DNA of 64,000 nt from Pacificoceanicola onchidii (GTDB lineage Bacteria; Pseudomonadota; Alphaproteobacteria; Rhodobacterales; Rhodobacteraceae): the NCBI RefSeq assembly GCF_004804335.1, contig NZ_SRXY01000011.1:1-64000 (forward strand), in the 5' to 3' direction. Made by a program: the position numbers and the translations under genes. The notes beneath the pieces are model-generated. The model worked only from the letters and a program-made list of their open reading frames with translations. It did no database searches and was not told where the DNA came from. Shown here in pieces: positions 1 to 64,000 of the stretch; position 1 is the first letter of the stretch; every line of letters begins with the position of its first letter.

Positions 1-24
1 GGCCGGGCGCCGGAGCGCCCGGCC
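1..24 (+). terminator. GC-rich intercistronic hairpin
   Basis: Bases 1-10 and 15-24 form a perfect 10-bp stem around a CGGA loop, with no T tract after it. The other two DctP-DctQ-DctM operons in this window carry the same kind of hairpin just after dctP. This one therefore probably marks the end of a dctP gene lying just outside the window, and would stabilise the dctP mRNA more than the permease mRNA. That placement is inference. Confidence 0.6.
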
Positions 25-117
25 CAACGCTGATCCGCAAACTGCCGGGGCAGGCTTGCCAGGGGACGGAGCGGATCGCGCAACTCACATGGACAGACGC
101 GCAAGCGGGGTGGAGAC

Positions 118-2133
118 ATGGGCCAATCAGACGACATAGACGGCAACCCCCTGGAGTTTCAGGGCGGCGGACAGGACACCCCGGGGATGGGCCCGCCCAA
201 GGACATCTTTGCCAGGCTGGGCCGGGTCCTGCTCCGGATCGTGGATCCGATTTCGCGCTACCTGTGTTACGCGGCGGCCATTGTCACGCTGTTGATGTCG
301 GTTTTCATGGTGGTTGACCTGATCAGCCGCCTGATCTTCAATAACCCGCTGTCCGGCATGATCGAGCTGCAGACCTTCATGCTGGTGTTCATGGCCTTCT
401 TCAGCATTGCCTACACCATGCTGAAGAACCAGCACGTGGCGGTTGACCTGATCACCTCCACCCTGTCCGCCCCGGTGAACAGCGTTCTGCAAAGCGTGTT
501 TGCGATCTGGGGGATTTTCCTGTTTGGCTCCATGTCCTGGCTGAGCGGGTCGCGGGCGCTGGAAGCCTTCGAGAACGACGAGTTTTCCGACATCATCGCC
601 ATGCCTTACTGGGTGCTTTACGCGGTGTCCGCGATTGGCACGCTGCTGCTGGCGCTGGCCATCCTGACATCGCTGCTGACCCATCTTTCGGGGCTGTTCC
701 AACACCACCGCGGCGGCGCGAAGTTTGCCTTGGTGCTGGCAGGGATCGTGGCGTTTGGCCTTGCCGGGATCTACTCGGCCGACATTCTGAAGCTGCTGTT
801 TGGGGATCTGAGCTCTACCACGGTGGGTCTTCTCTATACGCTGTTCCTGATGGCGATCCTGTTGCTGGGTTTCCCGGTGGGCTTTGCCATGGCCTTTGCC
901 GGGTTGACCGGGCTGATGTTCCTCATCGGGCAGGACGTGGCGTTCAACGTCTCCAAGATCAACACCTACGATTCTGTGGCGCATTACTTCTTTACGGTCA
1001 TCCCGTTCTTCCTGCTCATGGGGTTCCTGATCCTGCACGCGGGCATTGGCGCAAAGCTGTACAACGCCGGGATCAAGGTTTTTGGCCGGCTGCCGGGCGG
1101 CCTTGCCATCGGCACCGTGGCGGGCTGTGGCGGCTTTGCGGCGATCTGTGGTGAGAGCGTTGCGGCGGCGGCGACGATGGGGTCGGTCTCCATCCCCGAG
1201 ATGAAGAAATACGACTACGACGATTCCCTCGCCACCGGTTCTGTTGCGGCGGGCGGCACGCTTGGCATCCTGATCCCGCCGAGCATCGGCTTTGTTGTCT
1301 ACGGCATCATCACAGAGCAATCGATTGGCAAGATGTTCATGGCCGGGATCATTCCGGGCATCATCCTGACCACCGGGTTCTGCCTTGCGGTTTACGTGCA
1401 GTGTCTGCTGAACCCCAAGCTGGGTCCGAAGTCGGAGAAGTTCACGTCTGCGCAGATTGCCAAGTCGATCTTTGACATCTGGCCGGTGGCGGCGCTCTTT
1501 GCGGCGGTGATCGGCGGGATCTACTCCGGTATCCTGACACCCACCGAAGCGGGCGGCGTGGGCGCCAGCGGGGCGCTGCTCATTGCGATGTTCGCCAAGG
1601 GTTTCAACCGCGAGAAGCTGTTTGACGCCCTGCTGGATGCCACCACGACCAGCGCAATGATCTTTACCATCCTGATCGGGGTCGGCCTTTTGGGGTATTT
1701 CGTGACGCTCACGGATATTCCGCGCGAGTTTGCCAACTTCCTCGGCGGTCTGGACGTGTCGCGCTATGTGATCTTTGTCCTGATCCTGCTGCTCTATCTG
1801 CTGCTGGGCATGGTGATGAACATCATTCCGATGATGATGTTGACCCTGCCGATCCTGTTCCCGACGGTTGTGGGGCTTGGTTTTGATCCGATCTGGTTCG
1901 GCGTGATCATGGTGATCATGATGGAAATGGGCCAGATCACCCCGCCGATTGGCATCAACGTGTTTGTCATCCACGGCGTGGCGCGCAAGTACAACGTCAA
2001 GATGGCCACCATCTATCGCGGCATCATCCCGTTTGTGATTGTCGAAGTGCTGGTCATCATCCTGCTGACGGTCTTCCCCGGAATCACGCTTTGGCTGCCG
2101 AACTCGATGGATGTGCTGGCACCGCTGGAATGA
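118..2133 (+). CDS. TRAP transporter fused small/large permease (DctQM)
   Basis: This is the inner-membrane permease of a TRAP transporter, which takes up an organic acid with a sodium gradient and an external binding protein. At 671 aa it is a fusion. Roughly residues 35-200 carry the four-helix DctQ-type domain (a QHVAVDL segment in the usual place), and about residues 225-665 carry the multi-helix DctM domain with the glycine/proline-rich IPPSIG and ITPPIGIN loops. The start is ATG 118, after a GGTGGAG stretch. A 3-hydroxybutyrate dehydrogenase-like SDR begins 13 bases after its stop, so the two probably form one transcript. The binding protein must lie upstream of the window. The substrate cannot be read from the permease; a hydroxy or keto acid is plausible from the neighbour. 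Confidence 0.93.
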   Translation: MGQSDDIDGNPLEFQGGGQDTPGMGPPKDIFARLGRVLLRIVDPISRYLCYAAAIVTLLMSVFMVVDLISRLIFNNPLSGMIELQTFMLVFMAFFSIAYTMLKNQHVAVDLITSTLSAPVNSVLQSVFAIWGIFLFGSMSWLSGSRALEAFENDEFSDIIAMPYWVLYAVSAIGTLLLALAILTSLLTHLSGLFQHHRGGAKFALVLAGIVAFGLAGIYSADILKLLFGDLSSTTVGLLYTLFLMAILLLGFPVGFAMAFAGLTGLMFLIGQDVAFNVSKINTYDSVAHYFFTVIPFFLLMGFLILHAGIGAKLYNAGIKVFGRLPGGLAIGTVAGCGGFAAICGESVAAAATMGSVSIPEMKKYDYDDSLATGSVAAGGTLGILIPPSIGFVVYGIITEQSIGKMFMAGIIPGIILTTGFCLAVYVQCLLNPKLGPKSEKFTSAQIAKSIFDIWPVAALFAAVIGGIYSGILTPTEAGGVGASGALLIAMFAKGFNREKLFDALLDATTTSAMIFTILIGVGLLGYFVTLTDIPREFANFLGGLDVSRYVIFVLILLLYLLLGMVMNIIPMMMLTLPILFPTVVGLGFDPIWFGVIMVIMMEMGQITPPIGINVFVIHGVARKYNVKMATIYRGIIPFVIVEVLVIILLTVFPGITLWLPNSMDVLAPLE

Positions 2134-2146
2134 TGGAGGCCCAAAG

Positions 2147-2926
2147 ATGAGCGCAAGCACCGCCATTGTCACCGGATCGACCAGCGGGATCGGTCTGGCC
2201 ATCGCCGAAACCCTCGCTGAGGCCGGGTACAACATCCTGCTCAACGGCTTTGGTGATCCGACCGAGATCACGGAGATCGCCGAGAGCCTGCGCCATGACT
2301 ACGGCGTGGAGGCGCACCATTCGCCCGCAGACATGAGCGTGCCGGAGGAGATCGAGACGATGGTGGCGGAGGGCCATGCGCGCTTTGGCTCGGTGGATGT
2401 GCTGGTCAACAACGCAGGCATTCAGCACACCGCCGCAGTGGAGGAGTTTCCGCGTGATCGTTGGGACCAGATCCTCGCCATCAATCTGTCGTCGAACTTC
2501 CATGCCATCCAGGCGGCGCTGCCGATCATGCGGGCGCAGGGGGCGGGGCGGATCGTCAATGTCTCGTCCGTGCACGGCCATGTCGGCTCGGTTCAGAAAG
2601 CGGCCTATGTCGCGGCAAAGCACGGTGTGCTGGGGCTGACCAAGGTTGTGGCGCTGGAGACCGCCAATTCGGCGATCACCTGCAACGCCGTGTGCCCCGG
2701 ATGGGTGCGCACGCCGCTGGTGCAAAAGCAGATCGATGCCTTTGCGGCGCGCGAGCAGGTGTCCGAGGATGAGGCGATAACGCGGATGCTGGGTGAAAAG
2801 CAGCCCTCGCGCAATTTCGTCACGCCCCGGCAGATCGGTCAGGCGGTGCTGTACCTGTGTTCGGAGGCTGCCTCTGAAATCCGGGGTTCGACAATCAATG
2901 TCGATGGTGGCTGGCTGGCACAGTGA
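2147..2926 (+). CDS. bdhA: SDR oxidoreductase, 3-hydroxybutyrate dehydrogenase type
   Basis: This 259-aa short-chain dehydrogenase most resembles D-3-hydroxybutyrate dehydrogenase, which oxidises (R)-3-hydroxybutyrate to acetoacetate with NAD. Visible landmarks are the TGSTSGIG cofactor loop at residues 9-16, NNAG at 88-91, the catalytic serine near 140, YVAAK with Tyr154 and Lys158, and the PGW segment after the active site. The protein ends in Gln, as family members do. I chose ATG 2147 rather than the upstream in-frame codon because GGAGG lies just before it and the cofactor fold begins at once. It follows the fused TRAP permease by 13 bases. A related SDR with another hydroxy-acid substrate cannot be excluded. 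Confidence 0.8.
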   Translation: MSASTAIVTGSTSGIGLAIAETLAEAGYNILLNGFGDPTEITEIAESLRHDYGVEAHHSPADMSVPEEIETMVAEGHARFGSVDVLVNNAGIQHTAAVEEFPRDRWDQILAINLSSNFHAIQAALPIMRAQGAGRIVNVSSVHGHVGSVQKAAYVAAKHGVLGLTKVVALETANSAITCNAVCPGWVRTPLVQKQIDAFAAREQVSEDEAITRMLGEKQPSRNFVTPRQIGQAVLYLCSEAASEIRGSTINVDGGWLAQ

Positions 2927-2939
2927 GCCCGTGCCAGCC
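2913..2939. terminator. Hairpin between convergent genes
   Basis: GGCTGGCAC (2913-2921) pairs perfectly with GTGCCAGCC (2931-2939). The stem spans the stop codon of the rightward SDR and faces the leftward metallohydrolase, so it could act on both strands. There is no T run, so it may be a transcript-end stabiliser more than an intrinsic terminator. Confidence 0.5.
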
Positions 2940-2947
2940 CGCGCGTT

Positions 2948-3808
2948 TCAGGAGAGCGGGATCCTGATGCCGTCCTGACCGACGATCAGCGTGCCGCTCC
3001 AGTGCTCGGCAACGGCCGCTTGCCAATCGGCGATGCCATAGTCCGGATCGTCCGAAGGGATGAGGTGCGACAGGGCGAGCCGTTTGACCCCTGCCGCCGT
3101 GGCGGTTTTCGCGGCATCATGGGCAAAGCTGTGCGAGCGCAGCCAGTGTTCCATGAGCTTCTCGCTGCCATTGCCGACGCGTTTGAGCAGGGCGGGCAGG
3201 GCGCTTTCGAGCATCGCTTCGTGGATCAGCAGATCCGCGCCCCGCGCAAAGTCTTCCAGCGCAGGCAGCGGGGCGGTGTCGCCGGAGAAGACCACGTGCC
3301 GCTCCGGCGTGCGGAAGGAAAAGGCAAAGCAGTCGATCAGCGGCGGATGGGTGGTGCGGATGGCCGACACGGTTAGCCCGTCCTGCACCAGCACGTCGCC
3401 CGCGTCGATCACATGCAGGCTGACCAGCGCGGCGAGATCGGGACGGCCTTCGTCCTCGATCCTGAGGGCAATGTCGGCCTCCATGGATTTCAGAAAGCCG
3501 TTCCAGTAGTCGGCAAGGCCCTCCGGCCCGTAGACGGTCACCGGCGTTTTCAGCCCGGCGGTCCAGGCCGTGTGCAGCAGCGGGCCAAGCTCAAGGTAGT
3601 GGTCGGAATGCATGTGGCTGATGAAGATCAGCGACAGGTCCTTGAGCTGCATCCCCTGCGCCACCAGCCCCCGGGTGACGCCGAGCCCGCAATCGACAAC
3701 GATTTGCTGGCCACCGAGGCAGAACAGGTTGGAAGTGGGCATGGAGGATCCCGGACGGATCGCGGGACCGCCCTTGGTGCCCATCAGGGCGACGTAATCT
3801 TCGGACAT
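2948..3808 (-). CDS. MBL-fold metallohydrolase
   Basis: This 286-aa metallo-beta-lactamase-fold hydrolase has the zinc motif HMHSDH at residues 65-70 (His65, His67, Asp69, His70), then GDTAP, an HEAML segment and a C-terminal SHL with the last histidine. The pattern fits the RNase Z/arylsulfatase-like branch acting on small-molecule esters, lactones or phosphodiesters. I start at ATG 3808, which has GAAAGGAA eight bases upstream; the longer frame would begin inside the preceding gene. The start lies ten bases after the aminotransferase stop, so the two are co-transcribed under the same IclR-type regulator. The substrate is unknown. Confidence 0.85.
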   Translation of the reverse strand: MSEDYVALMGTKGGPAIRPGSSMPTSNLFCLGGQQIVVDCGLGVTRGLVAQGMQLKDLSLIFISHMHSDHYLELGPLLHTAWTAGLKTPVTVYGPEGLADYWNGFLKSMEADIALRIEDEGRPDLAALVSLHVIDAGDVLVQDGLTVSAIRTTHPPLIDCFAFSFRTPERHVVFSGDTAPLPALEDFARGADLLIHEAMLESALPALLKRVGNGSEKLMEHWLRSHSFAHDAAKTATAAGVKRLALSHLIPSDDPDYGIADWQAAVAEHWSGTLIVGQDGIRIPLS

Positions 3809-3818
3809 GACGTTCCTT

Positions 3819-5165
3819 TCAGGCCGCGGCAAAGCCCGCGTCAAGCGCGTTCAGAATGGTGTTGGCCTCGGTTTCGGTCAGGATCAGCGGCGGCGAAAGG
3901 ATCAGGTTCGGGCCGGAGACCCGGACCATGGCCCCGTTGTCATAAGCGGTTTCCTGAACCTTCGCCGCAAGCGCCGCATCGAGCGGTTTCTTTGTCTCGC
4001 GGTCACTGACCATCTCGATTGCGGTCATCAGGCCGTGGCCCCCGCGTACATCGCCGATCAGGTCATATTTCTCCTGCAGGGCAAGGCAGCCTTCGTAGAG
4101 CTGTGTGCCGCGCGCGGCGGCGTTTTCGATCACGTTGAGGCGCTTGGTCTCGGCAAGGCAGGCCAGCGCGGCGGCGGCCCCCACGGGATGGCCCGAGTAG
4201 GTGTAGCCATGGCCGATCTTGGCCTTGGGGTTGCCTTCGAACGCCTCGATCAGCTTGTCGCCGATCATCACCGCGCCAAAGGGGAAATAGCCGTTTGTGA
4301 TGGCCTTGGCGGTGCACATCATGTCGGGCTGAATGCCCCAGAGCCGCGCGCCGGACCAGGCCCCTGTGCGGCCATAGGCGGTGATCACTTCGTCGGTGAT
4401 CAGCAGGATGCCGTGGCGGTCGCAGATTTCGCGGACCATGGGAGCAAAGCTCTTGTGCGGCGGGATCACACCGCCCGCGCCGAGGATCGGCTCCATGATC
4501 ATCGCGGCGATGGTGCCGGCCCCCTGAAAGGCGATTTCATCTTCGAGCGCCGCCGCACAGAGCTGGGCCAGCCGCTCCGGGTCTGTCTCGCCAAATGGGT
4601 TGCGGTAGGTGTAGGGGGCAGGGATGTGGAAGCAGCCGGGCAGCAGCGGCTCATAAGCGCCGCGGAAATTGGCGTTGCCATTGACCGAAGCCCCGCCGAA
4701 ATGCGTGCCGTGATAGCCTTTCTTCAGGCTGAGGAACTTCGTGCGCCCTTCTTCGCCGCGCAGTTTGTGATACTGCCGGGCCAGTTTCAGCGCGGTTTCA
4801 ACCGAGTCCGATCCGCCGGAGGTGAAAAAGGCGCGCGACAGCCCGTCCGGTTCAAAGAACTGGCCAAGCTCGAAGGCCAGTTCAATGGCCGCATCGTTGG
4901 AGGTGCCGCGAAAGGTGGAGTAGTAGGGCATGCGGTCCAGCTGGGCGGCGATGGCCTCTTTGACCGGCTGGCAGGAATAGCCGAGGTTGACGTTCCAGAG
5001 CCCGCCGACCGCGTCCACCACACAATGCCCGTCAATATCGGTGATCGTGACACCGGCGGATTCGGTGATGATCTTGGGCGGGTTCTGCACGCTGTCCTCG
5101 GGTGAGGTCATGGGGTGCCACAGCACGCGACCGTTGTGTTCCTTGAGGAAGTTGCTGTCTTTCAT
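3819..5165 (-). CDS. Class III (omega) aminotransferase, PLP-dependent
   Basis: This 448-aa fold-type I class III transaminase moves an amino group between a terminal amine or beta-amino acid and pyruvate or another keto acid. Key features are the FTSGGSDSVETALKLAR phosphate-binding region near 114-130, ITDEV with the PLP-ring Asp258, and TAKAITNGYFP with the PLP lysine at 287. The N-terminal LWHPMTS segment is typical of the beta-alanine/taurine:pyruvate group. Its ATG overlaps the stop of the upstream iclR gene by four bases (ATGA), showing translational coupling, and a metallohydrolase follows. The operon probably deaminates a compound imported by the divergent TTT genes. The exact substrate is not determinable. 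Confidence 0.9.
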   Translation of the reverse strand: MKDSNFLKEHNGRVLWHPMTSPEDSVQNPPKIITESAGVTITDIDGHCVVDAVGGLWNVNLGYSCQPVKEAIAAQLDRMPYYSTFRGTSNDAAIELAFELGQFFEPDGLSRAFFTSGGSDSVETALKLARQYHKLRGEEGRTKFLSLKKGYHGTHFGGASVNGNANFRGAYEPLLPGCFHIPAPYTYRNPFGETDPERLAQLCAAALEDEIAFQGAGTIAAMIMEPILGAGGVIPPHKSFAPMVREICDRHGILLITDEVITAYGRTGAWSGARLWGIQPDMMCTAKAITNGYFPFGAVMIGDKLIEAFEGNPKAKIGHGYTYSGHPVGAAAALACLAETKRLNVIENAAARGTQLYEGCLALQEKYDLIGDVRGGHGLMTAIEMVSDRETKKPLDAALAAKVQETAYDNGAMVRVSGPNLILSPPLILTETEANTILNALDAGFAAA

Positions 5166-5971
5166 GATGGTGTCTCCACGGCGGCCTTGTCGGGTACGAT
5201 CTGCGCCCAGGCGTTTTCAAGGTGAGGCGGGATTGTGCCGCCCCAGGAACGGGTGATCTGGCGGCTGGCCTCGATCAGATGGGTCATGATCCGGCTGGCC
5301 AGTTGAGTGCTGAAGCGCGAGGCGACGGCGGCGACGGAGACCGCCCCGGCAAACAGGCCGGTCTGGTCGAACACCGGCGCGGAAATGCTCTGAACATCGT
5401 CTTCGTAGCTTTTGTGGGACTGGCCGAACCCGGTGGCCCGCGCGTCTTGGGCAAAGCGGCGCAGCGCCGCTTCGGTTACGGGGGTCGCCTCGGTGAAAGC
5501 CTGCGTGTTGGCAAGGGCTGCGTCGAAGAGCCTGTCCGGCCCAAACGCCAGCGCCGCAATCCCGGATGCGGTGGCGTGAAGCGGGAAGACGGTGATGTCG
5601 ATGATCACGCGGGTGGCGTGCCGGGGCGATTCGCAGGAGGCCAGTGAATACATCGTCTCCCCTGACAGGACAGAGACATGCGCCGTCTCGCCGGTCTGTT
5701 CGGCCAGCCGTGCAAGAGCGGCCTGCGCCGCCGCCTTGCGGGGGACGGTGATCTCGCGCACCGAAGCCAGATGCATCAGGGCCGGGCCGAGGCGATAGGC
5801 CTTGGTCAGCGGGTTCTGCTCGACAAAGAACGTGCTCTCAAGCGCCTGCAGGTGGCGATAGGTCGTCGTCTTGTCCCGTCCCGCGAGGCGGCACAGTTGC
5901 GACAGCCCGATCTCCGGCCGGGCTGCGGTGAACAGGGGCAAAAGCTCCAGAGCTTTGGACACAGAGGACAT
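5162..5971 (-). CDS. IclR-family transcriptional regulator
   Basis: This 269-aa regulator has an N-terminal winged helix-turn-helix (about 1-65, with LCRLAGRDKTTTYRHLQALE) and a C-terminal effector domain of the IclR type (about 80-250). It heads the leftward operon with the aminotransferase and metallohydrolase, and is divergent from the TTT transporter genes. The intervening region holds a perfect 6-5-6 inverted repeat at 6051-6067 that is a good candidate for its operator. It therefore probably controls both directions in response to the transported compound or a breakdown product. Confidence 0.92.
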   Translation of the reverse strand: MSSVSKALELLPLFTAARPEIGLSQLCRLAGRDKTTTYRHLQALESTFFVEQNPLTKAYRLGPALMHLASVREITVPRKAAAQAALARLAEQTGETAHVSVLSGETMYSLASCESPRHATRVIIDITVFPLHATASGIAALAFGPDRLFDAALANTQAFTEATPVTEAALRRFAQDARATGFGQSHKSYEDDVQSISAPVFDQTGLFAGAVSVAAVASRFSTQLASRIMTHLIEASRQITRSWGGTIPPHLENAWAQIVPDKAAVETPS

Positions 5972-6007
5972 TCAGCCATCACAAAAAGAGGTTCGACAAA
6001 AAAAGGT

Positions 6008-6036
6008 TTGACACAAGATATTTAACAAGGCAATCT
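6008..6036 (+). promoter_or_regulatory. Candidate promoter for the TTT genes
   Basis: A perfect TTGACA lies at 6008-6013, and 17 bases later a weak -10 element, CAATCT, lies at 6031-6036. Transcription from it would start just before the IclR-type palindrome. The -35 match is strong and the -10 match is poor. Confidence 0.4.
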
Positions 6037-6050
6037 TTTTTTACAACAGT

Positions 6051-6067
6051 GGTTCAATATATGAACC
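6051..6067. promoter_or_regulatory. Candidate IclR operator palindrome
   Basis: GGTTCAATATATGAACC is a perfect 6-bp inverted repeat around a 5-bp AT spacer. It lies between iclR and the TTT genes, downstream of the candidate promoter and 20 bases before the short ORF. Palindromes with GTTC/GAAC arms are common targets of IclR-family proteins. Confidence 0.65.
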
Positions 6068-6086
6068 GATCGGTCTGGAGAGATAC

Positions 6087-6251
6087 ATGCTCAGTCAGAA
6101 AACACCAGGAGCGGCCCTTGCTTTCGTTTTCACGGCGTTTGCGGAAGACACCGGCGCGCTGAACCACTGGCAGAATGCCGAAGTGGCCAACGCCCGGCTC
6201 GAAGCGGAGTTTGGCGCGATTGACGCCATCGAGGCCATGCTGGCCAACTAG
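6087..6251 (+). CDS. Short ORF, possible remnant of tctC
   Basis: This 54-codon ORF has a convincing ribosome binding site (GGAGAG six bases before ATG 6087). It starts with a short basic and hydrophobic stretch (MLSQKTPGAALAFVFTAFA) that could be a signal peptide, then an acidic helical tail (ANARLEAEFGAIDAIEAML). It lies exactly where the periplasmic binding-protein gene tctC would normally sit, ahead of tctB and tctA. I suggest, without proof, that it is an internal-deletion remnant joining the two ends of a former tctC. It could also be an unrelated small protein. Confidence 0.4.
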   Translation: MLSQKTPGAALAFVFTAFAEDTGALNHWQNAEVANARLEAEFGAIDAIEAMLAN

Positions 6252-6317
6252 GCAGAGCACAGATCGGGCCGGGCGTATGGATGTCCCGGCCCTGTTGCAG
6301 CATCAGGGGGAACCACC

Positions 6318-6857
6318 ATGTCGCGGGTCAAGACTCTTCAGGCCTTGTTCAAACGCTACCGCCGACCGGGGGACATTGTCTTTGCGTGGTTTGCCCTTGT
6401 GGTTTCGGTTGTCCTGCTGTCGCAGATCACCGACCAGACCGTCTGGCGGGATGGCAAACCGGTGATGGCCCAGCCGCGCTTCTGGCCGGCGGTGTCGCTT
6501 GGCGGCATGGCGGGTTTTGCGGCGCTGCACCTGATTGGCTCGGCGTTGTCGGAGCGGATCGAAGGCCGCTGGCAGGAGGTCCGGCTGTGGTTCGCCTCGC
6601 TGGAGTTCGCGGGCTGGTTCATCGCCTATGCCATCGTGGTTCCCTATGCGGGCTACCTGCCGACGACGCTGGTTTTTGCCGTGCTGCTGTGCCTGCGGAT
6701 GGGCTATCGCTCCCGCGGGATGCTGCTTGCTGCCGGGGTGACGGCGGTGGTGATCGTGGTGCTGTTCAAGTCCCTGCTCAAGGTGAACCTGCCTGGCGGG
6801 CGGGTTTACGAGGTGCTGCCCGAAGGGCTGCGCCAAATCATGCTGACCTATTTCTGA
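6318..6857 (+). CDS. tctB: TTT transporter small membrane subunit TctB
   Basis: This 179-aa membrane protein has about four hydrophobic segments (near 22-38, 58-75, 95-130 and 135-150). It sits directly ahead of tctA, and its size and layout match TctB of the tripartite tricarboxylate transporters. It works with TctA in the inner membrane to import a carboxylate delivered by a periplasmic TctC protein. The gap to tctA is 12 bases. No binding-protein gene is present upstream, only the short ORF at 6087, so the transporter either borrows a TctC from elsewhere or is inactive. Confidence 0.85.
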   Translation: MSRVKTLQALFKRYRRPGDIVFAWFALVVSVVLLSQITDQTVWRDGKPVMAQPRFWPAVSLGGMAGFAALHLIGSALSERIEGRWQEVRLWFASLEFAGWFIAYAIVVPYAGYLPTTLVFAVLLCLRMGYRSRGMLLAAGVTAVVIVVLFKSLLKVNLPGGRVYEVLPEGLRQIMLTYF

Positions 6858-6869
6858 TCGGAGCGGACC

Positions 6870-8387
6870 ATGGAAAACCTGATATCCGGTTTGGAAATCC
6901 TGCTGCGCTGGGACGTCGGACTGGCGCTTCTCATCGGCTCGATCGGCGGTGTCATCATCGGCGCGATCCCCGGCGTTGGCCCGGCGGTTGCCATTGCCAT
7001 CCTGCTGCCCGCGACCTTCTCGCTTGATCCGATTGTCGGCCTGACGATGCTGCTGGGGATTTACGGCTCTTCGATGTACGGGGGCGCGATTCCGGCGGTT
7101 CTGATCAACACGCCGGGCACCGCGGTGAACGCGCTAACCTCCTATGACGGCTATCCGATGACCCAGCGAGGCGAGGCGCACCGCGCCGTGTCGCTGGCTT
7201 ATTCCGCGTCGTTCTGGGGCGGGATCATCGGGATTTTGTGCCTGATCCTGCTCTCGCCGGTGCTCGCCATCATCGCGCCGATGTTTGGCAGCCGCGAGAT
7301 CTTCCTGGCGGCGCTTTTGGGGATCATTCTGGTGATCCTGGCGCATCGCGGACAGATCTTCGCCGCCGGGCTTCTGGCGATGTTCGGGATTTTCCTTGAG
7401 ACCGTGGGGCTGCACGCGGCAACCTACACGCCGCGTTACACCTTCGAGCTGACGTTCCTCAGCTCCGGTATCAACCTGATTGTTGTGGTGCTGGGCCTGT
7501 TTGCGCTGAGCCAGGCGTTTTTCCTGCTGATCGAGCCGGACAGCAGCCCGGACGCAAAACCCGTGCGCGGCAAGATGTCGGCGGGGATCAAGGAATTGCT
7601 CGGGCACAAGCGCGTTGCGACGGTTGCCTCCGGCTTTGGCGTGATCCTTGGCATGATCCCCGGCACCGGCGAGTTCACCGCCCAGTTCATGAGCTACACC
7701 TACGCCCAGAAGACATCAAAGACGCCGGATGATTTCGGCAAGGGCTCGCCCGAGGGGCTTGTGGCCTCGGAAGCGGCCAACAACGCGGTGCCTGCCGCCG
7801 CGATGATCCCGCTGCTGGCGCTGGGTATTCCGGGGGAGGCGCTGACGGCGATGATGCTGTCGGTCTTTTACGTGCACAACGTCATTCCCGGCCCGCAGCT
7901 GTTCCAGAACAACATTGATCTGGTCTACGGGCTCTATTTCGCGCTGATCGCGCTCAATGTGATTGTCATGGTCTTTCTGCTGTTCTCGACGAACCTGCTG
8001 ACCAAGGTGATCCGCATTCCGACGCGCTTCCTTGGGGTGATGATCCTGCTGCTGTCGTTTGTCGGCGTGTACTCGCTGCGCAATTCGCTGACGGATTGCA
8101 TGATCGCCTCGGGGTTTGGTGTGCTGGGGCTGGTGCTCAAGCGGCTGAACCTGCCGATTGTGCCGATCATCCTCGGGATGGTGCTCGGCGGGATCATGGA
8201 GGTGAAACTGCGCTCGGCGCTGCCGCGTCTGCAATCGCCGCTCGACATGATCAACCGCCCGATTGCGGCCATCCTGTTCGGCATCATCATACTTGTCCTC
8301 ATCCTGCACGTCCGGACCATGATCCGCGAATGGCGCGCGCATCAGGTGGATGAAGATCACGACCTTCACGACGCGCAGCAAAGGTAA
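6870..8387 (+). CDS. tctA: TTT transporter large membrane subunit TctA
   Basis: This 505-aa integral membrane permease is the TctA subunit of a tripartite tricarboxylate transporter. It shows the duplicated TctA signature: IGAIPGVGPAVAIAILLP near residue 30 and a second GMIPGTGEFTAQFMSY near residue 265. The two halves are otherwise long hydrophobic helices, and the C-terminal tail is short and charged. An aldehyde dehydrogenase starts four bases after its stop. The tctB-tctA-aldehyde dehydrogenase order suggests that the imported carboxylate feeds the enzymes next door. The length is typical. Confidence 0.95.
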   Translation: MENLISGLEILLRWDVGLALLIGSIGGVIIGAIPGVGPAVAIAILLPATFSLDPIVGLTMLLGIYGSSMYGGAIPAVLINTPGTAVNALTSYDGYPMTQRGEAHRAVSLAYSASFWGGIIGILCLILLSPVLAIIAPMFGSREIFLAALLGIILVILAHRGQIFAAGLLAMFGIFLETVGLHAATYTPRYTFELTFLSSGINLIVVVLGLFALSQAFFLLIEPDSSPDAKPVRGKMSAGIKELLGHKRVATVASGFGVILGMIPGTGEFTAQFMSYTYAQKTSKTPDDFGKGSPEGLVASEAANNAVPAAAMIPLLALGIPGEALTAMMLSVFYVHNVIPGPQLFQNNIDLVYGLYFALIALNVIVMVFLLFSTNLLTKVIRIPTRFLGVMILLLSFVGVYSLRNSLTDCMIASGFGVLGLVLKRLNLPIVPIILGMVLGGIMEVKLRSALPRLQSPLDMINRPIAAILFGIIILVLILHVRTMIREWRAHQVDEDHDLHDAQQR

Positions 8388-8391
8388 GGGC

Positions 8392-9876
8392 ATGGACCAG
8401 AGCAAGATCGAGGCCCTGCGGGCCGCCCCCTTGGAGCCGTTTGGGCACCTGATTGACGGCAAGTCCGTTGCGGCCTCGGACGGGGCGGTGATGGAGGTTG
8501 TCTCTCCGATTGACGGGCAGGTGTTGACCACCGTGGCGAAAGGCACGGCGGAGGACATGAACAGGGCCATCGCCTCTGCCCGCGCCGCCTTCGAGGATGG
8601 GCGCTGGTCCGGCATGCCCCCGGCGGCGCGCAAGGCGGTGATGCACCGCTGGGCCGATCTGATCGAGCAGCACGCGCTGGAGCTGGCGGTGCTGGGCGTG
8701 CGCGACAATGGTACGGAAATCGGCATGGCGCTGAAGGCCGAGCCGGGCTCGGCAGCGGCGACGATCCGATATTATGCCGAGGCGCTGGACAAGGTGTATG
8801 GCGAGATCGCGCCCACGTCCGGGGATGTGCTGGGGCTGGTTCACAAGGAGCCTGTCGGGGTTGTGGGGGCTATCATACCGTGGAATTTCCCGATGATGAT
8901 CGGCGCCTGGAAACTGGGGCCGGCGCTGGCCATGGGCAATTCGGTGGTTCTGAAACCGGCAGAGACCGCCTCGCTGTCCCTGATGCGGATGTGCGCGCTG
9001 GCGCTGGAGGCGGGTCTGCCGTCGGGTGTGCTCAACGCGGTCACCGGCGAAGGTGCGGTGGTGGGTGAGGCGCTGGGATTGTCGATGGATGTCGATGTGC
9101 TGGTGTTCACCGGCTCGGGCGGCACCGGGCGCAGGCTGCTCCGGTATGCGGCGCAGTCCAACCTCAAGCGGGTTTACCTTGAGCTGGGCGGCAAATCGCC
9201 GAACATCGTTTTTGCCGATGCGCCGAACCTCGACGAGGCCGCGAAGGTCGCGGCGGGCGGGATTTTCCGCAATGCCGGGCAGGTCTGTGTGGCGGGCTCG
9301 CGCCTTTTGGTCGAGCGGGCGATCCACGATGAGTTTGTCGCGGCGGTTGCCCGCGCGGCGGAGGCGATGCGCGTTGGTGATCCGCTGGATGTGTCGACGC
9401 AGATCGGGGCTGTGAACTCCGAGACCCAGATGGCGCAGAACCTGCGCTTTGTGGAAACCGCGACGGCGGAGGGCGGCGAGATCGTCACGGGGGGCGGGCG
9501 GATCCTTCAGGAGACCGGCGGGACCTACATGGCGCCCACGGTTGTCAGCGGCGTGACGCCGGAGGCGACGCTTTTTCAAAACGAGGTGTTCGGGCCGGTG
9601 CTTGCGGTGACGGCGTTTGAGGGCGACGATGACGCCATTCGCCTCGCCAATGCGACGGACTTTGGTCTGGCGGGCGGGGTCTGGACGTCAAACCTGAGCC
9701 GCGCCCACCGGATGATCCGCGCGGTGCGCACCGGCGTGATGCATGTGAACACCTATGGCGGGGCCGATGGGACGGTGCCGTTGGGCGGGGTCGGACAATC
9801 GGGCAATGGCGCGGACAAATCCCTGCACGCGATTGAGAAATACATCGATCTCAAGACCGCCTGGATCAAACTGTAA
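8392..9876 (+). CDS. NAD(P)-dependent aldehyde dehydrogenase
   Basis: This 494-aa class I/II-like aldehyde dehydrogenase oxidises an aldehyde to the acid. Landmarks are PWNFPMM at the cofactor site, FTGSGGTG, the general base in LELGGKSPN, and the nucleophile in GQVCVAGSR (Cys299). I use ATG 8392, preceded by AAAGGTAAGGG; the longer frame would overlap tctA. It is the third gene of the TTT operon and is followed after nine bases by a Tm-1-like gene. It probably handles an intermediate of the compound that TctAB imports. The aldehyde is not identifiable from sequence. Confidence 0.92.
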   Translation: MDQSKIEALRAAPLEPFGHLIDGKSVAASDGAVMEVVSPIDGQVLTTVAKGTAEDMNRAIASARAAFEDGRWSGMPPAARKAVMHRWADLIEQHALELAVLGVRDNGTEIGMALKAEPGSAAATIRYYAEALDKVYGEIAPTSGDVLGLVHKEPVGVVGAIIPWNFPMMIGAWKLGPALAMGNSVVLKPAETASLSLMRMCALALEAGLPSGVLNAVTGEGAVVGEALGLSMDVDVLVFTGSGGTGRRLLRYAAQSNLKRVYLELGGKSPNIVFADAPNLDEAAKVAAGGIFRNAGQVCVAGSRLLVERAIHDEFVAAVARAAEAMRVGDPLDVSTQIGAVNSETQMAQNLRFVETATAEGGEIVTGGGRILQETGGTYMAPTVVSGVTPEATLFQNEVFGPVLAVTAFEGDDDAIRLANATDFGLAGGVWTSNLSRAHRMIRAVRTGVMHVNTYGGADGTVPLGGVGQSGNGADKSLHAIEKYIDLKTAWIKL

Positions 9877-9885
9877 GAGGCAAGC

Positions 9886-11124
9886 ATGACGGACAAAACG
9901 ATCCTCGTTGTTGGAACCTACGACACGAAAGATGCGGAGCTTGGCTTTCTGTCGCGCTGCATTGCGGACCAGGGCGGCCGCGTGGCGACCATGGATGTCT
10001 CTGTTCTGGGCGATCCGTCCCAGCCGACGGATTACTCCAAACATGCGGTCGCCGAGGAAGGCGGCAGCTCGATCAGGGCCGCCATCGACAGCGGCGACGA
10101 AAACCACGCGATGCAGATCATGGCGAAAGGGGCGAGCCTGCTGGCGGCGCGTCTTTTCGCGGAAGGGCGCTTTGACGGGGTGATTGTGCTGGGCGGCACC
10201 ATGGGCACCGATCTGGCGCTGGATGTCTGCGCGGCGCTGCCTTTGGGCGTGCCGAAATACATTGTCTCCACCGTCTCCTTCTCGCCGCTGATCCCGGCGG
10301 AGCGCCTGCCCGCCGATGTGCAGATGATCCTCTGGGCCGGGGGGCTCTATGGGTTGAACTCGGTCTGCAAGGCCTCGTTGAGCCAGGCCGCGGGGGCGGT
10401 TCTGGGTGCGGCGCGGGCGGTTCAGCCGCCCGAGGCCAAAAAACCGCTGGTCGGGATGATGTCGCTCGGCACCTCGGCGTTGAAGTACGTGGTGCCGCTG
10501 AAGCCCGCGCTGGAGGCGCGCGGTTTCGAGGTGGCGGTGTTTCACGCCACGGGCATGGGCGGGCGCGCTTTTGAGAGCCTTGCAGGGCAGGGGGCCTTTG
10601 TCTGTACGTTTGATTTCTGCACGCAGGAGCTTGGCAATCACATTCATGGCTCGGACATTTCAGCGGGGGAGGACCGCCTGACCCATGCGGGCAAGTCCGG
10701 CACGCCGCAGATCGTCGCGCCCGGCTGCTATGATCTGGTGGATATCGTGGGCTGGAAGCCGGTGCCGGAGAAATGGCGCGCTCATCTGAGTCATGCGCAC
10801 AACCGGCTTTTGACATCCATTGTTCTCAATACCGAGGAACGCCGCGCCGTGGCGCGGGCCCATGCCGAGCGACTGGCCGAGGCCAAGGCCCCGGTTTCGA
10901 TGATCCTGCCGTCGCATGGTCTGGGTGAATGGGACCGGGAAGGGGCGGATCTTTATGACAAGGATGGGCTGGACGCCTTCCTGACCGAGATGCGCGAAAC
11001 GCTTCCCGCGAATGTCACCCGGCATGACATTGATTGCCATATCAATGACGCGGGCTTTGCCGAGAAGGCGCTTGAGATCTTTGATGGCTGGTGTGCGGAT
11101 GGCACGGTGAAGACCCGCGTCTAG
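9886..11124 (+). CDS. Tm-1-like ATP-binding domain protein (UPF0261)
   Basis: This 412-aa protein resembles the UPF0261/Tm-1 family. The N-terminal half has a Rossmann-like start (LVVGTYDTKDAELGFL) and a glycine-rich GGTMGTDLA loop. The C-terminal half begins near residue 190 with VGMMSLGTSAL and resembles a TIM-barrel-like part with SHGLGEWD near the end. Plant Tm-1 binds viral replicase, but the bacterial role is poorly defined and the gene often sits in catabolic operons. Here it closes the tctBA-aldehyde dehydrogenase set. I cannot assign a reaction. Confidence 0.85.
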   Translation: MTDKTILVVGTYDTKDAELGFLSRCIADQGGRVATMDVSVLGDPSQPTDYSKHAVAEEGGSSIRAAIDSGDENHAMQIMAKGASLLAARLFAEGRFDGVIVLGGTMGTDLALDVCAALPLGVPKYIVSTVSFSPLIPAERLPADVQMILWAGGLYGLNSVCKASLSQAAGAVLGAARAVQPPEAKKPLVGMMSLGTSALKYVVPLKPALEARGFEVAVFHATGMGGRAFESLAGQGAFVCTFDFCTQELGNHIHGSDISAGEDRLTHAGKSGTPQIVAPGCYDLVDIVGWKPVPEKWRAHLSHAHNRLLTSIVLNTEERRAVARAHAERLAEAKAPVSMILPSHGLGEWDREGADLYDKDGLDAFLTEMRETLPANVTRHDIDCHINDAGFAEKALEIFDGWCADGTVKTRV

Positions 11125-11152
11125 GGCGGCCAGAGTCTCGCCGGGCCAGTGT

Positions 11153-11617
11153 CTAACCGGGATTGTCCGGGTCGAGCCGGGCGAGCAGATCGAGCAGTTG
11201 CTCGTAGTTCTCTGCGCCAAGGGTCGCCTTGAACCGGTCGACGATCCTGGCGGCCTGATCGGAATGATCGTCGATGAGCTTCTGGCCCGCCAAGGTGATC
11301 TCGACGAACTGCCGGCGGCGGTCGGCCTTGTCCCGCGTCTGGGTGACAAGCCCTTTTTCCTTGAGCGTATTGGCGATGCGCGTGAGGCTGGGAAAGAGCA
11401 GGCTGGCACGATCCGCGAGAGTCTTGGTGTCGAGCGGGCCGAACTCCGAAAGCACACGCAGCACGCGCCATTGCTGTTCGGTGATGCCCGTGTCCGAGAG
11501 CATGTCCCGGATTGGGAGCATGACCCCTTCGCGCGCGCGGATCAGGGCAATCGGCAGCGATCGCGCGGTGGAGGGCAGGGCACCCGTGCCCGCTGCCTGA
11601 GACGTCTTCGAATTCAT
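11153..11617 (-). CDS. hpaR: MarR-family repressor of the homoprotocatechuate operon
   Basis: This 154-aa MarR-type winged-helix protein has ITEQQWRVLRVLSEFGPLD leading into the DNA-binding region, with LFPSLTRIANTLKEKGLV and the wing TRDKADRRR. This is the HpaR-like arrangement. It is divergent from hpaE, and the space between holds two AT-rich palindromes at 11658-11688 that overlap the candidate hpaE promoter. The start is ATG 11617, because the longer frame would run across those operators. By analogy with HpaR of enterobacteria it should be a repressor released by a pathway aromatic; that is family knowledge, not shown here. Confidence 0.85.
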   Translation of the reverse strand: MNSKTSQAAGTGALPSTARSLPIALIRAREGVMLPIRDMLSDTGITEQQWRVLRVLSEFGPLDTKTLADRASLLFPSLTRIANTLKEKGLVTQTRDKADRRRQFVEITLAGQKLIDDHSDQAARIVDRFKATLGAENYEQLLDLLARLDPDNPG

Positions 11618-11638
11618 GCGACAGGAATAAACTTTGGC

Positions 11639-11667
11639 TTGACAGCAGGCAAGTCGATTAATTAACT
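11639..11667 (+). promoter_or_regulatory. Candidate hpaE promoter
   Basis: A perfect TTGACA lies at 11639-11644, and TTAACT lies 17 bases later at 11662-11667. The -10 element falls inside the inverted repeat at 11658-11680, which fits repression by HpaR. The -10 match is moderate. Confidence 0.45.
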
Positions 11668-11688
11668 TGGCAATAATTAACATGTTAA
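11658..11688. promoter_or_regulatory. Candidate HpaR operators, two overlapping palindromes
   Basis: TTAATTA (11658-11664) and TAATTAA (11674-11680) form a perfect inverted repeat with a 9-base spacer. TTAACATGTTAA at 11677-11688 is a perfect 12-bp palindrome overlapping its right arm. AT-rich palindromes between divergent genes are typical of MarR-family operators. Confidence 0.65.
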
Positions 11689-11789
11689 GGATTCGTATTG
11701 CCGCAAGTCCGACCCGGCTAGAACTGCCAGAGTTTGCACGGCGCGGCGCGCGGAATTCCAACCTGTTGTAACTCTTTGGAGGGGGCAAG

Positions 11790-13301
11790 ATGAGCGCACT
11801 CGACGACAACATCGCCAAGCTGGACGGCTTTCTGGGGCGGTTCCGGGAGACCGGAATTCTGAACCGCATTGCAGGCGCGGATGTGGCAGGCTCCGAAGGG
11901 GTTTTTCAGAGCACCTCTCCCGTCGACAAAAGTGTTATCTGCGAGGTGGCGCATGGCAGCGCGGCGGATATCGACGCCGCCGCCACGGCCGCTTCTGAGG
12001 CGTTTCCGGCGTGGCGCGATATGCCCGCAAAACAGCGCCGGGACGTGCTGATCCGGATTGCCGAAGGGATCGAGGCGCGGGCCGAAGAGATCGCGCTGTG
12101 CGAATGCTGGGACACCGGTCAGGCTTACAAGTTCATGTCGAAGGCCGCGCTGCGCGGGGCGGAAAACTTCCGCTACTTTGCCGATCAGGTGGTGCAGGCC
12201 CGCGATGGTCAGCACCTGAAAAGTCCAACCCTGATGAATGTCACCACCCGCGTGCCGATTGGTCCGGTGGGGGTGATCACGCCGTGGAACACGCCGTTCA
12301 TGCTGTCGACCTGGAAGATTGCCCCGGCGCTGGCGGCGGGCTGTACCGTGGTGCACAAGCCTGCCGAGGCCTCGCCGCTGACCGCGCGCCTGCTGGTTGA
12401 GATCGCCGAAGAGGCCGGGTTGCCGCCCGGCGTGCTCAACACGGTCAATGGTTTCGGCGAAGGCGCGGGCAAGGCGCTGTGCGAGCATCCCAAGGTCAAG
12501 GCGATTGCCTTTGTCGGGGAAAGCCGCACCGGCAGCCTGATCACCAAACAGGGCGCGGACACGCTCAAACGCAATCATCTGGAGCTTGGCGGCAAGAACC
12601 CGGTGATCGTCTTTGACGACGCCGATCTTGATCGGGCGCTCGATGCAGTGATCTTCATGATCTATTCGATCAACGGCGAGCGCTGCACCTCGTCTTCGCG
12701 GCTTCTGGTGCAAGAGAGCATACGCGAAGACTTCGAGGCGCGGCTGATCGAGCGGGTGAATGCCATCAAGGTCGGCCATCCGCTGGACCCGGCCACGGAA
12801 ATCGGACCGCTTGTCACCGAAGAGCATTACACCAAGGTCACCAGCTATTTCGACATTGCCAAGGCGGATGGTGCGACGGTTGCAGCGGGCGGCGTGGCGC
12901 TTGGCGACGAAGGGTATTTTGTCCGGCCGACGCTGTTCACCGGGGCCAACAACCAGATGCGGATTGCCCAGGAAGAGATCTTTGGCCCGGTGCTGACCTC
13001 CATCCCGTTCGAAACGGAAGAAGAGGCGCTGCACATGGCAAATGATGTGGCTTACGGCCTGACGGGCTATGTCTGGACCAATGATCTGACCCGCGCGCTG
13101 CGCCTTACGGATCAGCTTGAGGCGGGGATGATCTGGGTGAACTCCGAGAACGTGCGCCACCTGCCGACGCCTTTTGGCGGGCTCAAGGCCAGCGGCATTG
13201 GCCGGGACGGCGGGGATTGGTCTTTCGAATTCTACATGGAGCAGAAGAACATCGCCTTCGCCACCGGGCAGCACAAGATCACCAAGCTGGGAGCGCTGTG
13301 A
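11790..13301 (+). CDS. hpaE: 5-carboxymethyl-2-hydroxymuconate semialdehyde dehydrogenase
   Basis: This 503-aa aldehyde dehydrogenase belongs to the HpaE/HpcC group, which oxidises the ring-cleavage product of homoprotocatechuate (CHMS) to the dicarboxylate. The group is recognisable from SINGERCTSSSR (catalytic Cys299), NTPFMLSTWK and the C-terminal ENVRHLPTPFGG and GGDWSFEFYMEQKN. Catalytic Glu lies in LELGGKNP. The start ATG 11790 has GGAGGGGG nine bases upstream. Its stop overlaps the hpaD start by one base (TGATG). It opens the operon under the HpaR-type operator, and this gene order strongly supports the assignment. Confidence 0.95.
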   Translation: MSALDDNIAKLDGFLGRFRETGILNRIAGADVAGSEGVFQSTSPVDKSVICEVAHGSAADIDAAATAASEAFPAWRDMPAKQRRDVLIRIAEGIEARAEEIALCECWDTGQAYKFMSKAALRGAENFRYFADQVVQARDGQHLKSPTLMNVTTRVPIGPVGVITPWNTPFMLSTWKIAPALAAGCTVVHKPAEASPLTARLLVEIAEEAGLPPGVLNTVNGFGEGAGKALCEHPKVKAIAFVGESRTGSLITKQGADTLKRNHLELGGKNPVIVFDDADLDRALDAVIFMIYSINGERCTSSSRLLVQESIREDFEARLIERVNAIKVGHPLDPATEIGPLVTEEHYTKVTSYFDIAKADGATVAAGGVALGDEGYFVRPTLFTGANNQMRIAQEEIFGPVLTSIPFETEEEALHMANDVAYGLTGYVWTNDLTRALRLTDQLEAGMIWVNSENVRHLPTPFGGLKASGIGRDGGDWSFEFYMEQKNIAFATGQHKITKLGAL

Positions 13302-14155
13302 TGGGAGAGATCGTACTTGCTGCAAAGTGCACCCATGTGCCCACGATGCTGATGTCCGAGCAGGACGGCCCGGTGAAAGGCAAGCGCCAGAGCGCCATTG
13401 ATGGCCATTTCGAAATCGCGCGGCGGGCCAAGGCGCTCGGGGCGGATACGGTGATCATCTGCGATACCCATTGGGTCATCAACGCCGGCTTTCACATCAA
13501 TGCCAACAGCCGGTTCGAAGGGCTGTTCACCTCGAACGAGTTCCCGCAGTTCATTCAGAACATGCCCTATGACTATCAGGGCAACCCGGAGCTGGGCGAT
13601 GCCATTGCAAGGGAGGCGACGGAGCGCGGGGCCTATACGCTGGCGCATCATCTGGATTCGCTGGAGCTGGAATACGGATCGCTGGTGCCGATGCGGTTCA
13701 TGTCCCGCGCCCACGAGATGAAGGTTGTCTCTGTCGCGGCCTGGTGCACGGTGCACGATCACGAGGAAAGCCGCATTGTCGGCGAGGCGATCCGCGCGGC
13801 CGTTGAGGCTTCGGACAGCAAGGTCCTGCTGGTCGCCTCCGGCTCCTTGAGCCACAAGATCTGGCCGAACAAGGATTACGCTGCCAACAACGGCACCTTC
13901 ACGATCAGCTCCGAATTCAACCGCCAGATGGATCTGCATGTGCTCGACATGTGGCAACGCGGCGATCACGCAACCTTCCTGAAGATGCTGCCGGAATACG
14001 CGGAGTTCTGCTGTGGCGAAGGGTCCATGCACGACACGGCGATGCTGTATGGCGCGCTTGGCTGGGAGGCATACGACGCCCAATGCGAAGTGGTGACCGA
14101 GTATTTCCCCTCGTCCGGCACCGGCCAGACCAACGTCATCTTTCCTGTGACATAG
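13301..14155 (+). CDS. hpaD: 3,4-dihydroxyphenylacetate 2,3-dioxygenase, LigB type
   Basis: This 284-aa type II (LigB-superfamily) extradiol dioxygenase opens homoprotocatechuate to CHMS using Fe(II). It follows the enterobacterial HpaD/HpcB pattern: a KCTHVP start with His12, DTHWVINAGFHIN with His57, LEYGSLVPMRFM, ASGSLSH, and LPEYAEFCCGEGSMHDT, ending in PSSGTGQTN. The start ATG 13301 overlaps the hpaE stop. The next gene encodes an unrelated VOC-fold enzyme for apparently the same reaction, which is unusual. The reading is confident because similarity runs over the whole length. Confidence 0.95.
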   Translation: MGEIVLAAKCTHVPTMLMSEQDGPVKGKRQSAIDGHFEIARRAKALGADTVIICDTHWVINAGFHINANSRFEGLFTSNEFPQFIQNMPYDYQGNPELGDAIAREATERGAYTLAHHLDSLELEYGSLVPMRFMSRAHEMKVVSVAAWCTVHDHEESRIVGEAIRAAVEASDSKVLLVASGSLSHKIWPNKDYAANNGTFTISSEFNRQMDLHVLDMWQRGDHATFLKMLPEYAEFCCGEGSMHDTAMLYGALGWEAYDAQCEVVTEYFPSSGTGQTNVIFPVT

Positions 14156-14164
14156 GAGACCTTC

Positions 14165-15144
<980 letters not shown>

Positions 15145-15148
<4 letters not shown>

Positions 15149-16620
15149 GCCTGCCCGCCTTGAAAGACACCGCGCTGCTGAAACAGGCGGCGCGGGTTGG
15201 GGCGCGCTGGATTGCCGCCGATGAGACCGGGATCGCAGTGACCAACCCGGCAACAGGGGCAGTGATCGGTCATGTGCCTGACCTTGGCGCGGATGAGACC
15301 GAAGAGGCCATCGCGGCGGCAGCCTTGGCGCAGAAATCCTGGGCGGCGCTGACCGCAAAGGCGCGCAGCGCCGTACTGCGGCGCTGGTACGATCTGATCA
15401 TGGCACATCAGGACGATCTCGCCCGGATCCTGACCGCCGAGCAGGGCAAGCCGCTGGCAGAAGCGCGCGGCGAGATCGCCTATGGCGCGTCTTTCATCGA
15501 ATGGTACGCCGAAGAGGCGCGGCGGGCCTATGGCGACATCACGCCGGGACATGCGCCGGACAAGCGGATCGTGACGATCAAGCAGCCGATCGGCGTGGTG
15601 GCGGCGATCACGCCGTGGAACTTCCCCAATGCGATGATCACGCGCAAGGCCGGGCCCGCTTTGGCGGCGGGCTGTGCCATGGTTCTGAAACCGGCGGCGC
15701 AAACGCCGTTTTCAGCCATCGCGCTTGCGGTTCTGGCAGAAGAAGCCGGTCTGCCGTCCGGGCTTTTCTCGGTCATCACCGGCGAGGCCCGTGCCATTGG
15801 CGGAGTGATGACCGCCAGCCAGACCGTGCGCAAGCTGACCTTCACCGGATCAACCGGCGTGGGCGCGGCGCTCTATGCGCAATGCGCACCGACGATCAAG
15901 AAGCTGGGGCTGGAACTGGGCGGCAACGCGCCGTTCATTGTCTTTGATGACGCGGATCTGGATGCGGCGGTAGAGGGGGCGATTGTCGCCAATTTCCGCA
16001 ACAACGGCCAGACCTGCGTCTGTGCGAACCGGATTTATGTGCAATCAGGGGTCTATGATGCCTTTGCCGAGAAGCTGGCGGCGCGGGTGGCGACGCTCGC
16101 CACCGGCAATGGCATGGAGGAGGGCGTCACTTTCGGCCCGCTGATCGATGACGCTGCCGTGGCAAAGGTGCAGGCCCATATCGCGGACGCCACGGGCAAG
16201 GGGGCGGCCATTACTCTGGGTGGCAAGCCGCATGGCTTGGGCGGGACGTTCTTTGAGCCGACGATCCTCACCGGTGTGACATCGGACATGGCCGTGGCCA
16301 GGGAAGAGACCTTTGGCCCGGTTGCGCCGCTGTTTCGGTTCGAGACCGAAGCGGAGGTTGTCACCGCCGCCAATGAGACCGAGTTCGGGCTTGCCTCGTA
16401 CTTCTACAGCCGGGATCACGCGCGGGTCTGGCGCGTGTCCGAGGCGCTGGATTACGGCATGGTCGGGGTGAACACGGGGCTTGTGTCCACCGCAGAGGCC
16501 CCCTTTGGCGGTGTGAAGTCTTCCGGACTTGGCCGCGAAGGATCGCGCCATGGTCTCGATGACTTCATGGAACTGAAATACATCTGCATGGGCGGGATCG
16601 ACCCGGTTGAGGAGGCATGA
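15145..16620 (+). CDS. gabD: Succinate-semialdehyde dehydrogenase
   Basis: This 491-aa GabD-type aldehyde dehydrogenase should oxidise succinic semialdehyde, the product of HpaI, to succinate, closing the pathway into the TCA cycle. Features are [30 protein letters not shown] with the general base and GQTCVCANR with Cys291. The second cysteine two residues on is typical of GabD. The start overlaps the preceding stop (ATGA), and its own stop overlaps the next start. The operon position fits the last step of homoprotocatechuate breakdown. Confidence 0.92.
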
Positions 16621-17474
16621 TGCGCTTTGCAACTTATTCATCGGGGGGTGAAACCCTCTACGGCGCGGTAACAGACGGCGGCATGGTGGCGGCAACACCG
16701 TTGTTCGAACGCTGGCCAACGCTGCTGGATGTTGTTCAAAACGATGGTCTGAAGCGGTTGGAAGAGGTCACCAAGGGTCAGCCCGTCACCCATACGGATT
16801 ACCGTTTCGAAATGGTGCTGCCGAACGCGCCGCGTATCCTGTGTGTTGGCGTCAATTTTCCGGACCGGAACGCGGAGTACAAGGACGGCAGCGCCCAGCC
16901 CAAGTACATGTCGCTCTTTCCACGGTTCGCCAGTGGGTTCACCGGGCACAACCGCCCGCTGATCCGCCCGCCGGAGAACCACACGCTCGACTACGAAGGC
17001 GAAGTGGCGATTGTGATCGGCAAGGCCGGGCGGCGGATCTCGCAGGAAGACGCCTATGATCACATCGCCGCCCTGACGATCTGCAACGAAGGCACGATCC
17101 GCGATTGGGTGCGCCATGCCAAGTTCAACGTCACCCAAGGTAAGAACTGGGATTGTTCGGGGGCCATCGGGCCGTGGCTTGTGCCGTTCCAGGATGCGGC
17201 GCAGCTTGACGCGGCGCGCATCGTTACCCGGGTGAACGGCGAAGTGCGGCAGGACGATGTGCTCAGCCGCATGATGTTCCCGATCCGGCGAGAGATCGAA
17301 TACATCTCCACCTTCATGACGCTGCAGCCGGGAGACATTATTATCACCGGCACGCCCACCGGGGCCGGGGCCCGGTTTGACCCGCCGCGCTACCTTGCAC
17401 CCGACGATGTTGTCGAAGTTGAGGTCAACGGCATCGGCACCTTGCGCAACACGGTTGAGGATGAAGTGCTATGA
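16617..17474 (+). CDS. Fumarylacetoacetate hydrolase-family enzyme (HpaG/HpaF-like step)
   Basis: This 285-aa single-domain FAH-fold protein has the metal site in LDYEGEVAIVIGK (glutamates near 124-126), GVNFPDRN and ITGTPTGAGA. In the pathway this fold provides the OPET decarboxylase, and in some bacteria also the CHM isomerase. The enterobacterial HpaG is a tandem duplication of about twice this length, and no HpaF tautomerase gene is present here. This protein may do one or both middle steps. Overlapping ATG codons at 16617 and 16620 both fit. It overlaps gabD and hpaH by four bases each. Confidence 0.85.
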   Translation: MMRFATYSSGGETLYGAVTDGGMVAATPLFERWPTLLDVVQNDGLKRLEEVTKGQPVTHTDYRFEMVLPNAPRILCVGVNFPDRNAEYKDGSAQPKYMSLFPRFASGFTGHNRPLIRPPENHTLDYEGEVAIVIGKAGRRISQEDAYDHIAALTICNEGTIRDWVRHAKFNVTQGKNWDCSGAIGPWLVPFQDAAQLDAARIVTRVNGEVRQDDVLSRMMFPIRREIEYISTFMTLQPGDIIITGTPTGAGARFDPPRYLAPDDVVEVEVNGIGTLRNTVEDEVL

Positions 17475-18271
17475 GCCCCGAAGAGCATGAAGCCGCCGCC
17501 ACCGCTTTGCTAAAGGCCGAACAGAGCGGCGAGCAGATTGGCATCCTGAGCCAGAGCCATCCCGAGATGGGCATGGACGACGCCTACGCCATCCAGAACG
17601 CGATTTACCGCGCCAAGATCGCAGCGGGCCGCCGGGTTGTGGGATGGAAGATCGGGCTGACGTCCAAGGCCATGCAATACGCGCTCAATATCGACATTCC
17701 GGACAGCGGCATTCTGTTTGATGACATGGTGTTTGAGACCGGATCGACCGTGCCGAAAGGGCGGTTTATCCAGCCCCGGATCGAAGCGGAAATCGCCTTT
17801 GTGCTCAAGGCGCCTTTGAGCGGGGCCGATATCACCCGAGACGACGTGATCGCGGCGACGGATTACGTGGCCCCTTGCCTCGAAATTCTGGATACGCGGA
17901 TTGTGCGGCAGGATGCGGCAACCGGCAAGACACGCACGGTGTATGACACGATCAGCGACAATGCCGCGAACGCCGGTGTTGTCCTTGGCACGCAGCGCCA
18001 TGCCATTGATGCGTTTGATTTGCGCTGGGTGGGCGCGATCACCACGCGCAACGGGGATGTCGAAGAGACCGGTCTCGGGGCCGGGGTGCTCGACGATCCG
18101 GTTCAAAGCGTTGTATGGCTGGCGCGCCGGATGGCGGGGTATGGTCAGAGCATCGAGCCGGGTCAGATCATCCTGTCCGGCAGTTTCATTCGCCCGGTGG
18201 AATGCCCCTCCGGCACCGACATTCACGCCGACTTCGGGCCGTTTGGTTCGGTCGACATTCGCTTTGGATAA
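17471..18271 (+). CDS. hpaH: 2-oxo-hept-4-ene-1,7-dioate hydratase
   Basis: This 266-aa HpaH/HpcG hydratase adds water to the enol-dioate to give 4-hydroxy-2-oxoheptanedioate. Family features run the whole length: DAYAIQNAIYRAKIAAG, GWKIGLTSKAMQ, RIEAEIAFVL with metal-binding glutamates, ATDYVAPCLEI, TISDNAANAGVVLG and IILSGSFIRPV. The size matches the family. The ATG overlaps the preceding stop (ATGA) and hpaI follows after five bases. Confidence 0.95.
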   Translation: MSPEEHEAAATALLKAEQSGEQIGILSQSHPEMGMDDAYAIQNAIYRAKIAAGRRVVGWKIGLTSKAMQYALNIDIPDSGILFDDMVFETGSTVPKGRFIQPRIEAEIAFVLKAPLSGADITRDDVIAATDYVAPCLEILDTRIVRQDAATGKTRTVYDTISDNAANAGVVLGTQRHAIDAFDLRWVGAITTRNGDVEETGLGAGVLDDPVQSVVWLARRMAGYGQSIEPGQIILSGSFIRPVECPSGTDIHADFGPFGSVDIRFG

Positions 18272-18276
18272 GTCTC

Positions 18277-19053
18277 ATGCCCGCACCCCGTAACCTTTTC
18301 AAACACGCGATTGCCGAAGGCGAGTTGCAACTGGGCTGCTGGCTTGGTCTGGCGGATCCTTATGTGGCCGAGATCAGCGCGGGCGCGGGGTTCGACTGGG
18401 TGACAATCGATGCCGAACACGCGCCAAACGATCTGCGCTCGATCACCGCGCAGCTTCAGGTGATCGCGGGCCGCCCGGTGCACGCGGTTGTGCGCCCGCC
18501 GGTGGGCGCGCCGTGGATGATCAAGCAGCTGCTCGATGCGGGCGCGCAAACCCTGCTGATCCCGATGGTTGAAAGCGGGGACGAAGCGACGGCGCTTGTG
18601 GATGCGGTGACCTATCCGCCGCACGGGATCCGCGGTGTCGGCGCGGCGCTGGCGCGGGCTTCGGATTTCTCGGGGATACCGGACTATCTCGCCACCGCGC
18701 GGCAGGAAATCTGCCTGCTGGTTCAGGTGGAAAACCGCAAGGGCATGGTGGCGCTCGATGACATTCTTGCGGTTGAGGGCATCGACGGCGTGTTTATCGG
18801 CCCGTCCGATCTCGCGGCTGACATGGGGTATCTCGGTCAGGCCGGGCATGCGGAGGTCAAGGCGGCGGTGCTGGATGCGGTGAGGCGGATTGTCGCTTCG
18901 GGCAAGGCGGCGGGCCTGCTGACCATGGATGCAGATCTGCAACGCGAAAGCCGTGCGCTTGGGGCGTCCTACATTGCTACGGCCATTGATGTCACGCTCT
19001 TCGCCACCAGCATGCGTCAGGCCGCCAGCGCCGCCAAGGACCGCCTGAAATAA
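18277..19053 (+). CDS. hpaI: 4-hydroxy-2-oxoheptanedioate aldolase
   Basis: This 258-aa class II metal-dependent aldolase of the HpaI family splits 4-hydroxy-2-oxoheptanedioate into pyruvate and succinic semialdehyde. Landmarks are GLADPY, TIDAEHAPND, the RGVGAALARAS phosphate/carboxylate loop, VQVENRKG with a metal glutamate, and FIGPSDLAADMGY with the metal aspartate. I start at ATG 18277, five bases after hpaH; the longer frame would lie inside hpaH. It is the last gene of the operon. A convergent universal stress gene ends 68 bases away. Confidence 0.96.
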   Translation: MPAPRNLFKHAIAEGELQLGCWLGLADPYVAEISAGAGFDWVTIDAEHAPNDLRSITAQLQVIAGRPVHAVVRPPVGAPWMIKQLLDAGAQTLLIPMVESGDEATALVDAVTYPPHGIRGVGAALARASDFSGIPDYLATARQEICLLVQVENRKGMVALDDILAVEGIDGVFIGPSDLAADMGYLGQAGHAEVKAAVLDAVRRIVASGKAAGLLTMDADLQRESRALGASYIATAIDVTLFATSMRQAASAAKDRLK

Positions 19054-19121
19054 GGTGTGCTGTGTGCGCCGGGAACCCGCATGCGCCTTCTTTTGGTCGC
19101 GTGATGCAGGTGCAGGCGACG

Positions 19122-19940
19122 CTAGTGGGATAGCAAAACTGCAACTTTGGAATGCCGCATGACATCCGTGGTGGGGCCACCGAACATGTCATGCGAAAAC
19201 TTGCTGCGTTCGTAAGCGCCCATCACGATGAAGTTCGCCCCGATTTCCTCGGCTGTCTTGACGATGGTGTCCGACACCGTGGTTTTCTTGGGTTTCACAA
19301 GCAGCTCTGCCGCAACGCCGTGCCTGCGCAGATTGTTCAGGAGTTGTTCTGTTCCTTTGGGCGCTTCGGAGCCAACATAGAGAACGGTTACTTTCGAGTG
19401 CGTCTCCTGGATCGCCAGCGCATCACCCAAGGCCCGAGCGGCCGACCGCCCGCCGTCCCAGGCCACAAGTGTATGATCGGCGAGGCTCTCATGGGATCCG
19501 GAATCCGGAACGACCAGAACCGGTCGCCCGCTATGCAACGCCACCAAATCGGGGTGTGCGGTCAGATGCGCGACGGATACGTCCTCTGATGGCACACCTG
19601 TCACAACAAGATCGTAGGGCCGCGCCATGGCGCCAAGAGCAAGGTCCTCTTTGTCGGCGATCTCAATGAACTCCGAACTGGCGGACAAACCGGCTGCCTT
19701 GGATTCTGCCTCAAATCGTTTTGCAATCGCTGCGATCAGATCGGTGTCGTTCCGGTGCATTGCATCAATGACATCTTTTGGAAGATGCGCGGCAAACCGG
19801 GTTTCCATGACGGGTTTGCTGTGTCGGACCACGCCGGTCAGAAACGCGCCGTGGTGTTTTGCAAGCCGCAACGCATAGTCCAAGCTCCGGGTTGCCGTGT
19901 TGCGACCGTTGTATGCGCAAAGGATGTTCTTGATGGCCAT
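19122..19940 (-). CDS. Universal stress protein, tandem UspA domains
   Basis: This 272-aa cytoplasmic protein has two UspA-like domains (about 1-145 and 150-272). The second ends with the nucleotide-type signature VMGAYERSKFSHDMFGG followed by MRHSKVAVLL. Usp proteins respond to starvation or stress, and the exact role is rarely known. It is the last gene of the leftward TRAP 1 stretch, but it lies 147 bases beyond the beta-propeller stop, with a strong inverted repeat (19976-20028) between them. It may thus have separate expression. Confidence 0.9.
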   Translation of the reverse strand: MAIKNILCAYNGRNTATRSLDYALRLAKHHGAFLTGVVRHSKPVMETRFAAHLPKDVIDAMHRNDTDLIAAIAKRFEAESKAAGLSASSEFIEIADKEDLALGAMARPYDLVVTGVPSEDVSVAHLTAHPDLVALHSGRPVLVVPDSGSHESLADHTLVAWDGGRSAARALGDALAIQETHSKVTVLYVGSEAPKGTEQLLNNLRRHGVAAELLVKPKKTTVSDTIVKTAEEIGANFIVMGAYERSKFSHDMFGGPTTDVMRHSKVAVLLSH

Positions 19941-19975
19941 CGGTGCAGTCTCCGTGTGTTGAGCCTGGGGAAAAG

Positions 19976-20028
19976 GGCCAATGGGATCAGTCCTGGACTT
20001 TGCAGCCTGTGAACTGGCCCCATTGGCC
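19976..20028. promoter_or_regulatory. Long inverted repeat upstream of usp
   Basis: GGCCAATGGG (19976-19985) pairs perfectly with CCCATTGGCC (20019-20028) across a 33-base loop that itself can fold. It lies between the propeller gene and usp on the minus strand. It could be an attenuating or transcript-end structure; no T tract was seen. Confidence 0.4.
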
Positions 20029-20087
20029 AGGGAAGTTCGTGGATCGCCTACCCGACTGATGCGGGTGGTGCGAAAGGGGGCGGCGCG

Positions 20088-21176
20088 TCAATCCAGCCGG
20101 ATCACGGACAGGGTGATCGGCAGATCGGCGGCTTGATTGACCATGTCAGGCGTCAGGCCCGTCGCGTCGAAATTGGTGATGATGGCGTCCTTGCCGCGCA
20201 CGATCACTTCGGCCGGGGCATCCAGCGCGCCGCCGGTCCCGTCGGTATCCGGGTTCTGGGCCAGTAGGGATTTGTTGCCCTCCATATCGACACTGTAGAC
20301 GGCGTTATGTGCCAGATCCGTCAGGTAGATCTTGTTCGTCCCGGCATCCCAGGCCATGCCGTCCACGGCCCCCATGCCGCGCGCAAAGACTTCGCTGTCG
20401 ACCAGATTGCCATCGGAATCCACGGTTGTTTTCACGATCGTGCCGTCTTCCATGATGGACGTGTAAAGGTTGCCCTCGCCGTCCACCGTCAACCCGTTGG
20501 CACCAAACGTGAGCGCGCCGTTGGAAGTGAACGTCTCGAACAGATGGGGGTCGGCATCGCCTTCGGCGTAAGGCTTTACCTCAACCGGGCCGCTGTTCAT
20601 TTCATCGAGCGAGAATTTGTAAAGGCCGCTGGTGGTGGACACGCCTTTTTCCGTCACAAGAACCGTGTCGGACAGGAACAGGTCATTGCCCCGGAACACG
20701 AGCGCGTTGGGGAAGGATGTGCCAATGACCACAGGCTCGACAGCCATAGCCTTGCCGTCTTCAACGTTGATCCGCATGATCCGGGATGTGCCGCCGAACC
20801 AAAGCTGCATGTCCGCAAAATAGGCGTTGCCGTCGGGGCCGAAGGTGATGCCGAACGGGCCGATCAGACCCGATGTCGGCTCCATGTCATCCGCCGTAAA
20901 GGTGTACCAGATGCTGACAGTGTTGTCGGGAGCGACCTTGGCAATGGCAGGCGGGGCAGGGGCCTCGAGTGCGCCGGCTTTGACCATGGCTTCGTTGTGG
21001 AAGTTGGGTGATGTGAAATAGAGGTTGCCGGCGGAATCGAGCCCCATGCTGGCTGGTGAGTTGAGCGTGGCGGGCAGCTCGGTCAGCAGTTCGGCTTTGT
21101 GGGTTCCTTCGGCGGAGGCTGGCCCGGCCAGCAGCAGGGCGCTCAGAGCGGCACCGGTTACTATCTTCAGTCGCAT
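20088..21176 (-). CDS. Secreted SMP-30/gluconolactonase-like beta-propeller
   Basis: This 362-aa exported protein has a clear signal peptide (about residues 1-22, ending ASA-E). It has repeated propeller blades of the SMP-30/NHL type: GLDSAGNLYFTSP, GITFGPDGNAYFADM, GLTVDGEGNLYTSI, and GMAWDAGTNKIYLTD. Such proteins are often periplasmic lactonases or binding propellers. It follows the TRAP 1 large permease by about 100 bases and lies in the same direction. It may process the ligand, perhaps a lactone, before uptake. Catalytic metal ligands could not be assigned with certainty. Confidence 0.8.
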   Translation of the reverse strand: MRLKIVTGAALSALLLAGPASAEGTHKAELLTELPATLNSPASMGLDSAGNLYFTSPNFHNEAMVKAGALEAPAPPAIAKVAPDNTVSIWYTFTADDMEPTSGLIGPFGITFGPDGNAYFADMQLWFGGTSRIMRINVEDGKAMAVEPVVIGTSFPNALVFRGNDLFLSDTVLVTEKGVSTTSGLYKFSLDEMNSGPVEVKPYAEGDADPHLFETFTSNGALTFGANGLTVDGEGNLYTSIMEDGTIVKTTVDSDGNLVDSEVFARGMGAVDGMAWDAGTNKIYLTDLAHNAVYSVDMEGNKSLLAQNPDTDGTGGALDAPAEVIVRGKDAIITNFDATGLTPDMVNQAADLPITLSVIRLD

Positions 21177-21242
21177 GGTTTGTCTCCCTAATGGCGTGGC
21201 GCGCTTGTTCTTGAAATTTGCCCGGCGGGCCTGCGGGCAGGT

Positions 21243-21268
21243 CCCGCGCCGGGCAGTTCCGGCGCGGG
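21243..21268 (-). terminator. Hairpin after TRAP 1 dctM
   Basis: CCCGCGCC (21243-21250) and GGCGCGGG (21261-21268) form an 8-bp stem just downstream of the dctM stop on the minus strand, before the propeller gene. There is no T run, so an mRNA-stabilising or partial-termination role is more likely than full termination. Confidence 0.4.
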
Positions 21269-21278
21269 AGATCAGGCG

Positions 21279-22583
21279 TCAGCCGCCATACATCAGATCC
21301 GGCAGCCACGTGGTCAGCTCCGGGAAGCTGAAGAGGATCGCCAGAACGATCAGTTCGACCTGAAGGAACCACCAGATGCCGCCATAGATTTCCTTGAAGG
21401 AGAACCCGGGCGAGACGCTTTTGAGAACAAAGGCGTTCAAGCCGATCGGCGGTGTGATCAGGCCGATCTCAAGGGATTTGGTCACGAGGATCCCGATCCA
21501 GATCGGATCCAGCCCCAGGCGCACCAGCGGAGGCAGAAAAATCGGCACGGTCAGGAACATGACGGAGATCGGATCAATGAAGAGCCCGAGGATCAGCATG
21601 AAAACCAGGTATAGGATCACCAGCACGCCCGGGTTGACCTCCAGTCCCACGATCCATGCAGAGACGGCACCCGACGTCCCGCTTACGGCGAGGTAGGAGG
21701 TAAAGATCAACGCGCCGACCATGATGATGAAGATCACGGACGTGGTCTTGGACGTTTCGATGAAGACATTCTTCATCGCGTCAATTGTGACGCGTCCCCG
21801 GAACAGAGCAATCAGGAACGCACCCGCTGCCCCCATGGCACCCGCTTCCGTCGGTGTGAAAACACCCAGATAGATGCCGCCGATGACTATGAAAGCCAGC
21901 AGGATCGCCGCCCAGACGCTTTTGACCGCGTCGATTTTCTCGGCACGCGTTGATGGCGGCAAGGCCGGGGCCAGTTCGGGCTTCCGCATCACACGCACAT
22001 AGATCATGATCCCGAAGGCCAGCGCCGTCAGCAGGCCCGGAACAATCCCGGCAATGAACAGGCGTGGAATGGATTCCTGCGCGATGATGCCATAGACGAG
22101 CAACACAACTGATGGTGGGATCATCCCGGCCAGAGTGCCAACCGTGGCGATACAACCGGCTGCAAGTCGGCGGTCCACGCCCACGCGCATCATTTCCGGC
22201 AGGGCGACCTTGCCGAAGATCGCCGTTGTCGATGTGGTCGATCCGGAGCAGGCCGCGAACCCGACGGCCGCGAAGGTTGTCGCCAGAACGAGACTGCCCT
22301 TGATGTGGCCGACAAAGGTCCGTGCCGCCTTGAACATGTCGTCGGTGACGCCGGAAGCGATGGCCATATGGCCCATCAAAAGGAACAGCGGCACTGCGCT
22401 GAGCGAATAGCCGGACCCGATGTCGTAGAACCGGGCACCCAATGTTTGAAGCGTCGAGTCCAACCCGCGAGACATTGCAAAGCCGAGCGTGCCGCTGATC
22501 AAAAGCGTGAACCCGACCGGAACCCGCAGCGCAAGCATGACAGCCACAAGGCCGATGATCATGATCGGTGTCGAGAAATCCAT
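21279..22583 (-). CDS. dctM: TRAP transporter 1 large permease DctM
   Basis: This 434-aa inner-membrane permease has about 12 hydrophobic helices and the DctM marks FAACSGSTTSTTAIFGKVALPEM, GMIPPSVVLLVYGI and LITPPIGLNAFVLKS. ATG 22583 has GGAGGC just upstream and lies one base after the dctQ stop; the longer frame would lie within dctQ. Its sequence closely matches the TRAP 2 permease at 46.4-47.7 kb, indicating a paralogous pair with probably related substrates. It is third in the ABM-dctP-dctQ-dctM-propeller operon. Confidence 0.95.
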   Translation of the reverse strand: MDFSTPIMIIGLVAVMLALRVPVGFTLLISGTLGFAMSRGLDSTLQTLGARFYDIGSGYSLSAVPLFLLMGHMAIASGVTDDMFKAARTFVGHIKGSLVLATTFAAVGFAACSGSTTSTTAIFGKVALPEMMRVGVDRRLAAGCIATVGTLAGMIPPSVVLLVYGIIAQESIPRLFIAGIVPGLLTALAFGIMIYVRVMRKPELAPALPPSTRAEKIDAVKSVWAAILLAFIVIGGIYLGVFTPTEAGAMGAAGAFLIALFRGRVTIDAMKNVFIETSKTTSVIFIIMVGALIFTSYLAVSGTSGAVSAWIVGLEVNPGVLVILYLVFMLILGLFIDPISVMFLTVPIFLPPLVRLGLDPIWIGILVTKSLEIGLITPPIGLNAFVLKSVSPGFSFKEIYGGIWWFLQVELIVLAILFSFPELTTWLPDLMYGG

Positions 22584-22584
22584 G

Positions 22585-23106
22585 TTATGCCTCCTCCTCT
22601 TGCGGAGCGGCTTCGACACCCTCTTCGATCAGCTCGTCACGCGCGAAGATGGCGTAAAGCTGCACAACCATGCGCAAGGTCAGGAACAGAAACCCGATGG
22701 GGATCATGATCCGAGCCGGCCAGGTCACGACCTGAATGGCGCCAAGAATGGTGTCGTTGAACTGGTAGTTTTCCCAGGCCGTGACGGCGGAGTACCAGGT
22801 GAGAGCACCAAAAAAGGCGCTGAATATGCTCAGTTGGAGGATCTGTAGGAGCTTCCTCTGGCCGCGACCGAGCTTGTCGTAAAGCGCATCAATCGCGATA
22901 TGCGAGTTTTCGCGCTGCGCGACAGACAGTCCAAGATAGATCACAAAGACGAATGACAGGCTCACAAAGGCATAGGAGCCGGGAACGCTGAAGGGTGTGG
23001 CGTATCTGACGACGACGTCAGCCACGGTGATGAGCATCATGAACGCAACGGCAGTGGCCGAAACATAGCTCAAGATGTTCTCGAGTTGGCTTTGAAGCGA
23101 TTGCAT
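22585..23106 (-). CDS. dctQ: TRAP transporter 1 small permease DctQ
   Basis: This 173-aa four-helix membrane subunit pairs with DctM. The conserved SVAQRENSHIAIDALYDKL segment near residues 61-79 is the usual DctQ cytoplasmic loop, and the tail is acidic (EEGVEAAPQEEEA). I start at ATG 23106; the longer frame would run into dctP. It is close in sequence to the small permease of TRAP 2 (47.7-48.2 kb). A GC-rich hairpin (23237-23261) precedes it on the transcript. Confidence 0.92.
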   Translation of the reverse strand: MQSLQSQLENILSYVSATAVAFMMLITVADVVVRYATPFSVPGSYAFVSLSFVFVIYLGLSVAQRENSHIAIDALYDKLGRGQRKLLQILQLSIFSAFFGALTWYSAVTAWENYQFNDTILGAIQVVTWPARIMIPIGFLFLTLRMVVQLYAIFARDELIEEGVEAAPQEEEA

Positions 23107-23236
23107 GAGACTGTCCCGCTGCTTTGCGCGAACGACATCCTTGCCCGGAGCCATGTCCGAAGGTGCCGCTCCCGAGGTCACACGTGCTGGTCCGGCTCTT
23201 TGGCTGGATGGACGGTGGCCTGTTGATTGAAGACAA

Positions 23237-23261
23237 GGCCCGCCATTGGATGCGGCGGGCC
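23237..23261 (-). terminator. Post-dctP intercistronic hairpin (TRAP 1)
   Basis: GGCCCGCC (23237-23244) pairs with GGCGGGCC (23254-23261), just after the dctP stop on the minus strand and 131 bases before dctQ. It probably raises dctP expression over the permease genes by protecting or partly terminating the mRNA. The same layout occurs in TRAP 2. Confidence 0.6.
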
Positions 23262-23272
23262 AAGGGTTCAAC

Positions 23273-24289
23273 TTAGTTGGATGCGAGATGTCCCTCGTAG
23301 AGCGACTTGTAGGTGTCGATGAGGCCTTGCCCGTCGATCCCCTTGCTGTCCATGTCCTCGATCCAGAGTTTCCAGGACTCCGCACCAAAGGCCGCCAGCT
23401 GGTCCATTTCCTCGAAATGAACAACCTGAGTGCCGTAATCGTTGATCAGCGCTTCCTTGGCCGCGTTCTCCTGCGCCCAGACGAGATCGAGCACGACCTG
23501 AACCATTTCAGCGTTGATCTCTTCGATGATTGCCTGGTCTTCCGCCGGGATCTCATCCCAGGCTTTCTTGTTCATGACCATGGTCATCGGGAACCAGTTC
23601 CAGATCAGGTTGTCATTCCAGTGCGAAAAGATATCGCCGAAGCCGAAGTCAACCATGCCGGAGGGCCCGCCCATGGTCACAACGTTCACGACTTTCTTCT
23701 CGGCGGCGGCAGGCAGCTCGCCAAACGGGATAGCGTAGGAGGTAATTCCGGCAGCGGTCAGAGCTTCGGCCGATCCGCCATGTGCGCGGATTTTCTTGTC
23801 CGCAAGGTCTGCCATTGTCGTCAGAGGCTCGTGCGACATCGTCTGGATCCAGATCCAGGAGCTGTTGAACAGGAATTTCTGGTTCAGCCGGTCAAACTCT
23901 GCGGTGAACTCTTCCGACGTTTGCATGTCGTGCATCGCTTTGGCGTGCGCGTCCATGTTGTCGCTGATAAACGGCAGGATCGCGACCGTGCTCATCGGAT
24001 ACAGGCCCGGGTTGTAGACCGAAGACGTATCGCCGACGTCAAACGAGCGGGCTTTGATGCCCGTGGGCTGCCCGGTGAACTTGCCCAATGGGCCGCCGAA
24101 CAGACGGTTGAAGGTCACGCGGCCTTCCGTGCGCTCTTCGACCATGTCCATCCAGACGCGCGCGCCTTCGTTGAGGCCCGCCTCGCCGAAAGCCGTGTGG
24201 AATGTCAGGTTGGTATCCGCCGCGGCGCTTTGTGCGAGCGACATGAATGCAGCTGTGCAAGCCGCAAGAATTTTGGCACCTTGAATCAT
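23273..24289 (-). CDS. dctP: TRAP transporter 1 solute-binding protein DctP
   Basis: This 338-aa periplasmic binding protein has a signal peptide (about 1-24, ending AAA-D) and the DctP-family fold. The mature protein begins NLTFHTAFGEAGLNEGARVWMD. Other recognisable stretches are KKIRAHGGSAEALTAAG and AIPFGELPAAAEKKVV. It is highly similar to the TRAP 2 binding protein at 48.3-49.3 kb, down to the same motifs in order. The ligand arginine expected near the middle of the family is probably in KIRAHGG, which suggests a carboxylate ligand. An ABM-family gene lies just upstream. Confidence 0.95.
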   Translation of the reverse strand: MIQGAKILAACTAAFMSLAQSAAADTNLTFHTAFGEAGLNEGARVWMDMVEERTEGRVTFNRLFGGPLGKFTGQPTGIKARSFDVGDTSSVYNPGLYPMSTVAILPFISDNMDAHAKAMHDMQTSEEFTAEFDRLNQKFLFNSSWIWIQTMSHEPLTTMADLADKKIRAHGGSAEALTAAGITSYAIPFGELPAAAEKKVVNVVTMGGPSGMVDFGFGDIFSHWNDNLIWNWFPMTMVMNKKAWDEIPAEDQAIIEEINAEMVQVVLDLVWAQENAAKEALINDYGTQVVHFEEMDQLAAFGAESWKLWIEDMDSKGIDGQGLIDTYKSLYEGHLASN

Positions 24290-24338
24290 GTTTGCCTCCC
24301 ATGATTGGCTATTGAGCAGGCGATGTGCCTGCGCGAAA

Positions 24339-24355
24339 CACGGGCCGCGCCCGTG
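24339..24355 (-). terminator. Small hairpin between ABM 1 and dctP 1
   Basis: CACGGGC (24339-24345) and GCCCGTG (24349-24355) form a perfect 7-bp stem with a three-base loop in the 81-base gap between two co-directional genes. It is probably an mRNA-processing or stability element. Confidence 0.4.
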
Positions 24356-24370
24356 CCTTCGGCTTTGTGT

Positions 24371-24733
24371 TCAGGTGTTGTTGATGCCGCCCCATGGCAG
24401 ACGATAGACGCAGTTGATGCCTTCCAGCTTGGCGCGCATATCGGCCGGCAGGTCGGACAGAACGATCAGCCGCTCAAAGTTCGCCGCATCCATGAAGGCT
24501 TCGGCACCTTGCGCCCAGGTGTCGAGATGAACCCAGGCTGCGTCCACGTCGGCATAGCGCTCATAGATGTAGACGGCACCGGTCTCCTCGGTGTTGTACC
24601 ATTCGTAATTCAGGACGCCTTCATCCTTCGACGTGAGGTCGATGAGTTTGGATTTTGCTGCCTCGAAATCGGCGCGGCGACCGTCGCGGATCGTTGCCTC
24701 AGCCACCCAAATGACATTCTCAGAATCAGCCAT
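24371..24733 (-). CDS. Antibiotic biosynthesis monooxygenase (ABM) family protein 1
   Basis: This 120-aa dimeric ferredoxin-like-fold protein of the ABM/putative quinol monooxygenase family has EATIRDGRRADFEAAKSKLIDLTSKDEGVLNYEWY, then ETGAVYIYERYADVDAAWVHL. Family members oxidise quinols or polyketides without cofactors, but many have unknown activity. It is the first gene of the leftward TRAP 1 operon and is divergent from the nitrilase, whose partner gene encodes another ABM protein. A third copy is at 51.7 kb. Co-location with nitrilase and TRAP genes implies a catabolic role. Confidence 0.85.
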   Translation of the reverse strand: MADSENVIWVAEATIRDGRRADFEAAKSKLIDLTSKDEGVLNYEWYNTEETGAVYIYERYADVDAAWVHLDTWAQGAEAFMDAANFERLIVLSDLPADMRAKLEGINCVYRLPWGGINNT

Positions 24734-25027
24734 GTTTCCTCCCTAAGTCCGTTTGGCTTTTGTCGACACATGCGGTGTCGCTGGATCAAAACTTACGGAT
24801 CTTTAGATTGCTATGTCAATATGAATTGTCGCGCGAACCCCTGTGGCCAATCTCTGCGAAGGGTTTGGATTGCTCTGTTCCGCGAGAAAAGTGCATTAAT
24901 TTCGGGTAAATGGATGGAGGTGGCCATTGGTTTTCTGGCCGCACTGGGAAGGGTCACACAATCTTTTCAGATTGCCAAATTCAGATTTATATTGACGTAA
25001 CAATATGAGGTGCGCAGGTTAGGGCGC
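24734..25027. promoter_or_regulatory. Divergent control region of ABM 1 and nitrilase
   Basis: This 294-base region contains two copies of one palindromic motif. TTGCTATGTCAA lies at 24808-24819 followed by TATGAA, and TTGACGTAACAA lies at 24992-25003 followed by TATGA. The two cores are near reverse complements of each other. A third copy lies upstream of the OYE operon at 40554-40571. These look like binding sites for one shared regulator. Confidence 0.6.
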
Positions 25028-25810
25028 ATGAGATTCGCAGTTATCCAACTCAATTCGCAAGACGACATCGACGCCAATGTTGACGCGATCGTCGCTTTGA
25101 CACGCCAGGCCGCGGTGGATCACAAAAGTGATTTTGTTGCACTACCGGAGTACTCTATTTGCCTGACAGGGAGTCGGGATGCGTCTCGCGAACGCGCTCA
25201 GTCCTTGCAGGACAGCGCAGCGATCAAGGCGATCGCGAGGCTGGCCAAGGACCATGGGATTTTCGTTCACCTTGGCGGGTTCATAGAACTCTCGGATGAC
25301 GATCAGCTCTACAATACGAGCGTGATGTTCGGCCGCCAAGGCGAGGTCCTGTCGACCTATCGCAAGATCAACCTCTTCGAGATCAAGGGGGATGCCCTGG
25401 CGGACAGTGTAGTCCACAACGAAGCGTCTCACCTGTCCGCCGGGGATGAAGTTATCGCGTTTGACGTGGATGGCGTGACGTTTGGGCACGCGATTTGTTA
25501 TGACGTGCGTTTTCCCGATCACTTTTCAGCTCTGAGGCGCAACGGCGCGAAGGTCATCATGGTGCCGGCCGCCTTCACCCAGACGACGGGACGTCGTGAT
25601 TGGGAGCGCCTTCTGAAAGAGCGCGCGCGGGAAACAGGGGCCTACATCGTGGCCGCAAACCAATGTGGGATGTTCGACAAAGGGCGTTTCAAAAGCTGGG
25701 GTCATTCGATGATCGTCGATCCGACCGGACAGGTGGTTGTGGCCGCCGAGGAAGCCCCCGGGATTCTGACGGCGACGCTGGATATCGGTCTGCCGACCTC
25801 AGCACTTTAA
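25028..25810 (+). CDS. Carbon-nitrogen hydrolase (nitrilase superfamily amidase)
   Basis: This 260-aa nitrilase-fold hydrolase has the Glu-Lys-Cys triad visible as Glu41 (ALPEYS), Lys113 (YRKINLF) and Cys157 (AICYDVRFPDHF). Such enzymes hydrolyse amides, omega-amides or nitriles; the CYDVRFP form is typical of aliphatic or omega-amidases. I use ATG 25028; an in-frame GTG at 25010 is possible but has no better ribosome site. An ABM gene follows after 28 bases. The motif TTGACGTAACAATATGA ends 19 bases before the start. It likely releases ammonia from the island's nitrogenous substrate. Confidence 0.88.
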   Translation: MRFAVIQLNSQDDIDANVDAIVALTRQAAVDHKSDFVALPEYSICLTGSRDASRERAQSLQDSAAIKAIARLAKDHGIFVHLGGFIELSDDDQLYNTSVMFGRQGEVLSTYRKINLFEIKGDALADSVVHNEASHLSAGDEVIAFDVDGVTFGHAICYDVRFPDHFSALRRNGAKVIMVPAAFTQTTGRRDWERLLKERARETGAYIVAANQCGMFDKGRFKSWGHSMIVDPTGQVVVAAEEAPGILTATLDIGLPTSAL

Positions 25811-25838
25811 GCAAGCAACTCTCTGGGAGGAGAAGAGA

Positions 25839-26189
25839 ATGTTCGACAACATCGGATGGATCGTTGAAGCCAAGATCGCGGATGGAAAGCGCGATGACTT
25901 CAAGGGCATTGTAGAAGAGATCGTAGAGGCCACCCGTGCCGAAGGCGGCACGCTCAACTACCAGTACTATGTTGCCGATGATGGCGACGTTCTGGTGTAT
26001 GAACGTTTCGCAAACGAACAATCCGCGCATATTCATATTGAGAACTGGAACAACTTTGCCGAACGCTGGTTGGCGGCTGCGCCCGCGACACGGATGGTCT
26101 ACATCGGTAACATCCCCCAAAGCATCAAAGACAAGCATGCCGCTTTGGGTCCAAAAGAACTGAAGCCTTTTGGTGGCTTTGCGCGGTGA
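25839..26189 (+). CDS. ABM-family protein 2
   Basis: This 116-aa ABM/putative quinol monooxygenase family member is a distant paralogue of the copy at 24.4 kb. It reads WIVEAKIADGKRDDFKGIVEEIVEATRAEGGTLNYQYYV, then YERFANEQSAHIHIENW. It has a strong ribosome site (GGAGGAG, nine bases before the ATG) and follows the nitrilase as a two-gene operon closed by the hairpin at 26207. The activity is unknown. The pairing of an ABM protein with a nitrilase on one side and with TRAP genes on the other points to one pathway. Confidence 0.85.
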   Translation: MFDNIGWIVEAKIADGKRDDFKGIVEEIVEATRAEGGTLNYQYYVADDGDVLVYERFANEQSAHIHIENWNNFAERWLAAAPATRMVYIGNIPQSIKDKHAALGPKELKPFGGFAR

Positions 26190-26206
26190 TCGCCGGTTAT
26201 AAAGTC

Positions 26207-26235
26207 AGGGCCGGGGACAAAAGCCTCGGCCCTTT
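26207..26235 (+). terminator. Intrinsic terminator after ABM 2
   Basis: AGGGCCGGGG and CCTCGGCCCT form a 10-bp stem with one G-T pair and an ACAAAAG loop, followed by TTTAGGTTT. It lies 18 bases after the ABM 2 stop. It is a good Rho-independent terminator for the nitrilase operon. Confidence 0.75.
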
Positions 26236-26274
26236 AGGTTTCCTAAGGGCCAAGACAGACGCAGGGTAGCACCT

Positions 26275-26703
26275 ATGGCCAACGAGACGCCTTTAGAACG
26301 CGCACGACTCCGGAGCCTTCACGGCCGCCAGCAGGACGATGGTGTTCTTGTCATTCGAACGGTTGCAATGCCCGCCGACACCAATCCGGCGGGGGATGTA
26401 TTTGGCGGGTGGATCATGTCTCAAATGGATCTGGCGGCTGGAAACATGGCTGGGCGGGTGGCTCAGGGCCGAGGGGCAACCGTCGCGGTCGAAGCGATGC
26501 AGTTTCTTCGCCCCGTCAAGGTTGGGGATGAGGTGACACTTTATGCCACTCTCAATCATGTGGGCCGCACTTCGATGCGCATTCATGTCGATGTCTGGGC
26601 ACGCCCCCGATTTGGCAAACAGGCCAACAAAGTAACCGATGCCGACTTTGTCTTCGTCGCGTTGGACGAAGATGGAAATCCGAGGCAGATCCCCGACTTG
26701 TGA
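26275..26703 (+). CDS. Acyl-CoA thioesterase, hotdog fold (YciA-like)
   Basis: This 142-aa hotdog-fold thioesterase hydrolyses acyl-CoA to free acid and CoA. The family pattern is clear: MPADTNPAGDVFGGWIMSQMD carries the catalytic Asn/Asp region, and VAVEAMQFLRPVKVGDEV follows. Length is normal. The gene stands alone between the terminator at 26.2 kb and a 541-base gap. It may be housekeeping rather than part of the pathway. Confidence 0.9.
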   Translation: MANETPLERARLRSLHGRQQDDGVLVIRTVAMPADTNPAGDVFGGWIMSQMDLAAGNMAGRVAQGRGATVAVEAMQFLRPVKVGDEVTLYATLNHVGRTSMRIHVDVWARPRFGKQANKVTDADFVFVALDEDGNPRQIPDL

Positions 26704-27244
26704 CAGGCACTCGGGCCGCCGTCGGTACTGACGAAGCCTAGGGAACCTGCTGGCCATCTGGTCAAACCCAAGCCGGAGCCGCTTGCTTTGGCCGGTCAGA
26801 GTGCAGGCTGCATGAGATAGAACGGCAAACCTGTGTTCACCATAGGTAGCGGGCTCCCGCCGGTGTGGGTGCTCAACTGATATGTGCAATCCAATCGGCG
26901 TAAAGACAACACCCTGAATCGCATCGAGGAAGAACTGGGTTGTCGGTTTTCAGCGCGGAAAAGATGAATCTGATTCACCTGAAAATGAGTTTTTTTCGAA
27001 TTGAAGGATACCGTCAACTGCTCCTTTCTGAGGGCCTGACGGAAATTTCGGGCCGGGATGAACACACAGGTTGCGCGATTGAAAAAGCCTTCAGCGCTTG
27101 GCTCGGACGCTGTGGGCCGTGCCTTGGAGTTCGAAGCGGAGTTCTGACGTCCGGGGAAACAGCGACCAAAAATTACACGAAGACATGCGGGGCGGGCACC
27201 TTGTTCCGGACCTGTAGCCAAAGCCAACAATCAGGGAGACGAAC
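26704..27244. other. 541-base gap without a convincing gene
   Basis: I see no supportable coding region; the short frames lack ribosome sites and family features. There is a perfect 13-bp palindrome, TGAATCTGATTCA, at 26965-26977, and AT-rich sequence with a T run near 26990. This is probably the promoter region of the BCCT transporter. Confidence 0.5.
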
Positions 27245-29071
27245 ATGACGATAAAACCCCCATTCACCGACCTTGAGGTCACAACCCAAGACAGGGGCTT
27301 CTATGAGGGTCACAGTCTTCAGATTGCACTCTTTTCAAAAGCCATCATGGTCGGCCTGGTGCTCTGGGCGCTGATCTTTCCGGCCAATGCAAACGGCACC
27401 CTGGGCAGCTGGAACTCCCAACTGCTTGCGATCTTCAACCAGTTTTACGTCGTGATCGTTGGCGTGTTCTTCTTCTTTTTGATTGCTGTTGCGATCATCC
27501 CAAGCACGGGCCGCCGCATCATGGGATCGTCTGGCGAAGCGCCGGAGTTTTCCAACTTCTCGTGGTTCTCGATGATGTTTGGTGCCGGTCTGGGTGTTGG
27601 TCTGATGGTATTTGCAACCGCCGAGCCACTGGGACTGTGGGGGTCCAACCCCGTTGTCCTGTCACAAGCGGTCGAACCCAACACCGAAGACGCTTTGCAA
27701 TCCGGGTATCGCTACACGTTCCTGCATTATGGTTTCCATGCCTGGGCGATTTACGTCGTCACCGGGCTCAGCCTTGCCTACTACGCTTACACCCGCGACA
27801 TGCCGCTCACGATCCGCACCGCGTTGACGCCCTTGTTCGGCAGCGCAATGAACGGGTTTCTTGGCCATGTGGTCGACGTTCTCGGGGTTGTCGCGACCAT
27901 TCTTGGCGTGTCGGTGACCATCGGTTACGGCGTGTCGCAGTTCATTGACGGGCTTTATGCGATCACAGGCATGGCCTGGATCATGGATCTGACCGGAGAC
28001 GCACCCAAGCCGGGCGCAGTCGGATTGATTGCCGGTCTTGTGGTCATCATGGGATTGTCCATCATCTCCGCCGTGTCCGGTGTCGGGCGGGGCGTGAAGT
28101 ACCTGTCGAACCTCAATCTGGTGCTGTCGCTGGTCCTGCTGCTGACCTTTGTTGTGTTTGGATCGTTTCTCTTTGCAATGACAACCTACGCATCGGCCAT
28201 GGTTGACTACGTCTTCAACTTCTTGTCGCTGAGCTTCTCAGCCCATGGTCCGCAATCAGCGTCCGATTTTGCCACGGCCTTGCCGGCAGAGGCCGCGCCG
28301 TTTGCCGATGCTCTGCGTGGTGGCGCGACAAGCCCATGGGGCAGCTATGATGGGTTCGTGTCCGGCCTTGAAGGCGACGCGGCGGCCTTGTCAGGGGACG
28401 TTCTCGCGCAGGTGTATGCGGCAGGCGAACAAGGTCGGCAGTTTGGGTGGCAGTCTGGCTGGACAACCTTCTACTGGGCATGGTGGATCGCATTCTCTCC
28501 GTTTGTAGGCCTGTTCCTTGCGCGTATCTCCAAAGGCCGCACGGTGCGCGAGTTCATTATCGGCTGTGTCATCGCGCCGTCTCTGGTCTGCTTTGCCTGG
28601 ATGACCATCCTGGGCGGCACGGCAATTGACCTGGAACTCACGGGCGGTGCTGACGGCGCCATCATTGGCGCTTCGAACACGGCCAAGCTCTTTGTCACCT
28701 TGGGAGAGATGATCTCTGGTGGTCTGCTCACAGCAATCACCGTCATGTGCGTGGTGCTGATCATGACCTTCCTTGTGACCTCGGCAGACTCTGGCATTCT
28801 GGTGATGAACACCATCATGTCGGGCGGCGACCAGGAGATCGGAAACAAGCACAAGATCGTTTGGGGTGTCATCCTCACGGCTGTTATCGGCGCCTTGATC
28901 ATGGCGGCGGGGGAAAACAATCCGCTGGATGCGCTCCGCAATGCCATGATCATCGGGGCACTGCCGTTTACGATGGTGATGGGATTGATGTGTCTCGCGC
29001 TTGCCAAAGCCCTGTTCCGGGATGGTCAGCGCGAAAAGCACGGCGTGCGTGACGCCGAACCTGCCGAGTAG
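27245..29071 (+). CDS. BCCT-family betaine/choline/carnitine transporter
   Basis: This 608-aa inner-membrane transporter takes up quaternary ammonium compounds with a sodium or proton gradient. The BCCT marks are GAGLGVGLMVF, the WTTFYWAWWIAFSPFVGLFLARISKGRT signature (two short pieces of it are WAWWIAFSP and ARISKGRT), and FLVTSADSG. About 12 helices are predicted. A longer than usual polar insert lies ahead of the signature, near residues 330-400. The start is ATG 27245, after AGGGAGACG. It stands alone, ending in a 10-bp hairpin. A betaine-type substrate is family knowledge. Confidence 0.94.
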   Translation: MTIKPPFTDLEVTTQDRGFYEGHSLQIALFSKAIMVGLVLWALIFPANANGTLGSWNSQLLAIFNQFYVVIVGVFFFFLIAVAIIPSTGRRIMGSSGEAPEFSNFSWFSMMFGAGLGVGLMVFATAEPLGLWGSNPVVLSQAVEPNTEDALQSGYRYTFLHYGFHAWAIYVVTGLSLAYYAYTRDMPLTIRTALTPLFGSAMNGFLGHVVDVLGVVATILGVSVTIGYGVSQFIDGLYAITGMAWIMDLTGDAPKPGAVGLIAGLVVIMGLSIISAVSGVGRGVKYLSNLNLVLSLVLLLTFVVFGSFLFAMTTYASAMVDYVFNFLSLSFSAHGPQSASDFATALPAEAAPFADALRGGATSPWGSYDGFVSGLEGDAAALSGDVLAQVYAAGEQGRQFGWQSGWTTFYWAWWIAFSPFVGLFLARISKGRTVREFIIGCVIAPSLVCFAWMTILGGTAIDLELTGGADGAIIGASNTAKLFVTLGEMISGGLLTAITVMCVVLIMTFLVTSADSGILVMNTIMSGGDQEIGNKHKIVWGVILTAVIGALIMAAGENNPLDALRNAMIIGALPFTMVMGLMCLALAKALFRDGQREKHGVRDAEPAE

Positions 29072-29089
29072 GGTTCGAGAGCACTCTGT

Positions 29090-29119
29090 CATACGCCCGG
29101 TTTGTAGATCGGGCGTATG
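29090..29119 (+). terminator. Hairpin after the BCCT gene
   Basis: CATACGCCCG (29090-29099) and CGGGCGTATG (29110-29119) form a perfect 10-bp stem 18 bases after the stop. It lacks a T tract but is stable, and probably ends the BCCT transcript. Confidence 0.55.
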
Positions 29120-29300
29120 ATGTCGCGCCTTCAGCGCAAACCCTTGGTAATTCGCGTGGCAAGGTGTGTGCGAGCCTGCGACACTTTTAACATAAGACAG
29201 ATTACCGGAGATTTAGGTGGGTCGCAAACGCAGCCCAGTCTAGGCTACATACAAATCGCGCCGGAGGGACTGCTCAGACGTTGACAAAAGACGCTGTGGT

Positions 29301-29963
29301 TCAACGCGCGCAGGCGCTCTCCAGAAACTTCGAGAAGCCCGCCAGAAACGATCCCACACGCGCCGCGACATATTGGTCGACTTCCACCGAAGGCGGCACT
29401 TTGAAAACCCATTGCCGGACACCGAGATAGAAAAAGCTGGAGTGAAAACTCCAGATCAGCTCCATCGCCATTGCCCTGTCGTTCGGGTCTTTGGGTTCTT
29501 CCAGCCCCATGGCCTGAAGTTGTTCCGCTAGGATAGGCTCGAATATGCGCCGTTGCAGCATGGCAATGTAGCGCTGCGAGATGACCGGTTCATCAAAGGC
29601 TGACAGCAGAAAGATCCGCACCCAGTCTTTTTGCAAAACTACCCGGGCATAGTCGCTCAGATAGGTTTCGAGGCGATCTTGCATGCTGCGGCTACGGTCC
29701 ACCAGGATCTCATCCCACTCCGGGTTCCAACGCCCCATGTAGACCCGGTCGTAGATCTTATCGATGATTTCTTCCTTGGTGGAAAAATAGCGGTACAACA
29801 GGCTTTGGCTGATCCCCAGATGCGCCGCAAGTTCGCGTGTGGAGAAGGAAAACCCGCGTTCGGACACGATTTCGATGGCACCGTTGATGATCCGGTGTTC
29901 CCGCTCTTGCGGAGAGAGCCGTGTCCGTTTCTTCTTGGAGGGTTCTGCTTGGGTTTCAGTCAT
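29301..29963 (-). CDS. TetR-family transcriptional regulator
   Basis: This 220-aa one-domain repressor has an N-terminal helix-turn-helix of the TetR type (FSTRELAAHLGISQSLLYRYFSTKEEI, about residues 40-65) and a helical effector-binding C-terminal part. It has a lysine/arginine-rich start (KKKRTR). It is convergent with the BCCT gene and lies downstream of the PHA operon's last gene in the same direction, 260 bases away. Its target is not clear; the BCCT transporter or PHA operon are the nearest candidates. Confidence 0.9.
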   Translation of the reverse strand: MTETQAEPSKKKRTRLSPQEREHRIINGAIEIVSERGFSFSTRELAAHLGISQSLLYRYFSTKEEIIDKIYDRVYMGRWNPEWDEILVDRSRSMQDRLETYLSDYARVVLQKDWVRIFLLSAFDEPVISQRYIAMLQRRIFEPILAEQLQAMGLEEPKDPNDRAMAMELIWSFHSSFFYLGVRQWVFKVPPSVEVDQYVAARVGSFLAGFSKFLESACAR

Positions 29964-30223
29964 TTACTAGGCTTGTTTTGCAATGCAGGCACGGCTTTCG
30001 GTCGGGGTTCAATGCGGTGAACACTGACGTTTGGTCCTACCCTAGTGCATTGTGAAACCGGGCGAAACGGAGCGATCCGGCGAAAGACGGAAACTGATGC
30101 AAGACGGATCATCTGGCTTCAGATCTTTGACGCGTCGAAAAGAGCGAGCCAAGACGCGACAACAATCAATTATGCGCGGGCGTTTGGTATGGCGCGGGTT
30201 AAGGTGAACCGACTTGGGTTACC

Positions 30224-31120
30224 CTATTTTTGGTCGTCGGTGTCCGCGAGCCACTCTTTGATTTCGTTGATCTGGCTCGGTGTGTTGAGGGTTGGTACGT
30301 GGCCGATGCCGTCGAATTCGATCACCGATGCGTGGGGCAGTCTTTCGAGCATTTTGTCGCGCAGGCGTTCTGTCAGGAAGTCGGATTGTGTTCCGCGCAG
30401 GATCAGAACCGGGCAGGTGATGGCATCCCAGTATTTCCAGATGTTGAAGTGCATGAACATGAAGTAGCGGCGGAAGTTTGAGATGATGCCGGGATCATGG
30501 TGTTGATGATAGCCGGTTTCGGTCTCGAACGCGCTGGTACGTGCCATTTTTGCCCAGTCGTCATTGGTCATCGGGCCGAAGGGGGAGAGCGTTTCGCGCA
30601 GGTGCGCTTCGACATCGTCCAGCGTCTCGAACTCGGTTTTTGTCTGCACGTAGGAGGTGATCCGGCGCAGCGCCGCGTAGGGGATTTCCGGGGCCACGTC
30701 ATTGATGATCAGGCGGCGGATGGGCGAGCCTTCCATGCCCGCGAGGGAAATCCCGATCAGGCCGCCGAGCGACGTGCCGAGCCAGTCCACCTGCGGCAGC
30801 CCCGTGCGCGCCAGCAAGGTGGTCATGTCCATGTTGTATTGCAGCAGATTGTAGTCGCTGGCGTCCCGGAGCCAGTCGCTTTGCCCGCGCCCGGCCAGGT
30901 CTGCACAAATGACGCGCATCTGCGGCGACAACGCCTGCGCAACCTGATCGAAGTCGCGCGCGTTGCGGGTTAGGCCGTGCACGCAAACAAGACAGTCCTG
31001 AGCATCAGGGTCGCCCCAGTCGCTGTAAGCCACGTCGTGAAAGCCGTGCCGGGAGACACAGCGGACTTTGGAAACGGTGTCAGGCATTGTCTCGGGGCTG
31101 ATATCGTTGGTCTTGTTCAT
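30224..31120 (-). CDS. Alpha/beta hydrolase
   Basis: This 298-aa alpha/beta hydrolase fold enzyme has the oxyanion HGLTRNARDF region near 50, the nucleophile elbow GTSLGG near 116-121, an acid in ILRGTQSDFL and the catalytic histidine in GIGHVPTL. It could be an esterase, thioesterase or PHA-oligomer hydrolase. Its ATG overlaps the CoA-transferase stop by four bases, so it is the last gene of the PHA operon. That context favours hydrolysis of hydroxyacyl esters or oligomers, but this is inference. Confidence 0.85.
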   Translation of the reverse strand: MNKTNDISPETMPDTVSKVRCVSRHGFHDVAYSDWGDPDAQDCLVCVHGLTRNARDFDQVAQALSPQMRVICADLAGRGQSDWLRDASDYNLLQYNMDMTTLLARTGLPQVDWLGTSLGGLIGISLAGMEGSPIRRLIINDVAPEIPYAALRRITSYVQTKTEFETLDDVEAHLRETLSPFGPMTNDDWAKMARTSAFETETGYHQHHDPGIISNFRRYFMFMHFNIWKYWDAITCPVLILRGTQSDFLTERLRDKMLERLPHASVIEFDGIGHVPTLNTPSQINEIKEWLADTDDQK

Positions 31121-33036
31121 TCTGCTCGTGATACGATGGCATTCGAGATCTCGCGCGCGCTGACATCCCGTTTGGCCAGTTCAGCGCCGAATTTGCTGCG
31201 CAGGAACGGATTTTTCGTCAACCGCGTGGCGCTGCGGTAGAAGGTTTTTTCCAACTCCGCGATCACATCTTGATACGCCGTTTCCAGATGCGGCGCGAGG
31301 GAAAACCCATCGTAATGCACGATGCAATCGACCTGTTGCTCGAAGCCGCGGCAGAGTGCCTTCACAGTGTTGCTCAGCCGTGTCAGGTCTTCGGGGTCCG
31401 ACAGGGTATAGCCCCGGAAGTTCACCTTCAGTTGTCGCCGGTCCGGATCAAAGGATATCCGGTTCTGTATCTCGGCATCGAGAAAATCGGCCCGCAGCCC
31501 CATGGCGTCGGGGGCAAAGATACGCGGGTCCATCGTGGTCACGTTGCCCATCTTTGGCGCGAAGTCCAGTTGCGACAGGATGTCCTTTTCAATGTCGATG
31601 CCGGGGGCTACTTCCAGCAGTTCCAGCCCCGCCCTGCCAACGCCAAAGACGCAGCGTTCGGTCACGTAGAGAACTTCCTGCCCGGTCTCGACCGCAAAGG
31701 CGCCGGAGAAGGTGATCTGCTCGACGTCCTGCACGAACTTGCGCACCTTGCCTTCTTGGGCGATCCGCAGCCTGCCTGCCTCCAGGGCGATTTTCAAACC
31801 ACCCGCAGTCAGCGTGCCGGCCAGCACAAGGCGGCTGGCGTTTTGCGAGATGTTGATAAAGCCGCCTGCCCCGGCAAAGCGCGGGCCGAACTTGGACACG
31901 TTGACGTTGCCATGGCGGTCCGTCTGGGCCATTCCAAGACAGGCCATGTCCAGACCACCGCCATCGTAGAAATCGAACTGGGTGCTTTGCGGCACAATCG
32001 CGTCCGGGTTGAGGCCGGCCCCGAAGTTCATGCCGCCCTGCGGCAGCCCGCCTATGACGCCCGGCTCGGCGGTGAGCGTAACGTGGTCCAGCAGGCCTTC
32101 TTCGGCGGCAACTGCGGCGACTCCTTCGGGCATGCCGATCCCGAGGTTCACAACACCGCCGATGGGTAGCTCCATCGCCGCCCGCCGTGCAATGATCTTG
32201 CGTTCATCGAGCGGGATCGGGTCCAGTTGGTCGAGCGGCTGGCGCAGCTCTCCGGAGAAGGCATGATTGTAGGGTGTTGCGTAGGTTTGCCGATGGTTTT
32301 CCGGCTCGGAGATTACCAACCCGTCGACGAGAGCGCCGGGCACCATGACCCGTTTGGGCATGAGCGAGCCGGTAACCGCCATCCGCTCGACCTGAACAAT
32401 CACCACGCCGTCGGAGTTATGCGCCGCCATGGCCTGCGCGGTCGTGTCGAGCTTCAGCGCCTCGCGTTCCATCGTCGCGTTGCCCATGGGATCCGCCGTC
32501 GTTGCGCGCAGAAGGGCGACATCAATCGGAAAGGCCTTGTAGAAAAGCCACTCTTCGCCATTCCAGTTTTGCAGCTCAACCAGATCCTCCGTGGTCCGAT
32601 CGTTGATCTTCCCGCCGCTCAACCTTGGATCAACAAGGGTTCGCAAGCCAACTTTTGACAGCATCCCTGGCTTGCCGCCGGCGATTTCGCGGTAGAGCTG
32701 GCTGACACAGCCAAGCGGTAGATTATAGGCTTCGATCTCGCCGTTCATGGCCATCTGCGCGAGCTTCGGCACAAGCGACCAATGCCCCCCGACCCCCCGT
32801 TTGACCAATCCGGGATGGGCCAGCCGGTTCAGGCCGCGATCTTTCCCGTCTCCCGGCGCCGCCGCAAAAACCAGTGTCAGGTTCTTGGGGTGGCCGGTTT
32901 TCAGGAATCTGTCTTCGAGCGCGATCAAGAGCTCGTCCGGCGTGCCAATGCCGACAAAACCTGACACGCAGACGGTATCGCCGTCGCGAATGACAGAGAC
33001 TGCCTCCGCGGCCGTCACCAGCTTTTGCGTAGGCAT
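31117..33036 (-). CDS. Fused two-subunit CoA-transferase (family I)
   Basis: This 639-aa acyl-CoA:carboxylate CoA-transferase has the alpha and beta modules in one chain. The N-terminal module starts with GDTVCVSGFVGIGTPDEL, and the C-terminal module begins near residue 285 with MELPIGGVVNLGIGMPEGV. The catalytic glutamate is Glu324 in LTAEPGVIGGLPQGG. It moves CoA between a donor such as acetyl-CoA and an organic acid. It lies four bases after phaC and overlaps the hydrolase. In this operon it may activate a hydroxy acid for polymerisation or recycle CoA. The acyl specificity is unknown. Confidence 0.9.
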   Translation of the reverse strand: MPTQKLVTAAEAVSVIRDGDTVCVSGFVGIGTPDELLIALEDRFLKTGHPKNLTLVFAAAPGDGKDRGLNRLAHPGLVKRGVGGHWSLVPKLAQMAMNGEIEAYNLPLGCVSQLYREIAGGKPGMLSKVGLRTLVDPRLSGGKINDRTTEDLVELQNWNGEEWLFYKAFPIDVALLRATTADPMGNATMEREALKLDTTAQAMAAHNSDGVVIVQVERMAVTGSLMPKRVMVPGALVDGLVISEPENHRQTYATPYNHAFSGELRQPLDQLDPIPLDERKIIARRAAMELPIGGVVNLGIGMPEGVAAVAAEEGLLDHVTLTAEPGVIGGLPQGGMNFGAGLNPDAIVPQSTQFDFYDGGGLDMACLGMAQTDRHGNVNVSKFGPRFAGAGGFINISQNASRLVLAGTLTAGGLKIALEAGRLRIAQEGKVRKFVQDVEQITFSGAFAVETGQEVLYVTERCVFGVGRAGLELLEVAPGIDIEKDILSQLDFAPKMGNVTTMDPRIFAPDAMGLRADFLDAEIQNRISFDPDRRQLKVNFRGYTLSDPEDLTRLSNTVKALCRGFEQQVDCIVHYDGFSLAPHLETAYQDVIAELEKTFYRSATRLTKNPFLRSKFGAELAKRDVSAREISNAIVSRAE

Positions 33037-33040
33037 GGCG

Positions 33041-34147
33041 CTAGCCTCGCTTCTTCAGCCAGTCGAAGACGCCGTCACTGACGATGCCCTGACTTTTGCT
33101 GCTGACATAGACGCCAACGTGCCCACCGGGCAGCGCGATCTCGGTGTAATCCGAGGTGCCGACATACTTTTCCAGCGCCTGCGAAGAGGGCGGCGGGATG
33201 ATATGATCTTGGAGCGCGTACACGTTGAGTACGGGCATCGTGATGTCGGCCAGATTCACGCGTTCCCCGAAGAGCTCGAACGTGCCCCGGATCAGCTGGT
33301 TTTCCTTGTAGAGCTCGATCAGCCATTGCAGGGCGGCCGCGCCCGGATGATGCGGTCGATCCGCCAGCCATCGCTCCATCCTGAGGAAGTTCAGCAGTTT
33401 CTTCTCGTTGGAGGCCGCTTCTACCAGATCCAGATTGTATTTCGTCAGCGTCCGAATGGGCGTCATCATCTGGAAAACACTGGCCATGATCTCGCCCGGC
33501 AGGTTCCCGAAGGCCTGGATCATACGCTCGATGTCTTCGTCCTCGAGATTGCGGGTCCACAGGTTCAGAAACCCATGGGTTTCGTCGGCGTCTTCGAGAT
33601 CTCCCTGAAAGTCGATCGGGGTGATGGTCAGGATCAGGTTCTTGACCTTTTCGGGATGCGTGGCGGCATAGAGCGTCGAAAAAACGCCGCCCTCGCAGAT
33701 ACCAAGCAGCGAGACTTTGTCGACCCCGGCCTGCTCGCAGATCACGTCGACACAGTCATCCATGAACCAGCCGACGTAGTCATCAAGCGTGGTATATCGG
33801 TCTGTCCGCGAAGGATTGCCCCAGTCCACCACGTAGAGATCGACGCCACGCGCCAGCAGATTGCGCACAAGGCTCCGGTCTTCCTGAAGATCGGCCATGG
33901 TGTAGCGCCCGATCAGACCATAGACGATCAGGACCGGCCCGGTCTGAACCTCGACGCCTTCCAGACGATTGTATTTGTGCAGCGTCACCTTGCCATCCTG
34001 ATGGATGAGCGTTTTGGGTGTCGCGCCGACATCAATCTCGTCGTCGTCGATCTCAGAAATGGCCTGTGCGCTTTTTGCGAGTTTCGTATAGAACTCAAGG
34101 GACTCGGCCATGGGGTTCGGCAGGTTCGGTGCATTGTCCGGGGTCAT
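33041..34147 (-). CDS. phaC: Class III PHA synthase catalytic subunit PhaC
   Basis: This 368-aa cytosolic polyester synthase polymerises hydroxyacyl-CoA into storage granules. Its length and features fit class III, which needs PhaE. The catalytic triad is Cys151 in the GICEGG elbow, Asp314 in LQDHIIPP and His343 in GGHVGVY. The start overlaps the phaE stop by four bases. The operon also holds a CoA-transferase and an Fe-alcohol dehydrogenase instead of the usual phaA/phaB genes. This suggests monomers other than 3-hydroxybutyrate, possibly 4-hydroxybutyrate. Confidence 0.95.
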   Translation of the reverse strand: MTPDNAPNLPNPMAESLEFYTKLAKSAQAISEIDDDEIDVGATPKTLIHQDGKVTLHKYNRLEGVEVQTGPVLIVYGLIGRYTMADLQEDRSLVRNLLARGVDLYVVDWGNPSRTDRYTTLDDYVGWFMDDCVDVICEQAGVDKVSLLGICEGGVFSTLYAATHPEKVKNLILTITPIDFQGDLEDADETHGFLNLWTRNLEDEDIERMIQAFGNLPGEIMASVFQMMTPIRTLTKYNLDLVEAASNEKKLLNFLRMERWLADRPHHPGAAALQWLIELYKENQLIRGTFELFGERVNLADITMPVLNVYALQDHIIPPPSSQALEKYVGTSDYTEIALPGGHVGVYVSSKSQGIVSDGVFDWLKKRG

Positions 34148-34944
34148 GAGCGCGCGCCCTTGGCTTTGGGGTTGGGTTTCTTGCTCTGCGCTTTCCCGAA
34201 GGACGCAGCTTTTTTCAGGCGTCGCATATCGCGCCGCAACACATGAACCTGTGCGTGCAGCTCATCGACTTCTGTCCGGGTGGGTATGGCATGGCGCGCG
34301 CACCAGGCTTCGACCAGCTCCCGCTCCCGCAGTTTGTAATCCACCCCGGCGCGCAGCAATTTGCGTTGCGCATCAAGGAAATCGCCGGTGCGCTGCGTGG
34401 CGATCAGCTCTTCATTGGCAATGTCCAGCCAGCGCTTCAGGTGATCGCCTGCGTCCTGCCCCCAGGATGCCGGATCCGCGCCGGCCTCTTTTGCAAAGCG
34501 CTGCTGCGCGCGCATCCAGGCTTTGGCGGTGACCACGCGGTAGGCGGAGCTTGCCTCCTTCAAACGCAGCCATTCTTCGGTTGTCTTGAGCTGCTGGCGT
34601 TCTATCGAAGCGAGATCCGAGAGGTTGGATCCATCTACGAGCTGCTGGATCGTCTTGTTGACCTCATCCGATCCGGCAAAGACGAACTGCCCGGGATCGA
34701 ACATGCGTTCGATCACCTCCGCGGCGATGCCGTCTGCCTTGGCCATGGGAAGCGCGGCCCCAAGCTGGCGGGACATGGCCTTGCCCTGCTCCAGAACCTT
34801 GGACCAGATCTCGTCGGTCTGGCCCATGTCCGGCGCGGCAGTGTTGATGGCATCCCAAAACGGGGCCTGCGCCTTCCACAGCTGGGCTTGCGCCTCCATC
34901 CAGGAGGCCATGAAAGGGTTGTTGAAAGATGTGTCGTCGCCCAT
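34144..34944 (-). CDS. phaE: PHA synthase subunit PhaE
   Basis: This 266-aa mostly helical protein lies directly ahead of phaC. It is rich in charged helices with an N-terminal WMEAQAQLWKAQAPFWDAI stretch, and the C-terminal coiled coil (VDELHAQVHVLRRDMRRLKKAA) is typical of PhaE. It ends in a lysine-rich tail. It activates PhaC in class III synthases. I start at ATG 34944, which has TGAGG six bases upstream; a GTG at 34956 is less likely because it overlaps the upstream gene. The assignment depends on position as well as sequence. Confidence 0.88.
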   Translation of the reverse strand: MGDDTSFNNPFMASWMEAQAQLWKAQAPFWDAINTAAPDMGQTDEIWSKVLEQGKAMSRQLGAALPMAKADGIAAEVIERMFDPGQFVFAGSDEVNKTIQQLVDGSNLSDLASIERQQLKTTEEWLRLKEASSAYRVVTAKAWMRAQQRFAKEAGADPASWGQDAGDHLKRWLDIANEELIATQRTGDFLDAQRKLLRAGVDYKLRERELVEAWCARHAIPTRTEVDELHAQVHVLRRDMRRLKKAASFGKAQSKKPNPKAKGARS

Positions 34945-34952
34945 ATCGCGCC

Positions 34953-36107
34953 TCACAACGCTTGTTCGTAGATGGCTTGTGCCGCTTCAAGCGTCATCTC
35001 GCGTGGGTTGTTGATGAGCAGGCGTTCCTGTTTCATCGCGTCTTCGGCCAGCATCGGCAGGTGATTGTGGTTCACGCCCACCTCCGTCAGGCGGCTTTGC
35101 ATGCCAAGCTCTGGGCCAAGCGCCTTGAACCCTTCGACCATGCCCTCTGCACGGGCGGCAGTGGATTTTCCGGCCAGTTCAGGAAAAACGATGGGCGCAA
35201 GATCAGCATAAAGGCCCTCGGCCTCCGGCATGTTGAACTCCATGACGTAGGGCAGAACCAGAGCGTTCGAGAGCCCGTGGGGCACGTGGAAATGCCCGCC
35301 CAGCGGATAGGCCAGCGCGTGCACCGCGGCCACGGGCGCATTGGTAAACGCCATCCCCGCGAGCATTGAGCCGATCAACATATCGCCCCGTGCATCGAGG
35401 TTTTGCGGGTCAAAACATGCGGTTCGGATGTTCGCGCCCAGAAGTTCGAGCGCCTGCTTCGCCAGACAGTCCGAGACCACGTTTTTCAAGCGCTTCGACG
35501 TGAAAGCCTCGATGGCATGGACCATGGCGTCAATCCCGGTCGCGGCCGTCACGGCAGCGGGCAGGCCGACCGTCAGCTCCGCGTCCAGAATGGCCCAGTC
35601 GGGCAGGAGCTGCGGAGAGACCACCCCTTTTTTCTCATTGGTGCCGGTGGTCACAATGGAAATCGGGGTGACCTCGGAGCCGGTTCCGGCGGTGGTTGGT
35701 GCCAGAACCAGCGGCAGGCGGTCGCCCCGTACCAGATTGACGCCGTACATCTCGTCAATCGGCTGATCGGTGTTCAGAAGGATCGAGATCAGCTTGGCCG
35801 TGTCCAGTGACGACCCGCCGCCCACCGACACTACGCAATCCACGGCTTCGGACCGGGCCTGTTCAACTGCCGACAGGATCATTTCCTGAGGCGGATCCGC
35901 GCGCACTTCCGAGAACACCCACACATCAAGCCCCGCGATCCTGAGCCCTTCCAGCGCGACATCGGCCAGCCCAAGTTCGAGGATGATCTTGTCCGTGACA
36001 AAGGCCGCTTTCCGGCATCCCCGCGCTGCAAGGATCTTGCCAATCTCTGCCGTGGCCCCGGCCTCTGACAAAACTGAACGGGTTGTTTGAAAACTGAATG
36101 ATTTCAT
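34953..36107 (-). CDS. Iron-containing alcohol dehydrogenase
   Basis: This 384-aa group III alcohol dehydrogenase reduces an aldehyde or oxidises an alcohol with NAD(P). It has VVSVGGGSSLDTAKL, the PTTAGTGSEVTPISI loop, and metal ligands in ATGIDAMVHAIEAF, AVHALAYPLGGHFHVPHG. Members include 4-hydroxybutyrate and lactaldehyde dehydrogenases. It lies ten bases after the ThDP enzyme and eight bases before phaE. With the CoA-transferase and PhaEC, a route from succinic semialdehyde to 4-hydroxybutyrate and its polymer is possible; this remains inference. Confidence 0.92.
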   Translation of the reverse strand: MKSFSFQTTRSVLSEAGATAEIGKILAARGCRKAAFVTDKIILELGLADVALEGLRIAGLDVWVFSEVRADPPQEMILSAVEQARSEAVDCVVSVGGGSSLDTAKLISILLNTDQPIDEMYGVNLVRGDRLPLVLAPTTAGTGSEVTPISIVTTGTNEKKGVVSPQLLPDWAILDAELTVGLPAAVTAATGIDAMVHAIEAFTSKRLKNVVSDCLAKQALELLGANIRTACFDPQNLDARGDMLIGSMLAGMAFTNAPVAAVHALAYPLGGHFHVPHGLSNALVLPYVMEFNMPEAEGLYADLAPIVFPELAGKSTAARAEGMVEGFKALGPELGMQSRLTEVGVNHNHLPMLAEDAMKQERLLINNPREMTLEAAQAIYEQAL

Positions 36108-36117
36108 CGCACCTGCC

Positions 36118-37752
36118 TCAGATCGGGGACGCCAAGGACTTGAGCTTGGCTGTCAGTTTCATGTTTTCGCGGTAATCAACCGGGCAATCGATGATTGAGA
36201 CCGTCCCGTCACCAAGCGCGGTCTGCAGCGTCGGCAGCAGGTCCTCGGTCTTCTCGACACGATACCCCTTGGCCCCGAAGCTCTCTGCGAACTTGACGAA
36301 GTCGGGATTGGTGAAATCGACCTGGGTGTTTCGCCCGAAATGGCGGTCCATGTGCCACTCGATCAGCCCATATTTGCTATCGTTGAAGATCAGGATCACC
36401 AGGTCGAGACCCAGCCGCATGGCCGTTTCGATTTCCTGGTTGTTCATCATGAACCCGGCGTCGCCACAAACCGCCACGGCCTTGCGATCCGGGTAGGCCA
36501 GCTTGGCGGCAATCGCACCGGGCAGCGCGATGCCCATCGAGGCGAACCCGTTCGAGATGATACAGGTGTTCGGCGCTTCGGCCTGATACATCCGCGCCAT
36601 CCACATCTTGTGCGCGCCGACATCGGAAATCACGATGTCGTCCTCTTCGAGAGCGTTTCTGAGATCCCTTACGATCTTCTGCGGTTTGACCGGAAACTCC
36701 GTGTCCTGGGCGTGCTCTGCCATCTCGCTTTGAATGACGGTGTGCAGCTTGTGAATTTCGCTGTCAGGACGACGCCGCGCCTTTTGTGCGATCCGCTCGA
36801 GCGAGTCTCCCAAGACCCCGATCACACCGGCTTCGACGATGTAATGCGCATCAACTTCGGCGGGGCTGTCGTCAATGTGGATGATCCGCTTGTCGCGGTT
36901 CGGGTTCCACAAGGCCGGATGGTACTCGACCATGTCGACACCAATGCAGATCACCAGATCGGCGGCCTCAACACCGAAGGAGACATAGTCCTTTGCCTTC
37001 AGGCCAATGGTGCCGAGGCTCAGGGAATGGCTCTGGGGCATGGCGCCTTTGGCCATGAAGGTCGTCGCCACCGGGATGTTCAGCTTCTCGGCGAAATCCA
37101 CCAGCGCCTCGGACGCGCCATCGCGGATGATGCCGTTGCCAACCATGATGACCGGAGCCATGGCGTCGGTAATCAGGGCCGCAACCGCAGCACATTTGCC
37201 AACCGGGGCCGTGGGCGGCTGGGGCGATTGTTTGCGCAGAGGCTCCATGTCCGGAATGTCCGTGCTCGCGATGTTCTCGGGCAGGTCAATGAACGAACAT
37301 CCCGGTTTTTTGGCCTCGGCGGTCTTGAACGCTTTGCGGACGATTTCGGGAATGATCTCTGGCTCCCGGATCTGTGTGGAATACTTTGAGATCGGATCAA
37401 ACAGGTTCACCAGATCGAGGATCTGGTGGCTCTCTTTGTGCATCCGGTCCGTGGACCCCTGCCCCGCAATCGCGACAATCGGCGCGCGGTCCATGTTCGC
37501 GTCAGCTACGCCGGTGACGAGGTTTGTTGCGCCGGGCCCGAGCGTCGACAGGCAAACACCGGCACGCCCCGTCAGGCGCCCATAGACATCCGCGATGAAG
37601 GCCGCGCCTTGCTCGTGACGGGTTGTGACAAACTTGATCTTGGAGTCGATCAAGGCGTCCATCACGTCAATGTTCTCTTCGCCCGGGACCCCGAACATGT
37701 ATTCGACGCCTTATTTCTCGAGGCATTTCACGAACAACTCTGAGGCTTTCAT
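36118..37752 (-). pseudogene. ThDP enzyme (acetolactate synthase large-subunit-like), early in-frame stop
   Basis: The frame encodes a full ThDP-dependent enzyme: FGVPGEEN, TRHEQGAAF with the catalytic glutamate, CLSTLGPGATNLV, then GDAGFMMNNQE and NDSKYG for Mg-ThDP. It resembles AlsS/IlvB-type decarboxylases. The natural start is ATG 37752, with AGGAG upstream and the expected MKASELFVKCLEK reading, but codon 14 is TAA (37711-37713) where relatives have an acidic residue. After it the frame continues as GVEYMFGVPG without a shift. The next in-frame ATG is at 37698 and would drop 18 residues of the first domain. It is most likely a recent pseudogene, but internal initiation or a sequence error is possible. 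Confidence 0.85.
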
Positions 37753-37761
37753 ACCGATCTC

Positions 37762-39166
37762 CTATGGTGTAGCGCTCAGCGCCGCCGGGGTTTGCCGGCG
37801 GATCACTGTCATTTTTTCGATTGTCATATCGTCAAGGGTGCCCGGTATGCCGCCGGTGCCCAGACCTGAGGGTCCGAGGCCGGCAAATGGCATCCAGTCA
37901 ACGCGAAAGGCGGTGTGGTCATTGACCATGACCGCGGAGCCGTTCAGCCGATCCGAGACCTCCAGCGCCGTGTCGAGGTCGCGGGCAAACACTGCGGCCT
38001 GAAACGACGCCTCGACCGCATTGGCCCGCGCAATGGCGTCACCCAGAGAGGCGCAGCGGAAGAGTGCAATCACCGGGCCAAAGACTTCCTGACGGGCGAT
38101 TTCACTGCTGTCCGGAGGATCGAGCAAAATTGTGGGGGCGTAGCAGGTCGTGCCGACAGGTTCGCCGCCGCACAGGAGCGCCGCGCCAGCCTCGCGCGCT
38201 GCATCCACCCATGTGCCGACACGTTGGACTTCGCGTTCCGCGATGAGCGGGCCGACATCGGTCTCCGGATGTGCCGGATCGCCGGTCTTTAGTTTGGACG
38301 CCGCCGCGACAAGTTTCTCGGCCAGCTGGTCGGCCACTGTCCCCACCACAAACACACGCTGGACAGACACGCAGACCTGCCCGGCGTGGTAGAAGCCGCC
38401 TTTTGTGATCGCCTGCGCGGCCAGTTCCAGATCCGCATCCTCGGCCACAATCACCGGCGCAACGCCGCCATGCTCCAGGGCGCAGCGGGTGCCTGCGGCC
38501 AGCTTGCTGCGCAGGGACCAGCCAACGCGCGCCGAGCCGATGAAACTGAAGAAGGCCACGCGCGGATCAGTCACCAGCGCCTCGGCATCGTCATTCGACG
38601 CCAGAAGAACGCGGCACCGGTCTTCGGGCCAGCCCGCTTCCCGCAGGATGCGCACGTAGTCCAGACAGGACAGCGGCGTTGCCAGGGACGGCTTGACGAT
38701 CACCGGGCAGTCCGCCGCAACCGCAGGCAATCTGATGCGCGATGAGATTGAGCGGGTGATTGAACGCGCTGACGGCCACCACGGGCCCGATCGGCACTCG
38801 CCGCGTGAAAGCGATCCGGCCATCGCCCGCCGCGCTCAGATCCATCGGGATCTCCTGCCCCCGCTCACCGACCAGAAGCTGCCCAGCCAACCGCGTGCTT
38901 TGCGCCGCCCGATCCACCTCAACCAGCGCATCCCGCAGCGGCTTGCCTCCCTCCAGCGCAATCTGCATCGCCAGCCGGTCACGATCCGCCAATATCATCG
39001 CCGCCGCGCGCTCCAGAATCTCAACGCGGCGAAAAGCGGGAATGTGTTCGCGGCGACATGTGATGTCATGAGCAGAGGCGAGAGCCGCTTCAACATCTTC
39101 GGACGTGGCAGCCGCGAGGTCGGTCACAAACGCCCCGGAATACTTGTTTGAAACAGAAATGCTCAC
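37762..39166 (-). pseudogene. Aldehyde dehydrogenase, frameshifted
   Basis: Two overlapping frames together make one normal aldehyde dehydrogenase of about 468 aa. The first (start GTG 39166, with GGAG upstream) carries SNKYSGAFVTDLA up to VSAFNHPLNLIAHQI. The second resumes with PAVAADCPVIVKPS and holds the nucleophile in GQVCVSVQRV and a complete C-terminus. The switch lies at about 38723-38732, where two bases seem missing from what should be codons for IAPAVAAD. The gene sits nine bases ahead of the also damaged ThDP gene. Either both are decaying, or the sequence has errors here. Confidence 0.88.
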
Positions 39167-39180
39167 GGCGCTCTCCACCT

Positions 39181-40272
39181 TCACGGCATCGTGCCACGCC
39201 ACAGCGTGGGATGGGCTTTTTCGTATTGCTTTGGATAGACCAGATCGACGCCCAACTCTTTGGCCGCGTGCCACGGCCATCGCGGGTTGAACAAAGATTG
39301 CCGGGCGATTGCCACGATGTCTGCAGCGCCGAGGCGCAGCATGGTTTCGGCCTGATGCGGGCTCACAATCTGACCCACCGTGATGACTTTCATCGCGACC
39401 TCTGCGCGGATCGCATTGGCGAACACGGTCTGGTAGCCTGGTCCCGGTTCAATCTTCTGCAGCGGGGAGTTGCCCCCGCTCGATACGTGCAGGTAGTCGC
39501 ACCCGAGCGCCTCAAGCGCTTTGGCAAATGCGATCGACCCGTCAACGTCCCAACCGCCATCCACCCAATCCGTTGCGGAAATCCGCACGCCCATCGGTTT
39601 GGCCTCTGGCCACACGCCACGCACCGCTTCAAACAGTTCGAGACCGAACCGCATCCGGTTTTCCAAAGAGCCGCCGTAGCGGTCGGTCCGCTGGTTTGAG
39701 AGCGGCGACAAGAACTGGTGCACGAGATAGCCGTGGGCGCCATGCAGCTCTATGCAATCCGCGCCAGCGGCATCAGCCCGGATCGCAGCCGCCTGGAAAG
39801 ACTCAATCGCCGCCTGAATGTCTCCTGTGCTCATCTCCAACGGCACCGGAAAGCCTTCCTTCAATGCGATAGCTGATGGCGCATAGGTTGGAAACCGGTC
39901 GTCGCCTTCGAGCGGGCCGCCGCCATCCCAGTGCGGTTTATGCGCCGCTTTTCTACCAGCGTGACACAGCTGGACGCAAAACTTGGCGTCCGAGTTCTCG
40001 TGGACAAAAGCAATGACCTTCCGCAGCCCCGCTTCGTGCGCGTCCGAGTACAGCGCCAAACAATCCGGATGGTTGCGCGCATGAGCTTCGACATAGGTGC
40101 TTTCCGTGAACACCATTCCATAACCGCCCACTGAGAACTGGCCAAAGTGCATGAGATGCCAATCGGAAGCCACGCCTTCCTTGGCAGAGTATTGCGTCAT
40201 CGGAGGCAGCACGACGCGATTCAAGAGCGTCATGTCCCGCAGCTCAATCGGCTGGAACAAAAGTGGAGTCAT
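39181..40272 (-). CDS. Old Yellow Enzyme-family FMN oxidoreductase 1
   Basis: This 363-aa (beta/alpha)8 FMN enzyme of the NADH:flavin oxidoreductase/OYE family reduces activated C=C bonds. Features are LNRVVLPPMTQYSA, QLCHAGRKAAHKP, ELHGAHGYLVHQFLSPLSNQRTD, the substrate/FMN region VSSGGNSPLQK and ADIVAIARQSLFNP. ATG 40272 has GAGGGG just upstream. It heads the eight-gene leftward operon to the alpha/beta hydrolase. A close paralogue lies at 49.5-50.6 kb in the TRAP 2 operon. A copy of the TTGACGTAGCAATATGAA motif lies 280 bases upstream. Confidence 0.93.
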   Translation of the reverse strand: MTPLLFQPIELRDMTLLNRVVLPPMTQYSAKEGVASDWHLMHFGQFSVGGYGMVFTESTYVEAHARNHPDCLALYSDAHEAGLRKVIAFVHENSDAKFCVQLCHAGRKAAHKPHWDGGGPLEGDDRFPTYAPSAIALKEGFPVPLEMSTGDIQAAIESFQAAAIRADAAGADCIELHGAHGYLVHQFLSPLSNQRTDRYGGSLENRMRFGLELFEAVRGVWPEAKPMGVRISATDWVDGGWDVDGSIAFAKALEALGCDYLHVSSGGNSPLQKIEPGPGYQTVFANAIRAEVAMKVITVGQIVSPHQAETMLRLGAADIVAIARQSLFNPRWPWHAAKELGVDLVYPKQYEKAHPTLWRGTMP

Positions 40273-41085
40273 GTTGCCCCTCACTGTTAAGATGAAAAAT
40301 TCTGGCCGTTTGGCGTGCGTTGCTGCAGGCGGCGTCTTCAGAGGTTCAGGTCAGAAGCACGCCAACGTTTTACCATCAAACTGAACACCAGACCGAACGG
40401 GAAGCGAAGCGTTGTTGGTTTCTTTTCTCGGCTCGGGCGCGACACATGACATTCGTCGGCATATCCTTCTGCCATCTGGTGTACTCCCAAGGCTTGGTTG
40501 ACTTCCGCCCGGGATCAAAGCGCGTGGCAGAGCATTTGCTTAGCGTAAGCTGATTCATATTGCTACGTCAACGTGATTCAGGATGAATCACTTTGCGGCG
40601 CAGATGTGTTGGGTTGTTGAGCTGGGTTGAACTTGTTCAGGCGATCCGTCATCTTGGGCAAGTAATCTGTTTCCGAAAGCGCTTGAAAACAATGTGCATT
40701 GCGCATTTTGGTAAAGCGGGCCGCGGCATTGTTGAGCCTCTTCTGTGGATTGGGCTCGCTCGCTAGACGACCTGCACTGATCAAAGACAAGTTCTTTGAT
40801 ATTGCTAAGGCAATATTAAAGCGCCTCTTGAGTACTGAAGTCCGCCCCGTCGCGCCTCTTGGTTTGCCCTTGTTGTAGGTCAAAACCGGCCGGTGCCGAC
40901 TATGGCCAATCGCATCCATGGTGGAAGGAAGGGCATGGTCGGGGCGCAGAAAGCTCATGTAACTCCCCCCAAGGTACGCAGTGAATGGCCGTCAAGCGGC
41001 TCCGTTTTCACGAGGGTGTCGCAGATCCATGGCGGACGTCTTTAGCGTCGCTCTTCAGGCATTTGACGCCTTGCATTTGGTTGTC
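40273..41085. promoter_or_regulatory. 813-base intergenic region rich in palindromes
   Basis: The stretch lies between the OYE 1 operon and araC. On the minus strand it holds TTGACGTAGCAATATGAA (40554-40571), the motif shared with the nitrilase region. Next to it is the perfect inverted repeat GTGATTCA-GGA-TGAATCAC (40573-40591). ATATTGC-TAAG-GCAATAT is at 40799-40816. A possible but doubtful minus-strand ORF (40578-40958) overlaps. No known gene was recognised. Confidence 0.6.
40578..40958 (-). CDS. Doubtful hypothetical protein
   Basis: This 126-codon frame starts at ATG 40958 after a good GGGGGGAG site. Its product is basic in the middle, low in hydrophobic core, and ends in a Ser/Asp/Gln-rich tail (QQPNTSAPQSDSS). 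I recognise no family. It spans the ATATTGC palindrome at 40799. The ribosome site is the only positive evidence, so it may be a chance frame or a remnant. Confidence 0.25.
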   Translation of the reverse strand: MSFLRPDHALPSTMDAIGHSRHRPVLTYNKGKPRGATGRTSVLKRRFNIALAISKNLSLISAGRLASEPNPQKRLNNAAARFTKMRNAHCFQALSETDYLPKMTDRLNKFNPAQQPNTSAPQSDSS

Positions 41086-41961
41086 TCAGGAACTGGCCGT
41101 TCCGGCATCTTCCATGCGATTGCGCCTGTAGACCGTTGGGGCCTCATGAAAATGACCGGAAAATGCCCGCGTGAACTGCGCCTGACTCAAATAGCCAAGG
41201 GCTTCGCTGATCTCCGCGCAGGTTTGGTCCGTGGTTGTCAACAAGCGCTCCGCCTCTTTCAGCGTGCGCTGTTGGATCAGCTCGGCCGGAGAGCATCCGT
41301 AAGCGGCCTGAGTCGCGCGCAACAAACTGCTGCGGCTGACCTTCAACGCCTTTGCATAATCCTGGACGCCCCACCGAAGGTGATATTTTCGTTCAAGCGT
41401 CGACATGAATGCTGCTGAGACGTCTTTTTGCGATGAGCTGTCCGGGTTCTGCAGCGACTTCTGCGCTTCGCCGGAAAGGCACTCGAACAACAGCTTCCAT
41501 CTCATGCGGGACATCGGCGTCCGGCGCGTATCATCTGTCGGATCATCTGCAACGATCCAGCGCAGCAGTGACAACAGGTGCGGATGGACACCGGGATCAA
41601 CCTGAAACACCTCGGGGCAGATCTCTGTCCTGGTGAGTAATGCGTGCCCTTCGATCAGCGGAATGCGCGCGATGAAGCCGTCCATCCCATCGCTGTTCTC
41701 CCAAAAATGCATGGTCCCCGGCGGGACGATAAAGACGGACTGCGGCTTCACCTGATAATATACCGCGTCCGCAACGCAGAGCCCCTGCCCCTTCTCGAGG
41801 ACGTAGATCTCGAAGTAGTCGTGGCGGTGAAGCTGATCGGTTCTGTAGGTGACGGAGCCGAAGGCGGACCGAAGTTCCTGCGCCATGGGTCGGGTTGCGG
41901 ACCGGCTTTGCAGGTACTGGCGCAGCGCGTGCATTGGTGCAACGTTTTCAACAGTTTCCAT
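41086..41961 (-). CDS. AraC-family transcriptional regulator
   Basis: This 291-aa regulator has an N-terminal cupin-like sensor (HRHDYFEIYVLEKGQGL, then VFIVPPGTMHFWENSDG, about 45-100) and a C-terminal pair of helix-turn-helix motifs (VSRSSLLRATQAAYGCSPAELIQ and CAEISEALGYLSQAQFTRAFSGHF). ATG 41961 has GGGAGG upstream. It is divergent from the tandem yellow-type propeller genes and probably activates them. The region between contains the GCAAATCATTTGC palindrome. Confidence 0.93.
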   Translation of the reverse strand: METVENVAPMHALRQYLQSRSATRPMAQELRSAFGSVTYRTDQLHRHDYFEIYVLEKGQGLCVADAVYYQVKPQSVFIVPPGTMHFWENSDGMDGFIARIPLIEGHALLTRTEICPEVFQVDPGVHPHLLSLLRWIVADDPTDDTRRTPMSRMRWKLLFECLSGEAQKSLQNPDSSSQKDVSAAFMSTLERKYHLRWGVQDYAKALKVSRSSLLRATQAAYGCSPAELIQQRTLKEAERLLTTTDQTCAEISEALGYLSQAQFTRAFSGHFHEAPTVYRRNRMEDAGTASS

Positions 41962-42129
41962 GCATGCCTCCCTGACGAACACTGTCCGCCCATGCGGTTT
42001 TTCCGCTCCAAGGCTAGTCGTCGCCGACGCAAATCGTCAAATATTTTGGTGAGTTCAAAATTCATATTTCGGAATCTCCCAATAATCGTTGAGCTGCCGC
42101 AGAGAGGCGCGAGATCGGGGTGCGAAACG

Positions 42130-42142
42130 GCAAATCATTTGC
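42130..42142. promoter_or_regulatory. Palindrome upstream of the yellow-type genes
   Basis: GCAAATCATTTGC is a perfect 6-1-6 palindrome 86 bases before the first propeller gene, followed by CATATTGCCAAAG. It lies between araC and its divergent neighbour and is a candidate regulator site. Confidence 0.4.
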
Positions 42143-42228
42143 GCATATTGCCAAAGCAGAAAACGCGTTCGTTCCCTAGTCTCCCAAAGCTCAATGCAAA
42201 GGCGCAAACGCGCCAAGGGAGGAACATC

Positions 42229-43350
42229 ATGAAGAAGACATTTGCCACATTGGCAGTGCTGAGTTGCATTTCATTGTCGTCGGCGGCGGGGGCGCAGGAT
42301 GTGGAAGCCGAGGTCATTGCCGAGCTTCCCTACTCAGTCGGCAATGTGACCTTCTCACCTGACAACCGGGTTTTCTTTAGCCACCATCCGTTCTTTTCAC
42401 CCGACGTCCGTGTCGCCGAGTTGAACGCCGATGGCAAAGGTTTCACGCCATTTCCAAATGAAAGCTGGAATACGCCGCGCGAGGGTACGGATGACTTTTT
42501 CGATTCCGTTCTTGGGCTGAGGGGCGATGAGAACGGCGTTATCTGGATCCTGGATATGGGCCACCGTCACGGTCTGACTCCGAAGATTGTCGGTTGGGAC
42601 ACGCGCACCGATAGTTTGGAGCGGATCTACTACATTCCGGAACCGGTTTCGATCCAGGGCTCCCAGCACAACGATTTTGTCGTCGATCCGATCAACCGTG
42701 TTTTCGTGATTGCCGACGAAGGCATCGGGCCGGGTGGCGATGGCACGATCGCAGCTCTCGTAACTGTCGACATGAACACCGGAACCACCCGCCGGGTCTT
42801 GCAAGGACATGAAAGCACTTTGCCGGAGGACGTGCCGATCACCGTGAACGGCAGAGATCTGACCGTTCCGGACGGCAATGGCGGACAGGCTGTCATCAAG
42901 GTGGGCGCGGATGGTATTGCGCTCGATAAGAACTCCGAGTGGCTCTACTATGGTCCGCTGAACGGGGGTTGGATCTATCGTCTGAAGATGGCCGATCTGA
43001 TGAACCTCGATTTGTCGGATGAAGAGCTTGGCAATCGGGTCGAAAAATACGCCGAAAAGCCCAACAACGGCGGCCTGTCCATCGACATGGATGGGAACCT
43101 GTATCTCACCGAGGTCGAAGTGACATCTGTCGGGGTTATCCCGGCTGATACCAGAGAGTACCGACGCTACGCCTCCGCGCCGAATTTGATTTGGCCCGAC
43201 GGCGTCAGCTACTCCCCCGATGGGCACATGTACGTGTCGGCGGCGCAGATCTCCGAAGCGGCTTTGTTCAACGACGGAGAGGATAAGTCCGGAGCGCCGT
43301 TCTATATCTTCCGTTTCCCGCCGCTGGCTGCAGGCATTATCGGACGCTGA
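42229..43350 (+). CDS. Secreted yellow/MRJP-family beta-propeller protein 1
   Basis: This 373-aa exported protein has a signal peptide (about 1-22, ending AGA-Q). Its body is of the major royal jelly/yellow family, a six-bladed propeller related to SMP-30 lactonases: VWILDMG-type segments (WILDMGHRHG), NDFVVDPINRVFVIAD, GIALDKNSEWLYYGPLNG, and a final PDGVSYSPDGHMYVS. The start ATG 42229 has GGGAGG five bases upstream; the longer frame overlaps araC. A paralogue follows after 129 bases. The bacterial function is unclear; lactone hydrolysis or ligand binding in the periplasm is plausible. Confidence 0.85.
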   Translation: MKKTFATLAVLSCISLSSAAGAQDVEAEVIAELPYSVGNVTFSPDNRVFFSHHPFFSPDVRVAELNADGKGFTPFPNESWNTPREGTDDFFDSVLGLRGDENGVIWILDMGHRHGLTPKIVGWDTRTDSLERIYYIPEPVSIQGSQHNDFVVDPINRVFVIADEGIGPGGDGTIAALVTVDMNTGTTRRVLQGHESTLPEDVPITVNGRDLTVPDGNGGQAVIKVGADGIALDKNSEWLYYGPLNGGWIYRLKMADLMNLDLSDEELGNRVEKYAEKPNNGGLSIDMDGNLYLTEVEVTSVGVIPADTREYRRYASAPNLIWPDGVSYSPDGHMYVSAAQISEAALFNDGEDKSGAPFYIFRFPPLAAGIIGR

Positions 43351-43356
43351 GAAAAG

Positions 43357-43384
43357 GGTGCTGCCGGGTCCGCCTGGCAGCACC
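43357..43384 (+). terminator. Strong hairpin between the two propeller genes
   Basis: GGTGCTGCC (43357-43365) pairs with GGCAGCACC (43376-43384), and the inner bases extend the stem to about 12 pairs with one G-T and a TCCG loop. No T run follows, so partial termination or mRNA protection is likely. Confidence 0.55.
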
Positions 43385-43479
43385 TCTGGTATTCAATCTG
43401 CCAAATCGCTGCAGCGCGGTGCGAAAGACCGAAGACCGACTTCCTGCCATTCTCTTTCAACCAAAAATGGGAGGGAACC

Positions 43480-44589
43480 ATGTTCAAACACACAACAAAC
43501 GCACTCTGTTGCGCCAGCCTGCTGGCGCTTGGCGCAACCGTCGCCGCCGCTGATGGCCACGCGCCTTCGGGCCTTCAGGTTCAGGTGGTTTCAGAGTTCC
43601 ACGACATTCGCCCCGCGAACCTGACCGTGACGCCTCAGGGGAGGGTCATTGCCACAATGCACCCGCTGGACAACGCGCCGATCAGAATGATGGAGGTCAC
43701 CGCATCCGGGACACAGGTGCCGTGGCCGACAATGGATTGGGCCGATGGTCCGGAGAAGGGGTTGGTCGGGATCACGCAGACCGTTGGAATTGATACTGAT
43801 CCCGATGGGGTTGTCTGGGTGCTCGACATGGGCGGCCCGCTGCAGGGCGCGCAGTTCATGGCATGGGATACTGTCCGAAACGAGCTTCATGCGCGGGTGC
43901 CTTTGCCGCAGGACTCCTATTTGCCGATTTCGTTTCTTCAGGATTTCGCGCTCGATGACAAACGCAACATGGCCTACATCGCCGACATGACGTTCACGCT
44001 GGACCCGGCGGATGCGCGTCCTGCGATTGTTGTCGTGAACCTCGAAACCGGAGAGGCGCGGCGGGCTATGGAAGGTGACAAGTCTTTCATCCCCGAGGAT
44101 CATGAGATCGTGATCGACGGCTCGCTGGTGGGCACCAAGGATGAGGCCGGGAACTCCGTTCCTTACAAGCTGAGCCTCAACCCCATCACCATCGATCCGG
44201 AGAACGAGTGGGTCTACTATGGCGGCGTGAACGGCAAGACCGTTTGGCGGATCAAAGCCGAGCACCTTGCGTCGGACATGTCTGACGAAGAGATGTCAGC
44301 GAAGGTTGAGCTTTATGGTCCTAAAGCCTCTTCAGATGGGATCAAGGTTGACGGTGGCGGCAAGGTTTACATCACCGATGTGGTGAACAGCGCCATTGGC
44401 GTCACGACGGCCGGAAACTACGAAGTTGTTGCTCAGGACGATGTCCTTCTGAGCTGGGTTGATGGCCTCGCCATTGGGCCGGATGGGGCGGTCTATGGGA
44501 CGCAAAACCACCTGCACGCGAACCCGGTTCTGAACGAAGGGGAAGATGAAAGCATCCGCCCGTTTCGCATCGTGAAAATTCAGCCTTAA
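43480..44589 (+). CDS. Secreted yellow/MRJP-family beta-propeller protein 2
   Basis: This 369-aa exported paralogue of the preceding gene has a signal peptide (about 1-24, ending AAA-D). The same landmarks recur: VWVLDMGGP, QDFALDDKRNMAYIADM, NPITIDPENEWVYYGGVNG, and LAIGPDGAVYG. The start ATG 43480 has GGGAGG upstream. A true terminator follows. Two tandem secreted propellers plus the one after TRAP 1 suggest extracellular handling of a shared substrate type. Divergence between the two is large, so they may act on different molecules. Confidence 0.85.
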   Translation: MFKHTTNALCCASLLALGATVAAADGHAPSGLQVQVVSEFHDIRPANLTVTPQGRVIATMHPLDNAPIRMMEVTASGTQVPWPTMDWADGPEKGLVGITQTVGIDTDPDGVVWVLDMGGPLQGAQFMAWDTVRNELHARVPLPQDSYLPISFLQDFALDDKRNMAYIADMTFTLDPADARPAIVVVNLETGEARRAMEGDKSFIPEDHEIVIDGSLVGTKDEAGNSVPYKLSLNPITIDPENEWVYYGGVNGKTVWRIKAEHLASDMSDEEMSAKVELYGPKASSDGIKVDGGGKVYITDVVNSAIGVTTAGNYEVVAQDDVLLSWVDGLAIGPDGAVYGTQNHLHANPVLNEGEDESIRPFRIVKIQP

Positions 44590-44897
44590 GAAACTCCCCG
44601 TGGCCAACATGGCTACTTCACTGGGCGGCGCACAATCGCGCCGCCCCTTTTTGTTCCATACTTCCTTGCAAAGCGTCGTCTCGAAGCTGCGGGTGTCTTC
44701 GCCCTGCCTTCTCTCGCTTTCTTTACGCGCCAAACCTTAAAGCGGTCTGAGTTGGCGCGTCTGGGTTTTCAGGATCAACCGAAAGTACTCTATCGAACAA
44801 TAAAAAGGATCACACGCTCTGAATCCAGCTTGGATAACTTGATTTTGGCTTAGTTATGTGGTTCACGTAATGATCAAATGAACAATAGGAGAGAGAA
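44590..44897. other. 308-base gap: terminator and cupin promoter region
   Basis: The gap contains the terminator at 44623-44653, then AT-rich sequence leading to the cupin gene. No coding region or shared palindrome motif was found. Confidence 0.5.
44623..44653 (+). terminator. Rho-independent terminator
   Basis: GGGCGGCGC (44623-44631) and GCGCCGCCC (44638-44646) form a perfect 9-bp stem with a six-base loop, followed by CTTTTTG. It lies 34 bases after the second propeller gene and is a textbook intrinsic terminator. Confidence 0.88.
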
Positions 44898-45272
44898 ATG
44901 CTTGATCAACCCAACGCTGAGCTTTATGCGGATTGGCCTGAAGATCGCCGTCAGGAAATCGTCGCCAACTGGAACAACCGTAATGTCGGATCTCGGATCG
45001 TGTCGGAAACGGACACCCTGCGCATCTGGCATCTGTCGCTTGAGCCTGGTCAGCGCGCGCCGTTTCACCGGCATCAGGAAACCTATTTCTGGACGATCCT
45101 TGGCGAAGGGAAATCGCGCTCGCACTATCATGACGGTGCGGTCCGGGACGCCGACTACAAGGCTGGTGACACCAAGCATTTTGAGCTGAACGATGGCGAT
45201 TTCTTCGTGCACGACCTGGAGAACATCGGCGACACAACGCTGTCGTTCGTCACGGTCGAGTTCAAGGCATAA
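44898..45272 (+). CDS. Small cupin-domain protein 1
   Basis: This 124-aa single-domain cupin carries PGQRAPFHRHQETYFW (metal-type histidines and glutamate in the first cupin motif) and AGDTKHFELNDGDFFVHDLENIGDT in the second. The paralogue at 60.8 kb is close (VSETD, YFWTI, AGDT, LENTGDTDL in the same order), and that copy is translationally coupled to a RidA gene. Cupins of this size can be isomerases, dioxygenases or ligand-binding proteins. The function is unknown. ATG 44898 has GGAGAGAG upstream. Confidence 0.85.
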   Translation: MLDQPNAELYADWPEDRRQEIVANWNNRNVGSRIVSETDTLRIWHLSLEPGQRAPFHRHQETYFWTILGEGKSRSHYHDGAVRDADYKAGDTKHFELNDGDFFVHDLENIGDTTLSFVTVEFKA

Positions 45273-45483
45273 CTCTGGCGGTCCAGGTCGCCGGCGTTCC
45301 AGGCGGTTCTGTCGTGTGCATGTTCTGACACTTGCTACGACAGGCCCGCTTACCTCAACAATACTGATGAAATGGAGCCCGAAGCCTGTTGGCTTGCGGC
45401 AACGACGATTCCCGGCCCTTCCCCCAGCGGCGATGGCCTTTGTGGCTTCAGTGAAAGCCATATCGCGCTCCTCCATTAAAGCG

Positions 45484-45500
45484 TTTCGCATTTTGCGAAA
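45484..45500. promoter_or_regulatory. Perfect inverted repeat between cupin 1 and iclR
   Basis: TTTCGCATTTTGCGAAA has 7-bp arms around three T bases. It lies 24 bases beyond the iclR stop, between convergent genes. It may be a weak terminator for iclR on the minus strand or a protein-binding site. Confidence 0.4.
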
Positions 45501-45523
45501 GCAGGAGCGCGCGCCCGAACGGG

Positions 45524-46345
45524 CTACCCTTCGGAGAGGTCCGGCCCTTTCGCATCGGCCTTCTGGATCATCTCCGATGCGGTTTGTCCGGCGAGCCTTA
45601 CCTTTTCGATGATTTCTGTTTCGTCGCGGATGGATCCGGAAAGAAAGCCAGCCAGAGCCGAGACACCAAGCGAGGCAACCGCGTATCCGTCGGCATCGAG
45701 GATGGGCGCACCTATACAGGCAATCTCGCTCTCGTTTTCCCTGTCGTCAAAGGCGATGCCAGACTCCAGCACCGTATCCAACTCGCGTTTGAGCGCGGCC
45801 ATACTTGTTATCGTATTCTCGGTCAGCTGCTCGAATTGAATCGAGCGCAACAGGGCGTTCTTTTCGAACTTCGGCAGGAAAGCCAGCAAGGATTTCCCGA
45901 CGGCGCTGCAATACAGCTCATCCTGATCGCCCGGAGCTTGCCGGATCGACACCTTCGCCTCTTTGCTCAGGGCCACCTCCGCAAGCATCGCATGCCTTTC
46001 CCGCAAAAGCGCAATATGGGCGATTTGGCCCGTGGCTTCGGCAAGATCCACGACAACTGGTCGCAATTGTTCAATCATCCGGTCAGTGGTTGAAAAGCTT
46101 TGCGCTATTTCGCGGATCTTGTCGCCCGGACCGTACGCCTTGCCGACTGCGAGCCGTGAAATGTAGCCCAACTCTTCAAGCGTTTTCAGAATGCGATGTG
46201 TGCTCGCCATATCCAGGTCAAAGGCTTCGGCCACGTCTTTTAGCCGGATCGCTCTGCGACTGAATGCAACGAACTCGAATACCTCGAGCCCACGGGCAAG
46301 AGACTGTGCAGGAAGCGATTTGGAAGCCTGTTTTTTCATGACCAT
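45524..46345 (-). CDS. IclR-family transcriptional regulator 2
   Basis: This 273-aa regulator has an N-terminal winged helix-turn-helix (RLKDVAEAFDLDMASTHRILKTLEELGYI, about 35-63) and an IclR effector domain (about 80-255). It lies at the end of the leftward RidA-OYE-TRAP 2 operon. ATG 46345 and 46339 are both possible; neither has a clear ribosome site. It is the best local candidate to bind the TTTCA/TGAAA palindromes upstream of the RidA and ABM genes, since some IclR proteins (KdgR) use TGAAA/TTTCA arms. That link is inference. Confidence 0.92.
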   Translation of the reverse strand: MVMKKQASKSLPAQSLARGLEVFEFVAFSRRAIRLKDVAEAFDLDMASTHRILKTLEELGYISRLAVGKAYGPGDKIREIAQSFSTTDRMIEQLRPVVVDLAEATGQIAHIALLRERHAMLAEVALSKEAKVSIRQAPGDQDELYCSAVGKSLLAFLPKFEKNALLRSIQFEQLTENTITSMAALKRELDTVLESGIAFDDRENESEIACIGAPILDADGYAVASLGVSALAGFLSGSIRDETEIIEKVRLAGQTASEMIQKADAKGPDLSEG

Positions 46346-46364
46346 TGCATACTAAGAATTGCAT
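46344..46364. repeat. Direct repeat ATTGCAT at the iclR 2 start
   Basis: ATTGCAT occurs at 46344-46350 and again at 46358-46364, a 14-base offset that brackets the translation start region. It could be a protein-binding pair or chance. Confidence 0.3.
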
Positions 46365-46377
46365 AGGCTGCCAACAC

Positions 46378-46399
46378 GGCGGGCCGCTTTCGGCCCGCC
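46378..46399 (-). terminator. Hairpin after TRAP 2 dctM
   Basis: GGCGGGCCG (46378-46386) and CGGCCCGCC (46391-46399) form a perfect 9-bp stem with a CTTT loop between dctM 2 and iclR 2. With no T run on the minus strand, it may only dampen readthrough into iclR. Confidence 0.5.
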
Positions 46400-46410
46400 C
46401 GTTTGCTCAT

Positions 46411-47715
46411 TCAGCCGCCGTACATCAAGTTTGGCAGGAACAACGACAGGATCGGGAAGGCAAATATCAAGGCCAGCACAATGATCTCGACCTGCAGGAA
46501 CCACCAGATGCCTTTGTAGATCTCTCCGAATGTGAAATTTGGCGCCACGCTTTTCAGCACGAAGGCGTTCAGACCGACCGGTGGTGTGATCAGCCCGATC
46601 TCCAGCGCCTTGGTCACCAATACACCGATCCAGATCGCATCGAACCCGAGCTTTGTAAGGGCGGGCAGAAAGATCGGTACGGTCAGGAACATCACCGAGA
46701 TCGGATCGATGAACAGCCCGAGGATCAGCATCAGGATAAGATACATGATCATCAGCATATGCGGGTGCACATCCATGCCCACGATGGTTTCGGTGATGGC
46801 CGAAGACGTACCGCTGACGGCGAGGAACGAGGTGAACACGAGAGCGCCAACCATGATGATGAAGATCACAGAAGTGGTTTTTGCGGTTTCCAAGAACACG
46901 TTTCCGAGGATCTTGAGGGTCAATCGACGGCGGAACAGCGCGATCAGGAACGCTCCGGCCGCGCCCATTGCGCCGGCTTCGGTCGGGGTGAAGACGCCCG
47001 CATAAATCCCGCCGATCACAACAAAGGCCAGCAAAACAGCCGCCCAGATGTTCTTGATCGCAGAGATCTTTTCGGGCTTGGTGGCCGGGGGGAGCGGCGG
47101 GGCCAGCTCCGGTTTCCGCAGCACACGAATGTAAATCATGATGCCGAACGCCAGCGCGGTCAGAAGGCCCGGAATGATCCCGGCGATAAACAGCCTTGGA
47201 ATGGATTCCTGTGCAATGATGCCAAACACGATCAGCACCACGCTGGGCGGGATCATCCCGGCCAGCGTCCCGACAGTGGCGATACACCCTGCTGCAAGGC
47301 GACGATCGATGTTAGCCTTCATCATTTCGGGCAGAGCGACCTTGCCGAAGATCGCGGTGGTCGACGTGGTTGAACCGGAACAGGCCGCAAAGCCGACAGC
47401 CGCCATTGTGGTGGCAAGCACAAGGCTGCCGCGAATGTGGCCGACCAGAGCCCTTGCAGCACGGAACATATCGTCCGTCACCCCGGAGGCGATTGCCATG
47501 TGGCCCATCAGCAAAAACAGCGGCACCGCACTCAGCGAGTAGCCCGAACCGATGTCAAACAGGCGCGCGCCAAGCGTCTTGAACGCAGACTCCATCCCGC
47601 GCGTCGCGGCAAATCCTACGGCCCCGGCGAGCAGCAGGGTGAACCCGACAGGCACACGCAGGGCCAGCAGCACACCGGCGCCAGCGACAACCAGAATTGG
47701 AATAGTCGGATCCAT
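46411..47715 (-). CDS. dctM: TRAP transporter 2 large permease DctM
   Basis: This 434-aa permease is a close paralogue of TRAP 1 DctM and the same length. Shared stretches include MGHMAIASGVTDDMF, FAACSGSTTSTTAIFGK, GMIPPSVVLIVFGIIAQES and LITPPVGLNAFVLKS. About 12 helices are expected. It starts one base after the dctQ stop, and its own ribosome site lies in the dctQ end. High similarity and identical gene order suggest an internal duplication of the dctPQM block. Confidence 0.95.
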   Translation of the reverse strand: MDPTIPILVVAGAGVLLALRVPVGFTLLLAGAVGFAATRGMESAFKTLGARLFDIGSGYSLSAVPLFLLMGHMAIASGVTDDMFRAARALVGHIRGSLVLATTMAAVGFAACSGSTTSTTAIFGKVALPEMMKANIDRRLAAGCIATVGTLAGMIPPSVVLIVFGIIAQESIPRLFIAGIIPGLLTALAFGIMIYIRVLRKPELAPPLPPATKPEKISAIKNIWAAVLLAFVVIGGIYAGVFTPTEAGAMGAAGAFLIALFRRRLTLKILGNVFLETAKTTSVIFIIMVGALVFTSFLAVSGTSSAITETIVGMDVHPHMLMIMYLILMLILGLFIDPISVMFLTVPIFLPALTKLGFDAIWIGVLVTKALEIGLITPPVGLNAFVLKSVAPNFTFGEIYKGIWWFLQVEIIVLALIFAFPILSLFLPNLMYGG

Positions 47716-47716
47716 C

Positions 47717-48232
47717 TCAAACTTCCTCGTGTAGAGCTTCGTGGCGGTCTTCGATCAGCGAGTCCTGGAAAACCAGTTGGCCAAGCTGCTTCAGAAAACG
47801 CGCCGCGAGAAAAAACAGGCCAATCGGGATCATGATCCGCGCAGGCCAGGTCAGGACAGCGATGGCCCCAAGGATTGTGTCGCCCATGGTGTAGTTCTCC
47901 CACGCAGAGACGCCGGTGAACCATGTGAGCGCGGCGGTAAATGCAAAGAGAACGGCCAGTTGCGTCCCTTGCATCGCCTTGCGCATGGGGCGGGGCAATT
48001 TGTCGTAGAGCGCCTCGATCGCGATATGCGCGTTTTCCCTCTGTGCCAGAGCTAGGCCGAGATAGATCACGAACACAAAGGCAAGGCTTACGAATGAATA
48101 GGAGCCGGGAACATTCCATGGCGTCAGGTAACGAACCAGGACGTCGGCAACGGTGATGACCATCATGAAGGCCACGGCGGCGGCGGAAACATAGCTGAGC
48201 GTGTTTTCCAGCTGTTTTTGAAGTTTGAACAT
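47717..48232 (-). CDS. dctQ: TRAP transporter 2 small permease DctQ
   Basis: This 171-aa four-helix subunit parallels TRAP 1 DctQ throughout (LENTLSYVSAAAVAFMM, LAQRENAHIAIEALYDKL, TWPARIMIPIG). ATG 48232 has AGGAGG eight bases upstream; the longer frame would enter the intercistronic hairpin. It lies between dctP (88-base gap with a hairpin) and dctM (one base). Confidence 0.93.
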   Translation of the reverse strand: MFKLQKQLENTLSYVSAAAVAFMMVITVADVLVRYLTPWNVPGSYSFVSLAFVFVIYLGLALAQRENAHIAIEALYDKLPRPMRKAMQGTQLAVLFAFTAALTWFTGVSAWENYTMGDTILGAIAVLTWPARIMIPIGLFFLAARFLKQLGQLVFQDSLIEDRHEALHEEV

Positions 48233-48274
48233 CGCAGTGTCCTCCTTTGTCGAAACACCACTCCGGAGAATGGG

Positions 48275-48300
48275 TAACGGCCTGCCCCGAGGAGCAGGCC
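48275..48300 (-). terminator. Post-dctP intercistronic hairpin (TRAP 2)
   Basis: ACGGCCTGC (48275-48283) and GCAGGCCGT (48292-48300) form a perfect 9-bp stem directly after the dctP stop and before dctQ on the minus strand. It parallels the hairpins at 23237 and 1-24. Confidence 0.65.
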
Positions 48301-48320
48301 GTCTTGGCAATGGGCGGGTG

Positions 48321-49331
48321 TTAGCCCTGCTCGTCCGCCATGGCCTTGTAGGCATCGAGCAAAGCCTGACCGTCGACACCGGATTCCTTCATGCCTTCGA
48401 CCCAGGTCGCCCAGGAGGCTTCACCGGCGGCAACCAGCTTGTCGACGTCGTTGAAGCTGACGCTTTTGACACCCAGTTCACCGGTCAGCGTTTGCGCTGC
48501 GGCTTCCTGTTGGGCCAGCATCAGTTCCATCGAGCGCTCGACCATTTCGGCGTTCAGGTCTTCGATGATTTTCTGGATATCTTCGGGAAGTTCGGCCCAT
48601 GCATCTTTGTTGATGACCAGGGTCATCGGCATGTAGTACCAGTCCAGCCCCTCGTACCAGTAGGGGAAGATGTCGCCGAAGCCGAAATCAACCATGTCCG
48701 ACGGGCCGCCCATGGTGACCGCCTCGACCACTTTCTTTTCAGCTGCGGCAGGAAGCTCGCCGAAGGGGATCGCATAGGACGTGATGCCCGCGGCGGTCAG
48801 CGCGTCAGCCGACCCGCCGTGCGCCCGGATTTTGATCTCGCCAAGGTCTTCAATCGTCTTGACCTCGTCGTAGGACATCATCTGCATCCAGATCCATGTT
48901 CCATTGAACATGAACTTCTGGTTCAGAGCGTCGAACTCCTGCTTGAAATCATCCGAGCTGTAGAAGTCGTGCATGATCTTGTTGTGCTCAAGAACATCGT
49001 CCGACAGGAATGGCAGGATTCCGAGTGTCGCCCGCGGATACAGTCCCGGATTGTAGACCGATGAGACCTGCCCCACGTCAAACGAGCGCGCCTTCAGGCC
49101 GGTCGGCTGACCGGAAAATTTGCCAAGCGCACCGCCGAACAGGCGCGTGAACTTGACGCGTCCGTCAGTGCGCTCTTCCACTTCGTCCATCCAGACGCGG
49201 GCGGATTCATTCAGGCCAGCTTCACCAAAGGCGGCATGGAACGTCAGGTTGTAGTCGGCTGCAGTTGCAGCGCCCGCTGTGGTGGTTGCTGCCACGGCCA
49301 GTGCGGCAAAGGCTTTCTTCATCGAGATCAT
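48321..49331 (-). CDS. dctP: TRAP transporter 2 solute-binding protein DctP
   Basis: This 336-aa periplasmic binding protein has a signal peptide (about 1-27, ending ATA-A). The mature part starts YNLTFHAAFGEAGLNESARVWMD, close to TRAP 1 DctP. Both share IRAHGGSADALTAAG, AIPFGELPAAAEKKVVEAV and VDFGFGDIF. I start at ATG 49331, with GGAGA eight bases upstream; ATG 49322 is an alternative and the longer frame is not credible. It follows OYE 2, so import and reduction are probably one pathway. Differences from DctP 1 (such as VVNVV versus VVEAV) may reflect ligand changes. Confidence 0.94.
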   Translation of the reverse strand: MISMKKAFAALAVAATTTAGAATAADYNLTFHAAFGEAGLNESARVWMDEVEERTDGRVKFTRLFGGALGKFSGQPTGLKARSFDVGQVSSVYNPGLYPRATLGILPFLSDDVLEHNKIMHDFYSSDDFKQEFDALNQKFMFNGTWIWMQMMSYDEVKTIEDLGEIKIRAHGGSADALTAAGITSYAIPFGELPAAAEKKVVEAVTMGGPSDMVDFGFGDIFPYWYEGLDWYYMPMTLVINKDAWAELPEDIQKIIEDLNAEMVERSMELMLAQQEAAAQTLTGELGVKSVSFNDVDKLVAAGEASWATWVEGMKESGVDGQALLDAYKAMADEQG

Positions 49332-49508
49332 TTTGGATCTCCTTTTCTGCGATGATTGGGGCCAGTGTTCTTCCTCCTCCTCGTCGGTCAAACACCTGGG
49401 CTCTCGTATGGTTTATTGTTTGGGTTCAGTGGTTTGGCGCGGGAATTCCCTCTCTCCTTCCTCCTCTGTGGAATGCCGTGTCGCGCTGGAATTCTGGTGA
49501 TGGCACCG

Positions 49509-50600
49509 TCATGGTGGCGGGCGGCGCAGAATGCTCGGATGCGCCCGCTCGTATTGTTTCGGGTACGTCAATTCGGCGCCCAACTCTTCGGCAGCGCGCC
49601 ATGTCCATCGCGGATCGTGCAGATGGCGGCGTGCAACGGCGATGACATCCGCCGCTCCGAGGCGCAGAATGGTTTCGGCCTGGTGCCCGTTGGCGATGTG
49701 GCCGACTGTTATGACTTTGGCAGTAACGTTCTCGCGGATCGCGGCCGCGAACCCGGTTTGGTAACCGGGACCCGCCGGAATTTTCTGCAAAGGGCTGTTG
49801 CCGCCGCTTGATACATGGATGTGATCACATCCAAGCCGATCCAGTTCTTTTGCGAAGGCAATCGAGCCGTCGATGTCCCATCCGCCGTCAACCCAATCGG
49901 TGGCGGAGATGCGGACGCCCATCGGTTTGTCATCCGGCCATTCGGCGCGAACAGCTTCGAACAACTCCAACCCAAAGCGCATGCGATTGGGGAGCGAGCC
50001 GCCATAGCGATCCGTGCGCCGGTTGGACAGCGGGGATAGGAACTGATGGATCAAATAGCCATGTGCGCCGTGCAGCTCGAGCGCGTCCGCATTGGCTTGA
50101 TCGGCCCTTCGCGCGGCAGCCACAAAGAAGGCAATTGCGTCCTGGATCCGACTGACGGACATCTCTTCAGGAACGGGAAAGCCCTCTTTCAGAGGAACCG
50201 CCGATGGCGCATAGGTCTGAAAGCGGTCTTCCTCGTCGAGCGGCGCGGCGCCTTCCCAAAGCGGCTTGTGGCCAGCTTTGCGACCGGCGTGGCACAGTTG
50301 GACACAGAATTTGGCATCGGAATTGGCATGTACGAAGTCGATAACCCGCTTGATCCCGGCGGCCTGCTCATCCGAGTAAAGCGCCAGGCAGGCGGGGTTG
50401 TTTCGGGCGTTCGGTTCGACATAGGTGCTTTCGGAAAACACCATCCCCACGCCAGACACCGCAAATTGACCCAGATGCATCAGGTGCCAATCGCCTGCCA
50501 CACCATCCGCGGCGCTGTACTGGGTTATGGGTGGGACAACGATCCGATTGGTCAGCGTCAGTCCGCGCATTTCCAGAGGATCAAAAAGCAGAGGTTTCAT
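49509..50600 (-). CDS. Old Yellow Enzyme-family FMN oxidoreductase 2
   Basis: This 363-aa OYE-family flavoenzyme is a close paralogue of the 39.2-kb copy, with LTNRIVVPPITQYSA, QLCHAGRKAGHKP, ELHGAHGYLIHQFLSPLSNRRTD and VSSGGNSPLQK. It reduces C=C bonds conjugated to a carbonyl in most characterised relatives. ATG 50600 has GGGAGC upstream. It lies between the RidA 1 gene and dctP 2 on the minus strand. OYE plus RidA plus TRAP suggests breakdown of an unsaturated nitrogen compound; this is inference. Confidence 0.93.
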   Translation of the reverse strand: MKPLLFDPLEMRGLTLTNRIVVPPITQYSAADGVAGDWHLMHLGQFAVSGVGMVFSESTYVEPNARNNPACLALYSDEQAAGIKRVIDFVHANSDAKFCVQLCHAGRKAGHKPLWEGAAPLDEEDRFQTYAPSAVPLKEGFPVPEEMSVSRIQDAIAFFVAAARRADQANADALELHGAHGYLIHQFLSPLSNRRTDRYGGSLPNRMRFGLELFEAVRAEWPDDKPMGVRISATDWVDGGWDIDGSIAFAKELDRLGCDHIHVSSGGNSPLQKIPAGPGYQTGFAAAIRENVTAKVITVGHIANGHQAETILRLGAADVIAVARRHLHDPRWTWRAAEELGAELTYPKQYERAHPSILRRPPP

Positions 50601-50755
50601 GATGTGCTCCCACACCCCTCTCGCCGCGCAAGGTGCACGTTCGTCGCCAATGGCGGTTTCGTAGGGGTGCTGTCAGTTTCGCCGTCGGTTTCCGAAGTCC
50701 CAAAACCCATCGACGTTTTGGAAGATCGGAAACCTCCGGGGAGATGGTCGGTGCT

Positions 50756-51232
50756 TTATTGCTCGATCTGAGCCCACAGTACGACCAGCGTCGTGCAATC
50801 GAGGCACATGCCCGGATCGGTGAAGATCATGCGCGAATGCCGACCCTTCGCACCAAAGACTTCGTTGATCAGATGTGATGCACCGTTCAACGCTTGCGGC
50901 TGTTCGATGAATTCGGGTGTCGCCTGTACGGATCCTTCCAGACGGATGATCCGTTTGATCCGGCTTAGCTCGCCAACGGCGGATTTCAGCTGCGCAATCG
51001 CATTCAGGGCGGAGATCCGAAACGATTGATAGCCGTCCTCGGCCGTCAACACATCGCCAAGTTTGCCCGAGTATTTCATGTCGCCGTCGATCCACGGCAG
51101 CTGGCCGGATGTGTAAATGATCCCGTTCGCCTCAACCCACGGCTCATAGTCGCCCACTGCAGATGGAACCGGCGGCAGCTCAAGGCCAAGAGCTTCCAGG
51201 CGTTGTTCTGGGGTCAGTGTTTCGTCAAGCAT
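50756..51232 (-). CDS. RidA-family protein 1
   Basis: This 158-aa YjgF/YER057c/UK114 member belongs to the longer subgroup starting LGLELPPVPSAVGDY. It shows IIYTSGQLPW, LNGASHLINEVFG, HSRMIFTDPGMCLDCTTLVVLWAQ, with the arginine that in RidA binds imine carboxylates. RidA speeds hydrolysis of enamines/imines to ketones and ammonia. ATG 51232 has GGGAGGA upstream. It heads the leftward OYE 2-TRAP 2 operon. A near twin lies at 60.3 kb. A TTTCA-type palindrome is in its leader. Confidence 0.9.
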   Translation of the reverse strand: MLDETLTPEQRLEALGLELPPVPSAVGDYEPWVEANGIIYTSGQLPWIDGDMKYSGKLGDVLTAEDGYQSFRISALNAIAQLKSAVGELSRIKRIIRLEGSVQATPEFIEQPQALNGASHLINEVFGAKGRHSRMIFTDPGMCLDCTTLVVLWAQIEQ

Positions 51233-51745
51233 GTCGTCCTCCCTAATTTCTTTCACTATTAGTAAAAAAATATTTTGCGAACAACTGTTTTTGTACCGGG
51301 ATTTGTAAATCATTGATTATTTGAAAGAAACTGATTGTGGTAATGTCCGGGGGCTCGTCTGGGGTTGGCGTCACTTGTGAAATCATCCAGCCTTCGCCGG
51401 GATGAGAAAAATATACATTTAATCATGCGGTTATGCTGCTTCTGGCGTGCGGGGCGGTGACTTTCAGGCCACGAATCAGTCTTGATGGGTGTCTCTGAGG
51501 GTCGAGTGAGGCCTCTGATCGGGTGGGCGATGCACGGCAATTGTCAGCCGGAGAACCTTGGCGCTTTCATTTAATGAAAGTTTGAATTCAGCCTTCCGGC
51601 TCCGCTCTTCCGGATGACTGGCGGATCGCTCCTACGCATCTATCCGATAATTGCGGATGATATTTTCGTTACTAGCCCATTTATCCGGAAATGACGCAGC
51701 CGTATGTTCGGGTCAATTCAACAATCAACGTAAAGGACCCAAGCA
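51233..51745. promoter_or_regulatory. 513-base divergent region of RidA 1 and ABM 3
   Basis: No gene was recognised. TTTCACTATTAGTAAAA lies 18-35 bases ahead of the RidA 1 start at about 51250-51267. CTTTCATTTAATGAAAG, a perfect 17-bp palindrome, lies at 51564-51580, 166 bases before ABM 3. A related site precedes RidA 2 at 60266-60282. AT-rich DNA around 51260-51330 looks promoter-like. Confidence 0.6.
51564..51580. promoter_or_regulatory. Perfect CTTTCATT-T-AATGAAAG palindrome
   Basis: This is an 8-1-8 inverted repeat followed by TTTG, as is the related site before RidA 2. It is a candidate operator shared by the RidA/ABM genes. The regulator is unknown; the IclR at 45.5 kb and the Lrp at 53.5 kb are the nearest. 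Confidence 0.6.
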
Positions 51746-52036
51746 ATGTCGAAACTGACCATTGTCGCAAACATCAAAGCCAACGCCGACAAGATTGATC
51801 TCGTGAAAGCCGAGCTGGAAAAGCTGATCGAGATCACTCGCGCCGAAGAGGGCTGCATTAACTACGATCTGCATCAGGACAACGAAAACCCCGCGCATTT
51901 CATGTTCTATGAGAACTGGGAAAGCCGCGAGCTGTGGCAGACCCACATGAGCGCACCGCACCTGGCCGCCTATATGGCAGCCACGGAAGGCGCCGTTGCA
52001 GAGTTTACACTGAACGAAATGAGCGTGATTGCCTGA
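51746..52036 (+). CDS. ABM-family protein 3 (putative quinol monooxygenase)
   Basis: This 96-aa ABM-fold protein has the core pattern ANIKANADKIDLVKAELEKLIEITRAEEGCINYDLHQ, then MFYENWESRELWQTHMSAPHLAAYM. This is the YgiN-like quinol monooxygenase form and closer to characterised members than the other two copies. The ribosome site is AAAGGACC. A short ORF and an LLM oxidoreductase follow. The physiological substrate is unknown. Confidence 0.9.
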   Translation: MSKLTIVANIKANADKIDLVKAELEKLIEITRAEEGCINYDLHQDNENPAHFMFYENWESRELWQTHMSAPHLAAYMAATEGAVAEFTLNEMSVIA

Positions 52037-52124
52037 GCTGGTTGGGCCGGCGGGGGATCTCCCCCGTCACCAGACTTCAAACACATCAAGCCGCAGAAAT
52101 CTGAGGCTTAAAAGGACGCGGAAG

Positions 52125-52256
52125 ATGGACTTTACAACTGCCAGAAACAGAGGCGCAGGGATGATAGCCCGGGCCAACCGAAACACCGTGTTGGCGGCAA
52201 TTGCTTCGATGTTTGCGATGATGCGGCGCGGAACCAATACCGCCGACAAGCAGTAA
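52125..52256 (+). CDS. Small basic hypothetical protein
   Basis: This 43-codon ORF has AAAGGA eight bases before ATG 52125 and encodes a basic peptide with a short hydrophobic centre (TVLAAIASMFAMM) and Arg-rich flanks. It ends before the strong hairpin at 52270. I recognise no family. The ribosome site and position make it plausible; it may equally be leader sequence. Confidence 0.4.
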   Translation: MDFTTARNRGAGMIARANRNTVLAAIASMFAMMRRGTNTADKQ

Positions 52257-52269
52257 GCCGAAGCCCTTG

Positions 52270-52297
52270 TCCGCCCACGGAGCAATCCGCGGGCGGA
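52270..52297 (+). terminator. Stable GCAA-tetraloop hairpin
   Basis: TCCGCCC and GGGCGGA enclose CGGA-GCAA-TCCG with one A-C mismatch, giving 11 pairs and a GNRA loop. TTGAAAAC follows. It probably ends the ABM 3/small-ORF transcript or separates it from the LLM leader. Confidence 0.5.
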
Positions 52298-52319
52298 TTG
52301 AAAACTCCCGCGATTTGGA

Positions 52320-52429
52320 GAAAGTCATGACCTGGCCAGGCGACTCCGCGCACGTCCCGGTCGGCGAAGTATCGAAAGGGGGTTCGGCGGGAACCCGGCA
52401 GCAACCCTATTCAAGGGATATTGAACGCG
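52320..52429 (+). promoter_or_regulatory. Structured leader, candidate SAM-clan-like riboswitch
   Basis: The leader of the LLM gene contains GGGTTC-GGCGG-GAACCC (about 52380-52396), then GGCAGCAACCC and CCCT-ATTCA-AGGG (52405-52417). The AGGG is the likely ribosome site of ATG 52430 and would be paired in that hairpin. The order AACCCGGCA..AACC..AAGG resembles the core of SAM-I/SAM-IV riboswitches, although GC is inserted in the usual GGCAACC. GTCATGA at 52324 also recalls SAM-IV. A covariance search would be needed; I call this only a candidate. Confidence 0.35.
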
Positions 52430-53383
52430 ATGAGTGAACTGTTCGGGCAAGGCTACCATCGTGTGTTCCGCGAGGGGCATTTGACGCTGGGGCTCAACTT
52501 TCCAATCGAAGCTTACCCAAGGAATCCGGTCCCCCAGATGCGCGATCAGGTCGCGCTGGCGCAAAAGGCCGAGGCGGCGGGGTATGCCGCGCTTTGGACG
52601 CGTGACGTCCCGCTTCTGGACCCTTCCTTTGGGGATGCGGGGCAGACCTATGACCCTTGGACGTGGTTGGCGTTTGTTGCGGCGCAAACTCGGCATATCG
52701 CATTGGCGACCGGCGCAATCATTCTGCCGCTCAGGCGACCTGTCGATCTGGCAAAGGCTGCCGCGTCGATTGATCAATTGTCCGACGGGCGTCTGATCCT
52801 CGGGACGGCGTCAGGGGATCGGCCGGTCGAGTACCAGGTCTACGAAGTGGACTATCAAACGCGCGGGGATGTTTTTGCCTCGACTTTCGAGTTTGTCAGA
52901 AGCGCGACGCAGGCACCGCCTGGTTGGACCATGCAGGAGGCAGGCCTGTCGGGCCAATTGCAACTGATCCCAAAGGCCAAGACTGGGCGCATCCCGATGC
53001 TGGTCACTGGGCGCAGTCGTCAGACACTGGAGTGGGTCGCTGAAAAAGCTGATGGATGGCTGATGTATCCGCAGCCTATTCCTGCTCAAACGCAGGTTCT
53101 GGCGGCTTGGCACGCTGCTCTTGCGAAAACGGGGCAGCCGTGGAAGCCTTTTGCCCAATCGCTCTACATCGATCTTGTCGCGGACCCGGGCGCACCGCCG
53201 GCACCGATCCATCTCGGATTCCGCCTGGGCCGCAACGCGCTTCTGGCCCATCTGGAAGCGTCCCGGGACATCGGCGTGAACCATGTCACGCTGAACCTGC
53301 GTTTTTCCACCCGTGATGTCAGTGTGGTCATGGACGAGTTGGCTGAGTATGTTCTGCCCCGGTTTCCCGTCATGCAAAGGTAA
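52430..53383 (+). CDS. LLM-class flavin-dependent oxidoreductase
   Basis: This 317-aa bacterial luciferase-like flavin monooxygenase/reductase has the (beta/alpha)8 pattern: LGLNFPIEAYP, AEAAGYAALWTRDVPLLDP, ATGAIILPLRRPVDLAKAAASIDQLSDGRLILGTASGD and a C-terminal RFSTRDVSVVMDEL. It resembles the uncharacterised luciferase-type oxidoreductase group rather than MsuD or SsuD. I use ATG 52430; an in-frame TTG at 52421 lies inside the leader. Its ribosome site appears to be masked by a hairpin, suggesting translation control. An Lrp regulator follows 86 bases on. The substrate is unknown. Confidence 0.87.
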   Translation: MSELFGQGYHRVFREGHLTLGLNFPIEAYPRNPVPQMRDQVALAQKAEAAGYAALWTRDVPLLDPSFGDAGQTYDPWTWLAFVAAQTRHIALATGAIILPLRRPVDLAKAAASIDQLSDGRLILGTASGDRPVEYQVYEVDYQTRGDVFASTFEFVRSATQAPPGWTMQEAGLSGQLQLIPKAKTGRIPMLVTGRSRQTLEWVAEKADGWLMYPQPIPAQTQVLAAWHAALAKTGQPWKPFAQSLYIDLVADPGAPPAPIHLGFRLGRNALLAHLEASRDIGVNHVTLNLRFSTRDVSVVMDELAEYVLPRFPVMQR

Positions 53384-53469
53384 CGCGGTGGATCCTTTCC
53401 CCCATGCCGAACATGTTTGGTTGCCGACATCTCGCGCCCTGTGCATTCTAATTGGAGGAATCTTGCAAG

Positions 53470-53934
53470 ATGGAGCCAAAGTTGGACGAGATTGATCAAA
53501 GAATCATTCGAGAGCTTCAGCGGGACGGCCGTCTGTCGCATCAGGACTTGTCCGAAAAGGTCGGTCTGTCCCCGTCACCCTGCGCGCGGCGGATCAAGCG
53601 GCTCGAGGCCGAGGGTATCATCAAAGGCTACATCGCGCAAATTGACGAGCAGCGGATGGGCTACGGGATGAGCGTCTTTGTCTCCGTCAAGCTCGACAAG
53701 CAGGTTGATGACCAATTGATCAACTTTGAGAAGGCCATCGCCGCCTTTCCCGAAGTTGTCGATTGCTGGCTGATGACCGGCGGGTTTGACTACCTACTGC
53801 GTGTTGCCGTTGCGGATCTTGCAGACTTTGAACGGTTTCTCACGTCGCGTCTGACCAAGGTTGGAGGGGTTTCGTCTATCGAGTCCTCCATTCCCGTTCG
53901 GCGTGTCAAAGATCAGCGCGCGCGCATTTACTAG
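53470..53934 (+). CDS. Lrp/AsnC-family transcriptional regulator
   Basis: This 154-aa regulator has an N-terminal helix-turn-helix (LDEIDQRIIRELQRDGRLSHQDLSEKVGLSPSPCARRIKRLEAEGII in sequence order, about 4-50) and a C-terminal RAM ligand domain (FPEVVDCWLMTGGFDYLLRV). ATG 53470 has GGAGGA ten bases upstream; TTG 53452 would include the ribosome site. It lies between the LLM gene and the pyruvate dehydrogenase operon and could regulate either in response to an amino acid or keto acid. Confidence 0.93.
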   Translation: MEPKLDEIDQRIIRELQRDGRLSHQDLSEKVGLSPSPCARRIKRLEAEGIIKGYIAQIDEQRMGYGMSVFVSVKLDKQVDDQLINFEKAIAAFPEVVDCWLMTGGFDYLLRVAVADLADFERFLTSRLTKVGGVSSIESSIPVRRVKDQRARIY

Positions 53935-54246
53935 CGGGTGTCTCCTGACCAAAAAGCAGCGATTCCCTTGGCGGGATTGCATCGTTCATACAACCGGTCG
54001 CGCCTCCGAGCCTGAAAACGAATGCTTTGCGCCCGTTCTTGGCGGACTCCACCAACATCTGCGCTAATTTTGCAGAAAGTCAGCGCACCCGCTGCTTTTC
54101 CAGCCGTGATTTGCCGACTTTTGCGCTGCCTGTGGCGGTAATCTTCCCGTCGCCTGATCGTGGAATTCGTCTGCGACTGGTTCGGCAAGCGCCGGGGTTT
54201 CTGCCCCGATGCGCCACCACCAAGAAGCCAAAGGGACGCGTTACGG
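53935..54246. other. 312-base leader of the pyruvate dehydrogenase operon
   Basis: No gene was recognised. TGCGCT (near 54059) and AGCGCA (near 54084) form an inverted pair around GCTAATTTTGCAG, a possible Lrp-type or other regulator site. A clear AAAGGGA ribosome site ends the region. Confidence 0.4.
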
Positions 54247-56928
54247 ATGCAAAATCGATCTCAGATCTCGGAAGTTGATACCGATCCAATCGAGACGCAG
54301 GAATGGGTCGACGCGCTGACAAGCACGAAGACGATCGCCGGCAGCGAACGCGCCCAGTTCATCTTGAAAGCTCTGGACGACAGGGCCCGGGTTGAAGGCC
54401 TCCTGACCGGGGAGCAGCCGTACTCGTCTTATCGCAACACCATTCCTGTGGAGCAGCAAGGCACCTATCCCGGCGATCTGGAGATCGAAAACCGATTGAC
54501 CTCCATCATTCGCTGGAACGCGCTGGCCACAGTTGTGCGTGCGAACGAGGCTTACGGCGGGCTGGGGGGTCATATCGCCAGCTATGCCTCAGCGGCAGAG
54601 ATTTTCGAGATGGGGTTCAACCACTTCTTCCGCGCCCGGACCGAGGATTTCGGCGGGGATCTGGTCTACTACCAGCCGCACTCCGCGCCTGGGATCTATG
54701 CCCGCGCAAACCTCGAAGGGCGTCTGAGCTCCGAACAGTTGGACAATTACCGACAGGAAGTTGCCGGGAACGGGTTGTGTTCCTATCCGCATCCCTGGCT
54801 GATGCCGGAGTTTTGGCAGTTCCCAACCGGGTCGATGGGGATCGGGCCGCTCAACGCCGTCTATCAGGCGCGCTACATGCGGTATTTGCAGGCCCGCGGC
54901 CTTGCCGACACGCAAGAGCGCCACGTTTGGGGCGTCTATGGTGACGGTGAAATGGATGAGCCGGAGTCCATCGCTGGTCTGACGCTCGCGGCCCGCGAAG
55001 GGCTCGACAACCTGACCTTCATCATCAACTGCAACCTGCAACGGCTCGATGGTCCGGTGCGGGGCAACGGGCAGGTGATCCAGGAACTGGAGTCCCTGTT
55101 CATCGGCGCAGGCTGGAATGTCATCAAGGTGCTTTGGGGCTCCGAATGGGACGAGATCTTTGCCCGGGACAAGGACAACATTCTGTTGCGGCGTTTCGCT
55201 GAAACCGTGGACGGGCAATATCAGAACCTTGGTGCCAAGGATGGCGATTATAACCGCGACAAGTTCTTCAATGCAGATCCGGGGTCTGCTGCGCTCGTGG
55301 CACATATGACCGAGACCGAGATCAACAATCTCAAGCGTGGCGGTCACGACTTCCGCAAACTGCACGCGGCCTTCGCGGCTGCAAAAGCGCACAAAGGACG
55401 CCCGACGGTCATCCTCGCCAAGACCAAAAAGGGATTTGGCATGGGCGGCGCGGGCGAATCCCGGATGATCGCGCACCAAGCCAAGAAACTGGACACGGAG
55501 GCGCTGTATCAGTTCCGCTCCCGCTTTGATCTGCCGATGTCGGATGAGGATGTCGAGAAGATGCGTATCTTCAGGCCGGATCCCGACAGCGAGGAAATGG
55601 TCTACATGAAAGAGCGCCGCGAAGCGCTCGGCGGCTACATGCCCGTCCGCGTGCCCAAGGCACCCCAATCGGTCGTGGCCAAGACGCCGGACCTTGCAAA
55701 ATATGGCAAGTTCGCGCTCGAAGCGAACGGCAAGGAGATGTCCACCACAATGGCCGCCGTGCGGATGATGGGCGGGATGCTCAAGGACAAGACCTTTGGT
55801 CCGCGCATCGTGCCGATCGTCGCGGATGAGGCGCGCACCTTTGGCATGGATAACCTGTTCCGCCAAATCGGGATCTACGCTCCAGAAGGACAGCTCTACG
55901 AGCCCGAGGATGCCGGGTCGATGATGTTCTACAAGGAATCCGCAACCGGTCAGCTTCTTGAAGAAGGCATCACCGAAGCAGGCGCCTTGTCGTCGTGGGT
56001 GGCCGCAGCGACCTCCTATTCGATCCACGGCATGCCGATGCTGCCGATCTACATCTACTATTCGATGTTCGGGTTCCAACGGGTAGGTGATCTCATCTGG
56101 GCGGCGGCCGACCAGCGCGCGCGCGGGTTCCTGCTTGGTGCGACAGCCGGGCGGACCACGCTTTCGGGCGAAGGGTTGCAGCACCAGGACGGGACCAGCC
56201 ACCTGATCTCGGCAACCATCCCCAACTGCCGCAGCTATGATCCCGCGTTTGCCTATGAGCTAGCCGTGATCATGGACCACGGCACCAAGCGGATGATGGA
56301 AGAGCAGATTGACGAGTTCTATTACATCACCGTGATGAACGAGAACTATGCCCAGCCGTCGCTGCCCGATGGCTGCGAAGAGGGCATTCTCAAAGGTCTC
56401 TACAAGCTGAACAGTGAGGGAGACGCGGCCTCTGATACGCGGGTGAACCTGGTTGGATCCGGTACAATCCTTCTTGAAGTGATCGAAGCCGCGAAAATCC
56501 TCGCCTCCGATTTCGGCATCGCGTCTGATATCTTCAGTGCCACCAGTTTCTCCGAGTTGTCTCGCGACGCGGAGGAAACGGAACGTCAGAACCGGTTTGA
56601 TCCGCAAGCCTCTCCGCGCCAGTCCCATGTGCAAAAACTGCTTGGCTCGGAAGCGCCTGTGGTGGCCGCGACGGATTATGTGCGCGCCGTTCCTCAGATG
56701 ATCGCACAGCATGTGCCCCAGAGGTTCGTGGCCTTGGGCACCGACGGATTTGGCCGCAGCGACCAGCGGGCCAACCTCCGCGCCTTCTTTGAAGTGGACC
56801 GGCAGAACATTGCGCTGGCCGCGATCGAGGCCTTGGTGCGCGATGGCAAGATCGATGCCTCTGTGCAGCAAGAGGCCTTGAAAACCTTCGGTATGCAGGC
56901 CGGTCAGCCTGCGCCCTGGACCGTGTAG
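54247..56928 (+). CDS. aceE: Pyruvate dehydrogenase E1, homodimeric
   Basis: This 893-aa ThDP-dependent E1 decarboxylates pyruvate and passes the acetyl group to the E2 lipoyl domain. It is the homodimeric AceE form (E. coli 887 aa). Visible are NRLTSIIRWNALATV, YYQPHSAPGIYARA, the ThDP/Mg motif GDGEMDEPES near residue 231 with INCNLQRLDGPV, and TAGRTTLSGEGLQHQDG. I start at ATG 54247, with AAAGGGA upstream. Alphaproteobacteria more often use the two-chain PdhA/PdhB E1, so a second, possibly catabolic, complex is likely. The operon is aceE-aceF-lpdA. Confidence 0.97.
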   Translation: MQNRSQISEVDTDPIETQEWVDALTSTKTIAGSERAQFILKALDDRARVEGLLTGEQPYSSYRNTIPVEQQGTYPGDLEIENRLTSIIRWNALATVVRANEAYGGLGGHIASYASAAEIFEMGFNHFFRARTEDFGGDLVYYQPHSAPGIYARANLEGRLSSEQLDNYRQEVAGNGLCSYPHPWLMPEFWQFPTGSMGIGPLNAVYQARYMRYLQARGLADTQERHVWGVYGDGEMDEPESIAGLTLAAREGLDNLTFIINCNLQRLDGPVRGNGQVIQELESLFIGAGWNVIKVLWGSEWDEIFARDKDNILLRRFAETVDGQYQNLGAKDGDYNRDKFFNADPGSAALVAHMTETEINNLKRGGHDFRKLHAAFAAAKAHKGRPTVILAKTKKGFGMGGAGESRMIAHQAKKLDTEALYQFRSRFDLPMSDEDVEKMRIFRPDPDSEEMVYMKERREALGGYMPVRVPKAPQSVVAKTPDLAKYGKFALEANGKEMSTTMAAVRMMGGMLKDKTFGPRIVPIVADEARTFGMDNLFRQIGIYAPEGQLYEPEDAGSMMFYKESATGQLLEEGITEAGALSSWVAAATSYSIHGMPMLPIYIYYSMFGFQRVGDLIWAAADQRARGFLLGATAGRTTLSGEGLQHQDGTSHLISATIPNCRSYDPAFAYELAVIMDHGTKRMMEEQIDEFYYITVMNENYAQPSLPDGCEEGILKGLYKLNSEGDAASDTRVNLVGSGTILLEVIEAAKILASDFGIASDIFSATSFSELSRDAEETERQNRFDPQASPRQSHVQKLLGSEAPVVAATDYVRAVPQMIAQHVPQRFVALGTDGFGRSDQRANLRAFFEVDRQNIALAAIEALVRDGKIDASVQQEALKTFGMQAGQPAPWTV

Positions 56929-56940
56929 GAAGGCGGACCC

Positions 56941-58248
56941 ATGACAAACACAATTGATCTGCACATCCCCGACATCGGTGATTTCAAAGACGTTCCGGTG
57001 ATTGAGCTTTCGGTGTCCGTGGGCGATGCAATCGCGGAAGACGACACAATTCTGGTCTTGGAAAGCGACAAGGCGACCTTGGACGTTCCGGCGACAAACG
57101 GCGGGACGGTGGCCGAGATCCTGGTTGCAGAAGGTGATACTGTCTCGGAAGGCGATCTGGTCCTGCGTCTGACCGGAACGGGCGAAGCCACAGCGGAGCC
57201 GCAACCCGCCGCTGCGGCGCAAAGCGATCCAGCACCGGAACCCGCGCCTGTTTCCGCATCTGCGCCAAAGCCCGATCCCGCACCTGCACCTGCACCTGCG
57301 CCGGCGCCCACCCTGCCTCTGCCGGGACCAAAAGCGGGTCATCGCGTCTATGCCTCGCCTTCCATACGCAAGTTTGCGCGGGAGTTGGGCGTGGACGTGA
57401 GCCTTGTCAGCGGCACAGGCATAAAAGGCCGAGTCACCCGCGAGGACGTGGCAGATTTTGTCAAATCGGCCCTTCAGGCCCCTGCGGCATCGGCCCCATC
57501 CGCCGGAACCGAGTTGGGTCTGGCCCTGCCCGCGTGGCCCAAGGTCGACTACGAGAAGTTCGGCCCGGTGTCGCGCAAGAAGCTGTCGCGGATCGCGCGG
57601 ATTTCCGGGCCAAGCCTGGCCCGGAACTCGGTTATCATTCCGCACGTCACCAATTTTGAAAGCGCCGATATCACCGATCTCGAAACCTTTCGAAAGCAGG
57701 TGAATGCCGAGGCGCGCGACGGCTCCAAAATGACCATTCTTGCCTTCGTCGTGAAGGCGGTGGTCGCGGCGTTGAAAGCGCATCCGACGTTCAACAGCTC
57801 GCTGGAGGGCGATGAACTGGTGATGAAGGAATACTACCACATTGGCGTTGCTGCGGACACGCCCGAAGGTCTCGTTGTGCCGGTGGTCAAGAATGCCGAT
57901 CAGAAGAGTCTCAAGGAAATTGCCGCCGAGATGGGGGACCTTGCCGGGCAGGCGCGTGACGGTAAGCTGAAGCCAGCGGACATGCAGGGCGGGACCTTCA
58001 CCATCTCGTCTTTGGGAGGCATTGGCGGTGACAACTTCACGCCGATCATCAATGCGCCCGAGGTTGCAATTCTGGGCATGGTCCGATCGTCGATCCAACC
58101 CGTCTGGGACGGCGCGGCTTTCCAGCCCCGACTGATCCAGCCGATGAGCCTCAGCTGGGATCACCGTGTGGTCGATGGCGTCGCTGCGGCGCGCTTCCTC
58201 AAAACCGTTCAGGCGATCCTTCAGGATTTCCGGCGCATTAATCTTTGA
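56941..58248 (+). CDS. aceF: Dihydrolipoamide acetyltransferase (E2)
   Basis: This 435-aa E2 core carries one lipoyl domain (1-78, lipoyl-lysine Lys44 in [10 protein letters not shown]), an Ala/Pro-rich linker (about 80-120), a peripheral-subunit-binding domain (about 136-172, [22 protein letters not shown]) and the catalytic acyltransferase domain with His408 and Asp412 in HRVVDG. It starts 12 bases after aceE. E. coli AceF has three lipoyl domains; here one resides on E2 and a second on E3, an alternative distribution of swinging arms. Confidence 0.96.
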
Positions 58249-58260
58249 CTGGAGCCGAAC

Positions 58261-59985
58261 ATGTCTTTCAAAGTTGAGATACCCGACATTGGCGATTTTT
58301 CGGATGTGCCGGTCATCGAGGTCAACGTTGCCGTTGGCGATACGGTCGAGGTCGATGATCCGATCCTGCTTCTGGAGAGCGACAAGGCCACGTTGGATAT
58401 TCCGGCACCGGTGGCCGGGACGGTGTCCGAACTGCTTGTATCGGTTGGCGATGTCGTCAGCCGGGGGTCTGCCGTCATGGTGATCGAAGCGGCGGCTGGC
58501 GCGGATCCGGTCGCGCCTGCGAAGCCCGGCGCCAAGGCCGAGAGCGCAGAGGCCAGCCCCCCTGCCCCGAAACCCATGGCAGAGGTTCCCGAAAGCGATC
58601 ATCACGCGGATACCGTGGTGATTGGCGGCGGGCCCGGTGGCTACAGCGCCGCGTTCCGGGCTGCTGATCTGGGGCAGTCCGTGATCCTGATCGACAGCGG
58701 TGACACCTTGGGTGGCGTCTGCCTGAACGTTGGCTGTATTCCGTCAAAGGCGCTTTTGCATGTGGCCAAAGTCATGGACGAAGCCGAAGACATGTCGACC
58801 CATGGGGTCGACTACGGCAAGCCGCGATTTGATCTGGACAAGGTGCGGAACTGGAAGAGCAGTGTCGTCGCGCGGCTGACCGGCGGCCTCGATGGTCTTG
58901 CCCGCAGACGCAAGGTCAAGGTGCTGCGCGGCTATGGCACTTTTGCCGGCCCCAACCAGATTGTTGTTGCGACACAGGACGGTGATCAGACGGTTTCCTT
59001 TGCCAATGCAATCATCGCGGTTGGCTCCGCGCCGGTCAGGCTGCCGTTCCTGCCCGATGATCCCAGGGTCATCGACAGCACCGGTGCCTTGGCGCTTGAA
59101 GACATCCCTGCGCGGATGCTCGTTCTGGGCGGCGGGATCATTGGCATGGAACTCGGCCAGGTTTATCAGCGCTTTGGCGCAGAGGTGTCCGTTGTCGAGA
59201 TGATGCCGCAGATCATTCCGGGCGCGGACAAGGATATCGTCGCGCCTTTGATGAAGCGGATGTCGTCGCGGTTCAAAGAGATCATGCTGGAAACCCGCGT
59301 CACGGCTGTGCAGGCGACCGACGATGGGCTGGTTGCCACGTTTGAGAAAGGCTCGGACACGCGCCAGGAAACCTATGACAAGATCCTCGTGGCCGTAGGC
59401 CGGAGCCCGAATGGCGGCAAGGTTGCCGCCGATGCGGCGGGCGTTGCGGTGGATGAGCGCGGCTTCATTGCAGTCGATCGGCAGATGCGCACAAACATGC
59501 CGCACATCTTTGCAATCGGTGATGTGGTTGGCCAGCCGATGCTGGCGCATAAGGCGGTTCATGAAGGCCATGTCGCGGCTGAGGTGATCGCCGGACACAG
59601 GGCGGCCTTTGATGCGGCGGTCATCCCGTCCGTTGCCTATTCCGATCCGGAGGTCGCCTGGGTCGGCCTGACCGAGACAGATGCCAAGGCGCAGGGGGTC
59701 AAGGTCAAGAAAGCGGTCTTTCCCTGGATGGCCTCTGGCCGCTCTTTGTCCATGGGGCGCGACGAAGGGCTGACAAAGTTGATTTTTGATCCCAAGACAA
59801 AGGTGATCCTGGGTGCGGGCATTGTTGGCCAGGGCGCGGGCGATCTGATCGCTGAGATTGCGCTTGCAATCGAGATGGGCGCGGACGCCGAAGACATTGC
59901 GCTCACGGTTCATCCGCATCCAACGCTTTCAGAATCCGTGGGCCTTGCGGCGGAGGTCTTTGAAGGGACCATTACGGATCTTTGA
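58261..59985 (+). CDS. lpdA: Dihydrolipoyl dehydrogenase (E3) with N-terminal lipoyl domain
   Basis: This 574-aa E3 reoxidises the lipoyl arm with FAD and NAD. An extra lipoyl domain precedes the enzyme (1-76, Lys42 in [10 protein letters not shown]) with an Ala/Pro-rich linker to 112. The flavoprotein follows: IGGGPGG (121-127), the redox disulfide in GGVCLNVGCIPSK (Cys154, Cys159), the NAD motif VLGGGIIGMELG and the C-terminal HPHPTLSE with the catalytic His-Glu pair. It is 12 bases after aceF. A terminator follows. Confidence 0.96.
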   Translation: MSFKVEIPDIGDFSDVPVIEVNVAVGDTVEVDDPILLLESDKATLDIPAPVAGTVSELLVSVGDVVSRGSAVMVIEAAAGADPVAPAKPGAKAESAEASPPAPKPMAEVPESDHHADTVVIGGGPGGYSAAFRAADLGQSVILIDSGDTLGGVCLNVGCIPSKALLHVAKVMDEAEDMSTHGVDYGKPRFDLDKVRNWKSSVVARLTGGLDGLARRRKVKVLRGYGTFAGPNQIVVATQDGDQTVSFANAIIAVGSAPVRLPFLPDDPRVIDSTGALALEDIPARMLVLGGGIIGMELGQVYQRFGAEVSVVEMMPQIIPGADKDIVAPLMKRMSSRFKEIMLETRVTAVQATDDGLVATFEKGSDTRQETYDKILVAVGRSPNGGKVAADAAGVAVDERGFIAVDRQMRTNMPHIFAIGDVVGQPMLAHKAVHEGHVAAEVIAGHRAAFDAAVIPSVAYSDPEVAWVGLTETDAKAQGVKVKKAVFPWMASGRSLSMGRDEGLTKLIFDPKTKVILGAGIVGQGAGDLIAEIALAIEMGADAEDIALTVHPHPTLSESVGLAAEVFEGTITDL

Positions 59986-60080
59986 ACGGGTCTGTCCTGC
60001 GACGCAGTAGACAGGAATATGACCCATCCGTCGGGCCTGAAAGCAGGTGCGGCGATCCTTTTCGACAGTCATAACGCAGC

Positions 60081-60117
60081 GCCCGTTTGCCGGCAATTCG
60101 GCAGGCGGGCGTATTTT
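60081..60117 (+). terminator. Terminator after lpdA
   Basis: GCCCGTTTGCCG (60081-60092) and CGGCAGGCGGGC (60099-60110) form a 12-bp stem with two G-T pairs and a GCAATT loop, followed by GTATTTTC. It is a fair intrinsic terminator 95 bases after lpdA. Confidence 0.7.
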
Positions 60118-60265
60118 CGATTGCCCGGCGCGCTGCATAGATTTCAAATATAGAAAATACTTTTCGACTTGCGTCAGGCATTTGTCATTCTGGTCCAATT
60201 TTTCCCAGCATATTTGCAAATCTGCGACAATTTCGCCTAGCATGTGAGCAAGAAACGAAAAGTCA

Positions 60266-60282
60266 CTTTCTATTATTGAAAG
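60266..60282. promoter_or_regulatory. TTTC/GAAA motif ahead of RidA 2
   Basis: CTTTCTATTATTGAAAG has 5-bp arms around seven bases, and is followed by TTTGGGAGG and the GTG start. It matches the palindrome at 51564-51580 in arms, spacing and the trailing TTTG, and resembles the RidA 1 leader. It lies so near the start that a bound protein would block expression. Confidence 0.55.
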
Positions 60283-60296
60283 TTTGGGAGGATCAC

Positions 60297-60782
60297 GTGG
60301 AACTGAAGAGCGTAAGCGGCGCAACGCCCGAAGAGCGGCTGGCGGAACTTGGCCTGGAACTGCCGCCGGTGCCATCTGCCGTTGCTGACTATGTGACACA
60401 TACGCAGATCGGCAACATCATCTACACCTCGGGCATGCTGCCCTGGATTAATGGCGAGTTGCAGTTCACCGGTATCATGGGGGACAATCTATCCGTTGAG
60501 GATGGCTACGCTGCGTTCCAGCTTTCGGCGCTGAACGGGATTGCACTGCTGAAGTCCATCGTCGGTGACCTTTCCAGGATCAAGAAAATCCACCGGCTCG
60601 AAGGCACCGGCTGCGCGACCAAGGATTTCTTCGACATGCCGCGCGCGCTGAACGGGGCGTCTCATCTCGTCAACACGGTTTTTGGCGAGGCAGGCGCGCA
60701 TTCGCGGATGATCTTCTCCAACCCGTCGATGCCGATTGATTGCGCGACACTTGTTGTGTTCTGGGCGGAGGTCTCGGAATGA
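60297..60782 (+). CDS. RidA-family protein 2
   Basis: This 161-aa RidA-family protein is a close paralogue of the copy at 50.8 kb; both have LGLELPPVPSAV, IIYTSG, SRIK, RALNGASHLVN/QALNGASHLIN and AHSRMIF or RHSRMIF. I start at GTG 60297, with GGGAGGA six bases upstream. Its stop overlaps the cupin 2 start (ATGA). It should remove reactive enamine/imine intermediates, or act as a specific deaminase, in the pathway. The pairing with a cupin and TRAP genes is the main clue. Confidence 0.9.
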   Translation: MELKSVSGATPEERLAELGLELPPVPSAVADYVTHTQIGNIIYTSGMLPWINGELQFTGIMGDNLSVEDGYAAFQLSALNGIALLKSIVGDLSRIKKIHRLEGTGCATKDFFDMPRALNGASHLVNTVFGEAGAHSRMIFSNPSMPIDCATLVVFWAEVSE

Positions 60783-61162
60783 GTTTGGACCTTTCACAAG
60801 AGTTCGCCGAAAGAACAGGGATCGGCGAAGTCGGAAGCGCGCTTGTCTCCGAGACCGATCGGGTCCGGGTTTGGCACATCCTTGCGCGGCCGGGCGAACG
60901 CCTCAAGGGACACACGCATGCGCTGGATTACTTCTGGACGATCCACGGGCCGGGCAAGGCGCGCAACTACAAATCCGACGGGACCTATGCTGACGTGGAA
61001 TACGCCGCCGGGGACACGACGCACATGTCTTTCGCCGCCGGTGAGAGCATGACGCATAGCCTGGAAAACACTGGCGACACGGATCTCGTTTTCACGACCG
61101 TCGAGTTCAAGGACTCGGCGAACAAACCACTACCGCGCAACGCAAGGGAAGCAGCGGGCTAA
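60779..61162 (+). CDS. Small cupin-domain protein 2
   Basis: This 127-aa cupin is a paralogue of the protein at 44.9 kb. Recognisable parts are ETDRVRVWHI, PGERLKGHTHALDYFWTI with two histidines, AGDTTHMSFAAGESMTHSLENTGDTDLVF. One position of the usual HxH-E set reads HTH-D, so metal binding may differ from that of cupin 1. Translation is coupled to RidA 2 by a four-base overlap. The function is unknown. Confidence 0.87.
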   Translation: MSLDLSQEFAERTGIGEVGSALVSETDRVRVWHILARPGERLKGHTHALDYFWTIHGPGKARNYKSDGTYADVEYAAGDTTHMSFAAGESMTHSLENTGDTDLVFTTVEFKDSANKPLPRNAREAAG

Positions 61163-61260
61163 CGCCGCCACCCCTTCAGTCAAGGAAGACCACAGCAACG
61201 TCGTTGTCTGTGAACAGAGAAGTTGTGCCCCAAGCAGGGCGATTTAGGGAGGACCTTACT

Positions 61261-62337
61261 ATGACAAAAGTAACTCGACGCGGCTTTGCGGCAGGGCTGG
61301 GTTTGGCGGGCGCAAGCGCGCTGGCCGCACCGGCCATTGCTCAGGGAAAGAAAGAGCTTCGGATGCTCATGGCCTGGCCGAAGAACTTTCCGGGCCTCGG
61401 CACCAGCGCAGACCGCTTCGCACAACGTGTGAACACGCTGTCGGACGGCAGCATCTCGGTGAAAGTGTTTGGGGCCGGTGAGATCGTCTCGCCGTTCGAA
61501 GTGCTGGACGCCGTGGCGTCCGGTGCAGGCGATATCACACACGATACGTCCTACTACTGGCTCGGCAAGGATCCGGCCTTTGTCTATTTTGCCGTTGTGC
61601 CGTTCGGTCTCACAGCGGATGAGCACATGACCTGGCTCAAGTTTGGCGGCGGTCAGGAACTTTGGGACAAGCTGGGCGCGCAACACGGTGTCAAACCGCT
61701 GGCGGTCCTGAACACCGGCGCGCAGATGGGCGGTTGGTTCAAAGAAGAAATCAACTCGGCGGATGATCTTCAGGGCAAGAAAGTCCGCTATCCGGGCATC
61801 GGCGGCCAGATGCTGTCCGAGCTCGGCGCCATTCCGACAAACATTCCGGGTGGCGAGCTTTTCACGGCGCTTCAGTCCGGCACGATCGACGGTTTGGAAT
61901 GGGTCGCTCCCTGGAATGATCTGGCGTTCGGCTTCCATCGTGTGGCCAAGCATTATTACTATCCCGGCTTCCACGAGATGGGTCACTCGCTGTCCTCCTA
62001 CATCAACCTCGATGTGTGGAATGACATGAGCGAACTCGAGCAGGCGATCATCCAGAACGCGGCGGACGCGGAGTATTCGGTTGGATTGGCTGAGTTCAAT
62101 GCGCGCAACAATGCAGCGCTGAGCCAGCTCGTGAACGAGCACGGCGTCGAGTTGCACCAGTGGCCGGAAGACATCGTGTCGAAGATGCAGGAAATCCTGC
62201 CGCGCGTGATGGCGGATCATGCCGCCAAGAGCGAGATGGCCACGGAAGTTGCCGCCAGCTGGACAGAGTTCCGCGATCAGCAACGCGCCTGGGGCAATGT
62301 GACCGACTACATCAATGCTGGTCTGAAAAAAGGGTAA
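61261..62337 (+). CDS. TRAP solute-binding protein, TakP-like, Tat-exported
   Basis: This 358-aa DctP-type binding protein is of the TakP group, which binds 2-oxo acids such as pyruvate. A twin-arginine signal (Arg6-Arg7 in TRRGF, cleavage after IAQ) precedes KELRMLMAWPKNFPGLG. Further marks are GWFKEEINSADDLQGKKVRYPGIGG and LFTALQSGTIDGLEWVAPWND. ATG 61261 has GGGAGGA upstream; the longer frame is not needed. The adjacent pyruvate dehydrogenase operon fits pyruvate or another keto acid as ligand, though this is inference. Confidence 0.92.
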   Translation: MTKVTRRGFAAGLGLAGASALAAPAIAQGKKELRMLMAWPKNFPGLGTSADRFAQRVNTLSDGSISVKVFGAGEIVSPFEVLDAVASGAGDITHDTSYYWLGKDPAFVYFAVVPFGLTADEHMTWLKFGGGQELWDKLGAQHGVKPLAVLNTGAQMGGWFKEEINSADDLQGKKVRYPGIGGQMLSELGAIPTNIPGGELFTALQSGTIDGLEWVAPWNDLAFGFHRVAKHYYYPGFHEMGHSLSSYINLDVWNDMSELEQAIIQNAADAEYSVGLAEFNARNNAALSQLVNEHGVELHQWPEDIVSKMQEILPRVMADHAAKSEMATEVAASWTEFRDQQRAWGNVTDYINAGLKKG

Positions 62338-62343
62338 CGCGCC

Positions 62344-63138
62344 ATGACTGAGCCGTTGATCATGGGCCAGGTTGGTCTGAGCTTTCATACAGCGGCTGCG
62401 GCCGTACTCGCCGAGGTCCTCGAGGACCTCGGCCACACTATCGAAATTCGCGAAGCACCCCATGAGGAGATGTTCGCGATGCTGGGTCGGGGCGAGGTCG
62501 ATCTCGTCTGTTCGGCCTGGCTGCCCGCATCTCACGGAGGCTACATCGCACCGTTCGAGGATGAGATCGAGAAGCTGGCGGTGATCTATACGCCCTACTG
62601 CATCTGGGGTATTTCTGCGGATGCGCCCGATGACATCCAGTCTGTCGAAGATCTCGCCAAGCCCGATGTCGCGGCCAAGTTGCGCAAGCTGATTCAGGGG
62701 ATCACGCCGGGGGCCGGCATCAGCCGGTTCTCTCGTCAGATGATCGTCGATTATCAACTGGAGCAACACGGTTTCCACTTTCAGAACGGGACCGTGGACG
62801 ATTGCTGCGGCGCTTATCTGGATGCGACAGCCGCAGGCGATCTTGCGATTGTGCCGCTTTGGCATCCGCAATGGCTGCACACCGAAGCAAAGCTGCGCGA
62901 GTTGAAAGACCCCAAAGGCCTGCTTGGCGGTCAGGACGATGCCACCATGGTTCTGCGCAAGGATGCGGCCCACAAAGTGTCCGCTCAAGGCATCCAGTTT
63001 CTGCGAAAAGTGTCCCTCGAGAATGCCGTGGTTTCGGAACTTGACCAGGCGATCTGCAGAGAAGGTCTGACCGCTCGCGAGGCCGCCAAACGTTGGATCG
63101 GTGAGAACCGATCGACCGTTGACGGATGGATGGAGTAA
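62344..63138 (+). CDS. OpuAC/glycine-betaine-type binding protein without signal peptide
   Basis: This 264-aa protein matches the substrate-binding domain of betaine ABC importers (OpuAC/ProX type): GQVGLSFHTAAAAVLAEVLEDLG, VDLVCSAWLPASHGGY, and AIVPLWHPQW. It starts directly with that fold and has no signal peptide, so it should be cytoplasmic. It lies six bases after the TRAP binding-protein gene and five bases before dctQ, with no ABC ATPase or permease. It may sense a betaine-like ligand in the cytosol or be an enzyme-like relative. This is unusual for a TRAP operon. Confidence 0.85.
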   Translation: MTEPLIMGQVGLSFHTAAAAVLAEVLEDLGHTIEIREAPHEEMFAMLGRGEVDLVCSAWLPASHGGYIAPFEDEIEKLAVIYTPYCIWGISADAPDDIQSVEDLAKPDVAAKLRKLIQGITPGAGISRFSRQMIVDYQLEQHGFHFQNGTVDDCCGAYLDATAAGDLAIVPLWHPQWLHTEAKLRELKDPKGLLGGQDDATMVLRKDAAHKVSAQGIQFLRKVSLENAVVSELDQAICREGLTAREAAKRWIGENRSTVDGWME

Positions 63139-63143
63139 AGCAG

Positions 63144-63656
63144 ATGGCTGAATCCTTGGACCATTTGTCCGGTGACACAATCGTCGATAAGATCGTCGGG
63201 GCCGTTGGCGTCTTTGCGCGCTGGCTTTGCCTTTTGCTCGTTCTTCTTCAATTCAGCGTCGTTGTCGCGCGGTATCTTTTTGAAACAGGGTCCGTGATGG
63301 CACAGGAATCTATCCTGTTCACCTTCGGGTCCATGTTCATGCTCGCGCTGGCGGATGCCTTGAAAAACGGGCGGCACGTCCGGGTCGACATGATCTTCCA
63401 TGGCCTTTCGTCACGGGCACAACGCCGTGTTGATGCGATCGGGATCGTCGTGTTTCTGCTGCCACTTTGCGTCTACATGCTCCTCTTGTCCTGGCCGTAT
63501 GTAAGCAGTTCCTGGGCTGCGCTGGAGGGATCGCGGGAAGCGGGCGGTCTTCCGGGTGTTTTTCTGCTGAAGACAGTGATCCTGATAGCCCTCGTTCTCG
63601 TGATCGCCCAATCGCTCGTCATCTTGAACCGCTGCATCCAGCGCTGGAGTGAATGA
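63144..63656 (+). CDS. dctQ: TRAP transporter 3 small permease DctQ
   Basis: This 170-aa four-helix DctQ-type subunit includes [21 protein letters not shown], the family's conserved cytoplasmic loop. I prefer ATG 63144, preceded by GGAG and after the OpuAC stop; ATG 63126 would overlap that gene. The large permease begins two bases after the stop. It is unlike TRAP 1 and 2 DctQ, so this is a separate transporter lineage. Confidence 0.9.
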
Positions 63657-63658
63657 TC

Positions 63659-64000
63659 ATGGATCTCGCAAACTTTTTCCTCACGGCTTTTGTCGTGGCT
63701 CTGTTGCTGTGCCTGATGTCCGGCTTTCCGGTTGCCTTTGTGCTGGGCGGCGTCTCATTGATCATGGCGGGTCTGGGCGCGCTTTTTGGTGTCTTTGACA
63801 CGTCCTTTCTGATCGCCATGCCGCAACGCACCTTTGCTGCAATGAACAACGACATCCTGCTGGCTGTTCCGCTTTTTGTCTTCATGGGGGCCATGTTGGA
63901 ACGCTCCGGCATCGCTACGGAGCTGCTGGATGGCATTGGTCGACTGTTCGGCAAAAGGCGGGGCGGCTTGGGCTATGCGGTCACTTTGGTTGGTGCTCTG
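63659..64000 (+). CDS. dctM: TRAP transporter 3 large permease DctM (partial)
   Basis: The first 114 codons of a DctM permease run off the window end. Starting ATG 63659, it reads [19 protein letters not shown], then [14 protein letters not shown], and [20 protein letters not shown] near residues 74-93, all typical of DctM/TakM N-termini. It completes the TakP-like TRAP set. The rest cannot be seen. Confidence 0.93.

Follow-up and report, generated by a model that had tools for sequence, protein, structure and literature searches.

A TRAP transporter operon of Pacificoceanicola onchidii contains, between its receptor and small permease genes, a gene for an OpuAC-type protein without an export signal. 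It lies near the end of the 64,000-nucleotide stretch of DNA that we analysed as a whole and call the window. The reading that we favour, and to which we give about an even chance, is that the product is cytosolic and descends from an OpuAC solute-binding protein (SBP) that was exported, with an enzyme somewhat likelier than a non-catalytic carrier or sensor. More tentatively, and at clearly less than an even chance, the leaderless clade to which this protein belongs may consist of undescribed cytosolic enzymes that arose from a betaine-type receptor through loss of the leader and the replacements Tyr15 to His and Trp154 to Cys. These proteins would serve in reactive-carbonyl or keto-acid metabolism and would move between gene neighbourhoods, one of which is the TRAP operon that imports the substrate.

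Such genes are publicly annotated as "glycine betaine ABC transporter substrate-binding protein", which is probably wrong in both place and function. Loss of export, change of residues and arrival of new neighbours can be traced on one tree in this clade, so that the transition from a receptor to a protein inside the cell becomes testable with few proteins. For marine Rhodobacterales, the clade also hints at an unassigned step of keto-acid or reactive-carbonyl metabolism that is often plasmid-borne.

The leaderless gene and its operon

The genes discussed below are listed here with their coordinates in the window or, where stated, in the contig that continues it.

54160..56928, plus strand: homodimeric 2-oxo acid dehydrogenase E1 (pyruvate dehydrogenase E1-like); PF17831, E 2.7e-100, over 54235-56925
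56941-58248, plus strand: E2 of the 2-oxo acid dehydrogenase complex, from sequence reading and the gene order of locus L015 (Phaeobacter inhibens, see below)
58261-59985, plus strand: E3 of the same complex, from sequence reading and the L015 order
60276..60782, plus strand: RidA-like gene; PF14588, E 3.2e-39
60740..61162, plus strand: small cupin-like gene in the interval between RidA and dctP; no Pfam match, NCBIfam bicupin at E 1.6e-5, far below the cut-off
61261..62337, plus strand: dctP, TRAP receptor of keto-acid type; PF03480, E 1.9e-52; twin-arginine leader (TRRGF) recognized by eye
62335..62337, plus strand: TAA, stop codon of dctP, read in the sequence in frame 2 codons 5' of the opuAC ATG
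62344..63138, plus strand: opuAC, leaderless OpuAC-domain protein of 264 aa; open reading frame with ATG start and PF04069 match
63144..63656, plus strand: dctQ, TRAP small permease; PF04290, E 6.2e-14 (query from 63126); start from comparison with locus L010 (Rhodobacter, see below)
63653..64000, plus strand: dctM, TRAP large permease, cut at the window end and running on to 65200 in the contig; from the open reading frame list and the contig
65210-65977 of the contig: IclR regulator gene, after dctM; IclR Pfam match

The 264-residue opuAC product matches the Pfam OpuAC profile PF04069 (E 4.9e-43, 148 bits, cut-off 21.2) over profile positions 2-256 of 257, with the domain setting in at residue 4. 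The codons preceding its ATG at 62344 read TAA-CGC-GCC, dctP and opuAC share one frame, and 2 residues separate the preceding stop from the start of the OpuAC profile. An earlier note on this DNA had described a full OpuAC-type fold that begins directly at the domain and has no export signal, and this description holds; a start farther upstream that would add a signal peptide, which it had named as evidence to the contrary, is excluded because the TAA of dctP stands in the opuAC frame. With the stop two codons before its ATG, the protein lacks the export signal of an ABC betaine or choline receptor, and it does not have the DctP or TAXI fold of a TRAP receptor either, as Pfam returns OpuAC and no DctP. 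One SBP domain without a leader is the sequence pattern of a cytosolic SBP-fold protein.

The close flanking by dctP and dctQ was likewise borne out, with a gap of 6 nt between the end of dctP at 62337 and the opuAC ATG and of 5 nt between the opuAC stop and the dctQ ATG at 63144, a start picked by its match to the L010 relative; an alternative longer reading of dctQ from 63126 overlaps opuAC. No ProW homologue was found within 3.3 kb of opuAC in the contig, in agreement with the reported lack of ABC partners. The sole ATPase match nearby is an ABC ATPase on the opposite strand, ca. 3 kb past the end of opuAC; judged by eye, it appears to be of polar-amino-acid rather than betaine type. A RidA-like frame (by eye) lies beside an ABC ATPase on the minus strand at ca. 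66.8-67.3 kb of the contig, and a second PF14588 RidA-like gene is found at 50756-51313 (minus strand), some 9 kb before the RidA-like gene of the TRAP cluster.

Among solved chains, those nearest to the dctP product are 4pet, 5cm6, 7ug8 ("Ketoacid-binding protein") and 2hzk, and the import substrate of this TRAP system is therefore likely a keto acid or close analogue. The chain 2hzk is TakP, an alpha-keto acid receptor; a receptor of this kind is reportedly the subject of an earlier study (PMC1839085). While dctP groups with these keto-acid receptors (7ug8, 2hzk), its OpuAC neighbour matches OpuAC and not DctP, and we know of no TRAP system that needs an OpuAC-type protein. Upstream, the product of 54235-56925 is best matched by solved chains of PDH E1, and the genes in the same order at L015 are annotated as 2-oxo acid dehydrogenase E2 and lpdA.

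Compared with its nearest relative (L010) over 229 codons, opuAC has a saturated pS of 0.76 against a pN of 0.10, which shows that it is maintained by selection; its pN is similar to those of dctQ (0.10) and dctP (0.07) in the same comparison. Another pair of opuAC genes, L027 and L017, gave a dN/dS of 0.08. We also considered a DctP-OpuAC readthrough fusion, given that the two frames are shared in the window (TAA plus 6 nt), and rejected it: the dctP and opuAC frames differ in P. inhibens, so that export by readthrough is not conserved. L010 has a possible GTG start in the dctP frame 3 nt past the dctP stop.

Relatives and gene neighbourhoods

The opuAC gene is rare in its family, with matches (E 1e-15 or better) in only 6 of 394 same-family genomes, own genome counted. 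The gene order dctP-opuAC-dctQ, for which the earlier note had suggested a search in other genomes, recurs at two loci. One is L010, a contig of a Rhodobacter MAG (treated as one with G276:C63), where opuAC is 85% identical in the best segment; its 5' part, at ca. 5290-5400, stands in another frame than the remainder, through assembly error or decay. The other is L015 on plasmid pDOK1-1-2 of Phaeobacter inhibens, where opuAC is 65% identical and the genes for E1-E2-E3 stand upstream of RidA-(small gene)-dctP-opuAC-dctQ-dctM-IclR. On plasmids of P. gallaeciensis, Alisedimentitalea and Leisingera and in family genome G388, opuAC (61.5-62.7% identical) follows genes for LysR and a Zn-alcohol dehydrogenase (Zn-ADH) outside a TRAP operon, with a RidA gene present at three of these four loci. 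RidA genes also precede opuAC at L015, L016, L017 and L027.

Farther afield, an alignment search at E 1e-40 found matches in 12 of 385 genomes of the class and 11 of 398 of the phylum, own genome counted in each. Leaving aside the own genome, L031 was the one subfamily member in the class set, where the other matches were canonical OpuAC or the divergent L037; the phylum set contained three (L042, L043 and L044). At E 1e-60, 8 of 247 genomes from the order of genome G929 matched, all with the leaderless type, while the 12 of 250 matches from the order of G988 comprised the leaderless type in G988 only and a leadered sister type in the other 11. No OpuAC relative was found in the viral contigs searched. 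Three leaderless members (L021 at 9001-9744, L022 at 8989-9729, and L013) end ca. 20 residues early, without the C-terminal stretch of the window protein.

Neighbour genes were searched 3.3 kb to either side of 23 core loci, i.e., 22 leaderless ones and L010. They include LysR (12 loci), Zn-ADH (8), MRJP (6), RidA of the PF14588 family (5), ABM monooxygenase (3), TRAP genes (3), old yellow enzyme (OYE, 2) and nitroreductase (2), with example identities checked by Pfam. At least one of LysR, ADH, OYE, nitroreductase, ABM, MRJP and RidA occurs at 18 of the 23, a count that is biased upward over the controls by a reference set taken from the same loci and that includes close kin (L056 and L023 are near copies) rather than only independent events. 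These classes were not seen at five core loci (L029, L057, L082, L088 and L010, where a partly readable RidA was left uncounted), at L019 and at the outlying leaderless L025 and L054. Canonical OpuAC genes differ, as ProV and ProW both adjoin them at 8 of 9 control loci, where OYE was seen at one. By comparison, ProW, the partner gene of an ABC betaine or choline receptor, was found within 3.3 kb at none of the 23 core loci, and the single ProV-like match is the opposite-strand ATPase near the window gene.

TRAP genes at 3 of the 23 core loci, in three lineages, represent one context among several. Plasmids indicate a wider link in Rhodobacterales: 10 records (of 216 with a match) carry opuAC at 60-80% identity, and the same 10 (of 634 matched) carry dctP at 60-80%, followed by a next-best dctP at 42%; the 10 stem from four species, with 7 P. 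gallaeciensis records of nearly one length. The TRAP genes lie ca. 10-23 kb from opuAC in three of these species, P. gallaeciensis, Alisedimentitalea and Leisingera, where they adjoin genes of cupin, glyoxalase-like and SDR type, joined in Leisingera by those for a ThDP-enzyme and an aldehyde dehydrogenase. The family genomes with a Roseobacter-type gene, G000, G276 and G388, have dctP at 100, 90 and 74% identity, in G388 on a different contig from opuAC, and genome G312 combines an opuAC at 47% with a best dctP of only 42%. In a draw of 194 family genomes, whose overlap with the 394 above is partly known, this dctP was found in G000 and in none of the 193 others. Thus, opuAC and this dctP travel together in Rhodobacterales even when they are not adjacent. 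Outside this order, G929 and G988 have members of the clade without this TRAP type, the best dctP being 39% identical in G929 and none reaching E 1e-30 in G988.

Leaders and pocket residues

Leaders were sought with a simple scan (not SignalP) for a start codon up to 60 codons upstream, a basic residue and then an uncharged hydrophobic 11-residue stretch. A stop lies at most 15 codons upstream of the domain in 15 of 25 core rows; of the other 10, eight have no leader-like stretch, L019 from Vibrio tubiashii has a Tat-like leader and the start of L010 is unreadable. Among these 10 rows, only L019 (1.37), L018 (0.46) and L025 (-0.31) received a score, compared to at least 1.68 for canonical rows and at least 2.0 for leadered sister rows; L037 had none, and L031 (borderline at 1.14) was classed as leaderless by eye. 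The longer upstream frames of L018, L013, L020, L022 and L025 contain no leader-like stretch by this hydrophobicity scan.

Pieces shorter than 200 aa, identical domains and scores below 35 were left out before alignment, among them L044/L053, a short piece with a Tat-like leader and SFY by eye. The tree further omits L034, L035 and L023 (near copies), L010 (frame) and, as too distant, L001 and the second of two L050 rows. In the resulting 56-row tree, the subfamily stands apart from canonical OpuAC with support of 100/100 and contains a clade of 23 rows (95/82), 22 of them leaderless plus the leadered L019. The window protein groups with L015, L012, L016, L017 and L018 at 100/100. Members of the clade come from Rhodobacterales, Rhizobium, Azospirillum, Paraburkholderia, Vibrio and one Persicobacter (Bacteroidota) plasmid, i.e., from alpha-, beta- and gammaproteobacteria plus one plasmid from another phylum. 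Mapped on the tree, the leader label needs a minimum of 4 changes, compared to 18.4 with shuffled labels. The leaderless L025 and L031 fall outside the clade on long branches, L025 (branch length 1.89) among leadered rows; L037 is placed unsurely within the clade on a branch of 3.66, and we rely on neither L037 nor L025.

The leader label goes along with two residues. The 41 subfamily rows comprise 22 that combine His15 and Cys154 with the lack of a leader, 14 that have a leader together with Tyr15 and Trp154, and one that has a leader together with Tyr15 and Phe154. The exceptions are L019 (leadered, H15/C154), L025 (leaderless, H15/V154), L031 (leaderless, Y15/W154) and L010 (gap at 15, Y154). 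None of 18 canonical rows has H15, H40, C154 or P171; Met occupies position 154, and A, E, T, S or a gap is found at position 15. The 23 core rows compared share 50 invariant positions. A close comparison is offered by the sister rows in the tree, which we call "LSFY" relatives (L069-L081 from the order of G988, and L014, L024 and L031). They resemble the clade in having H40 and P171 (16 of 16), mostly L12, F14 and L172-W173, and no ProV or ProW within 3.3 kb (0 of 15 loci). They differ from it in being leadered (15 of 16), in Tyr15 (16 of 16) and Trp154 (15, with Phe154 in one), and in having few redox-type neighbours: the 15 leadered sister loci gave an ADH or LysR match in 2 and a weak dctM match in one. 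The leadered LSFY sisters (L069-L081, with wider stretches L089-L101; L014/L030; L024) are in themselves exported OpuAC orphans.

Over its whole length, the window protein is homologous to the domain of OpuAC/ProX/ChoX receptors (PF04069), e.g., L. lactis OpuA (3l6g/7ahc) and B. subtilis OpuAC (2b4l), though it lies far below the cut-offs of the NCBIfam choline-binding and ProX models. No NCBIfam model specific to the clade showed up, as the 12 members tested match only the choline-binding model and, in six cases, also ProX. Two tryptophans of the L. lactis OpuA cage are presumably Trp330 and Trp377. An earlier study describes three cage tryptophans, naming Trp484, and a histidine, G437 and V438 that hold the carboxylate (PMC2861598). 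By alignment count, W59 and W173 of the window protein correspond to Trp377 and Trp484, and G125/I126 to G437/V438. The ligand-site histidine, printed as H392 there and counted as 382 in the alignment, corresponds to H64, and we took the printed number to be a slip. Unlike L. lactis OpuA, the window protein has Leu12 at the position of Trp330, so that by alignment two of three cage tryptophans are kept; 13 canonical rows have W at this position and 5 have a gap, and of 25 core rows all have L except L025 with Glu and L010 with a gap. The pocket thus appears to keep its carboxylate side and two aromatic walls with the third wall changed, and His15 and Cys154 are predicted to lie in the cleft. 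As 23 of the 25 core rows have Leu in place of one cage tryptophan, the label "betaine-type" should not be taken to mean "betaine-binding", and betaine as an assumed ligand was set aside on account of this incomplete cage. A structure model from a two-row alignment (pLDDT 42) was discarded.

Candidate functions

The absence of a leader across a conserved and selected clade is strong evidence for a cytosolic location, retained cleft residues make ligand binding plausible with moderate confidence, and the recurring association with the same neighbours suggests, again with moderate confidence, a role in their pathway. An enzyme rather than a sensor or carrier is weakly to moderately favoured by the new invariant His and Cys and by the lack of a constant regulatory partner; conservation makes H15 and C154 candidate catalytic residues. 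The protein would still close its two-lobed cleft around a small ligand, with Trp59, Trp173 and His64 to hold it, in a pocket that would have lost its third cage tryptophan and gained His15 and Cys154. The ligand would be a metabolite of the pathway served by the neighbour genes. In the window genome, the ligand would probably be what the keto-acid-type TRAP system imports and hands over to the 2-oxo acid dehydrogenase complex encoded upstream, and the OpuAC-fold enzyme would act on this intermediate, e.g., by isomerisation, hydration or hydrolysis. The proposal of a cytosolic binding protein that senses or buffers the imported ligand or has become an enzyme is upheld as the most likely reading by the missing export signal, the lack of betaine ABC partners and the tight TRAP operon, whereas tying it to the TRAP operon proved too narrow, as TRAP genes adjoin only 3 of 23 core loci.

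Enzymes of this origin have precedents. MqnA and MqnD evolved from solute-binding proteins and, like cyclohexadienyl dehydratase, belong to SBP families other than OpuAC. Cyclohexadienyl dehydratase is a further binding fold turned enzyme (PMC7683729). Cytosolic single-domain proteins in SBP Pfam families are a known category that made up ca. 1% of the proteins retrieved in a survey (PMC9602780). The earlier note knew of no described example; for a leaderless OpuAC clade, no description appeared among the matches listed in a literature search that left subscription journals mostly outside.

A non-catalytic cytosolic protein that binds the imported compound, whether to buffer or channel it or to signal its level to a LysR or IclR regulator, is a possibility on the doubtful side of even. 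In its favour, the pocket retains two of the three cage tryptophans, the histidine of the carboxylate site and the GxG ligand loop, which makes ligand binding plausible, and a LysR gene lies within 3.3 kb of 12 of 23 core loci, with an IclR gene ending the TRAP operon in both the window and P. inhibens. However, no regulator is constant, as LysR was not found nearby at the other 11 loci and TRAP operons end in IclR or TetR, and a carrier would not need the new invariant His and Cys. More improbable by far is that the protein rides piggyback through the membrane on a folded, Tat-borne DctP and serves as second receptor or partner of this transporter. All seven DctP proteins examined (window, L010, L015, L108, L109, L110 and L128) carry a twin-arginine leader; in three lineages, opuAC is closely coupled to the TRAP genes, and within Rhodobacterales it occurs together with them. 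Yet members outside this order are leaderless too, such a DctP was not found in G929, G988 or G312 at the thresholds given above, and opuAC stands apart from dctP in four Rhodobacterales lineages; piggyback export is possible for the TRAP cases only. The least probable explanation, which we consider very unlikely, is that the gene is what remains of an ABC binding protein, decaying or mis-started and without function. The missing leader and partners, the out-of-frame 5' end of L010 and the early ends of L021, L022 and L013 would fit such decay, but they are outweighed by the low pN and dN/dS values of both gene pairs compared, by the 50 invariant positions and by a leaderless state common to a clade that spans classes.

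A plasmid of V. tubiashii carries both types of the protein, the leaderless L056 (7001-7783) and the Tat-leadered L019 (8881-9810); genes of VOC, aldehyde dehydrogenase and acetolactate-synthase-like type precede L019.
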